Shown in pieces: positions 1-64,000 of a DNA stretch of 64,000 nt. This stretch comes from Verrucomicrobiales bacterium (lineage in GTDB: Bacteria; Verrucomicrobiota; Verrucomicrobiia; Verrucomicrobiales; V1-33): positions 62,001 to 126,000 of the forward strand of contig JAQGPJ010000041.1 in assembly GCA_028293125.1 (NCBI GenBank), given 5' to 3'. The notes beneath the pieces are model-generated. The model ran no database searches. It worked only from the letters and a program-made list of their open reading frames with translations, and was not told the origin of the DNA. How positions within the stretch are numbered: the stretch's first letter is position 1; the number at the start of each line of letters is the position of its first letter. The translations under genes were made by a program, and so were the position numbers.

Positions 1-232
1 AGTCTCATAGGGGTAAAAAGCAAAAACCGGTTCCACCGCTCCATGCGGCTCCGGCTCCCCGCACCATGACTGGTGCCGGTGCTTTGTCTAACGCGGAACG
101 GCCCCGCGGATTACGGGGAAGTTTTCAGGTCCCGGCTTTCAGTTTCAATATCCACAAAGCCGCAACCTCCGGCATCAGGAAACAGGTTCAGCCTCCAACT
201 CTGAAAACTGAAGACTGAAAATTTGCTTCCTC

Positions 233-925
233 CTACTGGACCGTGATATTAAGCCTCACAAAGCGCGGCAGTCCGGCACTGATGGCCGGCGTGACCAGCA
301 GCTTGACCCGCTCGTAAACGGGACTGACCGTCACCGGGTTGCCCAGCGCCGCGAAGGCGGCGGCACCCCAGGTTTGCAGATCAGCCGTTTCCTGCACGGT
401 CTGAACGCCGCTGTTTTTACGGCGGATGTACTCCACCGTGATGAACCGGGCACCTCCCAGCGTCTCCTCCCGGATCAGTGGCAGGCCGCTGTTGCCGGCC
501 CCCGCCGCGAGCACCGGCGTGCCTGAGGCCAGGGGATCAAGGTTGAACATGAATTCCAGCAGATTGGTGACGCCATCCCCGTCCGGATCCGCGGCGGGTG
601 CTGCCGGGGGATCAGTGGTGCCGCCAAAAATGGCGGTCTGCCAGGCGGCAAAGGCCACCTGGCCCTCTCCGGTGCCGGTGCTCCCACCTGCAGCCAGCTG
701 GGCCGTGAAGCCGGACAGCAGCGTGTATTTCGGGCTGGAGGCGGTCCCGGCCAGGGAGGACAGAGTGGCGGTCTGGGAATAAACCGTGCCGCCGGACACT
801 GCGGTGCCGCCGGAGTTCAGCGATTCCGCCTGGATTTGATAGGGGCCTCCCTGCCGCACCTGGGCGGAAAGCAGCGGCGCGGCGGCCAGCATCAGTGCGG
901 CGGCGGGAAAAAACACGCGGATCAT
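233..925 (-). CDS. Secreted hypothetical protein with a DPDGDG calcium-binding-like motif
   Basis: Encodes about 230 residues. The ATG at 925 is chosen because it begins a clear signal peptide (MIRVFFPAAALMLAAAPLLSA) and overlaps the stop of the upstream gene by four bases (ATGA), indicating translational coupling; an upstream in-frame extension to 1030 lacks a leader. Midway there is a PDGDGVTNLLEF stretch, the thrombospondin type 3-like motif common in secreted PVC proteins, followed by a region resembling the C-terminal domain of many Verrucomicrobial exported proteins (VQETADLQTW). No enzyme motif is visible. It is probably an extracellular or periplasmic partner of the larger propeller protein encoded just upstream. 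Function unknown. Confidence 0.75.
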   Translation of the reverse strand: MIRVFFPAAALMLAAAPLLSAQVRQGGPYQIQAESLNSGGTAVSGGTVYSQTATLSSLAGTASSPKYTLLSGFTAQLAAGGSTGTGEGQVAFAAWQTAIFGGTTDPPAAPAADPDGDGVTNLLEFMFNLDPLASGTPVLAAGAGNSGLPLIREETLGGARFITVEYIRRKNSGVQTVQETADLQTWGAAAFAALGNPVTVSPVYERVKLLVTPAISAGLPRFVRLNITVQ

Positions 926-2664
926 GGGCGCTGATAGAGGTAGAGGGTCTGGCCGGGCCGATAGCGGCCACCGGTGTTCAATTCGGAGCCGGAAGTGCCG
1001 CCCCAGATAATCATTTCGGAGCCGCTCCACACGGCATTCTGCATGGCGCGGGCCGCGGGCACTCCTGTCAGGCCGGCAGCGGTCCAGCTGTTGGCTCCGG
1101 GACTGTAACGGCCTCCGGTGCTGGTGTAAACCGCCGGGTTGTAGGGGCTGGTGTAACCGCCCCAGACAATCATCTCATTGCCTGACCAGACCGCGGTGTG
1201 CCTCATCCGCGCCGGCACCGCATCGCTGACGCTCATGGCGGTCCAGGTATTGCCGGCAGCATTGTAGCGTGATCCGCTGTTGAAAAGAATGAACTCCGCT
1301 CCCGTGGGCCCGGCGGGATCCTTGGATTGCCCGCCCCAGACCATCATTTCCGAGCCTGTCCACACGGCGGTGTGAAAGAAACGGGGATTGGTGTTGGAAG
1401 CGGCCATGCCCGTCCAGATGTTGGTCGCCGGATTGTACCGGGCACCGTCCGCATAGGCCGTCTGGCCGCTGAGCGCCGTGGTGTTGACGCCGCCCCAGAC
1501 AATCATTTCCGCGCCGGACCAGACAGCGGTGTGCAGCTGCCGGGCCGAGGGCGCGGAGACTTTGGAAATCGTAGCCCAAATGCCCGTCTCCGGATAGAAG
1601 GCGGCTCCATCACCCAGCGCGGCGGTCCCATCAACCCCCCCCCAGACGATCATAGCATTGCCGGTCCACACAGCGGAGGCCCGGTAACGGGCCGAAGGCG
1701 CGTTGGCGGTTCCCACAGTGCTCCAAGTATCAGTCGTTGGATTGTAGCGTCCGCCCGTATTTTGGTAGGCCAAATCGGTGACCCCGCCCCAAACGATCAT
1801 TTCCGTGCCGGTCCAGACCGCCAAAGCGTCATTCCGGGGAGCCGGCTGGTTGACGGTGTTCATGGCTTTCCATGTGTTGGTCGTTGGATTGTAGCGCCAG
1901 CCCCCCCCGCTGTCGCCCCAGACCATCATTTCCGTGCCCGTCCAGACGGCGGTGGCGCGATCGCGCGCGGCACCCCCGGTGATGGCCGTCCAGCTGTCCC
2001 CTGCATTGATGTTCCCCACACTGGTATAACCGGCATTGATAAGGGAGGCCGAATTTGAATCCTTGGAAATCAGCGTCGTGCCGCTGGGCAGGGCGTTGAA
2101 TCCCGCCTCATTGAGACTAGTCACCACGGCTTGAGGGGCCAGTGCCGTGGCCGTCACCGCGCCGGCGGCGATTTTGGAGGAGGTCACCGCCCCGTCCGCC
2201 AGTTTGGCGGAGGTCAGGGAGCCATCCGGCACCGTCTCCGCCATCAGGGCATAGCCCACTGCGGCCACCCGCTGGTCAGGCGACATCCGCTGCCAGCCGT
2301 TGGTCCCGTCATTGAACCACACCCGCAGACGCATTTCACCGTTTTTGAAAACCCCCGCCGGCAGCGCAGCCATATTCGGGAGGGTCGCGTCCCCCAGCAG
2401 CACGGTGTAAAGCCCGGCCTGAACGGGAACCGCCACGGCGGTGACCGGTTCGGTGCCGTTGACGGTCACGCCGTCATTGCTCCAGTAGCTTTGAGAGCCA
2501 GCAGCATTGACGAGCGCGAACTTGAACTGGCCGGCACCGTTGAAGTCGTTGCCGTTCACTTTGATTTTTCCTTGATAACTCAGGGTCTGCGGCACCTGCG
2601 CATAAGCGCGGGGAACAGTGGCGGCCATTAGGGCCATAACGGGAAACAGGGGTGGAATTCGCAT
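922..2664 (-). CDS. Secreted kelch-like repeat protein
   Basis: About 580 residues. The ATG at 2664 starts a signal peptide (MRIPPLFPVMALMAATVPRA); a longer reading to 2727 adds a non-leader-like stretch. After an N-terminal region of about 240 residues (LSYQGKIKVNG, typical of tail- or adhesin-like exported proteins) come at least seven tandem repeats of about 50 residues built around an AVWTGTEMIVWGG core, each followed by GGRYNP-type text. This is the pattern of a kelch/galactose-oxidase-type beta-propeller. No copper ligands or catalytic residues can be named, so a binding or structural surface role is more likely than an enzyme. It forms an operon with the gene overlapping its 3' end. 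Confidence 0.75.
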   Translation of the reverse strand: MRIPPLFPVMALMAATVPRAYAQVPQTLSYQGKIKVNGNDFNGAGQFKFALVNAAGSQSYWSNDGVTVNGTEPVTAVAVPVQAGLYTVLLGDATLPNMAALPAGVFKNGEMRLRVWFNDGTNGWQRMSPDQRVAAVGYALMAETVPDGSLTSAKLADGAVTSSKIAAGAVTATALAPQAVVTSLNEAGFNALPSGTTLISKDSNSASLINAGYTSVGNINAGDSWTAITGGAARDRATAVWTGTEMMVWGDSGGGWRYNPTTNTWKAMNTVNQPAPRNDALAVWTGTEMIVWGGVTDLAYQNTGGRYNPTTDTWSTVGTANAPSARYRASAVWTGNAMIVWGGVDGTAALGDGAAFYPETGIWATISKVSAPSARQLHTAVWSGAEMIVWGGVNTTALSGQTAYADGARYNPATNIWTGMAASNTNPRFFHTAVWTGSEMMVWGGQSKDPAGPTGAEFILFNSGSRYNAAGNTWTAMSVSDAVPARMRHTAVWSGNEMIVWGGYTSPYNPAVYTSTGGRYSPGANSWTAAGLTGVPAARAMQNAVWSGSEMIIWGGTSGSELNTGGRYRPGQTLYLYQRP

Positions 2665-2960
2665 GGATGGAAAAGGAGGAAAGCCGCCCCGCGCTGCTGC
2701 CGGCGGGGAAAGGCTGTGGACATACACGCACGGTAATGAGGAATCCGTGAATGCGGGACCTATTATGCGTCCACAGCACCCGTAATGTCAACTTGGCCCT
2801 TTTGTCGTTCAGTTTACCCGCCGCTGGCTAAGCATGCAAGGACTCCATGGACAGGAAAAAGCAAACTCCGATCCATATCCGGCCATGACCAGGCCCACTG
2901 ATTCCAAAACCAGTTCCTCCAGCCTGTCATCCCCGCAGGGCCGGCGCTCTGATGAAAGTT

Positions 2961-3640
2961 TCAAGCTGGTGCCCACACTTTGTCAGGATCTGTTGGAAGT
3001 GTCTGATTTTCAATGAGATCTGGCGGGATGTGGCCGGCCCTGCCATCACTGGTTTTGGGGGTGAGGCGTTTGGGCTGAAGGGTTTTGAGACCGCGCTCCC
3101 CCATGATCCGGCGGAGCCGTTCGGGAGCGCGGGTGAGGCCCATGGCGTCCAGTTCCGCGCCGCTCCGGCGGCAGCCGCAGCGGCCACGGTGGGCTTTGAA
3201 GATCTTTTCGATGACTTCGCCGGTCTCCCCGCCGCAGCGCTGTGGGGGGGTGGGCTCCGCGGCGTGATAAATAGCTGCGGCGCGGCACTTGCAAAACGGC
3301 GCAGATGATCCGGACGGAGGGGCCGTTGTCCCTGCGGATGCTCCCGGTCATTTCACGGAGCCGGCCTGGGCTCCGGTCCCAAGGATAACCGCGGTCTTTT
3401 TTAAAATGTCATTCTCCACCTGAAGACGGGCGTGTTCCAAGCGCAGGAGCCGCAGCCCGTCCGCCTCCGAGCGCCTGCCGGAGGCGGACGCTCCTGCGCA
3501 CTCCCGGGCCCCGGCCCGCCAGCTGCAGAGAAGACTGGCACCGATGCGGAGCTCCCCGGCCAGGTGCTGAACGGGCTTTCCGGTGGCCAGCAGCTCCACG
3601 GCCCGGGGTTTGAATTCGGGGTGCAGCGTTTGTTCTGCTT
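2961..3640 (-). pseudogene. IS3-family transposase remnant (orfA plus truncated, frameshifted orfB)
   Basis: Reading right to left, an OrfA-like frame (about 3640-3348) carries an HPEFKPRAVELL start and a leucine-rich tail (RLEHARLQVENDILKKTAVI), as in IS3 OrfA. It overlaps a second frame at 3351 by four bases. That frame begins like OrfB (VRIICAVLQVPRRSYL) but leaves frame in a run of seven G at 3244-3250; the neighbouring frame continues with the HTH_21-like region (EVIEKIFKAHRGRCG) and stops at 2961, just before the DDE integrase core. No ATG start for OrfA and no terminal repeats are seen. A dead fragment. Confidence 0.75.
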
Positions 3641-4005
3641 TATGGTTTATTCCGGAGGTTCCTGGTCCAGAAATCCACCGGGCCTCATTTCAAAAATGCG
3701 GCACTTCAGGAACAACTCCTTCATAGTTGACCGGTGGGAAGGAAATTTTCCCGAGACGGGTATTTATTAAAATTTAAATAAATAGTTTAACAATTATGCC
3801 TCCCGTGTCTAAATAATCCATTTGGCAAATAGATTAAAATGATGATTAAATTCTGCCACTGCTCAAGCAAAGCCCAATTACGCAGAAAATCATATTCATG
3901 GATTTATAATGAAAATACAATGAATTTGTTAGATTCTTCAATCAAGTTCAGAATATCCTTCAATTTCCTGTCTCAATCTGCTTGGTTGGCAGGGTGTATG
4001 AATTA
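3641..4005. other. AT-rich intergenic stretch, no gene seen
   Basis: Base composition drops sharply between about 3760 and 3980, with many runs of A and T, between the transposase remnant and the broken sigma factor. No open frame, tRNA or clear terminator is visible. It may hold a promoter or the lost end of the insertion element. Confidence 0.4.
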
Positions 4006-4452
4006 ATGGAGACAGAGAGTGATTCTGATCTGCTGCTGCAAGGTTTCATCCGCGACGGAAACAGCAGGGCTTTCGAGGAGCTGGTCGGAGGGCACGCCCC
4101 GCACCATCGGGGCCTGGCGCTGCGCTGCACCGGAGATCCGGCGGAGACCAACGAGGTCACTCAAGCGGTCTTCACCCTGTTGGCGCGCAAGGCCTCTTCC
4201 CTGAAGGACTGCCATCTGTCCGGCTGGATGCACAATGCCGCTTTCCCCGAGGTGCGGAAATCCAAGTGCTACTGGAAGGCGCTCCGGAAACTGAACACCC
4301 AAGTCAACCTGATGCATCCTCCGCCTTCCCGGGATTCAGAGGATTCCTCCGGGGCGGAAAGGGCCCGGCTGCTGAACCCTTCCCCACAGGTGGGGCTCTT
4401 CCCCGGCTGGCCAGGTTTTTCCTCAAAAGGAGGACCGCCGGATCGGTGTTAG
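4006..4452 (+). pseudogene. Truncated ECF sigma factor (region 2 only)
   Basis: The first 70 or so residues match region 2 of the ECF sigma factors abundant in Verrucomicrobia: SDSDLLLQGFIRDGN, AFEELVGGHAPHHRGLALR, NEVTQAVFTLLARKA and LSGWMHNAA are all in the expected order. After about residue 95 the similarity ends, and the remaining 50 residues are proline- and glycine-rich with no region 4 helix-turn-helix for the -35 element. The protein therefore could not work as a complete sigma factor. The ATG at 4006 is preferred over an upstream TTG. It sits 34 bases before a large secreted-protein gene and next to an IS remnant, so decay after insertion or recombination is likely. Confidence 0.65.
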
Positions 4453-4486
4453 GATTTTTACACCCAAACAACAAAACCCCCAAACA

Positions 4487-7261
4487 ATGAAACCTGCACT
4501 CCTCCTGATTCCGGTGGCCGCGTCCGCCGTTTTTGCCGCTGATCTCATTACTCCGGGCGATCCGGCACTGGCCATCGATCGCGACCTTATCGCGGTCATC
4601 AACAGTGATTACCCCTCAAACGACAGCGCCGCGAGCGCCATCGACCGGCGCACGGACACCAAATACGCCAACACCGGCGGTCTCAATTCCGGAATCATCA
4701 TCACCCCTGCGGCGGGATCCTCCACAGTGCGCAGCTTTGTCATCACCACGGCGTCGGATGTGCCGGACCGCGATCCCGCGTCATGGGAGCTTTACGGCAC
4801 CAACGACGTCGTCTCCAGCACGGACAACAGCCGGGGGGATGCCGAAAACTGGACCCTCATCGAAAGCGGCACCTTGGATCTACCGGCGGCCCGGCTGACC
4901 GCCGGGGCCGCGGTGGCGGTGACGAATGAAACCGCCTATACCTCCTACCGTATCCTCTTCCCCACGCTGCGCAACGCCGCCGCCGGAATTCTGCAGTTCG
5001 CCGAAATCCAGCTTTACAGCACCCCGAACGGGTCCGGGGCTCCAGTTCTGTCCCAGAATGACGCCGCACTGGCCATCAACCTGCCCGCCTTGGACAGCCG
5101 TTCCCCCGACGCGGAGCAGGTGCAGAACGTGTTGGATTCCGATCCCGCGACCAAGTATCTGAACTTCGGAAAGATCAATACCGGGTTCATCGTTACCCCC
5201 GCCGCCGGGGCGACGGTGGCGCAAAGCCTCATCGTGACGACTGCCAACGACGCGGTGGAGCGGGATCCCGCCTCCTGGGTTCTTTACGGCACCAATGACG
5301 ACATCGTCACTGAGGCCCACAGCACCGGGGACGGCGAGAACTGGACGGAGATCGCCCGCGGGGATCTGGCACTTCCCGCAGAAAGGCTGACGCCGGGCCC
5401 TCTGGTGCCCTTTGACAATGTGGGCTCCTGGAAGTCCTACCGCCTCGTGTTCCCCACGCTGAAGAATGCGCCCGCCACCAACTCCATGCAGGTGGCCGAT
5501 GTGCAGCTTTACACTACTGAGGACGGATCCGACGCCGGGATTTTCAGCGCGGACGACGCCATCATTCCCATCCAGAGACCCTACACCCGCAGCGGTTACC
5601 GGACCAACAATGAGAAGCCGCAGAACGTGGTCGATGGCCTGGCGGAAACGAAGTACCTGAACTTCGGAGAGCTGAACAGCGGCATCATCGTCACGCCGAC
5701 GGCGTCCTCGACCGTGAGAAGCCTGGTTATCACCACCGCCAATGACTCCCCGGAGCGCGACCCGTCCTCGTATGCCCTGTACGGCACCAACGATCCCATC
5801 ACCAGCGGGGACAACAGCACCGGCAGCGCCGAAAACTGGACGCTGATCTCCCGGGGCCCGCTCGCGCTGCCGGATGCCCGGAACACCGCAGGGCCCGCGG
5901 TCAGCTTCAGCAACAGCACCGCTTACACCTCCTACCGACTCATCTTCCCGGGCGTGAAGAACAATGTGGCGGCGAACTCCTTGCAGATCGCGGAGGTCCA
6001 GCTCTATCCGCAGCCGGATGGAGCCGGCACCGGCATTCTGGCTCCGACCAACGCCGTCAAAGCCATCAAGGTGCCATCCTCCGTCAGCAATTATCCTCAA
6101 CAGGAAAATCCCGCCAACGTGCTGGATGGGGATCCCAATACCAAATATCTGAACGGGGCCAAGCGCAATACGGGCTTCATCGTCACCCCGGCGGCTGGAG
6201 CCAAGGTGGTTCAAAGCTTCTCCCTCTCCACCGCCAACGACGTGCCGGAGCGGGATCCGGCCTCCTATGCCCTTTATGGAACCAATGATCCGGTGGTGAG
6301 CGGCGATAACAGCGATGGCAGCTTCGAGAACTGGACACTCGTGGCCTCGGGCGGGCTCAGTCTGACAGATGAACGTCTGCATGCCGCTGTGCTGCCGGAT
6401 GAGGCCGTGAGCTTCCCCAACACCACCGCCTATACGTCCTGGCGGCTGGTTTTCCCAACGGTCAAGAATGACACTGTGGCCACTGCCATGCAGGCCGGGG
6501 ACGTGCAGTTCTATACAGGGCAAAACGGGGGCGGCGGCGCTGTTCTGGCCGTGGGCGATGAAATCCGCGCCATCGCCTTCATCAACTCGGCAAGCGGATC
6601 CAATCCCAATGAAACCGTGGACAAGGCAGTGGATAGTGCATTGGACACCAAATACCTCAACACCGGCGGCGTGAACTCCGGTCTCATTGTCACCCCTGCA
6701 GGCGGGTCCTCCGTGGTCACCGGACTCCGCCTCTTCACCGCCAATGACTTTGAGGGCCGCGATCCGGCCGCGTATGAACTCTACGGCACCAATGATCCCA
6801 TCACCAGCGTCAACAACAGCGTGGGCAATGCGGAGAATTGGACACTGATCTCCAGCGGCCCCATCGAACTGCCGGCCGACCGCAACGGCGCGGAAGCGGC
6901 GGTCTCCATCACCAACAGCACGGCCTGGACCTCCTACCGTTTTGTGGTGACAGCCCTGAAGGACAACGCCCAGGGGCTGATGCAGTTCAGCGAGCTCCAG
7001 CTGCCCGGTGAGTTCGGACCGGTGACACCTGCGGATCCCAGCTTTAAAATCACCGGCGTCAGCACCACGGGCAGCCCTATCCAGAATGTGACCCTGACCT
7101 GGGCGTCCGAAGCGGGTGCCTCCTACACGGTTCAAACCTCGACCGCGCTTTCAGGCTGGACAGCCGCCGGCAACCCGGTCACCGCCACCGGCACCTCGAC
7201 CACCGCCACCGTTCCAGTGACTGCCGGTGAGCGCCGGTTCTTCCGGGTAGTGAAAAACTGA
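4487..7261 (+). CDS. Secreted protein with five tandem discoidin-like repeats
   Basis: A 924-residue exported protein with signal peptide MKPALLLIPVAASAVFA. Five consecutive repeats of about 165 residues begin near residues 24, 190, 354, 521 and 690. Each has the order ALAI - DTKYLN - SGIIVTPAAG - TTANDxPERDPASYxLYGTND - GxAENWTLIxxGxLxLPxxR - YTSYRLIFPTLKN - LQIAEVQLY. This pattern resembles the F5/8 type C (discoidin) carbohydrate-binding fold. The last 75 residues (from FKITGVSTT) form the C-terminal domain found on many secreted Verrucomicrobial proteins. No catalytic domain is present, so a multivalent carbohydrate- or surface-binding role is inferred. A strong terminator follows at 7325. 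Confidence 0.85.
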   Translation: MKPALLLIPVAASAVFAADLITPGDPALAIDRDLIAVINSDYPSNDSAASAIDRRTDTKYANTGGLNSGIIITPAAGSSTVRSFVITTASDVPDRDPASWELYGTNDVVSSTDNSRGDAENWTLIESGTLDLPAARLTAGAAVAVTNETAYTSYRILFPTLRNAAAGILQFAEIQLYSTPNGSGAPVLSQNDAALAINLPALDSRSPDAEQVQNVLDSDPATKYLNFGKINTGFIVTPAAGATVAQSLIVTTANDAVERDPASWVLYGTNDDIVTEAHSTGDGENWTEIARGDLALPAERLTPGPLVPFDNVGSWKSYRLVFPTLKNAPATNSMQVADVQLYTTEDGSDAGIFSADDAIIPIQRPYTRSGYRTNNEKPQNVVDGLAETKYLNFGELNSGIIVTPTASSTVRSLVITTANDSPERDPSSYALYGTNDPITSGDNSTGSAENWTLISRGPLALPDARNTAGPAVSFSNSTAYTSYRLIFPGVKNNVAANSLQIAEVQLYPQPDGAGTGILAPTNAVKAIKVPSSVSNYPQQENPANVLDGDPNTKYLNGAKRNTGFIVTPAAGAKVVQSFSLSTANDVPERDPASYALYGTNDPVVSGDNSDGSFENWTLVASGGLSLTDERLHAAVLPDEAVSFPNTTAYTSWRLVFPTVKNDTVATAMQAGDVQFYTGQNGGGGAVLAVGDEIRAIAFINSASGSNPNETVDKAVDSALDTKYLNTGGVNSGLIVTPAGGSSVVTGLRLFTANDFEGRDPAAYELYGTNDPITSVNNSVGNAENWTLISSGPIELPADRNGAEAAVSITNSTAWTSYRFVVTALKDNAQGLMQFSELQLPGEFGPVTPADPSFKITGVSTTGSPIQNVTLTWASEAGASYTVQTSTALSGWTAAGNPVTATGTSTTATVPVTAGERRFFRVVKN

Positions 7262-7324
7262 CCTATTGAAAGCACCGCCCGCTCCGCGGGGCGGGCGGCA
7301 CACCTTGTCCAGTCAATTGAAGCC

Positions 7325-7370
7325 ATCCGGCACCGGAGTGATACAACTCCGGTGCCGGATTTGCTTTTTC
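7325..7370 (+). terminator. Rho-independent terminator
   Basis: A perfect 15-bp stem (7325-7339 with 7346-7360) and a 6-base loop, followed by TTGCTTTTT. It ends transcription of the five-repeat protein gene. A second GC-only hairpin lies just upstream (7275-7282 with 7291-7298) without a T run. Confidence 0.9.
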
Positions 7371-7515
7371 CCCCGCGCATATTGGCGGCAAAACCTGCCG
7401 ATCTCCGTTTTCCTAAAAAGTGAAATAAGGGATTATTTTCTGGTAAAAGAGTTGATTTTTCTGTTGAATGCCGGGGATCCGCCCAGCTGAGTGCCTGCTT
7501 TGCGGACACCTTAAT

Positions 7516-8682
7516 ATGGCGCAGGCCTTTTCCCAGCGACCCCATCCCAAACGGGTGCTTTTCATCACGGATTTTTATCAGGAGGAGGTTCTTCTGGGAG
7601 TGGTGGAGCACGCGCGCGAGGCCGGCTGGGAACTGATCTCCAACATGCGGTTCCACGGCATGTTTCCATCGGAGTCGGAGGCGGATGGCCTGCTGGTGAC
7701 AGCGGTCGGGCCCAGAGTGCGGCAGTGGATGCGGAAATGGAGCAACACGGCGGTGGTGCAGATCGGCGGGCCGGTTTCGGACTGGCCATACCCCTCCGTG
7801 GATGTGGATTATGAGGCTGCGGCCAGACAGGCCGCCCGCCACCTGCTGGAACTGGGTCATGTCCACCACGCCTTTTATTCCCTCATCAACGGTGATGAGG
7901 TGAGGCTGATGAGAGCGGCCTTCCAATCGGAACTGGCGCAGGTGGACCTGTCCGCGCACCATCTTGATTTTCAGGCCCTCCACGGAGCCCGCGTCCTGGA
8001 GGTGCCGCGGGAGGAGCGGCTGCGCTGGCTGGCGCAGGAACTGGGCACTCTCAAAAAGCCACTGGCGGTGATGGGAGACGATGACCGCCGTGCGCTGGAG
8101 CTGATGGCAGCCTGTGAAATGGCCGGTCTGCGGGTGCCGGAGGATGTGGCCATTGTGGGCTGCGAGAACCGGAACATTGAGGCTCTGATGGCTCCGGTGC
8201 CTCTTTCCTCCGTGGACACCAACTGGCGCCGGGCCGGTCGGGAGGCGGCAGTGCTGCTGGACCGGCTGATGCACGGGGAAAAGGTGGATCCGCCGCGCCT
8301 GCTGGTACCGCCGCGCGGGGTGATGGCCCGGGCCTCCACCGCAACGTTTGTGACCGATTCCAAGGGCATCACCCGGGCGCTGCTCCACATCCGGGAGAAT
8401 TTCCCCCAGCCCATCCGGCTCACCGGGCTGGCACGCACCGCCGGCATGGGCGAGCGCCAGTTCCGGGATGAATTCAAACGGCTGGTGGGCCGGGGGCCCA
8501 GGGCGGAGATCCACCGCGCCCGTCTGGCCTGCGCCGCGCGCCTGCTGCGGGACACGGATTTGAAGCTGGATGCCATCGCCGTTGAAAGCGGGCTCGGAAC
8601 CGCGCGTAAACTGTGCGAGGTCTTTGCGGAGACCCACGAGATGACCCCCACCGCATGGCGGCACCAGGCACGGCAGTCCTGA
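7516..8682 (+). CDS. XylR-type AraC/LacI hybrid transcriptional regulator
   Basis: About 388 residues from the ATG at 7516 (MAQAFSQRPHPKRVLF); an ATG 48 bases upstream adds 16 residues and cannot be excluded. Residues 12-280 resemble the periplasmic-binding-protein/LacI sugar-sensing fold, with an FITDFYQEEVLLGVVEHAR start, GLLVTAVGP, and DDRRALELMAACEMAG followed by VPEDVAIVGCEN. The last 105 residues are an AraC-type double helix-turn-helix (IRLTGLARTAGMGERQFRDEF, then LDAIAVESG). This architecture is that of XylR, which senses xylose and activates xyl genes. A xylose isomerase gene lies 15 kb away, not adjacent, so the effector and targets are inferred and another sugar is possible. Confidence 0.8.
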   Translation: MAQAFSQRPHPKRVLFITDFYQEEVLLGVVEHAREAGWELISNMRFHGMFPSESEADGLLVTAVGPRVRQWMRKWSNTAVVQIGGPVSDWPYPSVDVDYEAAARQAARHLLELGHVHHAFYSLINGDEVRLMRAAFQSELAQVDLSAHHLDFQALHGARVLEVPREERLRWLAQELGTLKKPLAVMGDDDRRALELMAACEMAGLRVPEDVAIVGCENRNIEALMAPVPLSSVDTNWRRAGREAAVLLDRLMHGEKVDPPRLLVPPRGVMARASTATFVTDSKGITRALLHIRENFPQPIRLTGLARTAGMGERQFRDEFKRLVGRGPRAEIHRARLACAARLLRDTDLKLDAIAVESGLGTARKLCEVFAETHEMTPTAWRHQARQS

Positions 8683-9203
8683 AAAACAGGCAACTGTCGG
8701 GCACGGGTGGTTTTTTCTGTCAAAAGCGGGAATTTTTTGGGGATAAACAGGGAAGCATGTACGCTTTGGATGGGCCGGAGTATGCTTCAGAGTAGGCGCG
8801 TGGCCCCACTGGTCAAACCCCTGGCAGGAGGTAATTCCGCCGCTGGTGTGTACACTTTTCCGGGCCAGGGAGGGAGCGTTCCCCTCTTCCCTCCTGAAGC
8901 CCGGATCTTTCAAACTTTCCCCCATCCCGGGGGATCAGCCGATACCCGTCAGTGCGCCGGATACGGAGGGCCAGTCTCACCGCAGCCGGCGCGGGGCAAC
9001 TCCTCCCGGAAAACACACACCACCAACACCATAGGGGACAATGCCGCAGGCGCGCGTTTCAGGTGCAACCCCTCCCTGAAACCGCGCCCGCCAAGCATGG
9101 AGCATGCAGTGCCACGGTTTGTGTGAACTCAGCCTGCCGGATACGGAGCGGGCCCATTCGCGGAATCCCTTGCGGGGCGGCCGCGACGGCGGTATCCCGG
9201 CGG
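8683..9203. other. 520-bp intergenic stretch, no gene seen
   Basis: No frame with coding character, RNA gene or strong hairpin is visible. A short T-rich stretch after the regulator stop (about 8708-8720) could be a weak terminator. The promoter of the downstream permease gene should lie here, but no clear -35/-10 pair stands out. Confidence 0.3.
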
Positions 9204-10628
9204 ATGAAGTTCAGCTGGTTCATCGCACTGCGGTATCTGAAGCCGCGCGGCACATTCGTTTCTGTCATCACTCTGATCTCCGTGGCCGGGGTGGCCCTCG
9301 GGGTGGGGGTGCTGCTGGTGGTGATCGCGGTGATGAGCGGATTTGAGAAAAAGATAAAGGAGGAGTTTCTCAAGGCCGAGCCGGCGCTGATCGTCCGTGA
9401 CCTCTCGCAGGAAGGTGGACTCTCCGGTGGCCAAGGCGGTGAAAATCCGGATGGAAACACCATGGACTGGCGCGCGGTGCAGGCGGTTCTGAGACAGGTG
9501 CCGGAGGTGACCGCCGTCTCCCCGCTGATCACCACCACTGCGGTGCTGGAGAAAAAACCCACGCCCGAGGAGGAGGAGATGCTGCACGCCCTCAACCGTG
9601 CTCCGCGGGAGGCCCAGACGCTGCTGGTCGGGCTGGATACGCAGGACACGGTGCAGATGGAGCGCCTGCAGCGTTTAATGGACCAGAACGGAAAGGGAAA
9701 TTTTGAATTGGCGGGCCCCAGTATCATCCTGTCCCACAGCTTAGTGAACCGGCTCCGGGATGGTTTCGACATGACTTACGGAGAGAGTGCGGTCAATGCC
9801 TACGGCACCGAGTTCCTGCGCGGCTACCGCAATTACTATCAGGAGCAGCAGCGCGCCAAAGGCGATCCGGAGAAACTGAAGGCCGTGGAGGACAAGGACC
9901 GCGATCTTCCATTGCCTGAGGAGCTGATTGTCCAGGGATCCTTGGAGGACTCCAAGCTTCAGGGATCCATCAGCGGCTACATCTCTCTCAAAACGGCCCA
10001 GAAGCTGGCCGGCTCCGGCAAGGGGATTGAGGGTTTCAGTGTGGAGATCCGCGATCCCTACCGCGCGGGCGAAGTGAAGCTGATGATGTTGAAGGCGCTC
10101 ACAAAACACGGGATGAATGAGGCCTGGCTGCCTGTCACATGGATGGAGAGCCACCGGACCTACTTCGACGCCATCGCCAACGAGCGCGGCATGATGTATC
10201 TCGTGCTGGCCTTTATCTCCATCGTCGCCGCCTTCTGCATCATGAACACCATGATCACCATGGCGGTCCAGAAGCGGAAGGAGATCGGGATGATGCGGGC
10301 CCTGGGGGCCAAAGTCTCCCAGATCATTTCCCTGTTTGCCGTCAAAGGGCTGGTGGTGGCCACTATCGGGGTGGGCAGCGGCTATGTGCTGGGCAGTCTG
10401 GTGCTGCATTACCGCAATACTCTGCGCGACTGGATCGGCAGAACCTTTGACTGGCAGATCTTTGACGAGCGCATCTACGGCCTGAGCCAGATCCCCGCTG
10501 ATCCCCGCCTGGTGGACAATCTGATGATCTGCGGCATCGCCTTCGTGCTCTGCACCCTGGCCGCGGTGCCGCCGGCGTTTCTGGTGGGACGGATGGACCC
10601 GGCGCGCGCCCTGCGCAGTGAGAGGTAG
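9204..10628 (+). CDS. LolC/LolE-type lipoprotein-releasing ABC permease
   Basis: About 474 residues from the ATG at 9204 (MKFSWFIALRYLKPRGTF), the characteristic N-terminus of the LolC/E permease family. One membrane segment (TFVSVITLISVAGVALGVGV) is followed by a long periplasmic domain (about residues 50-325) and three membrane segments from about residue 331, where the FtsX/MacB signature is seen (MYLVLAFISIVAAFCIMNTM, then VQKRKEIGMMRALGA). In the Lol system this permease, with the ATPase LolD, extracts outer-membrane lipoproteins from the inner membrane. No lolD lies next to it. It is longer than E. coli LolC (about 400 residues) because the periplasmic part is larger. Confidence 0.85.
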   Translation: MKFSWFIALRYLKPRGTFVSVITLISVAGVALGVGVLLVVIAVMSGFEKKIKEEFLKAEPALIVRDLSQEGGLSGGQGGENPDGNTMDWRAVQAVLRQVPEVTAVSPLITTTAVLEKKPTPEEEEMLHALNRAPREAQTLLVGLDTQDTVQMERLQRLMDQNGKGNFELAGPSIILSHSLVNRLRDGFDMTYGESAVNAYGTEFLRGYRNYYQEQQRAKGDPEKLKAVEDKDRDLPLPEELIVQGSLEDSKLQGSISGYISLKTAQKLAGSGKGIEGFSVEIRDPYRAGEVKLMMLKALTKHGMNEAWLPVTWMESHRTYFDAIANERGMMYLVLAFISIVAAFCIMNTMITMAVQKRKEIGMMRALGAKVSQIISLFAVKGLVVATIGVGSGYVLGSLVLHYRNTLRDWIGRTFDWQIFDERIYGLSQIPADPRLVDNLMICGIAFVLCTLAAVPPAFLVGRMDPARALRSER

Positions 10629-10710
10629 GATAGGAACATTGGACATTCCAAGGGAGGGCCGAAGCATTGACAGGACACCGCCCGCCACGAGTTTTGAGAA
10701 GACCTGATCC

Positions 10711-12147
10711 GTGATCCGCCCCTCCTCCATTCACGCGCTTTCCCCGGAGGCGGTGGCGGCCCGCAATATTCAGGCGTTTCTGTGGTTCCGGGTGCTTTTC
10801 AATTCCCGGTTCTACTATCCCATATTCACCATTCTGTTTCTCGACTTCGGGCTGACCATCGAGCAGTTCGCGGGACTGAATGCGCTGTGGGCGGCGAGCA
10901 TCGCGATTTTTGAAGTGCCGTCCGGCGCGCTGGCGGACAGGCTGGGCCGGCGGCGGCTGGTGGTGCTGGCCTCGTGGCTGATGGTGATTGAGATGGCCCT
11001 GCTCTGCCTCATGCCCATCGGCGGCAGCTGGGTTTGGCCGCTCATGGCGCTGAACCGGGTCATCAGCGGGTTGGCGGAGGCGTGCTGCAGCGGCGCGGAC
11101 GAGGCGCTGGTTTACGATGCCCTGCCGGAGGCCGGAAAGCAGGAGGCGTGGACGCGGGTGCTGGCACGGCTGATGCGCTGGCAGTCCCTCACCTTCATGG
11201 GGGTGGCTCTTATGGGGGCGGCGGTTTACAGCCCCGATTTCATGAACCGTGCCCTGCGGACGGTTGGCTCGGAAATTCATCTGTCCAAGGAGTTCTGCAT
11301 GCGGATTCCGCTGGTGCTGAATCTCTTGATGGCCCTGACCTGTGTGGTCTCCAGCCTGCGGTTCACGGACACCCGGGAGCACGCTCCCAATACCTCCGGT
11401 CTGCATGCGCTGATCCGGGCCAGTTATCACCAAATGCTGGACGCGGCGCGCGGCATCCTGCGCAGTCCGGCGGCCATCGTGATCATCCTGACGGGGCTGC
11501 TGTATGACTCCTTCATCCGCCTGTATTACTCTATCGGCAGCAACTACTACCGGCTGCTGGGCATTGATGAGCAATGGAACGGCCTCATTCTCACGGTCAG
11601 CTCCCTGATCGGCCTGGGCACGGCCTTTGTGGTGGAGAAGCTGCTGGGCACCGCCAGCCCGTCACGGAACATGGGGACGGTCGCCATCCTGATTTTTTTG
11701 GGACTGACCGGAATTTCCCTCATCATTCCGGGCTGGGCGGGAGTCATCTTTGTGGTGCCACTGTGGCTGGCCATGCGGTCCCTGCACTATTTCATCTCCC
11801 AGTATTTGAACCGTGTCAGCAGTCCCTCCACCCGCGCCACGGTGCTCAGCTTCAAAGGGCTGACCATGAATCTGGCTTATGGAGCGGTGATGCTGATGTA
11901 CCAGCTTCAAACCTGGATGCTCCGCGGCACCCACCGGGGGGAGCTCAGCGGGTTGCCCAAGGAGTCGGTAGACACCCGGCTGCTGGCCATGGCCATGCCT
12001 TGGTGGCCGGCGGTGTTCGGCGTCCTGGCCTTGGGGCTGGTGATCTGGGTGCGCGTCCGGTTTCGGTCAAACCTCACCGGCCTGCTTATGGACAAAACCT
12101 CCCGTTCCGGAATTCACTTGGAGCCTGGGGAACTGTCCGCCCGCTGA
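10711..12147 (+). CDS. Major facilitator superfamily transporter
   Basis: 478 residues starting with GTG at 10711. About twelve hydrophobic segments are visible, and the loop between segments 2 and 3 has the MFS signature (SGALADRLGRRRLVVLAS). ALNRVISGLAEACCSGADEALVYDAL also fits the family. It resembles poorly characterised drug/metabolite MFS proteins with a long central loop; the substrate cannot be told. It follows the Lol-type permease by 82 bases on the same strand and may be cotranscribed. Its last 34 bases overlap the convergent PDZ gene. Confidence 0.8.
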   Translation: MIRPSSIHALSPEAVAARNIQAFLWFRVLFNSRFYYPIFTILFLDFGLTIEQFAGLNALWAASIAIFEVPSGALADRLGRRRLVVLASWLMVIEMALLCLMPIGGSWVWPLMALNRVISGLAEACCSGADEALVYDALPEAGKQEAWTRVLARLMRWQSLTFMGVALMGAAVYSPDFMNRALRTVGSEIHLSKEFCMRIPLVLNLLMALTCVVSSLRFTDTREHAPNTSGLHALIRASYHQMLDAARGILRSPAAIVIILTGLLYDSFIRLYYSIGSNYYRLLGIDEQWNGLILTVSSLIGLGTAFVVEKLLGTASPSRNMGTVAILIFLGLTGISLIIPGWAGVIFVVPLWLAMRSLHYFISQYLNRVSSPSTRATVLSFKGLTMNLAYGAVMLMYQLQTWMLRGTHRGELSGLPKESVDTRLLAMAMPWWPAVFGVLALGLVIWVRVRFRSNLTGLLMDKTSRSGIHLEPGELSAR

Positions 12148-13136
12148 GGCACCGGAGCGGCACCGGAGGCCGGAGGCGGGGCAGCGGCGGCGGGAGCCTC
12201 CGACTGGGGAACAGGAGGCGCGGCGGTGCCCGGCCTGTAAGGAACCCCACCGGAGGAAACGGAAGGGGTCAGCTGCATACGCCGGCGCTTTTCCAAGGCC
12301 TCCAAGCGGACCAGAGCCTCATCCGGAATCTCCGCCCGCTGCTGTGGTGTCTGGCAGGGGCCATCGTAAACCAGGTGCCCCTCCGCATCCCAGGCCCGCA
12401 GGCGCTGGAAGTTGCCGTTCTGGATCAACTCCACCTGCCCACCCTCGTCCCACAGCGTGTAGCGCTGCGTGGTCTGGGCGGGCACATTATCAGGCGTCCC
12501 ACTGATGGGGCCGTGGAAAATGCGCCAGACCCACTCCAGGACGGCGGGGTTCTCATGAAAAGTGTGCAGCATGCTGGTCAGCATGTCCTCGGGGGACGGA
12601 GCCAGCGGCAGGCTGCGGATTTTGACCCGCTCCTCGGGTTTTGGGGAGCGGCATAGGGAAAGCTTGGTGCGTTTCTCCTGGCCCCGGTGCAGGAGGGTCA
12701 GCTCCACCTCACAGCCGGGTCCCGCATTCTCCACCAAGGTGGCCACTTGTTTTTCAGAGATCACCAGCTGGTCATTGAAGCGCAGCAGGATGTCATAAGG
12801 GCACACCCCACCACGGGCCGCGGGGCTGTCGATGGCCACACGGTAAATCATGAGTCCCTCTCCCTCCTTTAAGGAAGTCTGCGCTCGGACCTCGGGGCGC
12901 AGGTCCACAAAAGTCACTCCCAGAAACCCCCGCTCCATGGACTCCTCCGGCAGGGGACCGGGAATGGGGGCCTCCACCACAGTAGTGGATAGTCCCGAAA
13001 CCGGCATATCCGGAACGGCGGCGGGCTTTTTGGGCTGGGCTGGACTGGTTGCCCGGAAGCTCAGAGCCGCACAAGCCAGCCAAGGAAGGCATCGGCCGGC
13101 GGGCCATTTGGGCAATAGGAGGTAGGGACGGCTCAT
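12114..13136 (-). CDS. Exported PDZ-domain protein
   Basis: 340 residues. The N-terminus has a signal-like stretch (CLPWLACAALSF). Residues about 65-160 form a PDZ domain: MERGFLGVTFVDL, AIDSPAARGGVCPYDILLRFND and VELTLLHRGQEKRTKLSL match the ligand-loop and strand pattern of HtrA-type PDZ domains. There is no protease domain, and the last 60 residues are proline/alanine-rich and probably disordered. It lies 60 bases downstream of an ECF sigma/anti-sigma-like pair on the same strand, which suggests envelope-stress signalling, possibly by presenting unfolded-protein signals. Its 3' end overlaps the convergent MFS gene by 34 bases. Confidence 0.75.
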   Translation of the reverse strand: MSRPYLLLPKWPAGRCLPWLACAALSFRATSPAQPKKPAAVPDMPVSGLSTTVVEAPIPGPLPEESMERGFLGVTFVDLRPEVRAQTSLKEGEGLMIYRVAIDSPAARGGVCPYDILLRFNDQLVISEKQVATLVENAGPGCEVELTLLHRGQEKRTKLSLCRSPKPEERVKIRSLPLAPSPEDMLTSMLHTFHENPAVLEWVWRIFHGPISGTPDNVPAQTTQRYTLWDEGGQVELIQNGNFQRLRAWDAEGHLVYDGPCQTPQQRAEIPDEALVRLEALEKRRRMQLTPSVSSGGVPYRPGTAAPPVPQSEAPAAAAPPPASGAAPVPQRADSSPGSK

Positions 13137-13196
13137 GGCGTCTTGGCAAATCGGCGGCGAAGACTTCCGCGCCGGACGGGCGGGCCCCGGCAGGGC

Positions 13197-13733
13197 TCAG
13201 TGGAAAGAAAGCGGCACCGTTTCCCGGCGCGGCGAAACCATCGGAGGAGAGGTGGTTTGATGGGGTGTTTCCGGATTCACCCAATAATGGTGAGGGGCGA
13301 CGTTCCAGTTCACATTCTGAAGTGGAGCTTGCTCAGTCACCATCATGTAGCCAGTATTCATGGGCCGGCTGCTGCGCAGCGCCACACTGACAGGGCTGCT
13401 GAAAATTTTCGGCGCGGACGGCGCGGCGGCCTGGGGCGGGGCTCCGTCAAGCGCGAGGGTGGAGTAACCATTGCCCTGACGGTTCAGCACGGACACCACC
13501 ACCACGGCGGCGGCGGCGGGGACCACGATGCGCTGCCAGCGGAAAGGCGTGATCATCCGTGGGTGGGAAGCGGCCAGAGTGCGGGCTACAGGCACCGGGC
13601 ATGCCGGCACGCTGATTTCGCGTTCAAGCTGGCAGGCAAACCGATGTGAAGTCTCCACCGGAGTCAGTGAGAAAAGCTCGCGTTCCAGTTGGAGAAGTTG
13701 ATTGTCCATGGGCTCCTCGGAATCAAAATTCAT
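13197..13733 (-). CDS. Putative anti-sigma factor, single-pass membrane protein
   Basis: 178 residues. Its ATG overlaps the stop codon of the upstream ECF sigma gene (ATGA), the usual arrangement for a sigma/anti-sigma pair. A cytoplasmic part of about 65 residues is followed by one membrane segment (IVVPAAAAVVVVSVL, about 68-83) and a periplasmic tail of about 95 residues. No zinc-binding HxxxCxxC motif of the ZAS anti-sigma family is seen, so the anti-sigma role rests on gene order and topology. The periplasmic tail may receive the signal, possibly through the PDZ protein encoded next. Confidence 0.6.
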   Translation of the reverse strand: MNFDSEEPMDNQLLQLERELFSLTPVETSHRFACQLEREISVPACPVPVARTLAASHPRMITPFRWQRIVVPAAAAVVVVSVLNRQGNGYSTLALDGAPPQAAAPSAPKIFSSPVSVALRSSRPMNTGYMMVTEQAPLQNVNWNVAPHHYWVNPETPHQTTSPPMVSPRRETVPLSFH

Positions 13734-14278
13734 GACAGTTTGGCGGGCGTTAAGGTGCGGCGCAGTTTTTCCAGCGCGTAACGGTAGCGGCTCGCGGCCG
13801 TGTTCATGGGGATGTCCAACGTTTCGGCGATTTGCTCGAAAGTCAGCTCCCCCCAGATTTTCAGAATGATCACTTCCTTGTAGTAGTCCGGAAGGCCCTG
13901 AATGGCTTTCTCGATCTGCGCCGCGCGCTCATCGGCTTCCAAGGTGTCCTGGAACCAAACCACATCGCCTGGCTCATCGGAGTCCAAGGCTTTGGCCTCA
14001 CGGTTGGCGCGGCGGATATTCTTGCGCGCCTGATCAATGGCGGAGCGGCGGATGTGCGTGAAGGCAGCGGCGAGGCTGGGCTCGGTCACACCGTCCTCCG
14101 TCATCTCGATCATGCCGCTGCGCCAGAGACGCAGCATGGATTCCTGCAGAACATCCTCCGCGTCCTCGGCCGTGCGGGTCTGCTGACGGGCGAAAAGCAG
14201 GAGACGGGAGCCATGGGTCGCAAACCATTGTTTCCAACCGGCAGGCTGCACAGGTTCCTCAGTAGTGGTTTTCATCAT
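13730..14278 (-). CDS. ECF-family RNA polymerase sigma factor
   Basis: About 182 residues from tandem ATG codons at 14278/14275. Region 2 is recognisable (LLLFARQQTRTAEDAEDVLQ, then ESMLRLWRSG and AFTHIRRSAIDQARKN) and region 4 ends with a clear helix-turn-helix (LPDYYKEVIILKIWGELTF, EQIAETLDIPMNTAASRYRY). The length is normal for the family. It should direct polymerase to a small envelope- or stress-related regulon. It is the first gene of a three-gene unit with the anti-sigma-like and PDZ genes, and is transcribed away from aroB, sharing a short divergent promoter region with it. Confidence 0.88.
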   Translation of the reverse strand: MMKTTTEEPVQPAGWKQWFATHGSRLLLFARQQTRTAEDAEDVLQESMLRLWRSGMIEMTEDGVTEPSLAAAFTHIRRSAIDQARKNIRRANREAKALDSDEPGDVVWFQDTLEADERAAQIEKAIQGLPDYYKEVIILKIWGELTFEQIAETLDIPMNTAASRYRYALEKLRRTLTPAKLS

Positions 14279-14417
14279 GATTCGAGCGGGGGGTTCAGCA
14301 CTAATTACGCACTCATTTGAGCGGATGCCAGACCGCATTTTGTTTCAAAAAATCCTCTGTTCGGAGGGAACTTCCCCTTTTGCCGGGCCATATTCAATTC
14401 CACGGGTGCGGCATTCC

Positions 14418-15506
14418 ATGCCTGTTGTCCCCGTTCCCCTGCCGCATTCCCCCTACGAGGTGAGGATCGCCCCCGGCCTGCTCGGCTCTGTGGGGGCGGA
14501 AGCCCGCGCTCTTTTTCCCGGCTGCCGCGCCTGCGCACTGGTCACCGACAGCAAGGTCGGTCCGCTCTACGCGGAGACTGTGTCCCGGTCGCTGAAGGAC
14601 TGCGGCATCGAGCCCATCGTCATCACCGTGCCGGCGGGCGAGCCGTCCAAATGCTTTGCAGAGATCGAGGCCATCAGCCGTCAGATGATCCGCGCCGGGC
14701 TGGGCCGGCAGGCCTTTCTGGTGGCCTTGGGCGGCGGGGTCGTCGGCGACCTCGCAGGATTCGCGGCCTCCATCTTTTTCCGGGGTATTCCCTGTCTCCA
14801 GATCCCCACCACCGTGGTTTCCCTGGTGGACAGCTCCGTGGGCGGCAAAACCGGCATCAACACCCCTGAGGGCAAAAACCTGATCGGAGCCTTCCATCAG
14901 CCCCGGCTGGTGCTGGCGGATCCCGCCGTCCTGGACACCCTGCCCGAACGTGAATTCAACGAGGGATTCGCCGAGATCATCAAGCATGCCGCCATTCGGG
15001 ACGCCGCCATGCTGCCGGACATCCGGGAGGCGGCCGCGGCCCCGCGCGGGTCGCTTTCCCTGCTCATCGCCCGGAATGTGGCCATCAAGGCCGCCATCGT
15101 CACCGAGGACGAGTTTGAAACCAGGGGCCTGCGGGCGCTCCTGAATTTCGGCCACACCCTGGGGCATGCCATCGAGGCCTGCGCCGGCTACGGGGAGCTG
15201 TTCCACGGGGAGGCCATCAGCCTGGGCATGAGGGCCGCCCTGTTCCTCTCCGAACGTCTCACCGGCCTCTCCCCGGGGGAATCCGCCCAAATTCTGGATC
15301 TCCTGCGGCTTTTTAAACTGCCCTTGGCACTTCCGGAGGATATCACCGAGAACGGTATTTTTGAAAAAATGGGCCGGGACAAGAAATTCGAGCAGGGTGC
15401 CATCCGCTTTGTGCTCCTGTCAAAGCTTGGAGAGGCCCACGTCAGCAAAAACGTCACCGCCGGCGACATCACGGACGCCATTTCCCATCTGCGGCATCCG
15501 GTGTGA
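14418..15506 (+). CDS. aroB: 3-dehydroquinate synthase
   Basis: 362 residues from the ATG at 14418 (MPVVPVPLPHSPYEVRIAPG), which fits the family; upstream in-frame starts would overlap the divergent sigma gene. The NAD-binding glycine motif (LVALGGGVVGDLAGFAAS, about residue 105), the IPTTVVSLVDSSVGGKTGIN signature, the EGFAEIIKHA helix and the FGHTLGHAIE zinc/substrate site are all present. It converts DAHP to 3-dehydroquinate, the second step of the shikimate pathway, in the cytoplasm. No other aro gene is adjacent. Confidence 0.97.
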   Translation: MPVVPVPLPHSPYEVRIAPGLLGSVGAEARALFPGCRACALVTDSKVGPLYAETVSRSLKDCGIEPIVITVPAGEPSKCFAEIEAISRQMIRAGLGRQAFLVALGGGVVGDLAGFAASIFFRGIPCLQIPTTVVSLVDSSVGGKTGINTPEGKNLIGAFHQPRLVLADPAVLDTLPEREFNEGFAEIIKHAAIRDAAMLPDIREAAAAPRGSLSLLIARNVAIKAAIVTEDEFETRGLRALLNFGHTLGHAIEACAGYGELFHGEAISLGMRAALFLSERLTGLSPGESAQILDLLRLFKLPLALPEDITENGIFEKMGRDKKFEQGAIRFVLLSKLGEAHVSKNVTAGDITDAISHLRHPV

Positions 15507-15524
15507 TTCGGGGAAATCCATCCC

Positions 15525-16030
15525 GTGGAGACCGTTCTCCAGCCGGAAAAAATCAGAATCCGGCACCTGCTGTGGCTGCCATTTGTGATCTGCCACACGA
15601 CGGCGATCGGCAGTCAGATTCTAACTTATCGGGGCCATGAGGGGGGAGGTTTTTTAATGGGCTTCTTTCTATTCAGCACTCCTGATGCCGTTTGGGGTGG
15701 CGGTGCCGCTGTGGGCCATTGCGGTGCGGATCATTCACAACTGGCTGAATAGGAAAGGGTATCAAAAATGCTGGATTTTGGCTCCGGCGGTCTTTCTTTG
15801 CCTCTGGGTGGCGCGGCAGATCAGCCTTTTTCCGCCGACCGCCGCTGGTGTTTTCCACCGCCTGCTGGCCGTGCGTTTTCCACAGGAGGCCGGCAATCTC
15901 AGATGGGAAGCCAAAGGTGGCCCTCCCGGCCTGGCTCACGGCGCTTTTGGACACGTGGAGCCCCGGCTACGGGCCGTGCCAGCAATCACAGTGCCGGCAA
16001 ACCGAATTGGATGTGGAGTTGGTCCTAAAA
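15525..16030 (+). pseudogene. Possible frameshifted small membrane-protein gene
   Basis: A frame from 15525 encodes IRIRHLLWLPFVICHTTAIG and MGFFLFSTP and then loses hydrophobicity. From about 15680 the next frame continues with MPFGVAVPLWAIAVRIIHNW, then CWILAPAVFLCLWVARQIS. A third frame after about 15905 again looks protein-like (KVALPAWLTALLDTWSPGYG). Joined, they would give a protein of about 160 residues with three or four membrane segments, which suggests a gene broken by two small indels. No family is recognised. It could also be chance hydrophobic frames in non-coding DNA. Confidence 0.3.
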
Positions 16031-16168
16031 CTGAAAATTTGCTCCCATGCGGGGTTTCGGCCCTCTTTCGGGACTGGGGAATCCATCCGCGCCCGGTCAC
16101 ATCCCTCCACAAATGCGCTCAGGAATTCTTCTTGCCGCCGTCGCTTCCTCCTGAGACAAGCGGGGCAC

Positions 16169-16906
16169 ATGAAACGCATCCTCCTTTCCATGCTCTGCCT
16201 GCTGACCCCTGCCCTCTCCAGAGGCCAGGAGGCCGCCCCTGCTCCCGCCACCACCGCTGCCATCAAGGCACTCACCCCCGAATCCCGTCCGGACGCCTGG
16301 TGGAAGGAGCGGCACGACGGCTTCAATGCCATTTCCAAACAGGGAGAGGCCCAGCTGGTTTTCCTTGGTGACTCCATCACGCAGGGATGGGAGGGGGAAG
16401 GCAAAGCCCAGTGGGAAAAAAGCTGGGCTCCGCTGAAAGCCGCCAATTTCGGTATCGGCGGGGACCGCACCGAGCACGTCCTCTGGCGTCTGGATAACGG
16501 GAACTACGACGGACTCAAAGCGAAGCTGACGGTGCTCATGATCGGTACCAACAATACCGGACACCGTATGGATCCGGCCGCCGACACTGCCGCCGGCGTC
16601 AAAGCCATCGTGGAGCGCCTCCGCGCCAAACAGCCGCAGATGAAAATCCTGGTTCTCGGAGTCTTTCCCCGCGGGGAAAAGCCGGATGACGCCATGCGCG
16701 TCCGCACCACGGAGATCAACAACATCATCTCCAAACTCGACGACGGGAAGAACGTGTTTTACATGGACACTACTTCCGCATTCGTGCCCGCGGACGGAGT
16801 GCTGAGCCGGGAGATCATGCCGGACCACCTCCACCTTTCCCCGCGCGGCTACGGGCTCTGGGCCGCCGCCATCGAGCCCAAGGTGAAGGAACTGCTGGTC
16901 AAATAG
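16169..16906 (+). CDS. Secreted GDSL/SGNH-family esterase
   Basis: 245 residues from the ATG at 16169, which starts a signal peptide (MKRILLSMLCLLTPALSRG). The SGNH blocks are all present: GDSITQGW with the catalytic serine near residue 67, NFGIGGDRTEH (block II glycine), MIGTNN (block III asparagine) and PDHLHLSPRGYGLWA with the Asp-x-x-His dyad near residue 218. The overall sequence resembles platelet-activating-factor acetylhydrolase-like GDSL proteins of PVC bacteria, which probably remove acetyl or other acyl groups from polysaccharides outside the cytoplasm. Substrate not determined. Confidence 0.88.
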   Translation: MKRILLSMLCLLTPALSRGQEAAPAPATTAAIKALTPESRPDAWWKERHDGFNAISKQGEAQLVFLGDSITQGWEGEGKAQWEKSWAPLKAANFGIGGDRTEHVLWRLDNGNYDGLKAKLTVLMIGTNNTGHRMDPAADTAAGVKAIVERLRAKQPQMKILVLGVFPRGEKPDDAMRVRTTEINNIISKLDDGKNVFYMDTTSAFVPADGVLSREIMPDHLHLSPRGYGLWAAAIEPKVKELLVK

Positions 16907-16954
16907 CGCCCCGCAGCGGGGGAAGCAACTGCCGCCGGATAGAGGGCATTTGTT

Positions 16955-16966
16955 TTTCACGTGAAA
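16955..16966. promoter_or_regulatory. Palindrome TTTCACGTGAAA, possible operator
   Basis: A perfect 12-bp palindrome in the AT-rich gap between the esterase and pseudopilin-like genes, about 165 bases before the latter. Related TTTCAC/GTGAAA half-site palindromes occur at 43774-43790 and 47161-47174. No binding protein is known. Confidence 0.35.
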
Positions 16967-17081
16967 TTATAGGGGAAATCCCTGGGAATTTTTCTTGCTC
17001 CGGTCCCCTGAATTGATACGATGATACTTGGAAATACCCGTCCGTGAGTGCGGGCGTCCGGCATTTCCATTATAAATACCA

Positions 17082-17087
17082 TATAAT
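17082..17087 (+). promoter_or_regulatory. Likely -10 element (TATAAT)
   Basis: A perfect TATAAT in a locally AT-rich stretch, 43 bases before the pseudopilin-like start codon. The matching -35 position has no good consensus, so the promoter may rely on the AT-rich upstream DNA or on an activator. Confidence 0.45.
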
Positions 17088-17129
17088 AAACAACCGGCGG
17101 CCCAAAAACCGCCAAAACCTCAACATCAT

Positions 17130-17810
17130 ATGAAAGTCAAAACACGCAGACGCAATCAGGGCTTCACCCTGATTGAACTGCTCGTGGTGATCTCGATCAT
17201 CGCAATGCTCGCCGCCGGCGGATTCGCCAGCTACGGTAAAATCATGCCCGGCGTCCGCGCCAACGCCGCCAACAAGACTGCCAAGGCCATCTACACCTGG
17301 CTGCAGGCCTACGCCAACGAGAACGACCAGACCTTCCCTCAGACTCAGAACGCCTCCAACGACGCGTTCCGCGAGCTCTTCAAAAAGAAGTATCTGGATG
17401 ATGAGCAGGGCTTTGCCATCCCTGGTGACCCTTGGCTGAACAACGCTCCCGGTGGCAACAAAAAGCCCGACAACGACATCGGCAATGAGCCCGACTACAC
17501 CTCGGCTCTCTCTCCCGGTGAATGCTCCTGGGCTTACGTGAACAACTTGGACGCGGCCGCCCAGTCCAACCTGCCCCTCCTGGCCAACGCCTTCACAGAG
17601 ACTCCAGGCACCTACGAGAAGAACAAGGCCAAAAAGGGTGGCGTCTTCAACGGCCTCAAAGCTGTATGGGTAAGCGTCGGTGGCTCTTCCAAGGTGGCAG
17701 ACCTCGGTCAGACCCTCCAGATCGTGGAAAAAAAGAGCAGCCGCGATGTGAACGTCTTCACATCCGAATGGGGCACCAACGCCGACGACGTGAAGAATCC
17801 AGCGGGCTGA
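17130..17810 (+). CDS. Type II secretion/type IV pilin-like protein (pseudopilin)
   Basis: 226 residues. The N-terminus is a textbook class III leader: basic residues, then cleavage before F in GFTLIELLVVISIIAMLAAG, with the conserved glutamate at mature position 5. The long N-terminal helix is followed by FASYGKIMPGVRANAANKTA and a globular domain of about 170 residues. Such proteins are very numerous in Verrucomicrobia; they are cleaved by PilD-type peptidase and assembled into pseudopili or act as single secretion substrates. Nothing else of a secretion system lies nearby. The segment LAAGGFASYxKIMPGV recurs inside the unrelated larger protein encoded at 41873-43582. Confidence 0.88.
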   Translation: MKVKTRRRNQGFTLIELLVVISIIAMLAAGGFASYGKIMPGVRANAANKTAKAIYTWLQAYANENDQTFPQTQNASNDAFRELFKKKYLDDEQGFAIPGDPWLNNAPGGNKKPDNDIGNEPDYTSALSPGECSWAYVNNLDAAAQSNLPLLANAFTETPGTYEKNKAKKGGVFNGLKAVWVSVGGSSKVADLGQTLQIVEKKSSRDVNVFTSEWGTNADDVKNPAG

Positions 17811-17857
17811 TTTCACTGCCGCCTCCGGCCCTTCCCTGGGCCTGAGCTGATCTCCGA

Positions 17858-17893
17858 AGCCCGGATCCAGCAATGGATCCGGGCTTTTCTTTT
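17858..17893 (+). terminator. Rho-independent terminator
   Basis: An 11-bp perfect stem (17858-17868 with 17875-17885), 6-base loop, then TTTCTTTT. It ends the pseudopilin-like transcript. Confidence 0.88.
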
Positions 17894-17960
17894 GCTTGGG
17901 CTCCGCTTTTCTGCCTGTTCCCGTTTAAATTCCCTTCCCTCCCTTTCCATATTTCCGCTC

Positions 17961-19781
17961 ATGTCCGACATCGCAGGCATTGACCTTGGCACCACCCAGT
18001 CACTGATCGGCGTGGTGGAGGCCGGCTTTCCCATTCTTCTGGCGGATGAATCCGGGAGCCGGCTGACTCCGTCGGCGGTTTATTTCGGACCGGAGGGCGC
18101 GGAGCCCGTAGTGGGACGGAATGCCCTGCGCCGCCGGCTGGCGGAGCCCTCCCGCACCGTGGTCTCCATCAAACGCCTGATCGGCCGCCGGGCCGGGGAA
18201 TCCGAGGAGACCAATGAAATGCCCTATCCTGTCCGCCCGGGAGCGGACGGACGGCTGGGCGTGCCCATGGATGGCCGCCAGTGGTCGCCGGTGGAGATTT
18301 CAGCGGAAATCCTGCGGCATCTCAAGGCCGTGGCCGAACGCGCTCTGGAGCGCCCGGTGACCCGCGCAGTGATCACCGTGCCCGCCTATTTCAACGATGC
18401 CCAACGGCAGGCCACCCGTCAGGCCGGAGCCTTGGCGGGCTTCACGGTGGAGCGCATCCTGAACGAGCCCACCGCCGCCGCTCTGGCGTTCGGGCTGGAC
18501 AAGCTGGCGTCCCAATCAAAAATCGCCATCTACGATTTGGGGGGCGGCACCTTCGATATTTCGATCCTCGAACTGAATGAGGGCGTGTTTCAAGTGCTGG
18601 CCACCCACGGCGACACCCGCCTTGGCGGCGACGATCTGGACCGCACCTTGGCCGGCTGGCTGGCCCGGCAGGCTTTTCCGGAGACCGCTCTGGGGCAGCT
18701 GCCGCTGGAAACCCAAGTCCGCCTGCATGAGGCCGCCATCCAAGCCAAACACGCTCTTTCCTTTGCGGAAACCACGGAGGTTCAGCTGCCCTTCCTCAAA
18801 GGGACGGAAAGTTTTGTGCAAACCGTGACCCGCACAGAATTCGAGGCTCTGGCCCGCCCCATTGTGGACCGGACGCGGGCCCTGTGCCGGCAGGCGCTGG
18901 CGGATGCCGGACTCTTTCCCTCCGACCTCAGCGCCGCCGTGCTGGTGGGAGGCAGCACCCGCATTCCTTTGGTCCGCCGCACCGCGCAGGAGATCTTCGG
19001 CCGGGAGCCGGACACCAGTCAGCATCCGGACGAAACCGTGGCCCTGGGGGCGGTCATTCAGGCCGGTATTCTGGCGGGGGCCATGCGGCAGGTGGTGCTG
19101 CTGGATGTGACTCCTCTTTCGCTGGGCATGGAGACCTTCGGCGGTCTCATGAATGTGATTCTGCCCCGCAACACCACTATCCCCGCCCGCGCCGGCGAGA
19201 TGTTCACCAACGCCGTGGCCGGCCAGAACTCCATGCGCATCCGCGTGCTGCAGGGCGAGCGCGAGATGGCGCGTGACAATTGGGAGTTGGGGCAGTTTGA
19301 AGTGGAGTTCGAGCCCGGCCCCAAGGCCAGCGCCCGCGTGGGCGTGCAGTTCGAAATCGACGCTGACGGCATTCTCAAAGTGCTGGCCCGCGACACCAAA
19401 ACCAACACCGACCGCATTCTGGAGATCACCCACGCCGCTGTCGACGTGGAGGACGCGCGGGTGGAGCGGATGATCGCCGAATCCGTGGACCACGCCTTTG
19501 AGGACATGACCGAACGCCAACGCACGGAGGCCAACCTGAAAGCCCAGGAACTGCTCGCCGCGCTGGATGCGGCCCTGCCCCAGGCGGGCGATGCGCTGGA
19601 TGGGGCTACCCGGCAGGAGATTGACGCCGCGGCGGCGGAAGTACGGGCGGCTCTGACGGGACTGGAGCTGGCACGGCTCAAATCCGCCAACCAGCGGCTG
19701 GATCTGGCCACGGAATCCTTGGCCGCCATTTTGGTGGAGCGTGCCATGGAGGCCGCCCTGAGCCGGCGCGGAGTGCTTTGA
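17961..19781 (+). CDS. Hsp70-family chaperone (DnaK/HscA paralogue)
   Basis: 606 residues from the ATG at 17961 ([20 protein letters not shown]). The actin-like ATPase domain (1 to about 375) has the phosphate-1 loop GIDLGTTQS, the [14 protein letters not shown] phosphate-2 loop near residue 189 and the [13 protein letters not shown] adenosine motif near 327. The substrate-binding domain starts after the linker [18 protein letters not shown] and is followed by a helical lid. The protein is shorter than DnaK (about 640) and lacks the C-terminal EEV-like tail, resembling HscA-type paralogues. No dnaJ, grpE or isc genes are adjacent, so it is an extra Hsp70 of unknown client. Confidence 0.9.
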
Positions 19782-19921
19782 ACCCCGGTGTGTTTCTGCA
19801 GGTCCGGTCCGTGCTTGCGTAGACGGCGGTGCCAATTGGAGGATTCTTTCACGAAACTGTTACCCTTCCCACCTCGTAATTGGCCGTTCAGACGTTTTCG
19901 TCCGAATCCAAGCCACCCATT

Positions 19922-21313
19922 ATGTCCTCCACTGTCACCTCCCGCCGCAGCTTCCTCCGTGCCTCCGTTCTCAGCTCCGCGGTGTTCGGATCGGAGCGTG
20001 CTCTGACGGCGGCTGAAACCCGCCAGTCATCCCTGCACCAGGGAAGCGCCAAAAACGTGATCTTCATGGTCAGCGACGGCATGAACCATGGGGCGCTGTC
20101 ACTTGCCAAACAATACCACACCCTCGTCCATCAGAAGGAGACCAACTGGATACGGATGTACCGCGAGCGGCCGATCGTCCGCAGCCTGGTGGAGACCTTT
20201 TCCGCCAATAGCTGCGTCACTGACTCCGCCGCCGCCGCCAGCGCCTGGGGCGGGGGCGTGCGGGTGAACAACGGCTCCCTCAACGTGGTGCCGGGCACTG
20301 CCACCCCTATTCGCACCCTTCAGGAAAAGGTCCACCAGTCAGGGCGCAAAATGGGGCTGGTCACCACCGCCACCATCACCCACGCCACTCCCGCCGGCTT
20401 TGCGGTGGCCATCAACGATCGCGGCAAGGAGGAGGACATCGCCCGCCAGTATCTCGAACGCCGCGTCGATGTGCTGCTGGGCGGAGGGCAGAAATTCTTC
20501 AGCCCCGCTCTTCTCAGGGATTACTCGGCCGCCGGATATGAACTGGCCGGCAGCCGGGATACTCTGCTGGGTATGCAGCACGACGCCGCCACCCCGCTGC
20601 TCGGGATCTTCACGGAAGGCTACCTGCCCATGAGCATCGACCGGGACAACGTTCCGGCTCTCCAGCAGCAGGTGCCCACTCTGTCCGAAATGGCACAGAC
20701 CGCGCTGAGCCGGCTCAGCCGCGCCCCGGAGGGCTTCTTCCTGATGATTGAAGGTGCCCGCATCGACCACGCCGGCCACGCCAACGATGCCGCCGCCAGC
20801 GTGCATGACCAGCTGGCCTTCGACGACGCCATCGGCGTGGCCTTCGAGTTTGTGGACCGGAATCCCGACACCCTGCTCATCATCACCACCGACCACGGCT
20901 GCGGCGGCATTCAGATGAACGGGGTCAGCGGATCCGCCGATCAGGGTTTCGCCCCCGGCATCTACAATGCCAGCTCGCTTTATTTCGACCGCCTGCGCGG
21001 CTTCAACCGCTCCATCGAGTGGATGAAGCAGAACGGCGTCAGCGGCCTGAGCGGCCCCAAACTGGCGGAAAGCCTGCAGCAGTTCACAGGCATCGCCCTC
21101 ACCGAGCAGCAGGTGAAGGACGCACAGGGCTTGAAATCCGGTGTGGCGGATATTTTTAAAGCCCACACCGGCATCGGCTGGACCAGCGGCAACCACACCG
21201 GGGAACTGGTGGAGTTTTGCGCCTTCGGCCCCGGCAGCCAGCGTTTCCCGGCGTTTCAGGAGAACCGCAGCATCCACGCCCAGCTGCTTCAGGCGATGGA
21301 GATCAGTGCCTGA
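19922..21313 (+). CDS. Tat-exported alkaline phosphatase
   Basis: 463 residues from the ATG at 19922. The N-terminus has a twin-arginine motif (SRRSFLRAS) followed by a hydrophobic stretch, so it should be exported folded. Alkaline phosphatase motifs are in order: IFMVSDGMNHG (metal site, about residue 50), CVTDSAAAASAWGGG containing the nucleophilic serine near 102, IEGARIDHAGHAND and TTDHGCGG with zinc ligands, and a late HTGE histidine. It hydrolyses phosphate monoesters in the periplasm or outside. It stands alone, with no pho regulator visible nearby. Confidence 0.92.
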   Translation: MSSTVTSRRSFLRASVLSSAVFGSERALTAAETRQSSLHQGSAKNVIFMVSDGMNHGALSLAKQYHTLVHQKETNWIRMYRERPIVRSLVETFSANSCVTDSAAAASAWGGGVRVNNGSLNVVPGTATPIRTLQEKVHQSGRKMGLVTTATITHATPAGFAVAINDRGKEEDIARQYLERRVDVLLGGGQKFFSPALLRDYSAAGYELAGSRDTLLGMQHDAATPLLGIFTEGYLPMSIDRDNVPALQQQVPTLSEMAQTALSRLSRAPEGFFLMIEGARIDHAGHANDAAASVHDQLAFDDAIGVAFEFVDRNPDTLLIITTDHGCGGIQMNGVSGSADQGFAPGIYNASSLYFDRLRGFNRSIEWMKQNGVSGLSGPKLAESLQQFTGIALTEQQVKDAQGLKSGVADIFKAHTGIGWTSGNHTGELVEFCAFGPGSQRFPAFQENRSIHAQLLQAMEISA

Positions 21314-21486
21314 TCCCGGACAGGATAAATATCAGTCATGATAAAACTCTCCAGCCGGGACAGCAAACCGTTGTCGATCATGCCGCGGTGGTAGATGGTG
21401 CTGACTTTGGGCTCCAGTCGGGTTAAGCATGGTGGGGTGGGATGTGGTCGGAGGCTGGCTTGTCCATAACCTGCGCGCAGGTCTTT

Positions 21487-22440
21487 TCAACCCTGCTTGG
21501 AGCCGCCGGAGACCGCCGGCGGATCAAACGCCATGCGGAAGCCCTGATTGGGCAGCGATCCGTGTTTGGCCATGGTGCCGTTGTCCAGCAGGTTGAAGGC
21601 GTGGCAGGTCCGGGCAGAGCACCACCAGGAGCCGCCCCGCGCGGAGGTCAGGGGCTGGTCCGATTTCTCCTCCACACCGGGCGGCAGATCGGAAACGAAT
21701 TCAAACACATTGCCGACCACATCATACAGCCCCCAGGCGTTTGGCGGAAAACTGCGGACGGGCGCGGTGAATTCCCAGCCGTCGGCTTTGGTGCTCCGGC
21801 CGTGGGTCACACCATCCCAGGTGTTGGCCTGTTTGGGATCGAAGTCCGGACCCCAAGGGAAATTCATGGCGCTTCCTGCGCGGGCCGCGGTTTCCCATTC
21901 CGCCTGGGTGGGCAGACGTCCTCCGGCCCAGCGGGCGTAGGCTTCCGCATCCGCCGCGCTGATGCAGGTCACGGGGTGCTGAGGCAGCGATTTCACCGCC
22001 TCCGGACCGTCCGGCCCCTGCGGAAAACGCCAGCAGGCACCGGGCGTGTCCATCCATTTCCACTCCGGCAGGCCATACCGGAAAATATGCGCCGATCCGC
22101 GCCGCTCGGCGTCGGTTTTGTAACCGGTGGCGGCCACAAATTCCGCGAACTGTTCATTGGTGGTCTCCGCGTCCGCGATCCAGAAGGCCGCCAGCCAGAC
22201 GGTGCGCCGGGGATTGGTGGGATGTCCCCTGCACCCCACCGTGTATTCCCCGCCCGGCACGGTGATCAGCCGGTGGCCATGCGGTCCGGGCTCAGTGGCG
22301 GCGGGAGATTTTGCGTTGGCATTTCCGCTGCCGCCACGGGCAAGGGGCGTTCCCTCCGCCGCTTTTGCGGACCATAAGACCTCCGCCGGCGGCACCATGG
22401 CCATCACCGCCAGCAGCAATGGAAAAAACGGTGGGCGCAT
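21487..22440 (-). CDS. Formylglycine-generating-enzyme-like (SUMF1) exported protein
   Basis: 317 residues from the ATG at 22440, which begins a signal peptide (MRPPFFPLLLAVMAMV). SUMF1 hallmarks are present: VPGGEYTVG, NEQFAEFVAATGY, HPVTCISAADAEAYARWAGG, RLPTQAEWE, GNVFEFVSD and a final NQGFRMAFD. RGGSWWCSARTCHAF carries two cysteines with C-x4-C spacing (C274, C279), the spacing of the copper-binding catalytic pair of true FGE; many SUMF1-fold proteins lack it. It may therefore oxidise the cysteine of type I sulfatases to formylglycine. No sulfatase gene is in the window. It lies 40 bases after another exported protein's gene and is probably cotranscribed. Confidence 0.83.
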   Translation of the reverse strand: MRPPFFPLLLAVMAMVPPAEVLWSAKAAEGTPLARGGSGNANAKSPAATEPGPHGHRLITVPGGEYTVGCRGHPTNPRRTVWLAAFWIADAETTNEQFAEFVAATGYKTDAERRGSAHIFRYGLPEWKWMDTPGACWRFPQGPDGPEAVKSLPQHPVTCISAADAEAYARWAGGRLPTQAEWETAARAGSAMNFPWGPDFDPKQANTWDGVTHGRSTKADGWEFTAPVRSFPPNAWGLYDVVGNVFEFVSDLPPGVEEKSDQPLTSARGGSWWCSARTCHAFNLLDNGTMAKHGSLPNQGFRMAFDPPAVSGGSKQG

Positions 22441-22480
22441 GGCGGGGCCGGCGGGGGTGTGACGTTGCCGGATGACCGGC

Positions 22481-23440
22481 TTACTTTTTCTCGCCACCGG
22501 CTGAGTAGGCTTTGGCCAAGTCCAAAATGGCGGTGCGGGTTTCCTCGGAGTAGGGAATCTGCACAGGCTCCCAAGCCATGTAGGTGACTTTGTGGATGGG
22601 GTCGAACTTCACGTTCTCCTTGTCCTCCTCCGGGATGTCGGCGGCGCTTTTGTATTTGGAAAGCGTCTCGTCATCCTTCCACCGGTCCTTCAGCAGTTTG
22701 CCATAGGTTTTCTCCAGACCGCTCTCCAGCATAGGTTTATACCCCGCCTTGCGCATGGACCGCACCAGCACCGCCAGGATGTCCCGCTGCGCCGCTTGGG
22801 CTTTGAAGAGTTTCTGTTTGCGATCCATTTCCTGCTGCCGCTCCGGGGTCAGGGTGTCCCATTCCTCACCCTCCTTCAGCGGCATCTCTGTCGAAACACC
22901 GGCTCCCTGCATCCCGTCCACCTGAGGCAGCGGAGCGGCGGGATCCTTTTCCACCGCCAGCAGCATGTCATGGATTTTCTCCTCCACCTTCATCAGCTGG
23001 GGAAAAACCTCCTTTGCATCCAGTTCCTCGATCATCGCCAGCAGCAGCGTGCTGTAGGAGGCGGGATCCACTCCGATAGGATCGATATCGATCTGATCCT
23101 TGGGAATGGACTTGTCCGGCGGCTGCGGTTTAGGCTTCCTCGCCAGATCCACCTTCTCCAGCCGGGCCGCGATGGCGGGGATAAGCTCCCCCCGGTTCTC
23201 TTTCATGGCCGCCATCCGGGGGGTGGAATACCCGGCCTCTCCGTGCATCAGCATGCGGAAGCCCGGAATCGGAGCCGGAAAAGGCAACTGCAGAGCATCG
23301 CACACCTGGCTGTAATCCCCCGGATACCTGAGGAAGTCGTCCAAGGACGTGCCCTTGTTCTGGGCCTGCACGGAGGATGGAACCACAGCGGCACTCCAGA
23401 CCGCCGCCAGCATGAGGGATAAAATCGGGCTGCTTCTCAT
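22481..23440 (-). CDS. Exported hypothetical protein
   Basis: 319 residues with a signal peptide (MRSSPILSLMLAAVWSAAVV). The mature protein is rich in charged residues and appears mostly helical, with a long region of K, E and Q between about 150 and 250. No known domain, metal site or enzyme motif is recognised. It is upstream of the SUMF1-type gene on the same strand with a 40-base gap, so the two probably form one transcription unit; whether they share a role is unknown. Confidence 0.7.
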   Translation of the reverse strand: MRSSPILSLMLAAVWSAAVVPSSVQAQNKGTSLDDFLRYPGDYSQVCDALQLPFPAPIPGFRMLMHGEAGYSTPRMAAMKENRGELIPAIAARLEKVDLARKPKPQPPDKSIPKDQIDIDPIGVDPASYSTLLLAMIEELDAKEVFPQLMKVEEKIHDMLLAVEKDPAAPLPQVDGMQGAGVSTEMPLKEGEEWDTLTPERQQEMDRKQKLFKAQAAQRDILAVLVRSMRKAGYKPMLESGLEKTYGKLLKDRWKDDETLSKYKSAADIPEEDKENVKFDPIHKVTYMAWEPVQIPYSEETRTAILDLAKAYSAGGEKK

Positions 23441-23655
23441 CCGTCAAATCAATACCACCCCGGCCCGGTCCGCCATAACGAAATCAGCACGGGTTTCAGC
23501 GGGATTTTCCCTCATCGGAAGGAGCATTGTCCATCGTATGGCGGAAAATGACAGCCTTGATCTGTATCCATTCAAAGCCTCCCTGACCCTTGGCCGGGAC
23601 GTTCACGCACCGTATGTATGGCGTGGTTTGAAATGGTCCCAAATTCTGTATTTTA

Positions 23656-24069
23656 CTATTCCTCCACCACCGGACTGGTGGCGTTCCGTTTGACGTCCTC
23701 CAGAAAAGCCTCCATCAGCCGGCGGTCGCGCTTGGTGGGGCGCAGGAGCGGGCTGGCGGCGAGGTTGAGGGCGTGCTCCTGGCGGCGTAGGCGGGCTTTC
23801 TCATATTCGGCGGACGGCGTCAGGTCCTCCAAATACTGGGCCACCAGCTTGCCGGCGACCCGTTTTTCCAGCAGGGTGGTCACGCGGACGGTTTTCACCA
23901 GATCGTCCGTGTGGATGGTGATGAGATCTCCCGGACGGATCTCCCGTCCGGCTTTGACGGGCTGGCCGCCCATTTCCACACGGCCCAGACGGCAGGCGTC
24001 CACCGCGTCGGGACGGGTTTTGAACAGGCGCACGGCCCAGAGGTATTTATCGATTCGGACTGATTCCAT
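23656..24069 (-). CDS. S4-domain RNA-binding protein, Hsp15-like
   Basis: 137 residues. The N-terminal half is an S4 domain: RIDKYLWAVRLFKTRPDAVD, then GRVEMGGQPVKAGREIRPGD. This is the pattern of heat-shock protein 15 (HslR), which binds stalled 50S subunits carrying a nascent peptidyl-tRNA. The C-terminal half is basic and also Hsp15-like (PTKRDRRLMEAFLED). The length agrees with the E. coli protein (133). It is a single gene; the ribosome-rescue role is inferred from the family. Confidence 0.85.
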   Translation of the reverse strand: MESVRIDKYLWAVRLFKTRPDAVDACRLGRVEMGGQPVKAGREIRPGDLITIHTDDLVKTVRVTTLLEKRVAGKLVAQYLEDLTPSAEYEKARLRRQEHALNLAASPLLRPTKRDRRLMEAFLEDVKRNATSPVVEE

Positions 24070-24197
24070 GGGGTGTGGTCATTCATCCATCGGTGATGAA
24101 AAACAGGTCTCCTCACCGGTGCGCGAAAAACCCGGCGGGGCCGCTGCGGGCGGCCTCCGCCGGGTCGGTCAATTCAATTTACGTCCGCCGGAGCGGT

Positions 24198-25517
24198 TCA
24201 GGCGATGAAATCGTTGAGCAGATTTTCGAGCATTTCCTGGCGGCCGCTCTGGGCGAGATTCACCTCGTCAAGGGTAAGGACGTGCTTCTCCAATTCGGCG
24301 AACCCAATGGTGCCGGCCTCGATCTGAGCCCCGATACCGCTGTCGAAGCTGCTGTAGCGGGTCTTCACAAAGTCCCCCAGCCGACCGTCCTCCACGATTT
24401 TGTGGGCGGCCTTCAGCCCGCGGGCGAAGGCGTCCATGCCGCCGATGTGGGCGTGGAAGAGGTCCTCGGGGTCGAAGGACTCGCGGCGCACCTTGGCGTC
24501 GAAGTTCAGACCGCCGGTGGTGAAGCCGCCCATTCTCAGAAGCACCAGCATGATCTGGGTGGTCATGTAGATGTTGGTCGGGAACTGGTCGGTGTCCCAC
24601 CCGATCAGCTCGTCGCCGGCATTGGCGTCGATCGATCCCAAAGCGCCCGCGGCGGCGGCGACGGTCAGCTCGTGCTGCACGGTGTGGCCGGCCAGGGTGG
24701 CGTGGTTGGTCTCGATGTTCAGCTTGAAGTGCTCCAGCAGGCCGTACTCGCGCAGGAAGTTCAGACAGGCGGCAGAGTCGCTGTCGTACTGGTGCGTGGA
24801 GGGCTCACGGGGCTTGGGCTCGATGTAGAACTGGCCGGTGAAGCCGATGGCCTTGGCGTGGTCCACGGCCATGTGCAGCAGTTTGGCCAAGTGGTCCAAC
24901 TCGCGCTTCATGTTGGTGTTCAGCAGCGTGGAATAGCCTTCGCGGCCGCCCCAGAAGGTGTAGCCTTGACCGCCCAGCTTGAGGGTGGTCTCGAGGGCCT
25001 TCTTCACCTGCGCAGCGGCGTAGGCGAAGACATCGGCGCTGGGGCTGGTGCCGGCACCCTGATTGTAGCGGGGGTGGGCGAAGAGGCAGGCAGTGCCCCA
25101 GAGGAGGCGGATGCCGGTCTTGTTCTGCAGTTCCAGCAGGTGGTCGGAGACGGCGTCCAGGGCGGCGTTGCTGGCCTTCAGGGAATCCAGCTCGGGGGAG
25201 ACGTCGCGGTCGTGGAAGCAGTAGTAGTCGATGCCCAGTTTGCCGGCGAACTCGAAGCAGGCGTCGGCCACGCGGCAGGCGTTTTCGACGGTGTTGGTGC
25301 GGTCATCCCAGGGACGGATGGCGGTGCCGGCGCCGAAGGGATCGGAAAGCTGGTTCTTCATCGCATGCCAGTAGGCGATGGCAAAGCGGAAATGATCCCG
25401 CATTTTTTTGGAGCCGACCACCTCGTCCGCATTGTAGTGACGGAAGGCGAGGGGGTTTTTTGAGGTTGGGCCTTCGTAGGCGATCTTGCTGATCTTTGGG
25501 AAATATTCCGGAGTCAT
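24198..25517 (-). CDS. xylA: Xylose isomerase
   Basis: 439 residues from the ATG at 25517 ([16 protein letters not shown]), the usual start for class II xylose isomerases. Active-site motifs are present: YYCFHDRDV with the catalytic histidine, [31 protein letters not shown] and the metal-binding [29 protein letters not shown] and [12 protein letters not shown] segments. It converts D-xylose to D-xylulose in the cytoplasm. No xylulokinase gene is next to it; the XylR-type regulator at 7516 may control it. A 12-base direct repeat flanks the start codon (25494-25505 and 25528-25539). Confidence 0.97.
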
Positions 25518-25722
25518 GGGAGGCGCACTTTGGGAAATACCCCACCTGCTGGCAAGCAAAGATTTGATATGTATTCGCGTCCATTTCTGTGAGATTTCCT
25601 GCTTTTTCGACGTTGGAGCGGAGACGGGCATTCCGCGATAAGACCGCCGTCCCCGGTCTGTATCCGGGAATCAGCCCCGCCCCCGCCCCTCATTCCCTTC
25701 TCAGGCTACTGTAATTGTTCCC

Positions 25723-26766
25723 ATGACCGTCCATTTCCTCCCCGCCCTTCCCGTTGTTCTCGCTCTGACAAGCCTTCTTTCCCCCACCGGCCGTATGCAT
25801 GCCGCGGAGGACACGGCGAAGCCCGCCGCCAAACCTTCCGGCATGCTGCTGGTGGCCAACAAGGGGGACCAGACCCTTTCCATCATCGATCCCGCGACCA
25901 ACAAGCAGACCGCAGCCATCGCCGAAAACGGCAACACCGGCCACGAGGTCGCCGCCTCCACGGACGGCAAGCTGGCCTACGTGCCCATCTACGGTGACTC
26001 CGGCGTGGGCAAGGCCGGATCCGACGGCACGCTGATGCGCATCATCGATCTCCAGAAACAGACCATCACCGGCACCGTCGATTTCGGCAAGGGCCTGCGC
26101 CCGCACTGCCCGATCGTGTGTGCCAAAACCGGCCTGCTGTATGTGACCACGGAACTGGAGAACTCCGTCACCGTGATCGATCCGCGCACGCAGAAAATCC
26201 TCGGCTCCATTCCCACCGGCAAGGCGGAGTCGCACATGCTGATTGTCTCCCATGACGGCAGGCGCGGCTACACGGCCAACGTGGAGTCCGGCACCGTCTC
26301 GGTCCTGGATCTGGAGGCTCGGACACTGATCAAAACGATTCCGGTGTCCCACCGCACACAGCGCATCGCCATTTCCAAGGACGACAAGCTGGTCTTCACC
26401 GCCGATCAGGTGAATCCGCAGATCGTGGTCATCGACACCGGAGCCAACGCCGTCAAAACCCGTATCCCTCTGCCCGACTTCGGCTACGGCATGTCCGCGA
26501 CCCCGGACGGCAAGTCCCTGTTGGTGGCCATGAACAACACCTGCAAACTCGGACTGGTCAATCTGGAGACCCTGAAGTTCGAGAAGGATCTGGAACTTCC
26601 CAAGGCCCCTCAGTTTGTCCTGACCCGCCCGGATGGTGCCGTGGCCTATGTATCCTGTGACGCGTCCGCCAAAGTCGCCGCAGTGGACCTTAAAACCTGG
26701 ACGGTCGCCAGCCTGATCGAGGCCGGCAAGACCGCTGACGGTCTGGCCTGGGCGGCGACTGAATGA
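25723..26766 (+). CDS. Exported YVTN-family beta-propeller protein
   Basis: 347 residues with a signal peptide (MTVHFLPALPVVLALTSLLS). Seven or so repeats of about 42 residues follow, each of the form LLVANKGDQTLSIIDPATNK, LYVTTELENSVTVIDPRTQK or GYTANVESGTVSVLDLEART, the YVTN type of beta-propeller. These are common in surface layers and as quinoprotein-like folds, but no PQQ or haem site can be seen. A binding or scaffold role is most likely. The IS630 element is inserted 38 bases after the stop and may have separated the gene from its terminator. Confidence 0.83.
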   Translation: MTVHFLPALPVVLALTSLLSPTGRMHAAEDTAKPAAKPSGMLLVANKGDQTLSIIDPATNKQTAAIAENGNTGHEVAASTDGKLAYVPIYGDSGVGKAGSDGTLMRIIDLQKQTITGTVDFGKGLRPHCPIVCAKTGLLYVTTELENSVTVIDPRTQKILGSIPTGKAESHMLIVSHDGRRGYTANVESGTVSVLDLEARTLIKTIPVSHRTQRIAISKDDKLVFTADQVNPQIVVIDTGANAVKTRIPLPDFGYGMSATPDGKSLLVAMNNTCKLGLVNLETLKFEKDLELPKAPQFVLTRPDGAVAYVSCDASAKVAAVDLKTWTVASLIEAGKTADGLAWAATE

Positions 26767-26804
26767 TGCCGCCGCCGCTGGCCACGGGCATCTCGGGAAT
26801 CATA

Positions 26805-27950
26805 CCATTTCCTTATACTAATGTGACATTTGCGCTGGCGGCGAACTCCTGGGTTTTAAGAGCCATCCACGGCCTTCCGATCAGACTGAGCACGGATGCG
26901 GCGTCATCCCACCAGCGTTTGAGCGCCGGTGCCATGGCCCTGCGCAGCTGCCGCACAGTGGTGAACACCCTGTTGCCGATGCTGTCCCGGATCATGTCCC
27001 AGGCCTGCTCACAGGGATTGAGCTCCGGACTGTATGGGGGCAGGTCAAGGATGCGGACCCTGTCCGGAAGCCGCGGATCACCGTCCTTCAGATGGAACCC
27101 CGCCTGATCGCGGATCACCACATGCACGGCATCCGGAGCCGTGGCCGCAAGGTCCTTCAGATACACACGGTCCCATTCCTGATTCACGGAGGGAATATGC
27201 GCGAAGTGGGCCTGCCCGCCCGTGATGTCCAGGGAGCCATGCAGATAATCCCATTGATATTTGATCTGCCGGCTGACCACCGGACGCGCTCCTTTGAGCG
27301 CCCACAGCCGGCGCAGCTCCGTGTGCAGGCCGAAGCGCGCCTCATCCATCACCCACAGTTTCACCTTTGATCCGGCGGGCAGCTCCAGCACCTCCAGTTT
27401 TTGCACCAGCTCCTCTTTGAACTTTCCGACCGCCGCGGGATCCTTTTTGGAGTGCGCCGGCCGCGGTGCCAGCAGCACTCCTCCCGCTTTTTTTAGCCAT
27501 GACCACACGGTGTTATAGGGCCGCATCACTCCGTCCTTTCCCTCCAGCCACCGGCGGGCATCCTCCACCGTGATGAATTCCCCGGCCTCAAGCCTGCGGA
27601 TCAGCTCCGCGTGGATCTCCGGTGCCAGTCCGCGCGGCCCCTCCGCCCTGCGCCCCCTCACTCCCCGGGTGAGCAGGGCCTCAATACCGCCCTGGCGCAC
27701 TGCCGCGATCCAGCGGAAGAGATGCCCGCGGGCGATGCCGCAGAGATCCGCCACCTCCGCGGAGGTGTGTTTCCCCCGGGCCGCCAGCTTGACGGCCAGC
27801 AGACGGGTTTTGCGCCATCCGTCGCGTTCGGCGGCGTGCAGTTTGTCGATGACGGCGGTCACCTCCGGAAGGTCCAAATGAAGACGGGCTCTGGCCATGC
27901 CGGATTCTGCCACATCCACTGAAAAATGTCACCTTTTTACTTGGGGATGG
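26805..27950. mobile_element. IS630-family insertion sequence
   Basis: An element of 1146 bp flanked on both sides by TA (26803-26804 and 27951-27952), the target duplication of the IS630/Tc1 group. Imperfect terminal inverted repeats of about 27 bp (19 matches) start CCAT and end GTGACATTT. The single transposase frame is uninterrupted, so the copy may be active. It lies between the YVTN gene and the terminator of the aldolase/dehydrogenase gene, disrupting no gene. Confidence 0.88.
26813..27919 (-). CDS. IS630-family DDE transposase
   Basis: 368 residues if translation starts at the GTG at 27919, which has AGGTGA nine bases upstream; an ATG at 27898 would give 361. The first 120 residues are a helix-turn-helix/winged-helix DNA-binding region (SAEVADLCGIARGHLFRWI, then a second module with RWLEGKDGVMRPYNTVWSWL). 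The DDE catalytic domain has LWVMDEARFG (first D), VHVVIRDQAGFH (second D) and PPYSPELNPCEQAWDMIRD (E). It is a single-frame transposase, with its stop codon lying inside the left terminal repeat. Confidence 0.93.
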   Translation of the reverse strand: MDVAESGMARARLHLDLPEVTAVIDKLHAAERDGWRKTRLLAVKLAARGKHTSAEVADLCGIARGHLFRWIAAVRQGGIEALLTRGVRGRRAEGPRGLAPEIHAELIRRLEAGEFITVEDARRWLEGKDGVMRPYNTVWSWLKKAGGVLLAPRPAHSKKDPAAVGKFKEELVQKLEVLELPAGSKVKLWVMDEARFGLHTELRRLWALKGARPVVSRQIKYQWDYLHGSLDITGGQAHFAHIPSVNQEWDRVYLKDLAATAPDAVHVVIRDQAGFHLKDGDPRLPDRVRILDLPPYSPELNPCEQAWDMIRDSIGNRVFTTVRQLRRAMAPALKRWWDDAASVLSLIGRPWMALKTQEFAASANVTLV

Positions 27951-28003
27951 TATCACTCACCCACCGTTGAGCCGTGGGCGGAGTGTTTTTCTCAAAAACG
28001 AAA

Positions 28004-28034
28004 AGGGCGGTCAGCGCAGCACGCCGACCGCCCT
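28004..28034 (-). terminator. Rho-independent terminator of the aldolase/dehydrogenase gene
   Basis: Read on the minus strand, a 9-bp stem (28026-28034 with 28004-28012) is followed by TTTTCGTTTTT. It lies 47 bases after the stop codon at 28081. Confidence 0.82.
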
Positions 28035-28080
28035 CTCCTGGTTCCTTTGAAAACTAAAACAGGGAGAATGTCTCTCCGGA

Positions 28081-30057
28081 TCAGATGACGCGGTCATTGC
28101 CGCCATCCACCGGAATCTGGGCTCCGGTGGTCTTGGCGAAAATGGGGCCGGCCATGGCGCAGACCATCGCCGCCACATCACGGGAGCGGATCTCGGTCTT
28201 CATCAGATTCCGGGTCTTGTACTGCTCCACCGTCATATTGTAGCGCTCGGCGCTGCGGGCCAGGGCCTCGGGAGTCCAGAGTTCGGTGTCGAACACGGCG
28301 TCCGGATGGATGATGTTCACCCGCACGCCGTCTCCGGCCAGTTCCAGCGCGGCCACGCGGACCAACTGGGTCACCGCGGCCTTTGCGCAGGAATAGCTGC
28401 CGGCACCTGCGCCGGGGGCCGCCACATTGCGGCTGCCCACAAAAACCGCCGCCGGCTCCACACCGCGCTTCAGCCATGGCACACAATACTGCAGCAGCTT
28501 CATGTGGCTGGTGAGATTCACCTCCAGGCTTTTGGCCCAGTTGGCGGGGTCCATGTGCTCAAAATTCGCGCCGGCGGTGAAAATGCCGGCGTTGCTGACC
28601 AGAATATCCAGACCGCCATACTGCCGCACCACGTCCTGCACCGCCCGCTCCACCGCCGGGTAGTCCGTCAGGTTCAGCACCCGGCCGGTCAGGCCGGGAC
28701 GGCCGCCCAGACGGACAGGGGTTTCCGGATTGAGGTCAAACCCGGTGACCACCGCGCCCTGGGCGTGCAATTCCTCGGCGATGGCCCGGCCAATGCCGGC
28801 GGCGGCTCCGGAGACGATGGCGATTTTGCCCTGAAGGGGTTTCGGAGCCGGCGCACCGCGCAGTTTGGCCTGCTCCAGATCCCAGTGCTCGATTTCAAAC
28901 AAATCAGCCTCCGGCAGGGCGGTCCAGCCACCGGCGGCCTCCGCCTGCTGAATGGTGCGGACAGTGTGCTCCGCAATATCCCTCACAATGCCGGCCTCGG
29001 TCAGAGTGGTGCCAAACGCCACCGTGCCCTTCCCCGGCCAGATCGCCCAGCGGGGTGCGGCATCCAGCGCCGGCTGGCCTTTCTGGAGACGGGTGTGGGA
29101 ATCGCCATACCATCCGCCGAAAGCCGCCACCGCCTCCTCGCCATCCAGCACCACCGGGCGGCGCTTCATGCGGATGGAGTGGTCCGGAGTCAGGGTGCCG
29201 CGGGTGGCGAGATCCCCGACGTCGGGGCGGGAGGCAAATCCCGCCGCCTCCGGACCTGTCTCCGCAAAGGCCAGCACCGCACGGCCCCTCGCTTGGGAAA
29301 CCTCCTTCCGCGCCGCCGCCAAGGCCAGAAGATCGTTCTGGGTGATCTCCACGTCCGCCTTGGCGATCGCCGGAGAGCTGCCGCCGCGCGCCGCCAGCGC
29401 CGCTTCGGCCTCGCTGACGAGTTTGATCATGTGGCTGTAGCTTTCCGCGGCCGTGTCCCCGAAGGTGAAGATGCCGTGCTGCATGAGGATCAGGCCCTCA
29501 ACCTTTGACCAATTGGCGCCCTTCGTCAGTTCCCGCACCGCTTTGGCCAGCAGGAAGCCGGGCATGATCCAAGGCACGATGATCACCCGGTCACCCCAGG
29601 TTTTTTTCACCAGTTCCAACCCGTCGGGCTGATTGGTCAGCGCCACCACGGCGTTGGCGTGGGTATGGTCCACGAAACGCTGCGGTAGCACGGCGTGCAC
29701 CACGGCCTCGATGCTGGGATTCGGCGAGGCGGGATCCAGCATGGCGGCGCGCTGCTCCCGCACCATCTCCGCATCCGTCAGGGTGGGCAGATCCGCTATC
29801 CGCAGGAGCACGGACAGTTTCACGGCGGCAAAGCCCTCCGGCCCGATTTTGGCCAGATCGCCGCCGCTGCCCTTGATATACAGCACTTCCACCGGATCCC
29901 CGAAAAAGTCGCTCACCGTGGCCTTCACGGAGGTGTTGCCGCCGCCGTGCAGCACCAGTTCCGGATCCCGGCCCAGCAGGCGCGAAGTGTAAACTCTCAG
30001 GGCCAGGGCGTCATCCCCGCAGGCGCGGGCTTCCTCATCACTCCAAAGGCTTTGCAT
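28081..30057 (-). CDS. Bifunctional class II aldolase / short-chain dehydrogenase (RhaE/YuxG type)
   Basis: 658 residues with two fused domains. Residues about 15-400 are a class II (fuculose/rhamnulose-1-phosphate type) aldolase with LVLHGGGNTSVK, FVDHTHANAV (zinc histidines) and LILMQHGIFTFGDTAAESY. Residues about 410-658 are a classical SDR with the Rossmann motif IVSGAAAGIGRAIAEELHAQ, VSNAGIF, the YSCAKAA catalytic Tyr/Lys and a C-terminal IPVDGGND. The fusion is known from rhamnose pathways, where the aldolase cleaves L-rhamnulose-1-phosphate and the dehydrogenase oxidises the L-lactaldehyde formed. Other deoxysugar phosphates are possible. No rhamnose kinase or isomerase gene is adjacent. 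Confidence 0.9.
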   Translation of the reverse strand: MQSLWSDEEARACGDDALALRVYTSRLLGRDPELVLHGGGNTSVKATVSDFFGDPVEVLYIKGSGGDLAKIGPEGFAAVKLSVLLRIADLPTLTDAEMVREQRAAMLDPASPNPSIEAVVHAVLPQRFVDHTHANAVVALTNQPDGLELVKKTWGDRVIIVPWIMPGFLLAKAVRELTKGANWSKVEGLILMQHGIFTFGDTAAESYSHMIKLVSEAEAALAARGGSSPAIAKADVEITQNDLLALAAARKEVSQARGRAVLAFAETGPEAAGFASRPDVGDLATRGTLTPDHSIRMKRRPVVLDGEEAVAAFGGWYGDSHTRLQKGQPALDAAPRWAIWPGKGTVAFGTTLTEAGIVRDIAEHTVRTIQQAEAAGGWTALPEADLFEIEHWDLEQAKLRGAPAPKPLQGKIAIVSGAAAGIGRAIAEELHAQGAVVTGFDLNPETPVRLGGRPGLTGRVLNLTDYPAVERAVQDVVRQYGGLDILVSNAGIFTAGANFEHMDPANWAKSLEVNLTSHMKLLQYCVPWLKRGVEPAAVFVGSRNVAAPGAGAGSYSCAKAAVTQLVRVAALELAGDGVRVNIIHPDAVFDTELWTPEALARSAERYNMTVEQYKTRNLMKTEIRSRDVAAMVCAMAGPIFAKTTGAQIPVDGGNDRVI

Positions 30058-30227
30058 GGTTCCGGGTCAGGGTCGGGTCGGGATTGAAATAAAACACAGT
30101 CACACCCTGCGACGGCGACGATGGAATGCCGCCTGCCAGGTGCCTGCCCGATCCTGCCCGGTCAGTCCTCCGGCGTCAACGGAAGCCTGCCCCTGAGCTT
30201 TATTCCGCGCCTCTCCCCGCACCGTAA

Positions 30228-30740
30228 TCATTGCTTTTTGAAATCCGGCGGTGTCCAGTCAGCCGGAGGGGCGCCCATCATCATGGGCGGAGTCTCCCGC
30301 AGCCTTTTCCCTTTAGTGAATCGGTCCGCCTTCTCCGGAACGAATTCACCCAGCATCGCCGTTGGATTTTTGCCTTCCGCGGCCGCAGGGGGGATCCCGC
30401 CGGCAATCATTCTGCGGGATGGGGAACAGGCCGAAAACATCATAGGAAACGCCGCCGCAAGGGCTGCGGCCACTGAAAGCCCCATGCGGTGAAAAGGCAG
30501 ACGGAACCAGCGTGATGGGGTCACCATGCCGCCATCCGGACGCAGTTCGTAGGCGATGCAGATGCCATCCGCCGGCTGGGACAACACTTCAGCACGCTCT
30601 TTCGTGTCCATGGCCGAAAGGTTGTGCACGTGCAGCCGGCATTCCGTGCAGAACCGCTTTTTGTCATCCCCATCCATGCCGTCCCACGATTTCGGACAGG
30701 GACTTGCGATCGGAATGGGTGGCACGGGCTCCGGTTTCAT
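30228..30740 (-). CDS. Small membrane protein with N-terminal cysteine motif
   Basis: 170 residues. The first 60 contain CPKSWDGMDGDDKKRFCTEC followed by HNLSAMDTKERAEVL. This C-x(n)-W-x(2)-M-x(n)-RFC-x2-C pattern is a recurring N-terminal module in proteins of Bacteroidota and Verrucomicrobiota and probably binds a metal. One hydrophobic segment follows (GLSVAAALAAAFPMMFSAC), then a proline-rich tail. No function is established for the module. It stands alone between the aldolase and another small membrane-protein gene on the same strand. Confidence 0.65.
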   Translation of the reverse strand: MKPEPVPPIPIASPCPKSWDGMDGDDKKRFCTECRLHVHNLSAMDTKERAEVLSQPADGICIAYELRPDGGMVTPSRWFRLPFHRMGLSVAAALAAAFPMMFSACSPSRRMIAGGIPPAAAEGKNPTAMLGEFVPEKADRFTKGKRLRETPPMMMGAPPADWTPPDFKKQ

Positions 30741-30840
30741 AGAGTCACTTTATGCTAAATTTTCAGCATGTCAAATCTGTTTGTTTTCACTGTCCAATCA
30801 AAGCGCGGCATTGCCGCCGCGCACATTTTCCCTGCCCGCC

Positions 30841-31338
30841 TCAATTTTGATTGATCATATATATCAAACGCCTTTCCTCATCAATCCAGACCTTGGGTTC
30901 CCATAAAATACCGGATGAGTCACTTTCAAATCCCTGGGTAATAGTGGAGGGCTGAAACCAGCCAAGCGCCCCAAAGCTGTGGCCGAGTACGTTGGCGGGT
31001 TTTTCCGCGGAAATTTCGTTCCATGGCACCGGTTGCCTCAAATAAATGCCAGCCTGTTTTTTCAAGTCGCCCTTCGGCAGGTGGTAACGCGCCACCATAC
31101 ATCCTCCCTGATAGTATAAATCGTAGGCATAGCAGATATCGTCAGCACCAAGCGGAAGCACAATCGGACAGTCGACGGCCATGAAGATTGAAACATTCTC
31201 CCTTGCGCCATGACGCCTGTCATCCGTGCTCAAACTGACACAAATGACAACGATCAGACAAAGACCGCAGAATGCCGCCAAATAGATCAAAGTCTCCACC
31301 CCGTGAGCGGCGGATTTCAATATTCTGAACAACTTCAT
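30841..31338 (-). CDS. Hypothetical single-pass membrane protein
   Basis: 165 residues from the ATG at 31338; a TTG 15 bases upstream would overlap the preceding stop region and is less likely. One membrane segment (TLIYLAAFCGLCLIVVICVS) near residue 25 anchors an exported domain of about 120 residues without recognised motifs. It follows the alpha/beta hydrolase gene by 16 bases on the same strand, so cotranscription is likely. Base composition is lower in GC than in neighbouring genes, which may mark recent acquisition. Function unknown. Confidence 0.6.
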   Translation of the reverse strand: MKLFRILKSAAHGVETLIYLAAFCGLCLIVVICVSLSTDDRRHGARENVSIFMAVDCPIVLPLGADDICYAYDLYYQGGCMVARYHLPKGDLKKQAGIYLRQPVPWNEISAEKPANVLGHSFGALGWFQPSTITQGFESDSSGILWEPKVWIDEERRLIYMINQN

Positions 31339-31354
31339 GCTCTGCTGCTCCAAG

Positions 31355-32209
31355 TTATTTCCGGGCCGCCTTCATGGCCGCCTCAATATCCGGCCAGGCG
31401 CGGTCCAGCATATTGTTGTGCCCGGCATCCTTCACCTCCATGAAAGTCACCCCGGCTCCGGACTCCGCCGCCAGTTCGCGGCCCATGCGCGTGGGAATGA
31501 CAGTGTCGGAATCCCCGTGGAATATCCAGGCGTGGCCGCCCCGCGCCACGAGATCCGACAAGGCGCGGTGGTTGTCGAAACGGTGAGTGACCAGCCAGCC
31601 CAGGGACACTGGAAACAACACGCGGGTCATCTCCATGGTGCTGGTGAAGGGGGCGATCAGCACGGCGCGGCGGATGCCGTACTTCTCCGCCGCCATCAGC
31701 GAGACGGCGGCGCCCAGGGAGTGGCCGAACACAAGGCCCCGCTCCGCGAGGGCTCCGACTGGAAGCCGGCAGCGCTCCGTGATCATCAGTCCCAGCGCCT
31801 CCAGGCTTTCGCGGATCCGGTCAGGGTTGGGCTTTCCCTCACAAACTCCGTAACCCGGATAGTCAAAATAAACAAACGCATCCCCCTGCAGGCCCGCTTC
31901 ATCGTGCAGGAAGGAGAAATCCAGCGCCAGGCTGGCATTGCCGCCGCAGACGATCCACACATGCTCCGGCACCGCACCGTCCGCCGCAGGCTGCAGCCAG
32001 GCGGTCTGCTTTCCCTGATTGGTGGTGAATTCCAGCCGCTGGCCGCCGGCCAGTTCAAAGGACCTCACCGTCCCCGGCTCATACGCCGTGGGCAGGTAGA
32101 TCAGCTTGTGCTGGCAGGCCGTCAGCCCGCCCAGGCCCGCCACCACGCCGATCACCGCCGCGCGGCACAGGCGATAAAAAAGGGAGCGCCGGCTTGGTTT
32201 TGACTGCAT
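31355..32209 (-). CDS. Lipoprotein alpha/beta hydrolase
   Basis: 284 residues. The N-terminus looks like a lipoprotein signal: a hydrophobic run ending LGGLTAC, with the cysteine as lipidation site. The alpha/beta hydrolase fold shows the nucleophile elbow GLVFGHSLGAAVSLMAAEKY, an acid in IFHGDSDTVIPTRMG and the histidine in VKDAGHNN. An oxyanion-region VYFDYPGYGVCEGKPNP precedes them. This pattern resembles the BEM46/YtaP-like hydrolases; the substrate is probably an ester or peptide-like bond but cannot be named. It precedes a small membrane-protein gene, with 16 bases between them. Confidence 0.82.
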   Translation of the reverse strand: MQSKPSRRSLFYRLCRAAVIGVVAGLGGLTACQHKLIYLPTAYEPGTVRSFELAGGQRLEFTTNQGKQTAWLQPAADGAVPEHVWIVCGGNASLALDFSFLHDEAGLQGDAFVYFDYPGYGVCEGKPNPDRIRESLEALGLMITERCRLPVGALAERGLVFGHSLGAAVSLMAAEKYGIRRAVLIAPFTSTMEMTRVLFPVSLGWLVTHRFDNHRALSDLVARGGHAWIFHGDSDTVIPTRMGRELAAESGAGVTFMEVKDAGHNNMLDRAWPDIEAAMKAARK

Positions 32210-32253
32210 AGGCTGAAGGTACTGGAAAATCGTTTACTGACAATCCCATTCTG

Positions 32254-33423
32254 TCAGCCGATGGCCGCCCAGAGATGGCTGATCACTCTGTCAGCCACCA
32301 TTTTACCGGCACGCGTCAGGCGCAGATGACCGTCGGCCTCCTCCGCAAAACCTCCTTCGATGACCTGGGCCACCGCCTGCTGTCCATCCCCGGAGTTCAG
32401 CCAGGCGGACGGGATGCCCTGCCGGGTGCGCAGGCCTAGCGCCAGGCGTTCGCAGAGCCACTTGCCGGCATCGATCTCCTCGGACTCCACACGGATCATA
32501 CCGTTCGCCATGGCACCCTGTTGCCAGAGAGGGGTGTTCTCGATGTTTTTCCACCGCTGCCCGTGAATGGTGGACACGGCACCGGGCCCCAGCCCGGCGT
32601 AGTCGTCTCCCGCCCAGTAGCTCTGGTTGTGCCAGGACTCCATGCCGGGCCGGCTGTAGTTGGAGATTTCGTAATGAGCGAATCCCGCCGCCTCCATGGT
32701 GTCCATGGCGGTGGTGAAGCACTCTCCGTCCTTGTCCTCATCCACCGCGAATTCCCCTTTGGCGCACCGCTCAAAGAAATCTGTGTCTTCCTCATAGGTG
32801 AGATTGTAGGCCGACACATGGTCCGGTCCCAGGCTCAGGGTTTTCTCCAGAGTCCGCCGCCAGACCTCGGGCGACTGGCCGGGCACGGAGAACATCAGGT
32901 CCACATTCACCACCGGAAATGCCGCGGCGCGCAGAATGCCGAACGCCTCCTCCGCCTCCTCCGGCGCGTGGTCGCGCCCCAGCACCGCCAAGGTCGGCGG
33001 ATCCCAGGCCTGCACGCCCAGACTGACGCGGCTCACGCCGGCCCGGCGCATTATCTCCGCCTTCTCCGGCGTGATGGTGCGGGGATTCACCTCCATGGTC
33101 CATTCGCGGACGGCGGAGAAATCCAACGTTTCCGCCAGTGCCGGCAGCAGACGCCCCAGCACCGCGCGGCTGAGCAGCGTGGGGGTGCCACCGCCGAAAT
33201 ACACCGTTTCCAGCTCCAGCGGCGTGCCGCCGGCCTTCAACAGCCGGGCCTCCGCCAGCAGCGCCTCCGCAAACCCGGCCAGACTGCCGCCGTCCGGCAG
33301 GTGCTTGTAGAACGAGCAGTACGGACAGATTTTGTGGCAGTACGGCACATGGACATAAAGATGCCGCACTGGAGCCCCCGTGGCTGGCTGATTCAGCTTC
33401 AAACTTGGAGTCAGGCTTTCCAC
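32254..33423 (-). CDS. hemW: Radical SAM haem chaperone HemW (coproporphyrinogen oxidase-like)
   Basis: 389 residues if translation starts at GTG 33423, which has a GGGAGGA-type ribosome site just upstream; ATG 33441 is an alternative. Either overlaps the end of the upstream gene. The radical SAM cluster motif CHKICPYC (C29, C33, C36) follows HLYVHVPY, then VYFGGGTPTLLS, EVNPRTI, RVSLGVQAW and NVDLMFSVPGQ. The C-terminal HemN-type domain is complete. The CX3CX2C motif without the extra HemN cysteine matches HemW, which inserts haem into respiratory proteins, rather than true oxygen-independent coproporphyrinogen oxidase. Confidence 0.92.
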   Translation of the reverse strand: MESLTPSLKLNQPATGAPVRHLYVHVPYCHKICPYCSFYKHLPDGGSLAGFAEALLAEARLLKAGGTPLELETVYFGGGTPTLLSRAVLGRLLPALAETLDFSAVREWTMEVNPRTITPEKAEIMRRAGVSRVSLGVQAWDPPTLAVLGRDHAPEEAEEAFGILRAAAFPVVNVDLMFSVPGQSPEVWRRTLEKTLSLGPDHVSAYNLTYEEDTDFFERCAKGEFAVDEDKDGECFTTAMDTMEAAGFAHYEISNYSRPGMESWHNQSYWAGDDYAGLGPGAVSTIHGQRWKNIENTPLWQQGAMANGMIRVESEEIDAGKWLCERLALGLRTRQGIPSAWLNSGDGQQAVAQVIEGGFAEEADGHLRLTRAGKMVADRVISHLWAAIG

Positions 33424-35312
33424 TTCACGTCCTCCCGCCATTTCCGGCGCACCCAGTAACCGATCGTCAGTACGGAGGCGGCTCCCAGCAGCATCCACGT
33501 CCAGGACCGGGGCTGGGGCAGCGGGGTGAAGAACGTCAGTATTTCCCCCGGCTGGGTCTCCTTGCCGTCGCTGCGGATGCCCACAATGCGGCATGTCCAG
33601 CGCCCTCCCGGCATCAGTTTGGTGACCTCCGCCCGGCCCTTGTTGCCGTCATTGGTCACCTTCACGTTGTCCATCACGTCCCAGTCCTTCACTGGAAAGG
33701 GAAAATCGGGCAGCCGCGACAGACGCATGGACAGCACCCGGTAGGTCCAGCTTCCCTCCCCCGGCGCATCCCACTCGAAAATCAGGCGGTCGGGCTCGGT
33801 TTTGACCTCCCGCACGGCGGAGATGGTGGGCAGACTCCGATCGGTGTTCTCATTCAGCAGCACGATGCCCCCGTACAGCAGCAGCGCCATGGCCTTCCGC
33901 TCCTGCTCATTCTGCACCTGAAATACCGGCGCACTGCCCTGTGGGCCAATCGGTGGCAGAGCCACGCCGGACATCATGAGTTTCTTCATGGACTCCGGGT
34001 CCAGCTCCGCGCGCAGCTCCAGTTCATAGTCGCCGCCCGTGGCACCCAGCTTCCATGATTCCTTCAGGGATCCGGCCACATCCAGCTTGGGACTGATGGA
34101 GACCACCACCTCCTGGCCCGGGGCCAGCACACTCCCGTCCGCGGGACCGGAGATGTTGAACGACTTCGGGGGATCCAACCGCAGCACTGCGGGCGTCCCG
34201 CCGGTATTGTTCAGCGTGAGCTTTTTGACCGCGGTCCTCAGACCGGCCACATCCAGCTTGCCAAAATCCACCAGCCCGGCGGCATCCGCGCCGGCGAGTG
34301 TCACCACCGCCGGAGCTGCCGCTGACTGGTATTTCACCTCCTGCGACCAGCCGGGAACTTCCAGCTTCACCGTTCCGGAAACCGCCTGATCGGGCTTTCC
34401 AGCCACGAGCAGCGTCACCGTTTTTTTTCCGCGGCTGTCCACGGTTATATCAGCAGGCAAGGTGATGTCCGCCGGGGCTGAAAGCTTCACCGTGAAGGGC
34501 GCATTGCCATTGTTCGCCACTTCAAAGGTGCCGGACCGCTCCTTCCTCACAGGATCCCAGGCCAGCGGCAGCAGGGAGGGAAAAGCCTGCATGGGAGCCA
34601 CGGCCGTGCCCACAAAGCGGGTCACCGCCGTGCCGCGCAGCACCACTTTTTCATCGATAGGCCCCTCCCGCGATGGCTTCACGCTCACCGTGGCGTTGAA
34701 GGTCTGACCGGGTGCGACCTCAAAATTTCCTCCGCCAGGGCTCACCCACGCCCAGCCCTGCGGCAGGGGCACGGTGGCCCGGAAGGCGGCATTGCCCGAA
34801 TTCCGAACAGATAGGGAGTGCTCCACCGCGGTGCCCGCCAGCATGGTGCCCATATCCACCCCGCTGGTGACGTCCAGCACCGGTGCCGGATCCGTGATTT
34901 TCACGGTCACCACCCCCTCGTCGGAAGTGCTGCTGCCCTCGACCTTCACGGAGTAGGTGAAAGTGTCCACCGCCCCCTTCAGATTGGGATCCGCCCGGTA
35001 GCGCACCACGGCTTTGTCCTTGCCCTGAAGCGTCATTCCGCCCTCCAGCCGCCCCAGTTTGGGCTGCCGGCGGATGATGAACTCCAAGGATTTGGGAGTG
35101 GAAGTGAGCCCGTTCAGCACAATGGACGACGTCTCTCCCCGGATCACCTCCACCTGCACAGGCCGCGCCACCGGGGTGGGAACGCGGGGCCGGTTGGCCC
35201 CCTCCGGGCGCTGGGCATCCGCTGCCGCGGGGGACACATCATGCCCAAAAAGGAGGCCCAGCAGGAGGCCGCCTGGTAAAAACCTGATAAAGGGGGAGGA
35301 AAATCGGATCAC
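33411..35312 (-). CDS. Ig-like repeat membrane-anchored surface protein
   Basis: About 633 residues. The GTG at 35312 is chosen because it begins a signal-like stretch (RFLPGGLLLGLLFG); an ATG-led frame to 35438 adds 42 residues without a leader. The body consists of several beta-rich modules with phrases such as LAGTAVEHSLSVRNSGNAAF, ERSGTFEVANNGNAPFTVKL and KKLTLNNTGGTPAVLRL, typical of ASH/CARDB-like immunoglobulin domains, plus a fibronectin III-like part near 560. A C-terminal membrane segment (SWTWMLLGAASVLTIGYWV) followed by basic residues anchors it. Probably a surface or cell-envelope structural protein. It overlaps hemW by 13 bases. Confidence 0.72.
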   Translation of the reverse strand: MIRFSSPFIRFLPGGLLLGLLFGHDVSPAAADAQRPEGANRPRVPTPVARPVQVEVIRGETSSIVLNGLTSTPKSLEFIIRRQPKLGRLEGGMTLQGKDKAVVRYRADPNLKGAVDTFTYSVKVEGSSTSDEGVVTVKITDPAPVLDVTSGVDMGTMLAGTAVEHSLSVRNSGNAAFRATVPLPQGWAWVSPGGGNFEVAPGQTFNATVSVKPSREGPIDEKVVLRGTAVTRFVGTAVAPMQAFPSLLPLAWDPVRKERSGTFEVANNGNAPFTVKLSAPADITLPADITVDSRGKKTVTLLVAGKPDQAVSGTVKLEVPGWSQEVKYQSAAAPAVVTLAGADAAGLVDFGKLDVAGLRTAVKKLTLNNTGGTPAVLRLDPPKSFNISGPADGSVLAPGQEVVVSISPKLDVAGSLKESWKLGATGGDYELELRAELDPESMKKLMMSGVALPPIGPQGSAPVFQVQNEQERKAMALLLYGGIVLLNENTDRSLPTISAVREVKTEPDRLIFEWDAPGEGSWTYRVLSMRLSRLPDFPFPVKDWDVMDNVKVTNDGNKGRAEVTKLMPGGRWTCRIVGIRSDGKETQPGEILTFFTPLPQPRSWTWMLLGAASVLTIGYWVRRKWREDVKWKA

Positions 35313-35468
35313 GGTGCCAGCCAACCTTGAAATGGCCCTGATGAAAACAGGAAAAACTTGTCTCCGACGGGCTTCATCCAGCGTTTTGGGAGGCCGCACC
35401 GGAATGCGGGACTGCGCAGGCACTGCCGGTAAAGACAAAAGGCGACGGCACTCTTCCCCCCTCTTCCC

Positions 35469-38150
35469 TCACCCCGCAGCCTGATCCAAGGCACTGAGCA
35501 TGGCTTCCAGACGGCTGGCCGCATCCCCGGCGTGAAGCGTGGAATGGTGCAGCCGGTCGGCCCACAGGGGGAAGGCCATGGGGGTGAGATTAGGCGTCCG
35601 CACCATCACCACCGGACGTCCGGCCAGTTCCAGCATCACCTCCCGCAGGCGGGTGAACTCCAGCTGTTTCTCCAGAATTTCCCGCTCGGCCTGCTCCAGC
35701 AGCAGGTTCCCGGAATCATAGCGCCGCAGCACATCAAAAAGGAGTGAGGCGCTGGCCTGCACCTCGCGGTCGGACCGGCTGGGGCGGCCGGGGGGCGGCT
35801 GGAGGATAAGGCCGGCCACGCGGGCGATTTCCCGGAACTGCCGGCGCGCCAGCTCCGCGGTGTTCATGGAGGCGACGATATCCGCCAGAAGGTTTTCCGG
35901 GCTCAGATGTTCCCGCAGGGTTTCCTCATCCAGCAGCCGCTGCAGGCCGCGGGCAGCGCTGAGGGAGAAGCCATAGTCATTCTGCGTGACCTGGATGCTT
36001 TCCCCGATGGTCTGGGTCAACCGCCAGGCCACCACGGCCCCCAGTCCTTCGTGCACCAGCCGGCCGGCAAAGGGAAAGACAAAGAGGTGGTCCTCCTCAT
36101 CCACCCGGGCCAGTTCCACCAGCAGGAAATCATCCGTGGGAATGTGCGACCATTTCCGCTGAAGCTCCAAGATGGGAGCCACCGCCCGCATCTCCGCCAC
36201 GGGCTCCCCCTTCCCCGCCAGCCGCCGGGCCAGGGCGTGCGACAGCTCCATGGAAAGCGGAGAGCGGGTACCGCCCCAGACCGCGACCGGGACCTTGGAT
36301 TTTTTGGGGGCCGGGCGCACTTTGGCCTGACGCTCGTGCAGGCGCACCAGCTCCAGCCGGCGGCCTGCGAAGATAAATTGTGATCCCGGTTTGAAGCGGG
36401 CCATGAAGCCCTCCTCCACCGTGCCCAGCACGGCGCCATTGGCCATTTTCACAGTGACGGCGGGATCGGACTGAATGGTGCCGATGCTCATCCGGTGCTG
36501 CTGGATGAGCCGGGAGTCGTCCACCGTGTAAAGACCGTTCTCGATCCGAGCTTTCTGATACCGCGGATAAGCCGCCAGAGCCCGCCCGCCGCTGGAAATA
36601 AAACCCAGGCACCATTCCCAGGCTTCATCGGTCAGCGTCCGGTAGGAATAGGCGGTCCGCACCTCCGCCAGCATTTGTTCAGGATTCAACGGCGCGCCGA
36701 TGGCGCAGGTCACCAGATGCTGCACCAGCACATCCAGCGGCCTGGACATGGGGCGGCGCGATTCCAGCACTCCGGCAGCAGCCGCATCGCGGGCGGCGGC
36801 GAACTCCACCAGCTCCAGAGCATTGGCCGGCACTCCGAGGATGCGCGAGGTCTGCCCCGGTTGATGGCCGGCGCGTCCGGCCCGCTGCAGCAGCCGGGCG
36901 ACGCTTTTCGGCGATCCGACTTGGATCACCTGATCAACCGCCGAGAAGTCCACCCCCAGATCCAGCGAGGAGGTGCAGACCACGCAGCGCATCTGTCCCT
37001 CACGCAGTCCGGTCTCCGCGCGCTCCCGGTCAGCCTGGCCCAGCGATCCGTGGTGCATGGCCAGGGTGGCCTCCCAGTCCGGTCGCAGAGCCAGCAGCGT
37101 CTGAAACCAAAGCTCAGCCTGGGCGCGGGTATTGGTGAAAAGCAACGTGGTACGCGCTTTTTCAATCTGTTCCGCCACCTCCGCTCCCAGCCGTGTCCCC
37201 ATGCGGCCTGCCAATGGAAAGCGTTCCATTTTCTCCGGGATCAGGGTATCAATCACAATCGGCTTCTTCAGGTCCGCGGAAACGATCACTCCATCCCGCT
37301 TCGCTGTTTTCCCGCTTTCCGCTTCCCCGCCTTCCTTTTCGCCCCCGGTGCCGAGCAGAATATCCTGCGCCTCCTCCAGATTTCCAAGGGTCGCGGAAAG
37401 CCCCCATGTTTTTAAGTCCGGCAGCCAGTGGCGCAAGCGGGCGAGGCAGAGTTCAGTCTGCACGCCGCGTTTGGTGCCCAGCAGTTCGTGCCATTCATCA
37501 ACAATCACCGCCCGCAGGCCGGACAGTTTCTCCCGTGTGTCGGCATGGGTCAGCATCAGCGACAGGCTCTCGGGTGTGGTGACCAGCGCAAAAGGCAGCC
37601 TTTTCCTCAAGCGGGCCCGCAGGGAGGCCGGGGTGTCACCGGTCCGGGCCTCCACCTCCAGCCAAGGAGCAGCAGCCTCCAAGGGTTCGCGCAGGGCCCT
37701 CAGAGTGTCCGCCGCCAGCGCGCGGAGAGGCGTGATCCAGAGAACGCGGCAGCCCTCAGGTCCCGCCGTTTTAGGCTCAACCACGGCTGGAACGACCGTT
37801 TTTGCCGCTTTGACCTTTGCGGCAGCCCGGGACTTGGAACCCGGGGCTGACACGGTCCTGCCGGACGGCGGCGCGGCAGCGGGGGCACCTTCCACCCCCG
37901 CCGCCGCCAGCAGCGCCTCCCTCACCGGCCCCAGCCAGACTGCCAGGGTTTTACCCAGACCGGTCGGAGCATGCAGCAGTCCGGATTTCCCTTCGGCATA
38001 GGCCTCCCACGTTTCCTTTTGAAAAGGAAACGGCGTCCATTTCCGCTTCTGGAAAAACGGCTGCAGCGGGTCCGCTCCGGCTTTGGATCCGGCTTCGGAC
38101 TTCCTTCGCGGAGTCCCGCCTGTCCTGGCGGCGGTTTTTCGTCCGCTCAC
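35469..38150 (-). CDS. Lhr-type DEXH-box helicase (ligase-associated type)
   Basis: 893 residues from the GTG at 38150, whose GTGA overlaps the stop of the upstream gene by four bases. Helicase motifs in order: LLHAPTGLGKTLAVW (Walker A), TPLRALAADT (Ia), ALVTTPESLSLML (Ib), DEWH (II), GLSATLGN (III), TLLFTNTRAQAE (IV) and RLLQRAGRAGHQPGQ (VI). A winged-helix and a long C-terminal Lhr-core follow. Proteins of this class unwind DNA:RNA and DNA duplexes in repair and are often encoded beside an ATP-dependent ligase, but none is here. An alanine- and lysine-rich insert of about 50 residues sits between motifs I and Ia. Confidence 0.88.
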   Translation of the reverse strand: MSGRKTAARTGGTPRRKSEAGSKAGADPLQPFFQKRKWTPFPFQKETWEAYAEGKSGLLHAPTGLGKTLAVWLGPVREALLAAAGVEGAPAAAPPSGRTVSAPGSKSRAAAKVKAAKTVVPAVVEPKTAGPEGCRVLWITPLRALAADTLRALREPLEAAAPWLEVEARTGDTPASLRARLRKRLPFALVTTPESLSLMLTHADTREKLSGLRAVIVDEWHELLGTKRGVQTELCLARLRHWLPDLKTWGLSATLGNLEEAQDILLGTGGEKEGGEAESGKTAKRDGVIVSADLKKPIVIDTLIPEKMERFPLAGRMGTRLGAEVAEQIEKARTTLLFTNTRAQAELWFQTLLALRPDWEATLAMHHGSLGQADRERAETGLREGQMRCVVCTSSLDLGVDFSAVDQVIQVGSPKSVARLLQRAGRAGHQPGQTSRILGVPANALELVEFAAARDAAAAGVLESRRPMSRPLDVLVQHLVTCAIGAPLNPEQMLAEVRTAYSYRTLTDEAWEWCLGFISSGGRALAAYPRYQKARIENGLYTVDDSRLIQQHRMSIGTIQSDPAVTVKMANGAVLGTVEEGFMARFKPGSQFIFAGRRLELVRLHERQAKVRPAPKKSKVPVAVWGGTRSPLSMELSHALARRLAGKGEPVAEMRAVAPILELQRKWSHIPTDDFLLVELARVDEEDHLFVFPFAGRLVHEGLGAVVAWRLTQTIGESIQVTQNDYGFSLSAARGLQRLLDEETLREHLSPENLLADIVASMNTAELARRQFREIARVAGLILQPPPGRPSRSDREVQASASLLFDVLRRYDSGNLLLEQAEREILEKQLEFTRLREVMLELAGRPVVMVRTPNLTPMAFPLWADRLHHSTLHAGDAASRLEAMLSALDQAAG

Positions 38151-39457
38151 GGTGTGACCGCGAAGCAGGCAGCCTGTTTGGTGCTGCGGGCAAAGATGAA
38201 ACCGCCGGCGACCGTGGGAGTGGACCAGCACTTGCCGTCCAGCACATCGGCCCTGGCCAGTTCTTTATAGGCGTCCGGCTTGGCGTCGATCAGCACCAGT
38301 TCCCCCTTGTCGCTCAGGACCAGCAGCCGGTCTTTGGACAGGATCACATTGCCGGGTCCAAAACCTTCCTGGCTCCATTTTTCCTGTCCCGTGCGGATAT
38401 CCACGCACTTCACCGGGGCGCTGCCGTATTTTTTGAACCCGAACACGCCGTAAAGATAGCCGTTGTGGCAGATGGGGGTGCTCCAGTGGTTGGCCAGGAC
38501 ATCGCCCTCCTTCCGCCACAGCTCATGGGATTCGTAGGTCAGGCCGGTCTTTTTCACCTCGTAGGCCGCCGCTCCCACGCCGTAGCCCGCGGAGCAGTAA
38601 ACCACATTCTCCCACACCACCGGGGAGGCGGCGGTGGAGACATTGAAGGGAAACTCCTGCGACCAGAGCTCCTTCCCGTCCTTGGGGGAAAGGGACACCA
38701 GACCCGACTTCATGAAGAAAATAATCTGGCGCTCGCCGTGGAGGTTTGTAGGCGTGGGCGTGGCGTGGGTGATGACATCGTCCCCGGTTTTCCACTTCAG
38801 CGCGCCGGACTTCTTTTCAAAGGCCAGCCACGTGGCTCCCTTGCCTCCACCGGCCACGATGACCAGGTCCCCCTCAATGATCGGGGAGGTGGCATTGGAC
38901 CAGGCGATGTTCTTGCCTTTGTACTCGCGGAGCACATCCACCGACCAGTCGGGTTTACCGGTTTTGGCGTCGAAACAGTAGAGGTCCAGATTGGCGCCAT
39001 AGACATAAATTTTCCCTGCGTCGATGGTGGGGGTGCTGCGGGGGCCGTCGCCACCGCCGTTGTCATTGGTGCCGGAATCACCGCCTCCCTGATATTTGGC
39101 GATCTTCAGCGGAGCCGACCAAAGCTCCTTTCCAGTGGCCGCATCCAGAGCCACGCAGAACTCCGTGGGGGAGCCTTCGAAATCCCGCGTCATGAGGGTG
39201 GTGGCGATGCCGGCGGAGACGGTCAGGGAACTGAATCCGGCGGTGGCATCCACTTTCCAGATCTCCTTCGGTCCCGCGCTGTCCCAAGGCTTGCCGACTC
39301 CGGCCTGGGTTTCGCCATCGCCGTTGGGGCCGCGGTAAAAGGGCCAGTCCCCTGAGGAGGTGGCCACCCCCGGTGCCGCATTCACCACGGCGGGCAAAAG
39401 AAGGAGAGAAAGCGCGGGGGACAACCAGCGGAGGGAGGGGGTGGACAAAAGGCTCAT
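38147..39457 (-). CDS. Exported PQQ-binding-like beta-propeller protein
   Basis: 436 residues with a signal peptide (SPALSLLLLPAVVNA). About eight repeats contain the tryptophan-docking pattern: ALDAATGKELWSAPL, CFDAKTGKPDWSVDV, SLSPKDGKELWSQEF and CVDIRTGQEKWSQEG. No dehydrogenase active-site or calcium ligands can be pointed to, so it is a PQQ-like repeat protein of the sort abundant in PVC bacteria rather than a proven quinoprotein. It overlaps the Lhr helicase gene by four bases (GTGA), so the two are translationally coupled despite having no obvious functional link. Confidence 0.83.
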   Translation of the reverse strand: MSLLSTPSLRWLSPALSLLLLPAVVNAAPGVATSSGDWPFYRGPNGDGETQAGVGKPWDSAGPKEIWKVDATAGFSSLTVSAGIATTLMTRDFEGSPTEFCVALDAATGKELWSAPLKIAKYQGGGDSGTNDNGGGDGPRSTPTIDAGKIYVYGANLDLYCFDAKTGKPDWSVDVLREYKGKNIAWSNATSPIIEGDLVIVAGGGKGATWLAFEKKSGALKWKTGDDVITHATPTPTNLHGERQIIFFMKSGLVSLSPKDGKELWSQEFPFNVSTAASPVVWENVVYCSAGYGVGAAAYEVKKTGLTYESHELWRKEGDVLANHWSTPICHNGYLYGVFGFKKYGSAPVKCVDIRTGQEKWSQEGFGPGNVILSKDRLLVLSDKGELVLIDAKPDAYKELARADVLDGKCWSTPTVAGGFIFARSTKQAACFAVTP

Positions 39458-39792
39458 ACTCCGGCAAGAATCCCCGCCTGCCCGCGCCCCGTCAAGTTGC
39501 GAAGCGCGGAGAACAGCTTCCAGCCTTCAATTGCCGCCACAGGCATATGATCCGCATTCATTCAGTCTGGAACACATTCCTCTGGCCTGCCGGTAAAATC
39601 TCAAATCTCAAATTTGATATCCCACCAGTGGGCCCACGTCTCTTCCATGGCATTTCCATCACTCACACGCCCGCAGGCAGGGAAGGCAGTCCGCCCGGAT
39701 GTCCGCAATTTAAGCCCGATAAATGACGAAGCCGGACGGCGGTCAGCGTATTTCCGAGGCAATTTCTTTAATTCAAATCCGCCAATTCCCAC

Positions 39793-40347
39793 ATGAAACG
39801 CCTTACGCTGCTCATTCCCGCTCTTCTCTTACTTCTTACCCGACTGGCCATGGCCGACCTCCAAAACATCCCCCTCAAGGACATCGACGGCAAGGACACC
39901 TCCCTCAAAGCCTACGAGGGCAAGGTCCTGTTGGTGGTCAATGTGGCCTCCAAATGCGGTCTGACCCCGCAGTACAAAGCGCTGCAGGAGCTGCAGGACA
40001 AATACAAGGACAAGGGGTTCACGGTCCTGGCTTTTCCCTGCAATGACTTCGGTGACCAGGAGCCCGGCACTCTGGAGGAAATCAAGACCTTCTGCACCAA
40101 CCGCTACCACGTCACCTTCCCCATCTTTGACAAGCTCCACGTGAAGGGTCCCGAACAGCACCCGCTCTACAAGGATCTGACCGGCAAGGATGGGGCCTTT
40201 CCCGGCGACGTGAAATGGAACTTCGGCAAGTTCCTCATCGGCAAAGACGGCAAACCCCTGGCCCGCTTTGAACCCAAAGTGACCCCGGACGCTCCGGAGA
40301 TCGCCAAAGCCATCGACGGGGCTCTGGCCGCGAAGAAGCCGGCGTGA
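39793..40347 (+). CDS. Exported glutathione peroxidase-family protein
   Basis: 184 residues. The first 21 form a signal peptide (MKRLTLLIPALLLLLTRLAMA), unusual for the family and placing it in the periplasm. The catalytic cysteine is C55 in VNVASKCGLTPQY, followed by FPCNDFGDQEPGT with the glutamine of the active-site tetrad and the tryptophan/asparagine in KWNFGKFLI. A cysteine replaces selenocysteine, as in most bacterial members, which usually take electrons from thioredoxin rather than glutathione. It reduces hydrogen peroxide or lipid peroxides. A shared bidirectional terminator separates it from the convergent gap gene. Confidence 0.93.
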   Translation: MKRLTLLIPALLLLLTRLAMADLQNIPLKDIDGKDTSLKAYEGKVLLVVNVASKCGLTPQYKALQELQDKYKDKGFTVLAFPCNDFGDQEPGTLEEIKTFCTNRYHVTFPIFDKLHVKGPEQHPLYKDLTGKDGAFPGDVKWNFGKFLIGKDGKPLARFEPKVTPDAPEIAKAIDGALAAKKPA

Positions 40348-40430
40348 AACACTTGGCCGGCCCATCCGGCAAATCACAACTTCGTGCCGGCGATGTAGGG
40401 CATGGGTACTTAAAATAAGTCAAAACACAA

Positions 40431-40468
40431 AAAACCGCCCGGACGCTTTGCGCATCCGGGCGGTTTTT
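40431..40468. terminator. Bidirectional rho-independent terminator
   Basis: A stem of AACCGCCCGGA against TCCGGGCGGTT (40433-40443 with 40455-40465), with A-rich sequence on the left and a T run on the right. It can end both the peroxidase gene (+) and the gap gene (-). Confidence 0.88.
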
Positions 40469-40511
40469 ATTTGATGGGCTGTTTTCCGGAGAACTTGGAA
40501 AAACCCGGTAA

Positions 40512-41872
<1,361 letters not shown>

Positions 41873-43582
41873 ATGACCATGAAACGATTACTTCCCGCCG
41901 GCCTGCTTTCCTGCGCCGCCGCCCTGTCCCTGACGGTGACCACTCCTGCCCAGTCGCCCGCCGTGCCTGCGGCCAATGGCTCTTTGAATTACGCCGCCGC
42001 GACCAAACACTTGGAGCTGGGCGGCATTTTCTATGGGTTCATGGATGTGGACGGCGATCTGGCGCGGTTCGCCCGCATCGGGGACAAGTTTCTCGACATC
42101 GCCCGGAAACAGAACGGTGGAGCGGATATCCCCAAAAATCTCAGTGCCTCCAAAATCATCGAGGCCCTCGGCCTGACCACCGTCAAGGCGGTCGGAGCCA
42201 GCAGCCGCACTCTTGAGGCCGGGCTCTACCACAACCGCGCCATTGTCTATGCCCCCGGCGGGCAGGTCGGACTTTTCAAGCTCTTCGGCGGCAAGGCCTC
42301 GCCCTACGCCTCCCCCCTTATCGCTCCGGCGGGCTCCGATCTCGCGGGGGAGACGGATCTGAATCTCAGCGCCCTGCTGGAGATCAGTGAGAACGTGCTC
42401 AAAAGCATCGGCGACGAGCGTCTGATGCAGCAGTATCAGGGCAGCCTGGGTTTCCCCGTGCCGGTGGTGAATCTGACGGTGAAGGATTTGATCAGCAAGC
42501 TGGACACCAAGGTCATTTTCTTCGGTGAACTGATAAAGGGTGAATCCATCCCCATCCCCAACAGCCAGACGAAGATCCCGGCCTTCAAGGCGGTCCTCAG
42601 CTTCGACAACATCGATTTCCTATTCCCCGCCATTCTGGAAATGACCGCCCAGGCAGGTGACAAGGTGAAGGTGGAGAAAGGCGAAGGCTTTGAACTGATC
42701 AAAGCGTCCCAGCCACCGGTGCCGGAAATGCCCTTCCTGCAACCAGCCGTGTATCACGACGTCAAGTCCGGACGCATCCTGATCACCACCAATCTGGACT
42801 ACCTGCGCTCCGCCCTGACCTCCACCAAAGCCCTGTCCGGGGATCCAGCCTTTGTGAAGGCCATGGCCAATCTGCCAAAGGAGGGCAACAGTCTTTCCTA
42901 TGTGACCCCAAAGGTGGCCAGCGCCCTGATGGAAGTGGTCACCGCCGTCATGAAGGAGGGCTCCTCCGCCTCCGCCGGCGGCCCGTCCCCCCAGGAGATG
43001 AAGACCATCTGGGACGCCATGCAGGAGCTTTCCCCTATGTCGACCACCCCTGTGGCCGCTGTGCGTGCCAATGTCGCGGACGGCATGCTGTTCGCCTCCA
43101 ACGCCCCCAACAATATCAAAACCACCATCGTCGCCGGGGCCACAATGGTTCCCGCCATGCTGGCGGCCGGCGGTTTCGCCAGCTACAACAAAATCATGCC
43201 TGGAGTGAAGGCACGCCAAGCGGAAAAGGAGGAGGCCGCCAAGGAAATTGAGGCCACGGAGGAAACGGAGCCGGCGGAAAAACCGGCGGCACCCAAGCCG
43301 GCCCCATCCCCTGCTCCTGTCCCTGCCGGAGCCTCGGCCAAAACCATCCGCAATAACCTCCAGCAGATCGTTTACTCCGCTCAGACCTACTTCCTGGACA
43401 ACCCCAAGGCCAAGGATGTGACCTATGAGAAGCTGATCAGCACCGAGCTCCTCTTCAAACTGGATGCCGTCTCCGGCGAATCCTACAAAGGTCTCATCAT
43501 CAAGCGCGCCGGGGGCAGCGTCAGCGTCAAAACCAAGTCCGGCGATCCCATCTCCCTGAGCTACCAGCCGGTGACGGACTGA
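41873..43582 (+). CDS. Exported protein with internal pseudopilin-like segment and pilin-type C-terminal domain
   Basis: 569 residues with a signal peptide (MKRLLPAGLLSCAAALSLTV). Residues about 30-410 form a large domain with no recognised family. Near residues 415-445 a hydrophobic segment reads TIVAGATMVPAMLAAGGFAS then YNKIMPGVKARQAEK, almost the same as the mature N-terminal helix of the pseudopilin-like protein at 17130-17810. After an alanine/proline/glutamate linker, residues about 490-569 (KTIRNNLQQIVYSAQTYF to the end) resemble the C-terminal globular part of Verrucomicrobial pseudopilins. It looks like a pilin-like module grafted on an exported domain. A terminator follows. Confidence 0.72.
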   Translation: MTMKRLLPAGLLSCAAALSLTVTTPAQSPAVPAANGSLNYAAATKHLELGGIFYGFMDVDGDLARFARIGDKFLDIARKQNGGADIPKNLSASKIIEALGLTTVKAVGASSRTLEAGLYHNRAIVYAPGGQVGLFKLFGGKASPYASPLIAPAGSDLAGETDLNLSALLEISENVLKSIGDERLMQQYQGSLGFPVPVVNLTVKDLISKLDTKVIFFGELIKGESIPIPNSQTKIPAFKAVLSFDNIDFLFPAILEMTAQAGDKVKVEKGEGFELIKASQPPVPEMPFLQPAVYHDVKSGRILITTNLDYLRSALTSTKALSGDPAFVKAMANLPKEGNSLSYVTPKVASALMEVVTAVMKEGSSASAGGPSPQEMKTIWDAMQELSPMSTTPVAAVRANVADGMLFASNAPNNIKTTIVAGATMVPAMLAAGGFASYNKIMPGVKARQAEKEEAAKEIEATEETEPAEKPAAPKPAPSPAPVPAGASAKTIRNNLQQIVYSAQTYFLDNPKAKDVTYEKLISTELLFKLDAVSGESYKGLIIKRAGGSVSVKTKSGDPISLSYQPVTD

Positions 43583-43640
43583 TTCCTTTTGCCAAGCAAC
43601 GGATGTTCCTCCCTCAGCGGAGAACAGCCCATCCATCAAC

Positions 43641-43685
43641 AACCCCCTTGGTGCTCCACTGGAATGCCAAGGGGGTTTGTATTTT
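43641..43685 (+). terminator. Rho-independent terminator
   Basis: An 11-bp stem (43641-43651 with 43667-43677) with a 15-base loop, followed by TGTATTTTT. It ends the preceding 569-residue protein gene. Confidence 0.85.
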
Positions 43686-43984
43686 TAGGCGTAACAGGAA
43701 TGAGTGGGGCTCTGAATCGGTGTGGTGGAGTGGAGGTCAGCAGGAAATCGCCTGAAAGGCCCTTCAGAAGGGCATTTCACCGCGTGAAATCCGATACTGA
43801 AGCCCCATCAGGCTCAGAGCGGTGGGCTTGGGAAAACCGGAATAAGTGCCGCAGGCCGAGCGAAGCGGGTTATGCCGGATTTTCCTTGGCCTGAAGTGGC
43901 GGGCCTGATAACTCAAAGGTTTACGGGAGGCCTCAAGTCCCTCACAGCATTTCCGTATCGCCTAAATTCTTACCATTATTCCTC
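43686..43984. other. Intergenic stretch with a 17-base palindrome
   Basis: No gene is seen. ATTTCACCGCGTGAAAT (43774-43790) is a perfect palindrome around a 3-base centre and shares the TTTCAC/GTGAAA half-sites of the palindromes at 16955 and 47161. It may be an operator for the downstream gene. Confidence 0.35.
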
Positions 43985-45316
43985 GTGAATCTCAAAAATT
44001 TGCCGCACCAAAGCAGACGGTTTTTGGTCTTTAAATTTTTGCTGATGGCGGTCCTCTCCTCGATAAACGGGGGATTGAAGGCGGAGCCTTCGACGCCAAG
44101 CCCCGATTTTCTCCGGGTGGATACAGGACCACCCCTGCCCGCAAAAGCGGAGGGAGGTGTGGATGCTGAGGTGAGGGAAATTCATGGGGCATCGACCGGC
44201 GATAAAGGATGGCTGGTATCCTGGGCGGAACGCGGACCCGATGAACGATATGCCCGGCTAGTGGTCAGACTGCTGCCGCCGAATTTGGAACAGCCTCCGG
44301 GCGGGCGGGGGAATGCAGCGTCAGGCTTTGCTTATGACTCAGTAATCATAACCAATCAGAGCCCGTCATCTTCCTCTCAGACGCTGAACGGCAATGGAGG
44401 AGGATGGATGGCTTGGCAGGAGTCAGAGGCCATATGGGCACAATGGTTTGATCAGGCGGCCCGTGGACCGAAGGGAGCCCCCCTGAAGCTTCATCAGGGG
44501 GCAAGCAATACCTCCGCGGTGGTGGCTTCGGCGGGAGACGGGCATTACGCGTGGCTGATTTGGATGTCGTTTGAGAACCAAAGTTTACTCTATCTCGGTG
44601 CAGTGATGGAAAACACCCCGGAAGGGCCGGTCATAAAATCAAGATTTATTTTACCTCAAAATTTTGACCCCACAAAAAAGCCTGTGGCTGTTGAAGGACA
44701 CTGCCTGTTTTCATTGATTGGGAACGACATAAATCATGGCGTTGAGACTTTCGTGTTGAACTCAGCAGGTGCACTCTCCGGGCATTATCAACTGGAATTT
44801 CCTGAGGGCGTTTGGAGAGGAGTGATGCCCATGGGTGATGGTTTTCTCGGTTTGTGGCAGGTGAACTACCTGCAACCGGTGATGTATGGGCGGGAAATGA
44901 CGAGAACCGGAGATTGGAAAGAGGGGTCTGTGGCTGCAGTGATCACCACGTTGTCCCTTCAAAGACAGGGCGACTATGAATTCACTCCCGGCCCCGGTGG
45001 CCTTGTCATCTCTGTGGGGGAATCCGGAGCCGTGCTGGTGAGATCGGACAAATCCATTTCCACATTGGCCGCGCTGGACGAACGCGTCCGCAATTTCTAT
45101 GCGACGGCCAATGGGCAGGTGTTGCAGCTTTGCAGCAATCCGGCCTCAGATCAATTGCGTGCCCGGCAAGTTCCTGACGGTGCGTCATCCTTGCGGCCAG
45201 CCATATTGACCGAAGGAAGCGGACGACAGACCGCCCCGTCCTTGGCTTGGACTTCATCGGGACCGCAGGTTGTGTTTCAGGTGGAGAGTTACGGTTATGA
45301 ACAGGGAGGTTGGTGA
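43985..45316 (+). CDS. N-terminal part of a split exported repeat protein
   Basis: 443 residues with a signal-like N-terminus (FLVFKFLLMAVLSSINGGLK). The body has beta-propeller-like text (WLVSWAERG, GGWMAWQESEAIWAQWFDQA, HYAWLIWMSFENQSLLYLGA) without a named family. The frame ends at TGA in the middle of a VESYGYEQGG phrase, and the next frame continues without interruption from 45310. The simplest reading is one gene of about 850 codons broken by a one-base frameshift near 45305-45315, either a real mutation or a sequencing error. GC content is visibly lower than in neighbouring genes, suggesting horizontal acquisition. Confidence 0.6.
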   Translation: MNLKNLPHQSRRFLVFKFLLMAVLSSINGGLKAEPSTPSPDFLRVDTGPPLPAKAEGGVDAEVREIHGASTGDKGWLVSWAERGPDERYARLVVRLLPPNLEQPPGGRGNAASGFAYDSVIITNQSPSSSSQTLNGNGGGWMAWQESEAIWAQWFDQAARGPKGAPLKLHQGASNTSAVVASAGDGHYAWLIWMSFENQSLLYLGAVMENTPEGPVIKSRFILPQNFDPTKKPVAVEGHCLFSLIGNDINHGVETFVLNSAGALSGHYQLEFPEGVWRGVMPMGDGFLGLWQVNYLQPVMYGREMTRTGDWKEGSVAAVITTLSLQRQGDYEFTPGPGGLVISVGESGAVLVRSDKSISTLAALDERVRNFYATANGQVLQLCSNPASDQLRARQVPDGASSLRPAILTEGSGRQTAPSLAWTSSGPQVVFQVESYGYEQGGW

Positions 45317-46545
45317 CGGGATACAACAAACAGGCCAATGCCACAGGTGGAGTTCCCTTTTACTCTGGACCATTTTCCAGTCCGGCACAGGCGTGGCTGG
45401 GAAACGACCTCCAACTGGTGACCTACCGGCGTTCCAATCTCGATGACAAAGGGGTGGAAAGGCCTGCTGATCCTGACGATGTGATGGGCGTTTTTTACGC
45501 GCCGACCTCCGAGATTCCACTGGGGCAGTTAGGGGCACCATTTGTGATCGCCTCAGGATCGGGCTCCCAGCGTGGAGTTGCGGTTGCCGCAAACAGCTCA
45601 TTTGGTTTTTTAGTCGCTTGGCATGAGGAGAGCGGTTCTGTTATCGATGGGACATATCTGTCGTCGGTGCGTGCCGCCTTGGTCAGCCGTGAAGGCGTGG
45701 TGACACCGCCCGGAGGCCGCTTGCTTGATATCAGTGTCGGGGAAATTTCGGCAGTCACAGTGTCGGATAGCGGTTGGGTCGCATGGAAATATCCTCAAAA
45801 TCTGGCAACTCCCGGTGTGACGTCCATTAGGGGAGCCCTTTTCCCAAGTCTTTTTTACTGGATAAAATATTCCCGGATTTCGCCTCCTGAACACAACGCT
45901 GTGTCGCCTCAATTAATCAGTCTTGGCGGCGAAACACTGGCTGCGTGGAGGGACAAAAAGACCGGGCAAATATTTGCGAGCAGTTCAAGCAGTGGTTTTT
46001 CAAAAATCACTTTGGTTTCCGGCCCCGACTATGAGAATGCCCGACAGCCTGCTCTGGCTCGGCTCTCTGCTGATTGCGCAGCCATTTTTTGGTTGGGAGA
46101 TGAGGCTACGAAGGTCAGGATGGCCACTCTGGATGTGGAGGGAAATGCCAGTCCTTCGGTGCTGGTATTGCAAGGATATTTTGATAAGGACACATTGTCA
46201 GCAAGTGGCGACGGAATGGGGAAAGTCGCTTTTTCCGTAATTGACAAAGGAGCGGATTTTCCCAGCTTAAAAGTTTACGCCGCAGTTCCATTTATATCGC
46301 GGAACGGCGGTCTGGCCATAACTGCAACCGACACCCAGATGCGGTTGTCGTGGGAGCACAATGACTTTTTCCCAGCGAGTTCCAGCACTGTGGAAACATC
46401 CACGAATCTTTCAGAATGGGAACCTCTCACTGCGGGCTTTTATTCTTCCCTGACCGAATCCCGCTACTTCCTCAATTTTTCAAAACCGACTGGAGAACAC
46501 AACAGATTTTACCGGCTCCGCCCCGTAATATTTCCTGGACGTTGA
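45310..46545 (+). CDS. C-terminal part of the split exported repeat protein
   Basis: 411 residues readable from a TTG at 45310, without signal peptide or ribosome site, overlapping the end of the previous frame by seven bases. It continues the propeller-like repeats (GFLVAWHEESGSVIDGTYLS, ISLGGETLAAWRDKKTGQIF, AAIFWLGDEATKVRMATLDV). Its last 70 residues (LAITATDTQMRLSWEHNDFF, then VETSTNLSEWEPL) form the C-terminal domain seen on other Verrucomicrobial exported proteins, including the 924-residue protein at 4487. Each half thus has only one of the two expected ends, supporting a single ancestral gene. Confidence 0.6.
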   Translation: MVTGYNKQANATGGVPFYSGPFSSPAQAWLGNDLQLVTYRRSNLDDKGVERPADPDDVMGVFYAPTSEIPLGQLGAPFVIASGSGSQRGVAVAANSSFGFLVAWHEESGSVIDGTYLSSVRAALVSREGVVTPPGGRLLDISVGEISAVTVSDSGWVAWKYPQNLATPGVTSIRGALFPSLFYWIKYSRISPPEHNAVSPQLISLGGETLAAWRDKKTGQIFASSSSSGFSKITLVSGPDYENARQPALARLSADCAAIFWLGDEATKVRMATLDVEGNASPSVLVLQGYFDKDTLSASGDGMGKVAFSVIDKGADFPSLKVYAAVPFISRNGGLAITATDTQMRLSWEHNDFFPASSSTVETSTNLSEWEPLTAGFYSSLTESRYFLNFSKPTGEHNRFYRLRPVIFPGR

Positions 46546-46639
46546 CGTTATCCGCCTTGATCAACCCGAAATATCCAATGGTCAATAACGCTTAAAAATT
46601 TTCTAAAAAAATTTCATTTAATATCTAATTTCCGCCAGC

Positions 46640-46985
46640 TGCCCATCTCACAACCATGAATTGAGCAGCCTGCACCCCGTTTCATCCGCCCAACGCTCCT
46701 GCCGGCGCTCAACCTCCATCTCCAGTTTCCACCCAGGGACATCCAGCTTCACCTGCTTGAGGACCCACGGCTCTTGGATTCTAAGTATTTGAGTGGGAAA
46801 ATGTGTGTCCGTCATTCCCGCTCCTCATCAATCTGCCTCGCTTTTCAAGGAAGCCGCACCACGGCAAACCCGGATGAGCCAAGAAATGCCGCTGCACCCG
46901 GTCCGCGAACCGCAGGCGGTATTCCGCATTCAGGGCCAGCCGCTGCTGCCGGCCGGGGGGCGGAGGTGGAATGGCTGTCAACTTT
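46640..46985 (-). pseudogene. Decayed gene fragment
   Basis: On the minus strand, protein-like phrases occur in broken frames: LNAEYRLRFADRVQRHF (about 46975-46880), then after a frame break LKQVKLDVPGWKLEMEVERR and QERWADETGCRLLNSW (about 46765-46657). The first phrase resembles a segment of CotH/lamin-tail-type exported proteins of Verrucomicrobia, as far as can be recalled. There is no start codon or complete domain. The rest of the gap between 46546 and 47240 shows nothing else that looks coding. Confidence 0.4.
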
Positions 46986-47160
46986 AAAACACATTTTTAG
47001 TGTGATTTAAAAGCTGGTCATTTGGCGGACGGAATTCTTTTCCTGCGGAGAAAAATCCGATTCAGATTCCCCGGTCACCGGTGGACCAAATCTTTCCTGG
47101 GCTCAAAACAGTCCGCCTACGTTCCCCTTTCCCGTAAACCGGCGGCTCCGGTCCACGCTT

Positions 47161-47174
47161 GTGAAAAATTTCAC
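47161..47174. promoter_or_regulatory. Palindrome GTGAAAAATTTCAC, possible operator
   Basis: A perfect 6+2+6 palindrome 67 bases before the nuoD start codon, with the same half-sites as those at 16955 and 43774 but in the opposite order. It could bind a dimeric regulator; none is known. Confidence 0.35.
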
Positions 47175-47240
47175 AAATCGACCTTGCCCCAGCTGCAGCC
47201 CGCCCTACTTTACCGCAATCTTCAAGAATGATCATCGCTC

Positions 47241-48500
47241 ATGAGTAAAGTGGTTCGCGAAATCGAAGCCCCGGACATCGCCTCGCGGGCCCAGCAGCAG
47301 GTGGAAGCCTATCAGGAATCCACCACCGATATGATCGGCGAAAAACTGGTGCTCAACATGGGTCCCAGCCATCCCGCCACCCATGGAGTGCTGCGGCTGG
47401 TGCTGGAACTGGACGGCGAAATCATCACCAAGGCCATCCCGGATGTGGGGTATCTGCACCGCGGCGATGAAAAGATCGCGGAGAACATGCACTACAACCA
47501 GTTTGTGCCCTACACGGACCGGCTGGACTACCTCGCCCCCCTGGCCAACAATGTGGCCTACGTCATGGCGGTGGAAAAACTGCTGGGCTGGGAACTGCCG
47601 GCACGCGGCCAAGCCATCCGCCTGATCTGCTGCGAACTGGCCCGCATTTCCAGCCATCTGCTGGGCATGGGGGTGTTCGCCATGGACTGCGGTGCCATGA
47701 CCGTGTTCCTCTACACCTTCACGGAGCGGGAGAAGATCTACAATCTGTCCGAGCACCTTACTGGTGCCCGCTTCACCACCAGCTACACGCGGGTGGGCGG
47801 TCAGACGCGGGACATGAACGCCGATTTTATCAACGGCCTGAACAAGTTCCTCGCTGAACTGCCGGCGCACATCGACGAAATCGATCAGCTGCTGACCCGT
47901 AACAAGATCTTCCTCGACCGCACCAAGGATGTGGGAATCATTCCTGCCGACCGCGCCATCGCCTACGGCATCACCGGTCCCAATCTGCGCGCCAGCGGCG
48001 TGGATTACGATCTCCGGAAGGCCCACCCTTATCTCGGCTACGAGAATTTCGACTTCGACATTCCCCTCGGATCCGTGGGCGACTGCTACGACCGTTACCT
48101 CGTCCGTCTGGAGGAGCTGCGCCAGAGCCACCGCATCCTCGTGCAGGCCATGAAAAAGCTGCCGGACGGTCCTTACAACGTCGCGGAGGCCAAGGGCCTG
48201 CTGCCGAAGAAGGAGCGCGTGCTGATGAGCATGGAGGAGCTGATCCACCATTTCATCATCGCCACCCAAGGCATTGAGGCCCCTCCCGGCGAGGTGTATT
48301 TCGGCCACGAGAACCCCAAAGGGGAACTCGGCTTCTACATCAACAGCAAGGGCGGCGGCGTACCGCACCGGCTGAAGATCCGCTCGCCCTCGTTCGTGAA
48401 CCTGAGCATTGTGCCGGAGATCGTTCCGGGCCACATGATCAGCGACGTGCCCGCGATTCTGGGATCGCTGGACTTCGTAATGGGCGAGTGCGACCGGTGA
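47241..48500 (+). CDS. nuoD: NADH-quinone oxidoreductase subunit D
   Basis: 419 residues. Complex I 49-kDa subunit motifs are intact: LVLNMGPSHPATHGVLRLVL, DVGYLHRGDEKIAE, QFVPYTDRLDYLAP and the C-terminal ISDVPAILGSLDFVMGECDR. The protein lines the quinone site of NADH dehydrogenase I on the cytoplasmic side. The length is slightly above the usual 400 because of about 30 extra N-terminal residues. It is notable that no other nuo gene lies upstream or downstream: the neighbours are a decayed gene and uvrC, so complex I genes are dispersed in this genome or this is an additional copy. Confidence 0.96.
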   Translation: MSKVVREIEAPDIASRAQQQVEAYQESTTDMIGEKLVLNMGPSHPATHGVLRLVLELDGEIITKAIPDVGYLHRGDEKIAENMHYNQFVPYTDRLDYLAPLANNVAYVMAVEKLLGWELPARGQAIRLICCELARISSHLLGMGVFAMDCGAMTVFLYTFTEREKIYNLSEHLTGARFTTSYTRVGGQTRDMNADFINGLNKFLAELPAHIDEIDQLLTRNKIFLDRTKDVGIIPADRAIAYGITGPNLRASGVDYDLRKAHPYLGYENFDFDIPLGSVGDCYDRYLVRLEELRQSHRILVQAMKKLPDGPYNVAEAKGLLPKKERVLMSMEELIHHFIIATQGIEAPPGEVYFGHENPKGELGFYINSKGGGVPHRLKIRSPSFVNLSIVPEIVPGHMISDVPAILGSLDFVMGECDR

Positions 48501-48881
48501 TGGCCGGCGCCGGCAGGGGAAGTGACAGCGGATGCCTTTCAGTGGCGGATATTCCGCACTTGTAAGCGTGTGCCCTCGTTTTCAATCTCCATCCGCAATC
48601 ACGCGCAGCTCCGTTTGCCCCTGACCGTGTCCCTGTGCTTCATCGGGTTTGACTGAGGCCGTTGGCCGCAAACCAAGCTGAGGACTATTTATGCCTCTGA
48701 TCCGGCGAACCGCCGCCGGCGGATACAGAGGATTCTCCAAGGGGTATAGGACCAACAGCATGTCCGGCCCGGTCGGAATGTGTGTCCTGCGGGCAGGCAC
48801 ACGCGTTTTTTGGTTAAATTGCCTCCGCGAAGTCCGGTAAAGTCCCGCCTTCCTGTTCCCGCCGGCTTTTTGTCCCTCCCC
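48501..48881. other. Intergenic stretch with an imperfect hairpin
   Basis: No gene is visible between nuoD and uvrC. CCTCTGATCCG (48694-48704) pairs with CGGATaCAGAGG (48720-48731) leaving one bulged base and a GC-rich loop. There is no T run, so it is not a clear terminator and may be a leader structure of uvrC. Confidence 0.35.
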
Positions 48882-50480
48882 ATGTCCGCCACCCGAGTCA
48901 AACCCGATCTCAACGCCCGCCTGCACGATGTGCCGCATGTGCCGGGGGTTTACCTGATGCGGGACCGGTTCGGGAAGATCATCTATGTCGGCAAGGCCAA
49001 GGATCTACGCCGGCGGCTGTCCAACTATTTCCAGCCGGCCCGCAGCGGATTGGCGGACCTGAAGACCCGGGCGCTAATTAACAGCATCTGGGACTTTGAA
49101 TACCACACCGTGCGCAACGAGCACGAATCCCTGCTGCTGGAGGGCAAGCTGATTAAGGAGTACCGGCCCAAGTACAATATTGCCTTCCGGGACGACAAAC
49201 GCTTCCTCCTGCTCAAAATCCACCCCGACGAGCCATGGCCGCGCTTTCATCTGACACGCACCCGCAAGGAGGACGGTGCACGCTACTTCGGCCCTTTCGC
49301 CCACAGCGGCAGTCTGCGCACCACTCTCCACTGGATGCAGATGCAGTTCGGCCTGCGGTCCTGCCGGCCCGTGGCACCCGGGGAGAATGACTACCGTCAC
49401 TGCCACAACGACGTGATCAAAAACTGCACCGCTCCCTGTATTGGACGCATCAGCCATGCGGATTATATGCAAAAAGTGCAGGAGGCCTGCGCCTTTCTGG
49501 ACGGCAAATTCCGCGATCACCTGAAGGAGATCGAGGCCGAAATGCAGCAGGCCGCCGCTGATCTGGATTTTGAGCGTGCGGCGGAACTGCGGGACATGCT
49601 CCTTGACTTCCAGCGCACCCTCAAACCTGTCCGCCGCTTCACCCGGAGCCGCGGTGCGCCGTCGGATCAGATCAAGCCACTGGAGGATGTGCAGGAACTG
49701 GGCCGGATGCTGGAGCTGACGCACATGCCCTCAGTCATGGAGTGCTTCGATATTTCCAACATCTCCTCCAACCATATCGTGGCCAGCATGGTGCGGTTCC
49801 GGGACGGAGTACCGGACACCGCGAACTACCGCCGCTACCGCATCAAAACGGTGAAAAGCCAGAACGATTTCGCCTCCATGGCGGAGGTGGTTCGCCGCCG
49901 CTACTCCCGCATTCTGCTGGAATCCGCCGCTGCGGCGCCTGACCGGTTTGAGCACAGCCAGGAGGACGCGCCGGATGCCCTGCGCCGTCTGGCCGGGCAT
50001 CTGGAGGAGCACCCGGAGGACAACCGCTCCAAAACCCCGTATGTCCGCATGCCCGATCTCATCATTGTGGACGGCGGTAAAGGGCAGCTCTCCTCGGCCT
50101 GTGAGGAGCTGCAGCGGCTGGGCCTGCACAGCCAGCCCATCATCGGTCTGGCCAAGGAGCGTGAGGAGGTTTATGTCCCCGATCAGGCGGAGCCCATCGT
50201 CATGCCGCACACCATGGGTGCCCTGAAGCTGCTGCAGCGCATCCGGGATGAGGCGCACCGCTGGGCCAATGGCTACCACCAGCTGCTGATGAAACGCCGT
50301 GTCGCGGAGAGCATTCTCGACGACTGTCCCGGCATTTCCCCGGCGAAAAAGAAGCTCCTGCTCACAGAGTTCGGCAGCGTGGCCCGCCTGCGCCGGCTGA
50401 CCCCGGAAAGCATCAGCCAAGTGCGCGGCATCAGCCTGAAGCTGGCTACGGAATTGAAAGCCTGGCTGGAGACACACTGA
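48882..50480 (+). CDS. uvrC: UvrABC excinuclease subunit C
   Basis: 532 residues from the ATG at 48882 (MSATRVKPDLNARLHDVP). The GIY-YIG nuclease domain is at the start (PGVYLMRDRFGKIIYVGKAK), a zinc-like cysteine region near 180 (CRPVAP, CHNDVIKNCTAPCIGRI), the UVR helical motif (AADLDFERAAELRD), the RNase H-like endonuclease core (MECFDISNISSNHIVASMV, PDLIIVDGGKGQLS) and a C-terminal helix-hairpin-helix (CPGISPAKKKLLLTEFGSV). It makes both incisions around DNA lesions in nucleotide excision repair. It is shorter than the E. coli protein (610), but all domains are present. Confidence 0.96.
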   Translation: MSATRVKPDLNARLHDVPHVPGVYLMRDRFGKIIYVGKAKDLRRRLSNYFQPARSGLADLKTRALINSIWDFEYHTVRNEHESLLLEGKLIKEYRPKYNIAFRDDKRFLLLKIHPDEPWPRFHLTRTRKEDGARYFGPFAHSGSLRTTLHWMQMQFGLRSCRPVAPGENDYRHCHNDVIKNCTAPCIGRISHADYMQKVQEACAFLDGKFRDHLKEIEAEMQQAAADLDFERAAELRDMLLDFQRTLKPVRRFTRSRGAPSDQIKPLEDVQELGRMLELTHMPSVMECFDISNISSNHIVASMVRFRDGVPDTANYRRYRIKTVKSQNDFASMAEVVRRRYSRILLESAAAAPDRFEHSQEDAPDALRRLAGHLEEHPEDNRSKTPYVRMPDLIIVDGGKGQLSSACEELQRLGLHSQPIIGLAKEREEVYVPDQAEPIVMPHTMGALKLLQRIRDEAHRWANGYHQLLMKRRVAESILDDCPGISPAKKKLLLTEFGSVARLRRLTPESISQVRGISLKLATELKAWLETH

Positions 50481-50645
50481 GCCGGCCCCACGTTCACCCA
50501 TAGGCAGATCGACCGACGCACTGGCTGCGTTGCCACAGGCTGGGCCTCAGCTCTGCAAGCTGCCGCCAGCGGGCCGTGGTGTCCAATAGCACACCAGGCA
50601 AACTCCGGAATGCCTCCGTTTTCCCACTTCCAAAGCCAAACGAAA

Positions 50646-50672
50646 AGGACTTCCGGGTGATCCGGAAGTCCT
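50646..50672 (-). terminator. Terminator hairpin, minus strand
   Basis: AGGACTTCCGG pairs with CCGGAAGTCCT (50646-50656 with 50662-50672), and on the minus strand the stem is followed by TTTTCG. It probably ends the lsrF transcript. Confidence 0.7.
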
Positions 50673-50758
50673 CTCACTGGATTGAATCTGACTGGGCAGA
50701 CCGACTGACGGAGCGGCATTTCAACCGCCGGAAGCCAGACAGCCCGCCGGTCGCTTAA

Positions 50759-51712
50759 TTAACCTTTCGACTTCAGGTCGTTGTACATTTCGTAGCCCTG
50801 CTCCGGGGAGAGGTTCTCATGCACCACGCCGCGGACGGCCTTCATCATGGAGATCGGATCATCGCTCTGGAAGATGTTGCGGCCCATGTCCACGCCGCTG
50901 GCACCCTGCTGGATGGCGTTGTAGCTCATTTTCAGCGCGTCGAGCTCCGGCAGCTTTTTGCCGCCGGCGATCACGATCGGCACCGGGCAGCAGGAGGTGA
51001 TGGTCTCAAAGCCCTCTTCAGTGTAGTAGCACTTCACCACGTTGGCACCCAGTTCGGCCATGATACGGGTGGCCAGGCGGAAGTACTGTGAATTGCGGGC
51101 CATGGCGCGGCCGACGGCCACCACGCCCATCACGCCGATGCCGTAGCGGGAGGCGGCGTCCACCAGATCGGTCATGTTCTTCAGACTTTGGCGCTCATAA
51201 GCGCTGCCGATGAAGACCTGCACGGCCAGAATGCTGGCGTTCAGACGGATGGCCTCCTCGATGTTAAGGGCAGTGCTCTCATTGGAAAGGGGCTCAAAGC
51301 CGGGGCGGGCGAACTTGGCCTTCTTGCCGTCGATTTCGCCTTCCCACTCCTCCATGGGGCTGACCATGCTGGTGCCGCCGCTGGCGCGGAGGGCGATGGC
51401 CTTCTGGGTGGAGGCGGGGATGACGCTGCGCTGAATGCCGCGGGTGAGCATGAGGCAGTCCGCGTAGGGCTCCAGCGGAAGAATGGTCTGATCCACGCGC
51501 TCCAGACCGGTGGTCGGTCCCTGGAAGTAGCCGTGGTCGAAGGCAAGCATCACCGTGCGGCCGTCCTTGGGATTGAAGACTTTGCTGAGGCGGTTTTTCA
51601 GACCCCAGTCGTACTGGTGGCTGCCTTTGAGGAAGAAGCCAGGGGCGGCTTGGGGAACGTCCGTGAAAAAGTTCTTCTGCTTTTCCTGTTTGATGCCGTC
51701 GATGTCTGCCAT
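50759..51712 (-). CDS. lsrF: LsrF-like 3-hydroxy-5-phosphonooxypentane-2,4-dione thiolase
   Basis: 317 residues from the ATG at 51712 (MADIDGIKQEKQKNFFTD). It is a DhnA/class I aldolase-fold protein strikingly close to E. coli LsrF: GRTVMLAFDHGYFQGPTTGL, ILPLEPYADCLMLTRGIQRS, IVIAGGKKLPELDALKMSYN and QGASGVDMGRNIFQS. LsrF performs the last known step of autoinducer-2 breakdown, transferring an acetyl group to CoA. Relative to E. coli there is an insertion of about 25 residues near 130 (SPMEEWEGEIDGKKAKFARP). No other lsr gene is near, so the substrate could be a related phosphorylated ketose, and an archaeal-type fructose-bisphosphate aldolase role is the main alternative. Confidence 0.85.
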   Translation of the reverse strand: MADIDGIKQEKQKNFFTDVPQAAPGFFLKGSHQYDWGLKNRLSKVFNPKDGRTVMLAFDHGYFQGPTTGLERVDQTILPLEPYADCLMLTRGIQRSVIPASTQKAIALRASGGTSMVSPMEEWEGEIDGKKAKFARPGFEPLSNESTALNIEEAIRLNASILAVQVFIGSAYERQSLKNMTDLVDAASRYGIGVMGVVAVGRAMARNSQYFRLATRIMAELGANVVKCYYTEEGFETITSCCPVPIVIAGGKKLPELDALKMSYNAIQQGASGVDMGRNIFQSDDPISMMKAVRGVVHENLSPEQGYEMYNDLKSKG

Positions 51713-52033
51713 GGATTGGGTGGTTTTGAGTGCGGAATAGGGTGTGAACCCCCTGATACGAAGTTCGGCACGGCTGCTATCAGTCCCAAGGCGGGGGTGC
51801 AAGCAGAATCACGGTCGGTGGCGGTCATTCGCGCCGCGCCTCCCGGATAAATGATACTTTTCCACATCCAGTCCCACCGGTGCTGGAAAACCCGCCATGC
51901 ATGCGGCAGGGCAATCCCTGATAAAAATTCAGTTTCGGCCCGGCTTTGCCCGTGACAGTCACGTCCTTCGGTGGCAACCGGTCCCTGCTCTGCCAACTCC
52001 TCCTCTCGCTCCTCTCCTTATGTTTCTGTATCC
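51713..52033. other. Divergent intergenic region
   Basis: About 320 bases between lsrF (leftward) and the DUF421 gene (rightward). No gene or strong hairpin is seen. The AT-rich patch around 51848-51862 (ATAAATGATACTTTT) is a candidate promoter area. Confidence 0.3.
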
Positions 52034-52510
52034 ATGTGGACTCTGACCCTGCCCTGGTGGGAATTTGTGGCGCGCGCCGCCGTGGTTTACATTTTCGTGA
52101 TCGTCCTGCTGCGGCTGACCGGAAAACGGCAGACCGGCCAGATGGAGCCTTTTGATCTGGTGCTCCTGCTGGTGCTCAGCAATGCTGTGCAGAACTCCAT
52201 GAACGGGGGTGACAACTCCATCACCGGCGGACTGATCCTGGCCGCCACCCTCGTGGGGCTGAACTGGTTTACAGGCTGGCTGACCTTCAAAAGCCGGAAG
52301 GCGGAGCTTCTTATCGAGGGCCGTCCGGAACTGCTGATCCATGAAGGGAAAGTCTTCGAAAAAGCGATGCGGAAGGAAAAGCTGACCCATGCGGAACTGA
52401 TGCTGGCTCTGCGCCTCGAGGGATGTCTGAACCTCTCCGAGGTTAAAGCTGCTTTCATGGAAAGCAACGGCACCATCAGCGTCATTCCCCGCCAGCGGAG
52501 CGAAGGATAA
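52034..52510 (+). CDS. DUF421/YetF-family membrane protein
   Basis: 158 residues from the ATG at 52034 (MWTLTLPWWEFVARA); a longer in-frame start at 51971 adds an unlikely serine-rich stretch. Two or three membrane segments (VVYIFVIVLLRL, LVLLLVLSNAVQN, GGLILAATLVGLNWF) are followed by the typical DUF421 cytosolic domain (RPELLIHEGKVFEKAMRKEK, then HAELMLALRLEG). KRQTGQMEPFDLVLLLVLSN is the family signature. Proteins of this group (YetF, YcaP) are membrane-bound with unknown function, and some are linked to spore or stress traits. It is shorter than YetF because the C-terminal extension is missing. Confidence 0.85.
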   Translation: MWTLTLPWWEFVARAAVVYIFVIVLLRLTGKRQTGQMEPFDLVLLLVLSNAVQNSMNGGDNSITGGLILAATLVGLNWFTGWLTFKSRKAELLIEGRPELLIHEGKVFEKAMRKEKLTHAELMLALRLEGCLNLSEVKAAFMESNGTISVIPRQRSEG

Positions 52511-52558
52511 CCCCATTCCGGTGGAACTTTACCTCTGCGCGGCGATTTCAAAAGGACC

Positions 52559-54496
52559 TCACTCCGACTTCGCGGGAGGGCTGTCGAGGAGGGACCGGAG
52601 ATTGTATTTGGTGTAGCGGGTTTCACTGGCCACGCGCTCGCTGTCGGCATTGGCCACGTAGAAGTCCAGATTGTCCGGAGCGAAAAGCACGGAGTGCAGA
52701 TTGCTGGTCATGCAGACGGGGCGGGACATCAGATTGATGGCCTGGGTGACCCCGAAGCTGCCAAATCCGTTTTTCACCCGTTTCGCGAGCTCGGTGTAGC
52801 GGTCGCCTGCGGACATCAGCACGGTGTCCGGCACCGGTTCTGCGAGCTGGGGATGGGATTCCCCGGTGCGGATCACCTCGAACACCGTGGACGTGGCCTT
52901 CACGCCGGCGGCGGTGTGGGTTTTGGCGTCGGAGATCACATAGTAGTATTCACAGGTGCGCGGCGTGCGGCGCATGTAATCCAGAGCCTCCTCCAGCGTG
53001 GAGGTGTTCTCCATCACCTCGCGCACCAGCTGGGCCATGGGCTTGCCGTCCCAGCTGCCCTCGCCCCGACCGCCCATCTCCCCAATACACAGCTGCTTCT
53101 CGTTCATGGCGGTCACGCTGCCGGTGAAGCCGGCGTAGCCGATGTTCACCCACGCATTGCCTTTCTCCGGCCGGGTGACGATCACGGCGGCGTTCTCCTC
53201 CATTCCGACTCCCCGCATATAGTCAAGGACGCGGCCATGGTAGAGCTTGCCGTCCGGCGTGGCCTTGCCCAACAAGGCGAATCCGCTGCAATGGAACAGT
53301 TCAGGGAAAAAATTCGCCAAGCGGATCTCCTCCGGCTGCAGGCCGGCGGCGGTGGCGATGGCGTCCATTTCCGCCAGATGGCGCGGATCGATGAACGGCC
53401 CGGTGCGTCGCACGGCCTCCTCGATTTCCCCGAAGAACCAGCGGCCTTTCTCAAAGGAGGTGCCCACTCCGACCCCGTAGAGCACCCGGTCCACCAGCCG
53501 GCGGACCTCCTTTTTCATCAGGGTGCCGTGCTGACGGCCCATTTCCTCAGGGGTGCCTGACAAAAAGAGCACCTTCGTGCCGTCGAAATCCTCCAGCCGG
53601 CCCGCGCCCTCCTCGGCGATTAGGTGCCGTGCGCCTTTGGCGGGCGGCAGGGTCGGAATGCGGGAGCCCAGATTGGCCGTTACCACCTTCACAAACCGGT
53701 CAATCTGGGACAGGGCCACATGCTCCTCCCGGTCATTGCTGTCCGTCACCGGCTGCCACGCGGCATCCGGCAGGGCGGCGGCGATGACAGGTGGGGAGAC
53801 GGAGAGCTCCACTTTGGTCCGGTCGTCCTGATAGCGGAGCATGGAGGGCCAGTCCCTTCCCACCAGCACAGTGGCGGTGAGGGAGGGGTTGCGGACCGGC
53901 AATTCCATGGCCGCCGCCGCCGGCGAGGGGCTGAGGACATACTCCGCTTCACCCGCCGTGGCGGTCTCCTGTCGCTCCATGCGCAGCAGCACTGTCAGCA
54001 GCGCCAGCTGGGAATGGCTGACCGGCAGGCTCAGCAGGTTGAATTTGACGGGCTGAACGCTGTCGGGGCGTGTGCTGAACTGCGGCACGGTGTTGTCCGC
54101 GCGGATCAGGAAATCCTTCTTCGGCACGTGGATCCATACCTTCTCTCCGTCTTGGCAGAAGGTGAGGGAGCGCTCCCCGATGTCCGCCTTCACCAGCAGG
54201 CGGGAGGGGGGCTGGACCTGCACATGGAATTTCGCGTCCTTCAGAAACTCCGCACCGCCCGTGGCCGTGGTCACGGCCAGATTCGCAGTCACGCTGCGCG
54301 CCTCCTGTCCGGAGGATGGCTGTAGGAAGGAGAAAACTTCGCCCAGCGCGCCCATAACCTCCCCGCTGGCATTGACTTTGGCGACGGAGGCCGCCGGCTC
54401 TTTGGCCTGCAAGGCCGGCACCGCGCCGGCGGTTAGAAACAGAACACTGGCGGCACCTGCAAGACGGAGGATAGGGAAAATGTGCATGGGCTTCAT
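52559..54496 (-). CDS. Fusion of LolA/DUF2092-like domain and C45-type autoproteolytic acyltransferase
   Basis: 645 residues from the ATG at 54496, with a signal peptide (LRLAGAASVLFLTAGAVPA). Residues about 45-260 have a LolA/DUF2092-like pattern (FHVQVQPPSRLLVKADIGER, LTFCQDGEKVWIHVP). Residues about 310-640 match C45/acyl-CoA:6-APA acyltransferase-like NTN hydrolases: LSGTPEEMGRQHGTLMKKEV, HLAEMDAIATAAGL, the candidate nucleophile in FPELFHCSGFALLG, and AWVNIGYAGFTGSVTAMNEK. In this family the cysteine becomes N-terminal after self-cleavage and hydrolyses amide bonds. The fused N-terminal domain is unusual. It is the last gene of a run with DUF1287 and mnmA. Confidence 0.78.
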   Translation of the reverse strand: MKPMHIFPILRLAGAASVLFLTAGAVPALQAKEPAASVAKVNASGEVMGALGEVFSFLQPSSGQEARSVTANLAVTTATGGAEFLKDAKFHVQVQPPSRLLVKADIGERSLTFCQDGEKVWIHVPKKDFLIRADNTVPQFSTRPDSVQPVKFNLLSLPVSHSQLALLTVLLRMERQETATAGEAEYVLSPSPAAAAMELPVRNPSLTATVLVGRDWPSMLRYQDDRTKVELSVSPPVIAAALPDAAWQPVTDSNDREEHVALSQIDRFVKVVTANLGSRIPTLPPAKGARHLIAEEGAGRLEDFDGTKVLFLSGTPEEMGRQHGTLMKKEVRRLVDRVLYGVGVGTSFEKGRWFFGEIEEAVRRTGPFIDPRHLAEMDAIATAAGLQPEEIRLANFFPELFHCSGFALLGKATPDGKLYHGRVLDYMRGVGMEENAAVIVTRPEKGNAWVNIGYAGFTGSVTAMNEKQLCIGEMGGRGEGSWDGKPMAQLVREVMENTSTLEEALDYMRRTPRTCEYYYVISDAKTHTAAGVKATSTVFEVIRTGESHPQLAEPVPDTVLMSAGDRYTELAKRVKNGFGSFGVTQAINLMSRPVCMTSNLHSVLFAPDNLDFYVANADSERVASETRYTKYNLRSLLDSPPAKSE

Positions 54497-54576
54497 AACG
54501 GATTCCCGCGAATATAAAAGCCACCCTGCCACCGGGCCAACCTGAATTTTTTAATTTTTCCTGAACCGCACGCCGG

Positions 54577-55353
54577 TTATTCCGCTTTGCCCCGCTTGGA
54601 TGCTCCGGTGCTGGCGGCACCTGCCGCTTTGACTGCGGACAGCTGCGGGGTTTTCCAACGGTAGTGCCCAGTGATGGGGAACGACACCAGGCAGTTCTCC
54701 TCCTGGGCTCCGCCCCCGATATTGTGGATGATCAGCCACTGGCCGTCAGGACCTTTGGTGTCACTGACAATCATGATGTGCGGCAGGGTTTTCGCGACCG
54801 TGCACGTGATCAGATCCCCCGGACGATAATCCGGCGGCTCGGCGGCGGGCACGGCGAATCCTTTCCGTTTGAGATAGACCCGCAGATTGAGCACCCGGCG
54901 GTGGTCGATGTTTTTATCCGTCCGCTTCAGGTTCCATGCCTTCGGATAGGCGGAGAAATTCGCGGCCATGTCCTCGTGCACCTCTTTCTGGAGATCCACG
55001 CCGCAGGCCGTCCGCAGCGCGCGGATCACCACATCGGAGCAGACGCCGCGCTCCAGCGGCACATCCCCGCCGGGGTATTTCAGCACCTCATAGGCGGGGT
55101 CGTAGCGCACCGTTTTACCGATCTGGGCGCGGGCTGCACGAATGATTTCCGCTGAGAGGTCGGTATTTTGAGGTTTGCCCTGCTGCGGCTCCTTTTCCTT
55201 TTCCGGCGCTTTTTCCTGCGACGGAGTCTGTTGCTGTGCCGGTTCCTCTTTACTCTTTCCCTTCCCCGCCTCCTGCGCCCATGCCGGCAATGGGCAGGCG
55301 GCGATGCCAAGGTGAAGGGTCAGCAGTCCGGCAAGACAGGTGCGGCGATTCAT
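54577..55353 (-). CDS. Exported DUF1287-family protein
   Basis: 258 residues. A signal peptide (CLAGLLTLHLGIAACPLPAWA) is followed by a lysine/glutamate/glutamine-rich linker of about 40 residues and the DUF1287 domain: AARAQIGKTVRYDPAY, LERGVCSDVVIRALRTACGV, VHEDMAANFSAYPKAW and NIDHRRVLNLRVYLKRKGF, then GDLITCTVAKTLPHIMIVSD. The conserved cysteine and histidines suggest an NlpC/P60-like amidase fold, but activity is not proven. E. coli YijF is the best known relative. It begins 11 bases after mnmA and precedes the C45 gene by 80 bases. Confidence 0.85.
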   Translation of the reverse strand: MNRRTCLAGLLTLHLGIAACPLPAWAQEAGKGKSKEEPAQQQTPSQEKAPEKEKEPQQGKPQNTDLSAEIIRAARAQIGKTVRYDPAYEVLKYPGGDVPLERGVCSDVVIRALRTACGVDLQKEVHEDMAANFSAYPKAWNLKRTDKNIDHRRVLNLRVYLKRKGFAVPAAEPPDYRPGDLITCTVAKTLPHIMIVSDTKGPDGQWLIIHNIGGGAQEENCLVSFPITGHYRWKTPQLSAVKAAGAASTGASKRGKAE

Positions 55354-55364
55354 AGGGAGGCGGA

Positions 55365-56465
55365 TCAGACAGTATGAATTTCCTGAAAGATACCTCCGCC
55401 GAGAAGTTCGTCACCCTCATAAAACGCGCAGATCTGCCCCGGAGACAAAGCCCGCTGCGGCTGGTCAAACCGCACGGTCAGGGAATCCTCCCCTGTCCAT
55501 TCGATCATGGCATCCTGGCCGGGGCACCGATAGCGGGGCTGGGCCTGCAGGCGCCGGTGTTCATTGGGGGTCATGGGCGGTTCCCCCACCCATGAGAGGC
55601 TGCCCACCACCGCCCGGCTGGCATAGAGGCCGGGGGCCTCCGGATGCTCAAAAGCGAGCACCAGCTCACGGGTGGCCGGACGTTTCTCCACCACCACATA
55701 GGCCTCCTTGTAGGTGTTGGAGGCCACGCCCAGCCCTTTGCGCTGGCCGAGGGTGTAAAGATGCAGGCCGCGGTGGGAGCCCAGCCGGCGTCCGTCCGTG
55801 CCCACGATCCCGCCCGGAGCATCCGGCACAAAAGCCCGCAGAAAGTCGGTCATTTTCACCTGCCCGATGAAGCAGATGCCTTGGCTGTCCTTTTTGCCCG
55901 CTGTCGCCAGGCCCAGCGCCTCAGCCCGCTGCCGGACCTCCGCCTTCTGGAGATTGCCGATGGGAAAGAGCGCCCGCCGCGCCTGATGCTGCCGCATGAG
56001 GGCCAGAAAGTAGGTCTGATCCTTGTTGCGGTCCAAGCCACGCCAAATCCGCGACGGCCCGCTACCGTTCTCCTCCGCATGGGTCACCCGCGCATAATGC
56101 CCGGTGGCCACGGCGCTGAATCCCTGCTCCAGGGCGTAATCCAAAAACACGCCGAATTTGATCTCCCGGTTGCACATGACATCCGGATTGGGGGTCACGC
56201 CCTGCTGGTACCCCTCCAGCAGATATTTCACCACCCGTTCCCGGTAATCCGCCATCAGGTTCACCACGCGGAATTCGATGCCCAGCCGTTCCGACACCGC
56301 CCGCGCATCCTCGATATCCTGCTGCCACGGGCAGTCGCCGAGGATATTCTCCTCGTTGATCCAGTTTTTCATGTAGGCCGCCACAACCTCATGCCCCTGC
56401 TTCAGCAGAACCGCCGCCGCCACGCTGCTGTCCACACCTCCCGACATTGCCACCAGTATTTTCAT
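55365..56465 (-). CDS. mnmA: tRNA-specific 2-thiouridylase MnmA
   Basis: 366 residues from the ATG at 56465 ([20 protein letters not shown]), with the PP-loop SGGVDSS for ATP binding. [12 protein letters not shown] carries the first catalytic cysteine and [10 protein letters not shown] the second; HYARVTH and [14 protein letters not shown] are also conserved. It thiolates uridine 34 of tRNA-Lys, -Glu and -Gln with sulfur from the IscS/Tus relay. All motifs are intact. The adjacent DUF1287 and C45 genes probably share its transcript but have no evident functional link. Unusual TTG (Gln) and TTT (Lys) anticodon tRNA genes, potential substrates, lie 4-6 kb away. Confidence 0.96.
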
Positions 56466-56593
56466 CTTTTCCGTCCATCCTCGCACAGGGTTCCGCGTGC
56501 GGGCAAGCGGGGCGGATTCAGCTTGCAAGATACCGCCCCCGCAGCCGTAAATGCCAGCAGCAACCCCGGTAGCCCGGCATCCTCAACGACTCC

Positions 56594-57298
56594 ATGAAAA
56601 TCAAAACGCTTCTCTCCGCCCTGCTTCTTTTCCCCGCCCTGCTTCACGCCGGCGAAACCATCCAGCTCTTCAACGGCAAGGACCTCACCGGCTGGGAGGG
56701 TCTCAGCGGGTTCTGGAGCGTCAAGGACGGCACCATTACCGGCCAGACCACCGCCGAGCACCCCACCAAGGGTAATACCTTCCTGATCTGGAAAGGCGGC
56801 GAAGTGTCCGATTTCGAACTGAAATTCCAGTATAAAATCACGGCCCAGAACGACAAGGGATTCGGCAACAGCGGCGTGCAGTACCGCAGCAAGATCGCGG
56901 ATCCCGCCGCCTTCGTGCTCGGGGGCTACCAGGCCGACTTTGAATACGGCACCACCTACTCCGGCATCCTCTATGAGGAGCGCGGCCGTGGTATTCTCGC
57001 CCAGCGCGGCCAGAAGGTGACCGTCAAGCCCGGAGAGGAGGCCGGCAAGTTCAAGCTGGAGGTCACCGGCGAGACCGGCAAGTCCGCCGAGATCCAGGCC
57101 AGCATCAAGCAGAACGAGTGGAACGATTACAAAATCGTGGCCAAAGGCGGACACCTTCAACACTTTATCAACGGCCGCCTGACCGTCGACGTCACCGATG
57201 AAACCCCTGAGGGAGCCAAATCCGGCGTCCTCGGTCTTCAGCTCCACGCCGGCGAACCCATGACCGTGCAATTCCGCAGCTTGGAATTGACGAAGTAA
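56594..57298 (+). CDS. Secreted DUF1080 (3-keto-disaccharide hydrolase-type) protein
   Basis: 234 residues with a signal peptide (MKIKTLLSALLLFPALLHA). The DUF1080 jelly-roll domain fills the rest: ETIQLFNGKDLTGWEG, WSVKDGTITGQTT, NTFLIWKGGEVSDFELKFQY, GNSGVQYRSK, GGYQADFEYGTTYSGILYEE, WNDYKIVAKGGHLQHFINGR and the final VQFRSLELTK. Members are expanded in Planctomycetes and Verrucomicrobia; some hydrolyse 3-keto-glycosides. It is a complete single-domain protein, exported, and followed by a strong terminator. Confidence 0.92.
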   Translation: MKIKTLLSALLLFPALLHAGETIQLFNGKDLTGWEGLSGFWSVKDGTITGQTTAEHPTKGNTFLIWKGGEVSDFELKFQYKITAQNDKGFGNSGVQYRSKIADPAAFVLGGYQADFEYGTTYSGILYEERGRGILAQRGQKVTVKPGEEAGKFKLEVTGETGKSAEIQASIKQNEWNDYKIVAKGGHLQHFINGRLTVDVTDETPEGAKSGVLGLQLHAGEPMTVQFRSLELTK

Positions 57299-57353
57299 GC
57301 TCAAGCCGGGAAGCGGAACAGGTTCCCACCCTTTTCCGGAGTTTGATTTCACC

Positions 57354-57388
57354 AAAGGCGCGGCTGCCAAAGCCGCGCCTTTTGTTTT
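57354..57388 (+). terminator. Rho-independent terminator
   Basis: A perfect 12-bp stem (57354-57365 with 57371-57382), 5-base loop, then GTTTTG. It ends the DUF1080 gene. Confidence 0.88.
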
Positions 57389-57508
57389 GCCATCCTCCTT
57401 GGGGGCAAGCCGCCAAAGCAGTAAAAAGAAAGGTGTTGGAATTGAGGCCCGCCCGGGGAAGTGAATAATCCCCCCTTCTCTTCCTGGCATCTTCCGTTTC
57501 CTCATCCC

Positions 57509-58423
57509 ATGCCCGAAATTTTCACTGTCGCTCCCGATCAGGCCGGACAAAGGCTGGACCGTTTTCTCTGCGCCTGCCTGCCGGAGCTTTCCCGTGCCCG
57601 GCTGCAGGCACTGATCAAAGAGGGCGCGGCGCTGGTGAATGGCCGGACGGCCAAACCCAGTCACGAAACCACCGTTGGCGAGGAGGTCAGCATTGAAATC
57701 CCCCCGGACAAGCCGGCGGAGGCCCAAGCACAGGATATTCCGCTGGATATCCTTTATGAGGACGAGCACCTGGCGGTGCTGAACAAGGCCAGCGGCATGG
57801 TGGTGCATCCCGCCCACGGCAATGAGGACGGCACGGTGGTCAACGCCCTGCTGCACCGCTTCGGCGCACTCAGCAGCATCGGCGGAGTGGCCAGACCGGG
57901 GATTGTGCACCGGCTGGACAAGGAGACCAGCGGCTGCCTCATCGTGGCCCGGAGCGATGCCGCCCATCAGCACCTCAGCGCCCAGTTCGCGGAGCGGGAG
58001 CTGGACAAGATTTACCTCGCGGTCACCAGCGGCACGCCCTCGCCGCGTCAGGGCAGCGTTCAGACCCACTTGGGCCGTGATCCCCATGACCGTCTGAAAA
58101 TGACCGTGCTGCCCGCTCCTGCCGGAAAATGGGCGCACACGGATTACGAAGTGCTGCACACGCTTGGCGGCGACGCCCTCGTGAAATGCACGCTGCACAC
58201 CGGGCGCACCCACCAGATCAGGGTGCATATGAAGCATCTGGGCCATCCGCTGCTGGGCGATCCCACCTATTCCCGCCCATCCAAACAGACCAAGGCGCCG
58301 CGCCTGATGCTGCACGCGTGGCGGCTGGGCATCACCCACCCTGTCAGCGGAAAGCGGCTGGATTTTGAGGCTCCTCTGCCCCCGGAATTCACACTCTGGC
58401 TGCCGCCGGAAGGTTTGGGCTGA
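57509..58423 (+). CDS. rluD: 23S rRNA pseudouridine synthase, RluD/RluA family
   Basis: 304 residues from the ATG at 57509 (MPEIFTVAPDQAGQRLDR). An S4 RNA-binding domain covers about residues 10-70 (RLDRFLCACLPELSRARLQA, VNGRTAKPSHETTVG). The synthase core has ILYEDEHLAVLNKASGMVVH, the catalytic-aspartate motif ARPGIVHRLDKETSG and LHTGRTHQIRVHMKHLGHPL. Architecture and length agree with RluD, which modifies U1911, U1915 and U1917 of 23S rRNA; RluC or a family paralogue cannot be excluded from sequence alone. Confidence 0.92.
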   Translation: MPEIFTVAPDQAGQRLDRFLCACLPELSRARLQALIKEGAALVNGRTAKPSHETTVGEEVSIEIPPDKPAEAQAQDIPLDILYEDEHLAVLNKASGMVVHPAHGNEDGTVVNALLHRFGALSSIGGVARPGIVHRLDKETSGCLIVARSDAAHQHLSAQFAERELDKIYLAVTSGTPSPRQGSVQTHLGRDPHDRLKMTVLPAPAGKWAHTDYEVLHTLGGDALVKCTLHTGRTHQIRVHMKHLGHPLLGDPTYSRPSKQTKAPRLMLHAWRLGITHPVSGKRLDFEAPLPPEFTLWLPPEGLG

Positions 58424-58600
58424 TCAGCAGTATGAATGGTTGGTGATCATTCAGGAAAAACACCGCGCGGGACCGCCGGTCCCCGTCGCGTGGCAGTGCT
58501 TTCCTCCGTTGCCGCATCCGCGGCCCGGTGATCGTTTGGGAATGCGGCTGGAACATTCCTGCTTTCCTGGCGCCGTACCGTTTTTCCTCTTTCATCACCA

Positions 58601-59647
58601 ATGCTCCCCATGGACCAGCCTTCACCTGACAATACCCCCCGCCCGACCCGCCGGAAGCGTTATTCCGGAAAAAACCCGCGCCGGTTTGAGGACAAATACA
58701 AAGAGCACCAAGGCGATGCGGAGACCATGAGCAAAGTGATGGCTTCCGGCAAGACCCCGGCGGGCACCCATTTGCCCGTTCTGCTGCCGGAAACCCTGAA
58801 AGCCCTGCGTCTCCGGCCCGGCCACACCGTGGCCGACTGCACGCTGGGATATGGCGGGCATGCGGAGGCCCTGCTCTCCGCCGTGCAGCCCGGAGGCCGG
58901 CTCATCGCGCTGGATGTGGATCCCCTGGAGCTGCCCCGCACGGAGTCCCGCCTGCGGGCGCTGGGGCATCCTCCGGAGAGCCTGAGCGTGCACCGCAGCA
59001 ACTTTGCCGGCCTGCCCAAAGTGCTGGCCGGTCTGGGCCTGCTGGGCGTGGATGCCCTGCTGGCGGATCTGGGGGTGTCCTCCATGCAGATCGACAATCC
59101 GGCGAGGGGCTTCAGCTTCAAAAGCGAGGGGCCACTGGACATGCGCCTCAATCCGGAACGCGGTGCTCCCGCCTCCGCCCTGCTGGCCTCCGCCAATCCT
59201 GACAAAGTGGAGCACTGGCTTGCCGGCCACGCCGACGAGCCCCGTGCCGCCCTGCTGGCCCGGCATCTTGCAGGGAAGCAATTCGCCACCACCGGCAGCC
59301 TGACTGAAGCCTTGCGGGAATTGACTCCCGATCCGGAGGAAGCGGAGCTGACCATCCGCCGCGTGTTCCAAGCGCTGCGCATCGCGGTGAATGATGAGTT
59401 CTCCGCGCTCGATTCTCTGCTCCGCCAACTGCCGCAAATCCTGCTGCCGGGAGGCCGCGCCGCCATCCTGACATTCCACTCCGGCGAGGACCGCCGCGTG
59501 AAGCAAGCCTTCGCCGCCGGGCTGAAGGACGGCACCTGGAGTGAAGTGTCGGATCAGGTGATCCGCGCCGGCCCGGAGGAACAGCATAACAATCCGCGCT
59601 CCACCTCCGCCAAGCTGCGCTGGGCGGTGCGGACTTCAGGCTATTAA
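58601..59647 (+). CDS. rsmH: 16S rRNA (cytosine1402-N4)-methyltransferase
   Basis: 348 residues; ATG codons at 58601 and 58610 are both possible. A basic N-terminal extension of about 50 residues precedes the RsmH/MraW core: HLPVLLPETLKALRLRPGHT, DCTLGYGGHAEALL, GRLIALDVDP, ADLGVSSMQIDNPARGFSFK, GPLDMRLN, RVFQALRIAVNDEF and the C-terminal RSTSAKLRWAVRT. It N4-methylates C1402 in the ribosomal P site. In most bacteria it lies in the mraZ-ftsL-ftsI division cluster, but none of those genes is next to it here. Confidence 0.95.
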   Translation: MLPMDQPSPDNTPRPTRRKRYSGKNPRRFEDKYKEHQGDAETMSKVMASGKTPAGTHLPVLLPETLKALRLRPGHTVADCTLGYGGHAEALLSAVQPGGRLIALDVDPLELPRTESRLRALGHPPESLSVHRSNFAGLPKVLAGLGLLGVDALLADLGVSSMQIDNPARGFSFKSEGPLDMRLNPERGAPASALLASANPDKVEHWLAGHADEPRAALLARHLAGKQFATTGSLTEALRELTPDPEEAELTIRRVFQALRIAVNDEFSALDSLLRQLPQILLPGGRAAILTFHSGEDRRVKQAFAAGLKDGTWSEVSDQVIRAGPEEQHNNPRSTSAKLRWAVRTSGY

Positions 59648-59676
59648 AAAAGTTTTTCTATTTTGTAAAAAACCCT

Positions 59677-59705
59677 TTGACGGTTTTCATAATCGTGGCA
59701 ATATC
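59677..59705 (+). promoter_or_regulatory. Likely promoter of a small transcription unit
   Basis: TTGACG at 59677-59682 and AATATC at 59700-59705 with a 17-base spacer, inside a short AT-rich gap after rsmH. The -35 is near consensus and the -10 weak. It precedes a small frame and a strong terminator. Confidence 0.5.
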
Positions 59706-59726
59706 CTCACACCTTCAACGAACCAC

Positions 59727-59912
59727 ATGAAATCATCCGCCAGCCCCATTACAAGCATACAGCCAGCCCCGGCTTCGGGGTTTGGACTGATGTGGGATGG
59801 CGAATTGTGCCTGCAGGAGATGCTGGAGAGTCATTCGGGTGGTTACCGCCACCTGCTTAATAAAAAACCTAAAAACCGTGATGAGCGGTCGGACATCCAA
59901 GATCCGACCTGA
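59727..59912 (+). CDS. Small hypothetical protein or sRNA unit
   Basis: A 61-codon frame (MKSSASPITSIQPAPASGFG at the start) between a plausible promoter and a rho-independent terminator, so the segment is very likely transcribed. The protein has no recognised domain, and its C-terminal part is polar and basic. Within the same transcript GGTCGGA (59887-59893) pairs with TCCGACC (59903-59909), overlapping the end of the frame. The transcript could therefore be a small mRNA, or a structured small RNA in which the frame is incidental. Confidence 0.4.
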   Translation: MKSSASPITSIQPAPASGFGLMWDGELCLQEMLESHSGGYRHLLNKKPKNRDERSDIQDPT

Positions 59913-59939
59913 CTTCCCCGAAACCGGAAAAGTTTTCCG

Positions 59940-59978
59940 AAGCCCCGCTCACCACCTTGGAGAGCGGGGCTTTTTTCT
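59940..59978 (+). terminator. Rho-independent terminator
   Basis: AAGCCCCGCTC pairs with GAGCGGGGCTT (59940-59950 with 59962-59972) and is followed by a run of T. It ends the small unit starting near 59710. Confidence 0.88.
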
Positions 59979-60112
59979 TGTCCAAATCATTCAAAATCAA
60001 CCTATTACGCTGATTTAAAGTCTGTCCCTCCGCCTTGCGGCGGCCAGTGACAGGCACCCCAATCCGGATTCCCTTTCCCTTTTTCCTCAACCCAGGCCCG
60101 TCCTGCCCACCC

Positions 60113-60300
60113 AAAAAAGACCCCTCCGCCGGCGGCTACCGGCGGAGGGGCGACAGGACGGCCCGCAGACAGAGAGTGCTTCGACGCCTCATCCCCAACC
60201 CACGGGACTTATCCCCGCGAACCTTGGTGGCGTTATCCCGCAAAGTCAACCCGCCTCCAACAGGGCGGATGTCAGGGGTATTGTGCGTTTTCACTCAACT
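60113..60300 (-). ncRNA. Candidate structured non-coding RNA with own terminator
   Basis: On the minus strand a perfect 12-bp terminator stem (60150-60139 with 60132-60121) is followed by TCTTTTTT, yet no minus-strand gene lies upstream of it. Upstream are nested pairings: ACGCC/GGCGT closing 60233-60184, CCAA/TTGG inside, a GGGA-TAAG-TCCC hairpin and a CCGCC/GGCGG hairpin (about 60273-60250). These suggest a folded RNA of roughly 150-200 bases. GATAACGCC and GATGAGGCGT of its main stem recur at 62378-62419. No known RNA family (tmRNA, RNase P, SRP) fits. The 5' end is not defined. Confidence 0.45.
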
Positions 60301-60408
60301 TTCTACATGGGAAAACCCATTTCATACTCTTACAGGCTTCTCATACGGTGTGCCTGAAAACACCTGAACATCCGCCGTGAAATCCAGCGGGTGCGGCTCC
60401 GGAGGGAG

Positions 60409-60438
60409 CGGCAGGGGTGTTTGTTCTTTTTTCACACA
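60409..60438 (-). repeat. 30-bp inverted repeat, copy A
   Basis: Read on the minus strand it matches 62426-62455 in 28 of 30 positions. GTGT/ACAC ends can form a hairpin that displays an A-rich loop (GAAAAAAGAACA). Both copies are preceded by TGAGGCG within about 20 bases. The two copies bracket the tRNA array. Confidence 0.9.
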
Positions 60439-60456
60439 TCACACCACATCAGGCGC

Positions 60457-60503
60457 CTCAGCCGGACGGCGGACCCCAAACTCCGTTGGGTCCCGTCCGG
60501 CTG
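60457..60503. other. Long hairpin next to repeat copy A
   Basis: AGCCGGACG and GGACCC on the left pair with GGGTCC and CGTCCGGCT on the right, leaving a 2-base bulge and an 11-base loop. There is no T run on either side, so it may be an RNA processing or packaging structure rather than a terminator. Confidence 0.5.
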
Positions 60504-60522
60504 ACGCTGCCCTTATACAAAC

Positions 60523-60593
60523 GCGGTCATCGTTCAACAGCAGGACGACGGTCTTCCAAACCGGCTATGCCGGTGCAGTTCCGGCTGACCAAC
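60523..60593 (+). tRNA. tRNA-like gene, anticodon TCC (Gly), altered elbow
   Basis: A four-arm fit: anticodon loop CTTCCAA on a 4-bp stem, T-arm stem GCCGG/CCGGC with loop TGCAGTT, and D-arm GTTCAACAGCAGGAC. The acceptor pairs only over five bases and CCA is not encoded. The D-arm closely matches those of the leucine-anticodon genes downstream. T-loop position 55 is G and the D-loop lacks GG. It may be a degenerate or divergent tRNA. Confidence 0.45.
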
Positions 60594-60731
60594 CCTTTTC
60601 CCCCATGATCAGGAGGATGCCCCGGCCAGCGGGCTGTAGACCCGCCGTCATCTCAAAAAGAGGCCGGAAGTGACCAGTGGCGCACTACCACCATCCTTCA
60701 CCATTTTTCAGCCCTTCCCCAATCCATCCAC

Positions 60732-60804
60732 TCCCCAGTGAGGTAACGCAGCCTGCCAGTCTTTGAAACTGGAAGTCATGGTTCAAGTCCATGCCGGGGA
60801 GCCA
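60732..60804 (+). tRNA. tRNA-Gln (anticodon TTG)
   Basis: Anticodon arm CCAGT-CTTTGAA-ACTGG, T-arm CATGG-TTCAAGT-CCATG with a canonical T-loop, and an acceptor with one A-C mismatch at the sixth pair, G73 and encoded CCA. The D-loop TAACGCAG has no GG. 73 bases long. Confidence 0.82.
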
Positions 60805-60838
60805 TTTTTTCCACCCGCCATCCCTTTGTTTTCCCCTC

Positions 60839-61441
60839 ATGATTTCCCTGCCACCCGCCCTCATCACCACCCCGCGCCTGATCATCCGGCGGCGGGACCC
60901 GTCCGATGCCGCTCTTTTCAAGGACGCGGTGGATTCCAGTCTGGAGCACCTGCGCCAATGGATGCCCTGGGCTCATGATGAGCCGATACCGCTGGAGGCT
61001 CTGCGGGAGCGCATCGCTGGTTTCGCCCTCAATTTTGAGGAAGGCCGGGAATTTGTTTACGGCATCCTGTCCAAGGATGGATCAGAGGCTCTCGGCTGCC
61101 TGGGCTTGCATCTCCGCAATGAGGATACGGACCGCGAAATCGGCTACTGGCTGCGCGTCTCCGCCACCGGCCAAGGATTTATCACCGAAGCCGCCGCAGC
61201 CGTGACCACCGCCGCCTTTGCCACATGGCCGGATGTCCAAACCGTCACCATCGTCTGCGATCCGGCCAATGCCCGCAGCGCCGCTGTCCCCGCCCGCCTG
61301 GGGTATTCCTGTCTGGGAAACCGCCCTTCCAAGGAACCTACCCCGGCCCGCTCCGAAGACCAAGTCTGGCGGATCACACGGGAGGGCTGGCATTCCTCCA
61401 CCGGCAACGGCAGGGCAGCCGTCAGCCAAATTCAGCCATAG
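60839..61441 (+). CDS. GNAT-family acetyltransferase, RimJ/RimL-like
   Basis: 200 residues from the ATG at 60839 (MISLPPALITTPRLIIRRRD), the usual opening of RimJ/RimL-type N-acetyltransferases. Further family text: HLRQWMPWAHDEPIPLEALR, YGILSKDGSEALGCLGLH, REIGYWLRVSATGQGFITEA (acetyl-CoA site) and CDPANARSAAVPARLGYSCL. Such enzymes acetylate protein N-termini or small-molecule amines; some GNATs (TacT, AtaT) act on aminoacyl-tRNA, but those are smaller and usually paired with an antitoxin, which is absent here. It lies inside the tRNA array, 34 bases after the Gln tRNA, and may be cotranscribed with it. Confidence 0.88.
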   Translation: MISLPPALITTPRLIIRRRDPSDAALFKDAVDSSLEHLRQWMPWAHDEPIPLEALRERIAGFALNFEEGREFVYGILSKDGSEALGCLGLHLRNEDTDREIGYWLRVSATGQGFITEAAAAVTTAAFATWPDVQTVTIVCDPANARSAAVPARLGYSCLGNRPSKEPTPARSEDQVWRITREGWHSSTGNGRAAVSQIQP

Positions 61442-61493
61442 AGCGCCTGACCCTCACGGCAGGGCATGGCTTGCCGTCAGTCAATCCATTTAT

Positions 61494-61569
61494 GGAGTCC
61501 ATAGTGTAACAGTAAGCACTCGGCCTTGTGAACGCCGCGGAACCGGGGCAGAACCGGTTGGACTCCCCA
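61494..61569 (+). tRNA. tRNA-His-like gene (anticodon GTG), altered T-loop
   Basis: The histidine-specific G at -1 opposite C73 is present, the acceptor GAGTCCA/TGGACTC pairs over all seven positions, and CCA is encoded. Anticodon loop TTGTGAA is on a stem with one C-C mismatch; the T-arm stem ACCGG/CCGGT carries loop GGCAGAA in place of TTC-type, and D-loop TAACAGTAAG lacks GG. Confidence 0.75.
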
Positions 61570-61588
61570 ATTTCACCTCATTGTTTAA

Positions 61589-61625
61589 CCCGTGCGCGAT
61601 CAAGCAGCGCATTATCGCGCACGGG
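61589..61625. other. 12-bp perfect hairpin between tRNA genes
   Basis: CCCGTGCGCGAT (61589-61600) pairs perfectly with ATCGCGCACGGG (61614-61625) around a 13-base loop. No T run follows. It may guide processing of the tRNA transcript or be a regulatory RNA structure. The remaining DNA of this 166-bp gap shows no gene. Confidence 0.6.
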
Positions 61626-61735
61626 GATGGAATCAGGAAGCCGTCAGTGGGGCATTTTCCCTGATCCGCCCTGTCCAGGATGGGCCGGTGCCACTGCATT
61701 TTCCGCGGCATCCCCGCCGTGCTTTTTCCATTTTC

Positions 61736-61811
61736 CGGTCTGTAGCTCAATGGGTAGAGCAAGGGACTCATAATCCCTTGGTTGCGGGTTCGAATCCCGC
61801 CGGACCGACCA
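61736..61811 (+). tRNA. tRNA with CAT anticodon (Met or Ile2)
   Basis: A fully canonical 76-base tRNA with acceptor CGGTCTG/CGGACCG, D-loop with GGG, anticodon arm AGGGA-CTCATAA-TCCCT, T-loop TTCGAAT, A73 and encoded CCA. Elongator Met versus lysidine-modified Ile2 cannot be decided by eye; the CTTGG variable region slightly favours Ile2. Confidence 0.92.
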
Positions 61812-61815
61812 TTTT

Positions 61816-61891
61816 CCCTGCGTAGTCCAACAGCAGAGACACCACGCTTAGAACGTGGACAGTGCGGGTGCAAATCCTGCCGCAGGGACCA
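61816..61891 (+). tRNA. tRNA-like gene, anticodon TAG (Leu), short variable region
   Basis: It starts four bases after the CAT tRNA. Acceptor CCCTGCG/CGCAGGG is perfect, anticodon arm CCACG-CTTAGAA-CGTGG, T-arm GCGGG-TGCAAAT-CCTGC, A73 and encoded CCA. The variable region has only five bases, unlike bacterial tRNA-Leu. D-arm GTCCAACAGCAGAGAC lacks GG, and T-loop position 55 is G. Confidence 0.75.
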
Positions 61892-61939
61892 AATCATCAT
61901 CAGTCATCCGGCTTTGTATCAGCCGGAGGCCGACAACTC

Positions 61940-62016
61940 CCTCCCGTAGCCCAATCAGCAGAGGCATCCCGCTTAAGACGGGATAGGTGCAGGTGCGAAT
62001 CCTGCCGGGAGGACCA
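61940..62016 (+). tRNA. tRNA-like gene, anticodon TAA (Leu), short variable region
   Basis: Perfect acceptor CCTCCCG/CGGGAGG, anticodon arm TCCCG-CTTAAGA-CGGGA, T-arm GCAGG-TGCGAAT-CCTGC, A73, encoded CCA, 77 bases. The D-arm GCCCAATCAGCAGAGGC resembles the neighbouring genes and lacks GG. The five-base variable region is atypical for leucine. Confidence 0.77.
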
Positions 62017-62179
62017 TGGAAATCGAACCGGACCAGCGTGCCGGGACCCGGTGCTGACGGGATCATGCCACCTTCATGTGGCATGGGGGCAGGACCTCCA
62101 CTTTCCGCCAAATTTTCCCCGGCGGAGGATTTCGAATTCAAGCGCTGACCTTGCCGGATCGGAAAAACCGATTCATTCA

Positions 62180-62255
62180 GCCCGGATAGCCCAAAAGCAG
62201 AGGCACGGCGTCGAGAGCGCCGCCAGTGCGGGTGCGAGTCCCGCTCCGGGCACCA
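62180..62255 (+). tRNA. tRNA-like gene, anticodon GAG (Leu), C at position 33
   Basis: Perfect acceptor GCCCGGA/TCCGGGC, T-arm GCGGG-TGCGAGT-CCCGC, A73 and encoded CCA. Anticodon arm CGGCG-TCGAGAG-CGCCG pairs perfectly and places GAG at 34-36, but position 33 is C instead of the near-universal T. D-arm GCCCAAAAGCAGAGGC is of the same type as the two preceding genes. Confidence 0.68.
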
Positions 62256-62275
62256 TTTTCAGTTTTCCTTTTTCA

Positions 62276-62346
62276 GGACCGCAAGCTTTGCAGCGAAGCA
62301 GCCGGCTTTTAACCGGCAGAGCACGGGGCGGCACCGTGGCGGTCCA
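62276..62346 (+). tRNA. tRNA-Lys-like gene (anticodon TTT), altered loops, no CCA
   Basis: All four stems pair: acceptor GGACCGC/GCGGTCC, D-stem GCTT/AAGC, anticodon arm GCCGG-CTTTTAA-CCGGC and T-arm CACGG-GGCGGCA-CCGTG. A73 is followed by CTT, so CCA would have to be added. The T-loop has GGC in place of TTC and the 7-base D-loop lacks GG. It starts 20 bases after the GAG gene. Confidence 0.65.
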
Positions 62347-62377
62347 CTTGGTTTTGGTGGTAACAAAAAGGGGGCCT

Positions 62378-62419
62378 GATAACGCCCGTCACTGCGGCGC
62401 GGGCCGCGTGATGAGGCGT
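62378..62419 (+). other. Structured hairpin shared with the minus-strand RNA candidate
   Basis: ACGCC/GGCGT close a stem that encloses TCAC/GTGA and GCGGC/GCCGC around a GCGG loop. The flanks GATAACGCC and GATGAGGCGT also occur, in the opposite orientation, at 60237-60184 with a different interior. It directly precedes repeat copy B and the HNH gene. Confidence 0.5.
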
Positions 62420-62425
62420 AGTTGG

Positions 62426-62455
62426 TGTGTGAAAAAAGAACAGACACCCATGCCG
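62426..62455 (+). repeat. 30-bp inverted repeat, copy B
   Basis: The plus-strand partner of 60409-60438 (28 of 30 positions identical). It ends 41 bases before the HNH endonuclease start codon and could belong to its leader. Confidence 0.9.
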
Positions 62456-62496
62456 GACCTCTTCGGGACGACCGCGCCTTCAACCGTCCCTTCGTT

Positions 62497-63075
62497 ATGA
62501 CCGAAGCCATCCACACCTCCTCCGTGCTCGTGCTGAACCGCCACTGGCAGGCCATCGACGTGAAAACACCCGCGCAGGCCTTCGCCATGATGGCCACGGG
62601 CTCCGCCCAGGCGCTGGATATTTCAGCGAATGCGCTGCTGCCGGTCTCTTGGTCAAACTGGCTGAAGCTGCCGGTGCGGGAGCACGACCGCAGCATCGGG
62701 ACCGTCCACGGCCCGGTGCGCTCGCCAACGGTCCTGGTGCTGGCCCGCTTCGCCAGAATGCCGCGCCGGCGTCTGACCTTTTCGCGCCGGGGGCTCTTCA
62801 TGCGCGATGGCGGGGTCTGCCAGTACAGCGGACGGGCGCTCCAGTTCGATGAGGCGAATATCGACCATGTCATCCCGCGCAGCCGGGGCGGCCCCACCTC
62901 CTGGGAAAATTGTGTGCTGGCCGACAAGCGCGTCAATCACCGCAAGGGTGACCGGACTCCCGAGGAGGCCGGACTGCGCCTCGCACGGCCTCCCCAGCCT
63001 CCCCGTGAAATGCCCGCCGCCGCCCTGATCCGGAACACCCTCGGCATTCAGGACTGGACCATGTTCCTCGGCTGA
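62497..63075 (+). CDS. HNH endonuclease-family protein
   Basis: 192 residues from the ATG at 62497 (MTEAIHTSSVLVLNRHWQAI). The first half has the conserved family opening (SSVLVLNRHWQAIDVKTPAQ), the second the HNH nuclease: RRGLFMRDGGVCQYSG, IDHVIPRSRGGPTSWENCVL and NHRKGDRTPEEAGLRL, with the catalytic histidine in DHVIPRS. The usual second CxxC zinc pair is absent. Stand-alone proteins of this group are widespread in Bacteroidota, Cyanobacteria and PVC bacteria with unknown targets; homing, defence or repair are possible. It closes the tRNA array and is preceded by repeat copy B. Confidence 0.88.
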   Translation: MTEAIHTSSVLVLNRHWQAIDVKTPAQAFAMMATGSAQALDISANALLPVSWSNWLKLPVREHDRSIGTVHGPVRSPTVLVLARFARMPRRRLTFSRRGLFMRDGGVCQYSGRALQFDEANIDHVIPRSRGGPTSWENCVLADKRVNHRKGDRTPEEAGLRLARPPQPPREMPAAALIRNTLGIQDWTMFLG

Positions 63076-63172
63076 CGCCGCTGAATACGCGGACGCCTGT
63101 GGTCAGGCATTTGCCCTTTTTCCTCAAAGCCAAAAACACGAGTGGACCGCTGTCCTGCCCCCTTGGCTGGCT

Positions 63173-64000
63173 TCACGCCAGGACTTCATGGATCACATGT
63201 CCATGGACATCGGTCAGGCGGCGGTCCACTCCGGCGTGGCGGAAGGTCAGCTTTTCGTGGTTGATGCCCATGAGGTGCAGGATGGTGGCGTGCAGATCAT
63301 AGCACTGGGTGCGGTTGACCTCCGCCTTGAAGCCCAGGCTGTCGCTTTCGCCGTAGGACACCCCCGCTTTCACCCCTGCGCCCGCCATCCAAGTGACAAA
63401 GCTGCCGCCATTGTGATCCCGCCCCCCGTTGCCCTGGGCGAACGGTGTGCGGCCGAATTCCGAAGTCCAGATCACCAGCGTGTCCTCCAGCAGGCCCCGC
63501 GATCCCAGATCCTCCAGCAGCGCCGCCGCCGGCTGATCCATGCCCAAGGCAATAGGCGGCAACTCGGCGGTGATGCTGCCATGGTTGTCCCAATTGTTGG
63601 CTGCGCCCTGCGGCCCGCTCCACACCTGCACAAACCGCACCCCGCGCTCCACCAAGCGGCGTGCCAGCAGGCAGCGGCGGCCAAAGTCCTCCGTGGCCGG
63701 CTGGTCCAGACCATAGCCTTTTTTCGTGATCTCGGTCTCCTTGGTCAGATCAAAAGCCTCCGGGGCGCTGAGCTGCATGCGGGCGGCCAATTCATAGGAA
63801 TCGATCCGCGCCTCCAGCCGGGAATCCCCCGGATGCTCCGCCGCATGGGCGCGGTTCAGTTTCTCCAGCGCCGCCAGACCGCGGCTGGACACGTCCCCGC
63901 CGGTTTTATTCCAAGCAGAACCGGGAAACAGATCCGGCACCGCGGCATTCACCCCCGCCCGGATGATAGTGCCCTGATGGCTGGCCGGCAGAAAGCCTGA
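63173..64000 (-). CDS. DUF1501-family exported protein, C-terminal part (partial)
   Basis: The frame remains open to the right edge of the window, so about 275 C-terminal residues of a protein of roughly 480 are seen. Family text: FLPASHQGTIIRAG at the edge, NRAHAAEHPGDSRLEARIDS, YGLDQPATEDFGRRCLLARR, GVRFVQVWSGPQGAANNWDN, LVIWTSEFGRTPFAQGNGGR, DHNGGSFVTWMAGAGVKAG and a final HAGVDRRLTDVHGHVI. These sulfatase-fold proteins are hallmarks of Planctomycetes and Verrucomicrobia, usually Tat-exported and encoded next to DUF1553/DUF1549 genes, which would lie outside the window. Confidence 0.92.
   Translation of the reverse strand, partial: SGFLPASHQGTIIRAGVNAAVPDLFPGSAWNKTGGDVSSRGLAALEKLNRAHAAEHPGDSRLEARIDSYELAARMQLSAPEAFDLTKETEITKKGYGLDQPATEDFGRRCLLARRLVERGVRFVQVWSGPQGAANNWDNHGSITAELPPIALGMDQPAAALLEDLGSRGLLEDTLVIWTSEFGRTPFAQGNGGRDHNGGSFVTWMAGAGVKAGVSYGESDSLGFKAEVNRTQCYDLHATILHLMGINHEKLTFRHAGVDRRLTDVHGHVIHEVLA

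Follow-up and report, generated by a model that had tools for sequence, protein, structure and literature searches.

A small Verrucomicrobiales tRNA array and its relatives with an A18/G55 elbow in place of G18-psi55

The G18-psi55 contact of the elbow is regarded as almost invariant in tRNA, and the elbow is needed by the ribosome, RNase P, modification enzymes and some toxins. A cluster of tRNA-shaped genes in a Verrucomicrobiales bacterium raises the question of what replaces this contact when its letters are gone, and of whether such genes are specialised tRNAs or slowly decaying copies. The cluster lies in the window analysed here, a stretch of 64,000 nucleotides (positions 62001-126000 of its contig, in a genome of 6.48 Mb), and comprises eight genes at 60523-62346, all on the plus strand. 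Position 55 of the T-loop is G in six of them (Gly, His, three Leu and Lys), and Met alone retains the D-loop GG, which the other seven lack. The sequence, ARAGORN, the Rfam model RF00005 and an in-house scanner bear out this picture exactly as the initial annotation had drawn it. The tRNA genes and the two associated protein genes, in window coordinates, are:

60523..60596, plus strand: tRNA-Gly(UCC)-like gene; RF00005 31.7 bits at 60525-60590; 82% identity to an array Gly (L081)
60732..60804, plus strand: tRNA-Gln(UUG) with an Asn-like body; D-loop AACGCA, T-loop UUCAAGU; CCA encoded
60791..61441, plus strand: GNAT acetyltransferase open reading frame within the array; PF13302, 4.9e-24
61494..61569, plus strand: tRNA-His(GUG) with G-1:C73; scanner score 22; 81% identity to an array His (L060)
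61736..61811, plus strand: tRNA-Met(CAU), the only canonical elbow here (GG / UUC); RF00005 75.4 bits
61816..61891, plus strand: tRNA-Leu(UAG); 87% identity to an array Leu (L062)
61940..62016, plus strand: tRNA-Leu(UAA); 88% identity to an array Leu(UAA) (L060)
62180..62255, plus strand: tRNA-Leu(GAG); 87% identity to an array Leu(GAG) (L063)
62276..62346, plus strand: tRNA-Lys(UUU); 89% identity to an array Lys (L060)
62422..63075, plus strand: HNH endonuclease gene directly 3' of the array; PF13395, 9.4e-10

ARAGORN calls six of the eight tRNA genes and RF00005 calls five, Gly being additional. The in-house scanner scores stems, U33, A14, CCA and similar features and is blind to the T-loop letters and to those at 18 and 19. 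It detects six genes, or seven with C33 allowed, at scores of 21.8-24, and returns no further match of 16 or more in 120 kb of the window on both strands; because a scanner without the elbow letters gives such scores here and nothing else reaches 16, the cluster is not a product of chance. Simple RNA folding, which holds no tertiary pairs, yields a cloverleaf for most members, Gly and Leu(GAG) excepted. Promoter and terminator scans returned nothing clearly exceeding chance. A strong GC-rich hairpin occupies 61589-61632, between His and Met (CCCGTGCGCGAT...ATCGCGCACGGG).

Six of the eight genes combine A18/G55 with a G19-C56 pair. Gly(UCC) has the D-loop AACAGCA (A18 G19) and the T-loop UGCAGUU, together with an acceptor stem of just five paired positions and an altered 3' end, and the gene is probably damaged. 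In His, the D-loop is AACAGUAA (A18 G19), the T-loop is GGCAGAA (G54 G55 C56 G58) and CCA is encoded; Lys has the D-loop UGCAGCG (A18 G19) and the T-loop GGCGGCA (G54 G55 C56 G58) and does not encode CCA. The three Leu genes share a short variable arm, A18 G19 / G55 C56, A73 and CCA, with C33 replacing U33 in Leu(GAG). Gln(UUG) fits neither elbow rule. It carries U1-A72 and G73, and its nearest homologue is an array Asn(GUU) at 84% identity; since its body is of this Asn type, its anticodon seems to have been remoulded. The same D-loop AACGCA with UUC is also present in a Gln of another array (L125).

The initial annotation had proposed that the elbow change is compensatory and had named covariation in homologous arrays as the check, and the homologues answer in its favour. 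Among 1,036 unique array tRNAs from homologous arrays, G18-G19 is found in 306 of the 312 with U55-C56, and A18-G19 in 642 of the 680 with G55-C56. A joint rule, which couples U55 to G18 and G55 to A18 and makes residue 19 complementary to 56, fits 973 of 1,029 tRNAs, compared with 579 (maximum 624) after shuffling of the T-loops; where 56 is not C, 25 of 37 fit against 17.2 when shuffled, and none of these shuffle figures is a strict probability, because many of the counted tRNAs are related. All four types of Watson-Crick pair occur at 19-56, as residue 19 tends to follow a non-C 56 (U19/A56, C19/G56, A19/U56) in both the A18/G55 and the G18/U55 backgrounds. Within the T-loop, positions 54 and 58 covary as U-A, G-G, A-U and C-A/C-C, with a mutual information of 1.05 bits and a shuffle maximum of 0.026. 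The covariation of D-loop and T-loop strongly supports a compensatory change, in which A18·G55 plus G19-C56 would replace the standard contact. Both elbow states are seen in 39 anticodons, and opposite elbows sit on near-identical bodies (2-8 body differences) in Met, Arg(UCG), Arg(UCU), Leu(GAG) and Glu, which points to several separate switches.

A third elbow type appears in Arg(UCG) tRNAs (L061, L067, L103, L132, L133, L159, L163, L172 and L178). Its T-loop reads C54 G55 A56, and its D-loop ends in UAUA, consistent with A18 U19.

Published structures suggest how the altered contact could be built. In the standard elbow, U55 is contacted by residue 18, which inserts between 57 and 58, and residue 19 pairs with 56 (PMC4810234, PMC7912444). 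T-loops of other RNAs can accept an intercalated adenosine, its pairing partner being a G in the second position of the loop (PMC11363276), and those of T-boxes have the consensus AGAGA and UGxRA (PMC7583486). By analogy, the array T-loop UGCRA with A18 would match these adenosine-receptor T-loops, sharing the loop-position-2 G that contacts an intercalated A, as well as UGxRA. The riboswitch and T-box T-loops lie in other RNAs, whereas the array version would replace the tRNA's own elbow contact. It also follows from the sequence that such an elbow cannot receive psi55 or Gm18, and often not m5U54, since it lacks both U55 and G18 and frequently U54 as well.

The bodies of the array tRNAs are well kept. 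Stems within single anticodon families are 93-99.8% paired, against 64-85% when shuffled, absolute values that lean high because the scanner demands mostly paired stems; double-sided changes occur in 13-20 of the 21 pairs. Identity elements outside the scanner's demands are also retained: Ala G3-U70 in 21/21, Cys U73 in 39/39, Asp G73 in 27/27, Trp G73 in 13/13 and Pro C1-G72 in 46/47. Cloverleaf stems and identity elements are thus those of canonical tRNAs, with two departures. Array Gly carries A73 in 41 of 54 cases (for example L061 7148), whereas the host's own Gly tRNAs carry U73 and its GlyRS is of the dimeric type, and 104 of the 680 G55 members have C33 rather than U33. From the identity elements, the encoded CCA and the stem covariation, we infer that array tRNAs would be chargeable and codon-reading; given the two departures, they may not be fully competent in decoding. 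A non-translational or variant-ribosome role, as the initial annotation had also considered, finds no direct support. Array Leu(GAG) and Ile(GAU) often have C33, not the near-universal U33 (L061, L063 and window position 62180).

A Planctomycetota metagenome assembly (G057) provides a case outside the arrays. Among the part of its tRNAs that was read, the only Thr(UGU) found is A18/G55 and all others are canonical, which suggests that this elbow may be usable in ordinary translation. Single A18/G55 tRNAs outside arrays include Thr in Planctomycetota and apparently Asn in other Verrucomicrobiota (L135, L156; G225:C12:824879, G144:C1:1306285).

The host's ordinary tRNAs show none of this change: all 40 housekeeping tRNAs recovered elsewhere in the genome carry GG and UUC. 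Canonical copies of Gly(UCC), Gln(UUG), His, Met, Leu(UAG), Leu(GAG) and Lys(UUU) exist there, and the array isotypes are redundant with chromosomal tRNAs, as in tRNA array units, with the exception of Leu(UAA). A canonical Leu(UAA) is missing from the host assembly and present in congeners. An assembly gap is therefore the likelier cause, and the idea that the array has taken over an essential codon is rejected on the same ground. Loss of TruB is likewise ruled out as the cause of the elbow swap, since the host encodes this enzyme.

Searches of related genomes with the locus DNA uncovered homologous arrays in several families of the order. Together with the window array, 15 related arrays hold 209 tRNAs, and within each locus all of them share a strand. 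Arrays of this kind, with about 8-31 tRNAs, are spread through Verrucomicrobiota and also turn up in some phage contigs and sporadically in other groups. The scanner counts 8-24 tRNAs in the relatives and up to 32 on viral contigs; in this comparison the window array comes out smallest, and its eight genes fall short of the roughly 20 or more of tRNA array units. In Verrucomicrobiota arrays, nearly all members are switched, across nearly all amino acids. A pattern for one altered tRNA gave matches in 45 viral contigs; in a collection spanning 84,980 species it matched 62 stretches. Some matches are not arrays and a few are not tRNAs, and because the pattern picks out a single altered tRNA in each locus and leaves the locus's remaining tRNAs unselected, the proportions are not prevalences. 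The species matches are mostly from Verrucomicrobiota and also from Nostoc, Obscuribacterales, Planctomycetota, Chloroflexi, Myxococcota and more. A strict pattern search matched 5 of 388 genomes of the phylum, a lower bound, as the strict pattern misses known arrays. A stop anticodon tRNA is present in arrays at L248 (9032) and L101; the one in the Nostoc PCC 7524 plasmid is amber (CUA).

The genes beside the arrays recur as well. In the window, the GNAT gene more likely starts at an ATG near 60839 than at the listed 60791, and a GNAT gene of 58% identity also lies inside the array of a congener (G004). The HNH gene, for which an ATG at 62500 is the likelier start, belongs to the setting typical of tRNA array units and adjoins arrays in 13 of 15 near relatives; PADLOC returned generic HNH matches only. 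In many relatives, RtcB, RlaP and TROVE/Ro60 genes adjoin the arrays on the array strand. The window array is accompanied by HNH and GNAT only, with no RtcB beside it; another contig of the host carries RtcB together with a weak match to TROVE, and a divergent RtcB is encoded some 20 kb ahead of the window. Two protein families that are uncharacterised and have no Pfam match also recur beside arrays (L064 11337-12161 and L064 8100-8876).

These observations make it fairly probable that the window locus belongs to a widespread family of redundant tRNA arrays, which reaches its fullest form in Verrucomicrobiota, and that it is a small and partly eroded example of a reserve set built on the A18-G55 elbow. 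The Anabaena array stays silent until translational stress, and TrcR represses it together with rtcB, HNH and GNAT genes (PMC10272220); RtcB operons respond to cleaved tRNAs (PMC7790460). By analogy with these systems, the array would be expressed as reserve tRNAs once ordinary tRNAs are cleaved or blocked, and its products would work beside RtcB, RlaP, Ro60 and the HNH protein. The altered elbow could then help these tRNAs evade nucleases directed at the standard T-loop, or allow them to fold and work without modification; one known toxin makes its cut in the T-loop, separating T from psi (PMC9086364). A bolder version, which we put forward tentatively as a possibility short of an even chance, holds that the arrays may form a second elbow code: a near-complete parallel tRNA set with 18-55 recoded from G-psi to A-G, able to work without elbow modifications, unseen by agents that read the standard T-loop, and induced with an RNA-repair module when ordinary tRNAs are destroyed.

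Neutral drift between equal elbows is a serious rival, unlikely as we judge it. It takes A18/G55 to be equivalent to G18/U55 in redundant tRNAs and to have been reached repeatedly without a benefit of its own. The redundancy of the arrays with housekeeping tRNAs, the mixed arrays that contain both elbow states and the single A18/G55 tRNAs outside arrays in Planctomycetota and other Verrucomicrobiota all fit this view. However, drift would not obviously give a near-total switch in Verrucomicrobiota while the arrays of Nostoc, Mycobacterium and a Variovorax plasmid stay almost wholly canonical, and single-step intermediates are rare, with four GG-only tRNAs carrying G55C56 and one AG-only tRNA carrying U55C56.

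An origin as phage or plasmid anti-defence tRNAs, captured by the chromosome and serving a mobile element rather than the host, also seems improbable. A phage-like character had been suggested at the outset, and in part it stands: phage contigs share the elbow. Contig L107 encodes terminase, head and portal proteins and holds 20 tRNAs, 10 of them with G55, and contig L103 carries a GpA terminase gene, RlaP and 30 G55 tRNAs; tRNA array units have moreover been discussed as anti-defence elements (PMC12803027). The window array itself is flanked by rsmH and a DUF1501 gene, and no phage, plasmid or other mobile genes were found beside it. Nine genomes of family f4 have the array at a constant position close to a znuA-like gene, which points to long vertical residence.

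That the array RNAs act as decoys is quite unlikely. A TROVE/Ro60 gene adjoins many arrays, and competition by YrlA for an anticodon nuclease has been suggested (PMC7790460), yet CCA and identity elements are kept for each amino acid, and a decoy needs neither G3-U70 nor the right discriminator. The lone Thr(UGU) of array type in G057, moreover, seems to serve translation.

Antiparallel GC:GC pairing of the D-loop with the T-loop, prompted by AGCAG and UGC in four window genes and first offered as the form of the new contact, is highly improbable and is excluded as a general contact because the conserved element is A18-G19 and the base after it is free (C 319, U 171, A 128 and G 24 among 642 tRNAs, hence neither C nor U in 152, much like canonical members), while 19 covaries with 56 as a separate pair and A18 follows G55. 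Decay into pseudogenes, the initial annotation's other alternative, is equally improbable: the window Gly and Gln genes are worn and their array is the smallest compared, but identity bases are kept, stem changes are compensatory, loop changes are coupled and many families carry such arrays.

One alternative thus replaces G18-psi55 in more than 600 natural tRNAs, which together cover nearly all amino acids. The arrays amount to a natural mutagenesis of the elbow, through which the dispensability of elbow modification becomes testable, and they link tRNA arrays to RNA repair in Verrucomicrobiota. As tRNA arrays are already known, the new aspect is the wholesale elbow swap, which may have been noticed earlier: we found no account of an A18/G55 elbow in nature or of Verrucomicrobiota arrays in the open-access literature, a scope outside which key suppressor-tRNA and Anabaena work lies, and priority is not established.

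Homologues of the HNH protein, at about 30-40% identity, sit in tRNA arrays of Mycobacterium, Nostoc and a Variovorax plasmid, and this common family places the Verrucomicrobiota arrays with the known ones. In the HNH-bearing plasmid arrays of these three groups, elbows are canonical except in single members; the wholesale elbow change is a special trait of Verrucomicrobiota arrays. The Variovorax plasmid array (L252) has the HNH gene, with a release-factor-like gene and secB nearby. Mycobacterium array units, known from chromosomes, plasmids and phages (PMC5966550, PMC12803027), share dense redundant tRNAs that serve nearly all amino acids, and an HNH gene lies within or next to them. They differ in their canonical elbow, with UUC in 25/25 and 26/27 and a lone exception that is likely a false match, and no RtcB/RlaP/TROVE module is annotated in the mycobacterial stretches read.

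The RtcB/Rsr (Ro60)/Y RNA repair operons (PMC7790460) have in common with many arrays the genes for RtcB, TROVE/Ro60 and RlaP; their RNA partner is a Y RNA, whereas that of the arrays is a set of tRNAs. The Anabaena/Nostoc trn operon would be a comparable reserve of tRNAs, and its TrcR regulon includes HNH, GNAT and rtcB genes; HNH and GNAT also accompany the window array, and RtcB many of the related arrays. Nostoc plasmid arrays resemble the window array in their HNH gene and short-arm Leu tRNAs, and differ in carrying GG/UUC nearly throughout, with one Ile each that reads AAAAGUG / GGCAGUA.
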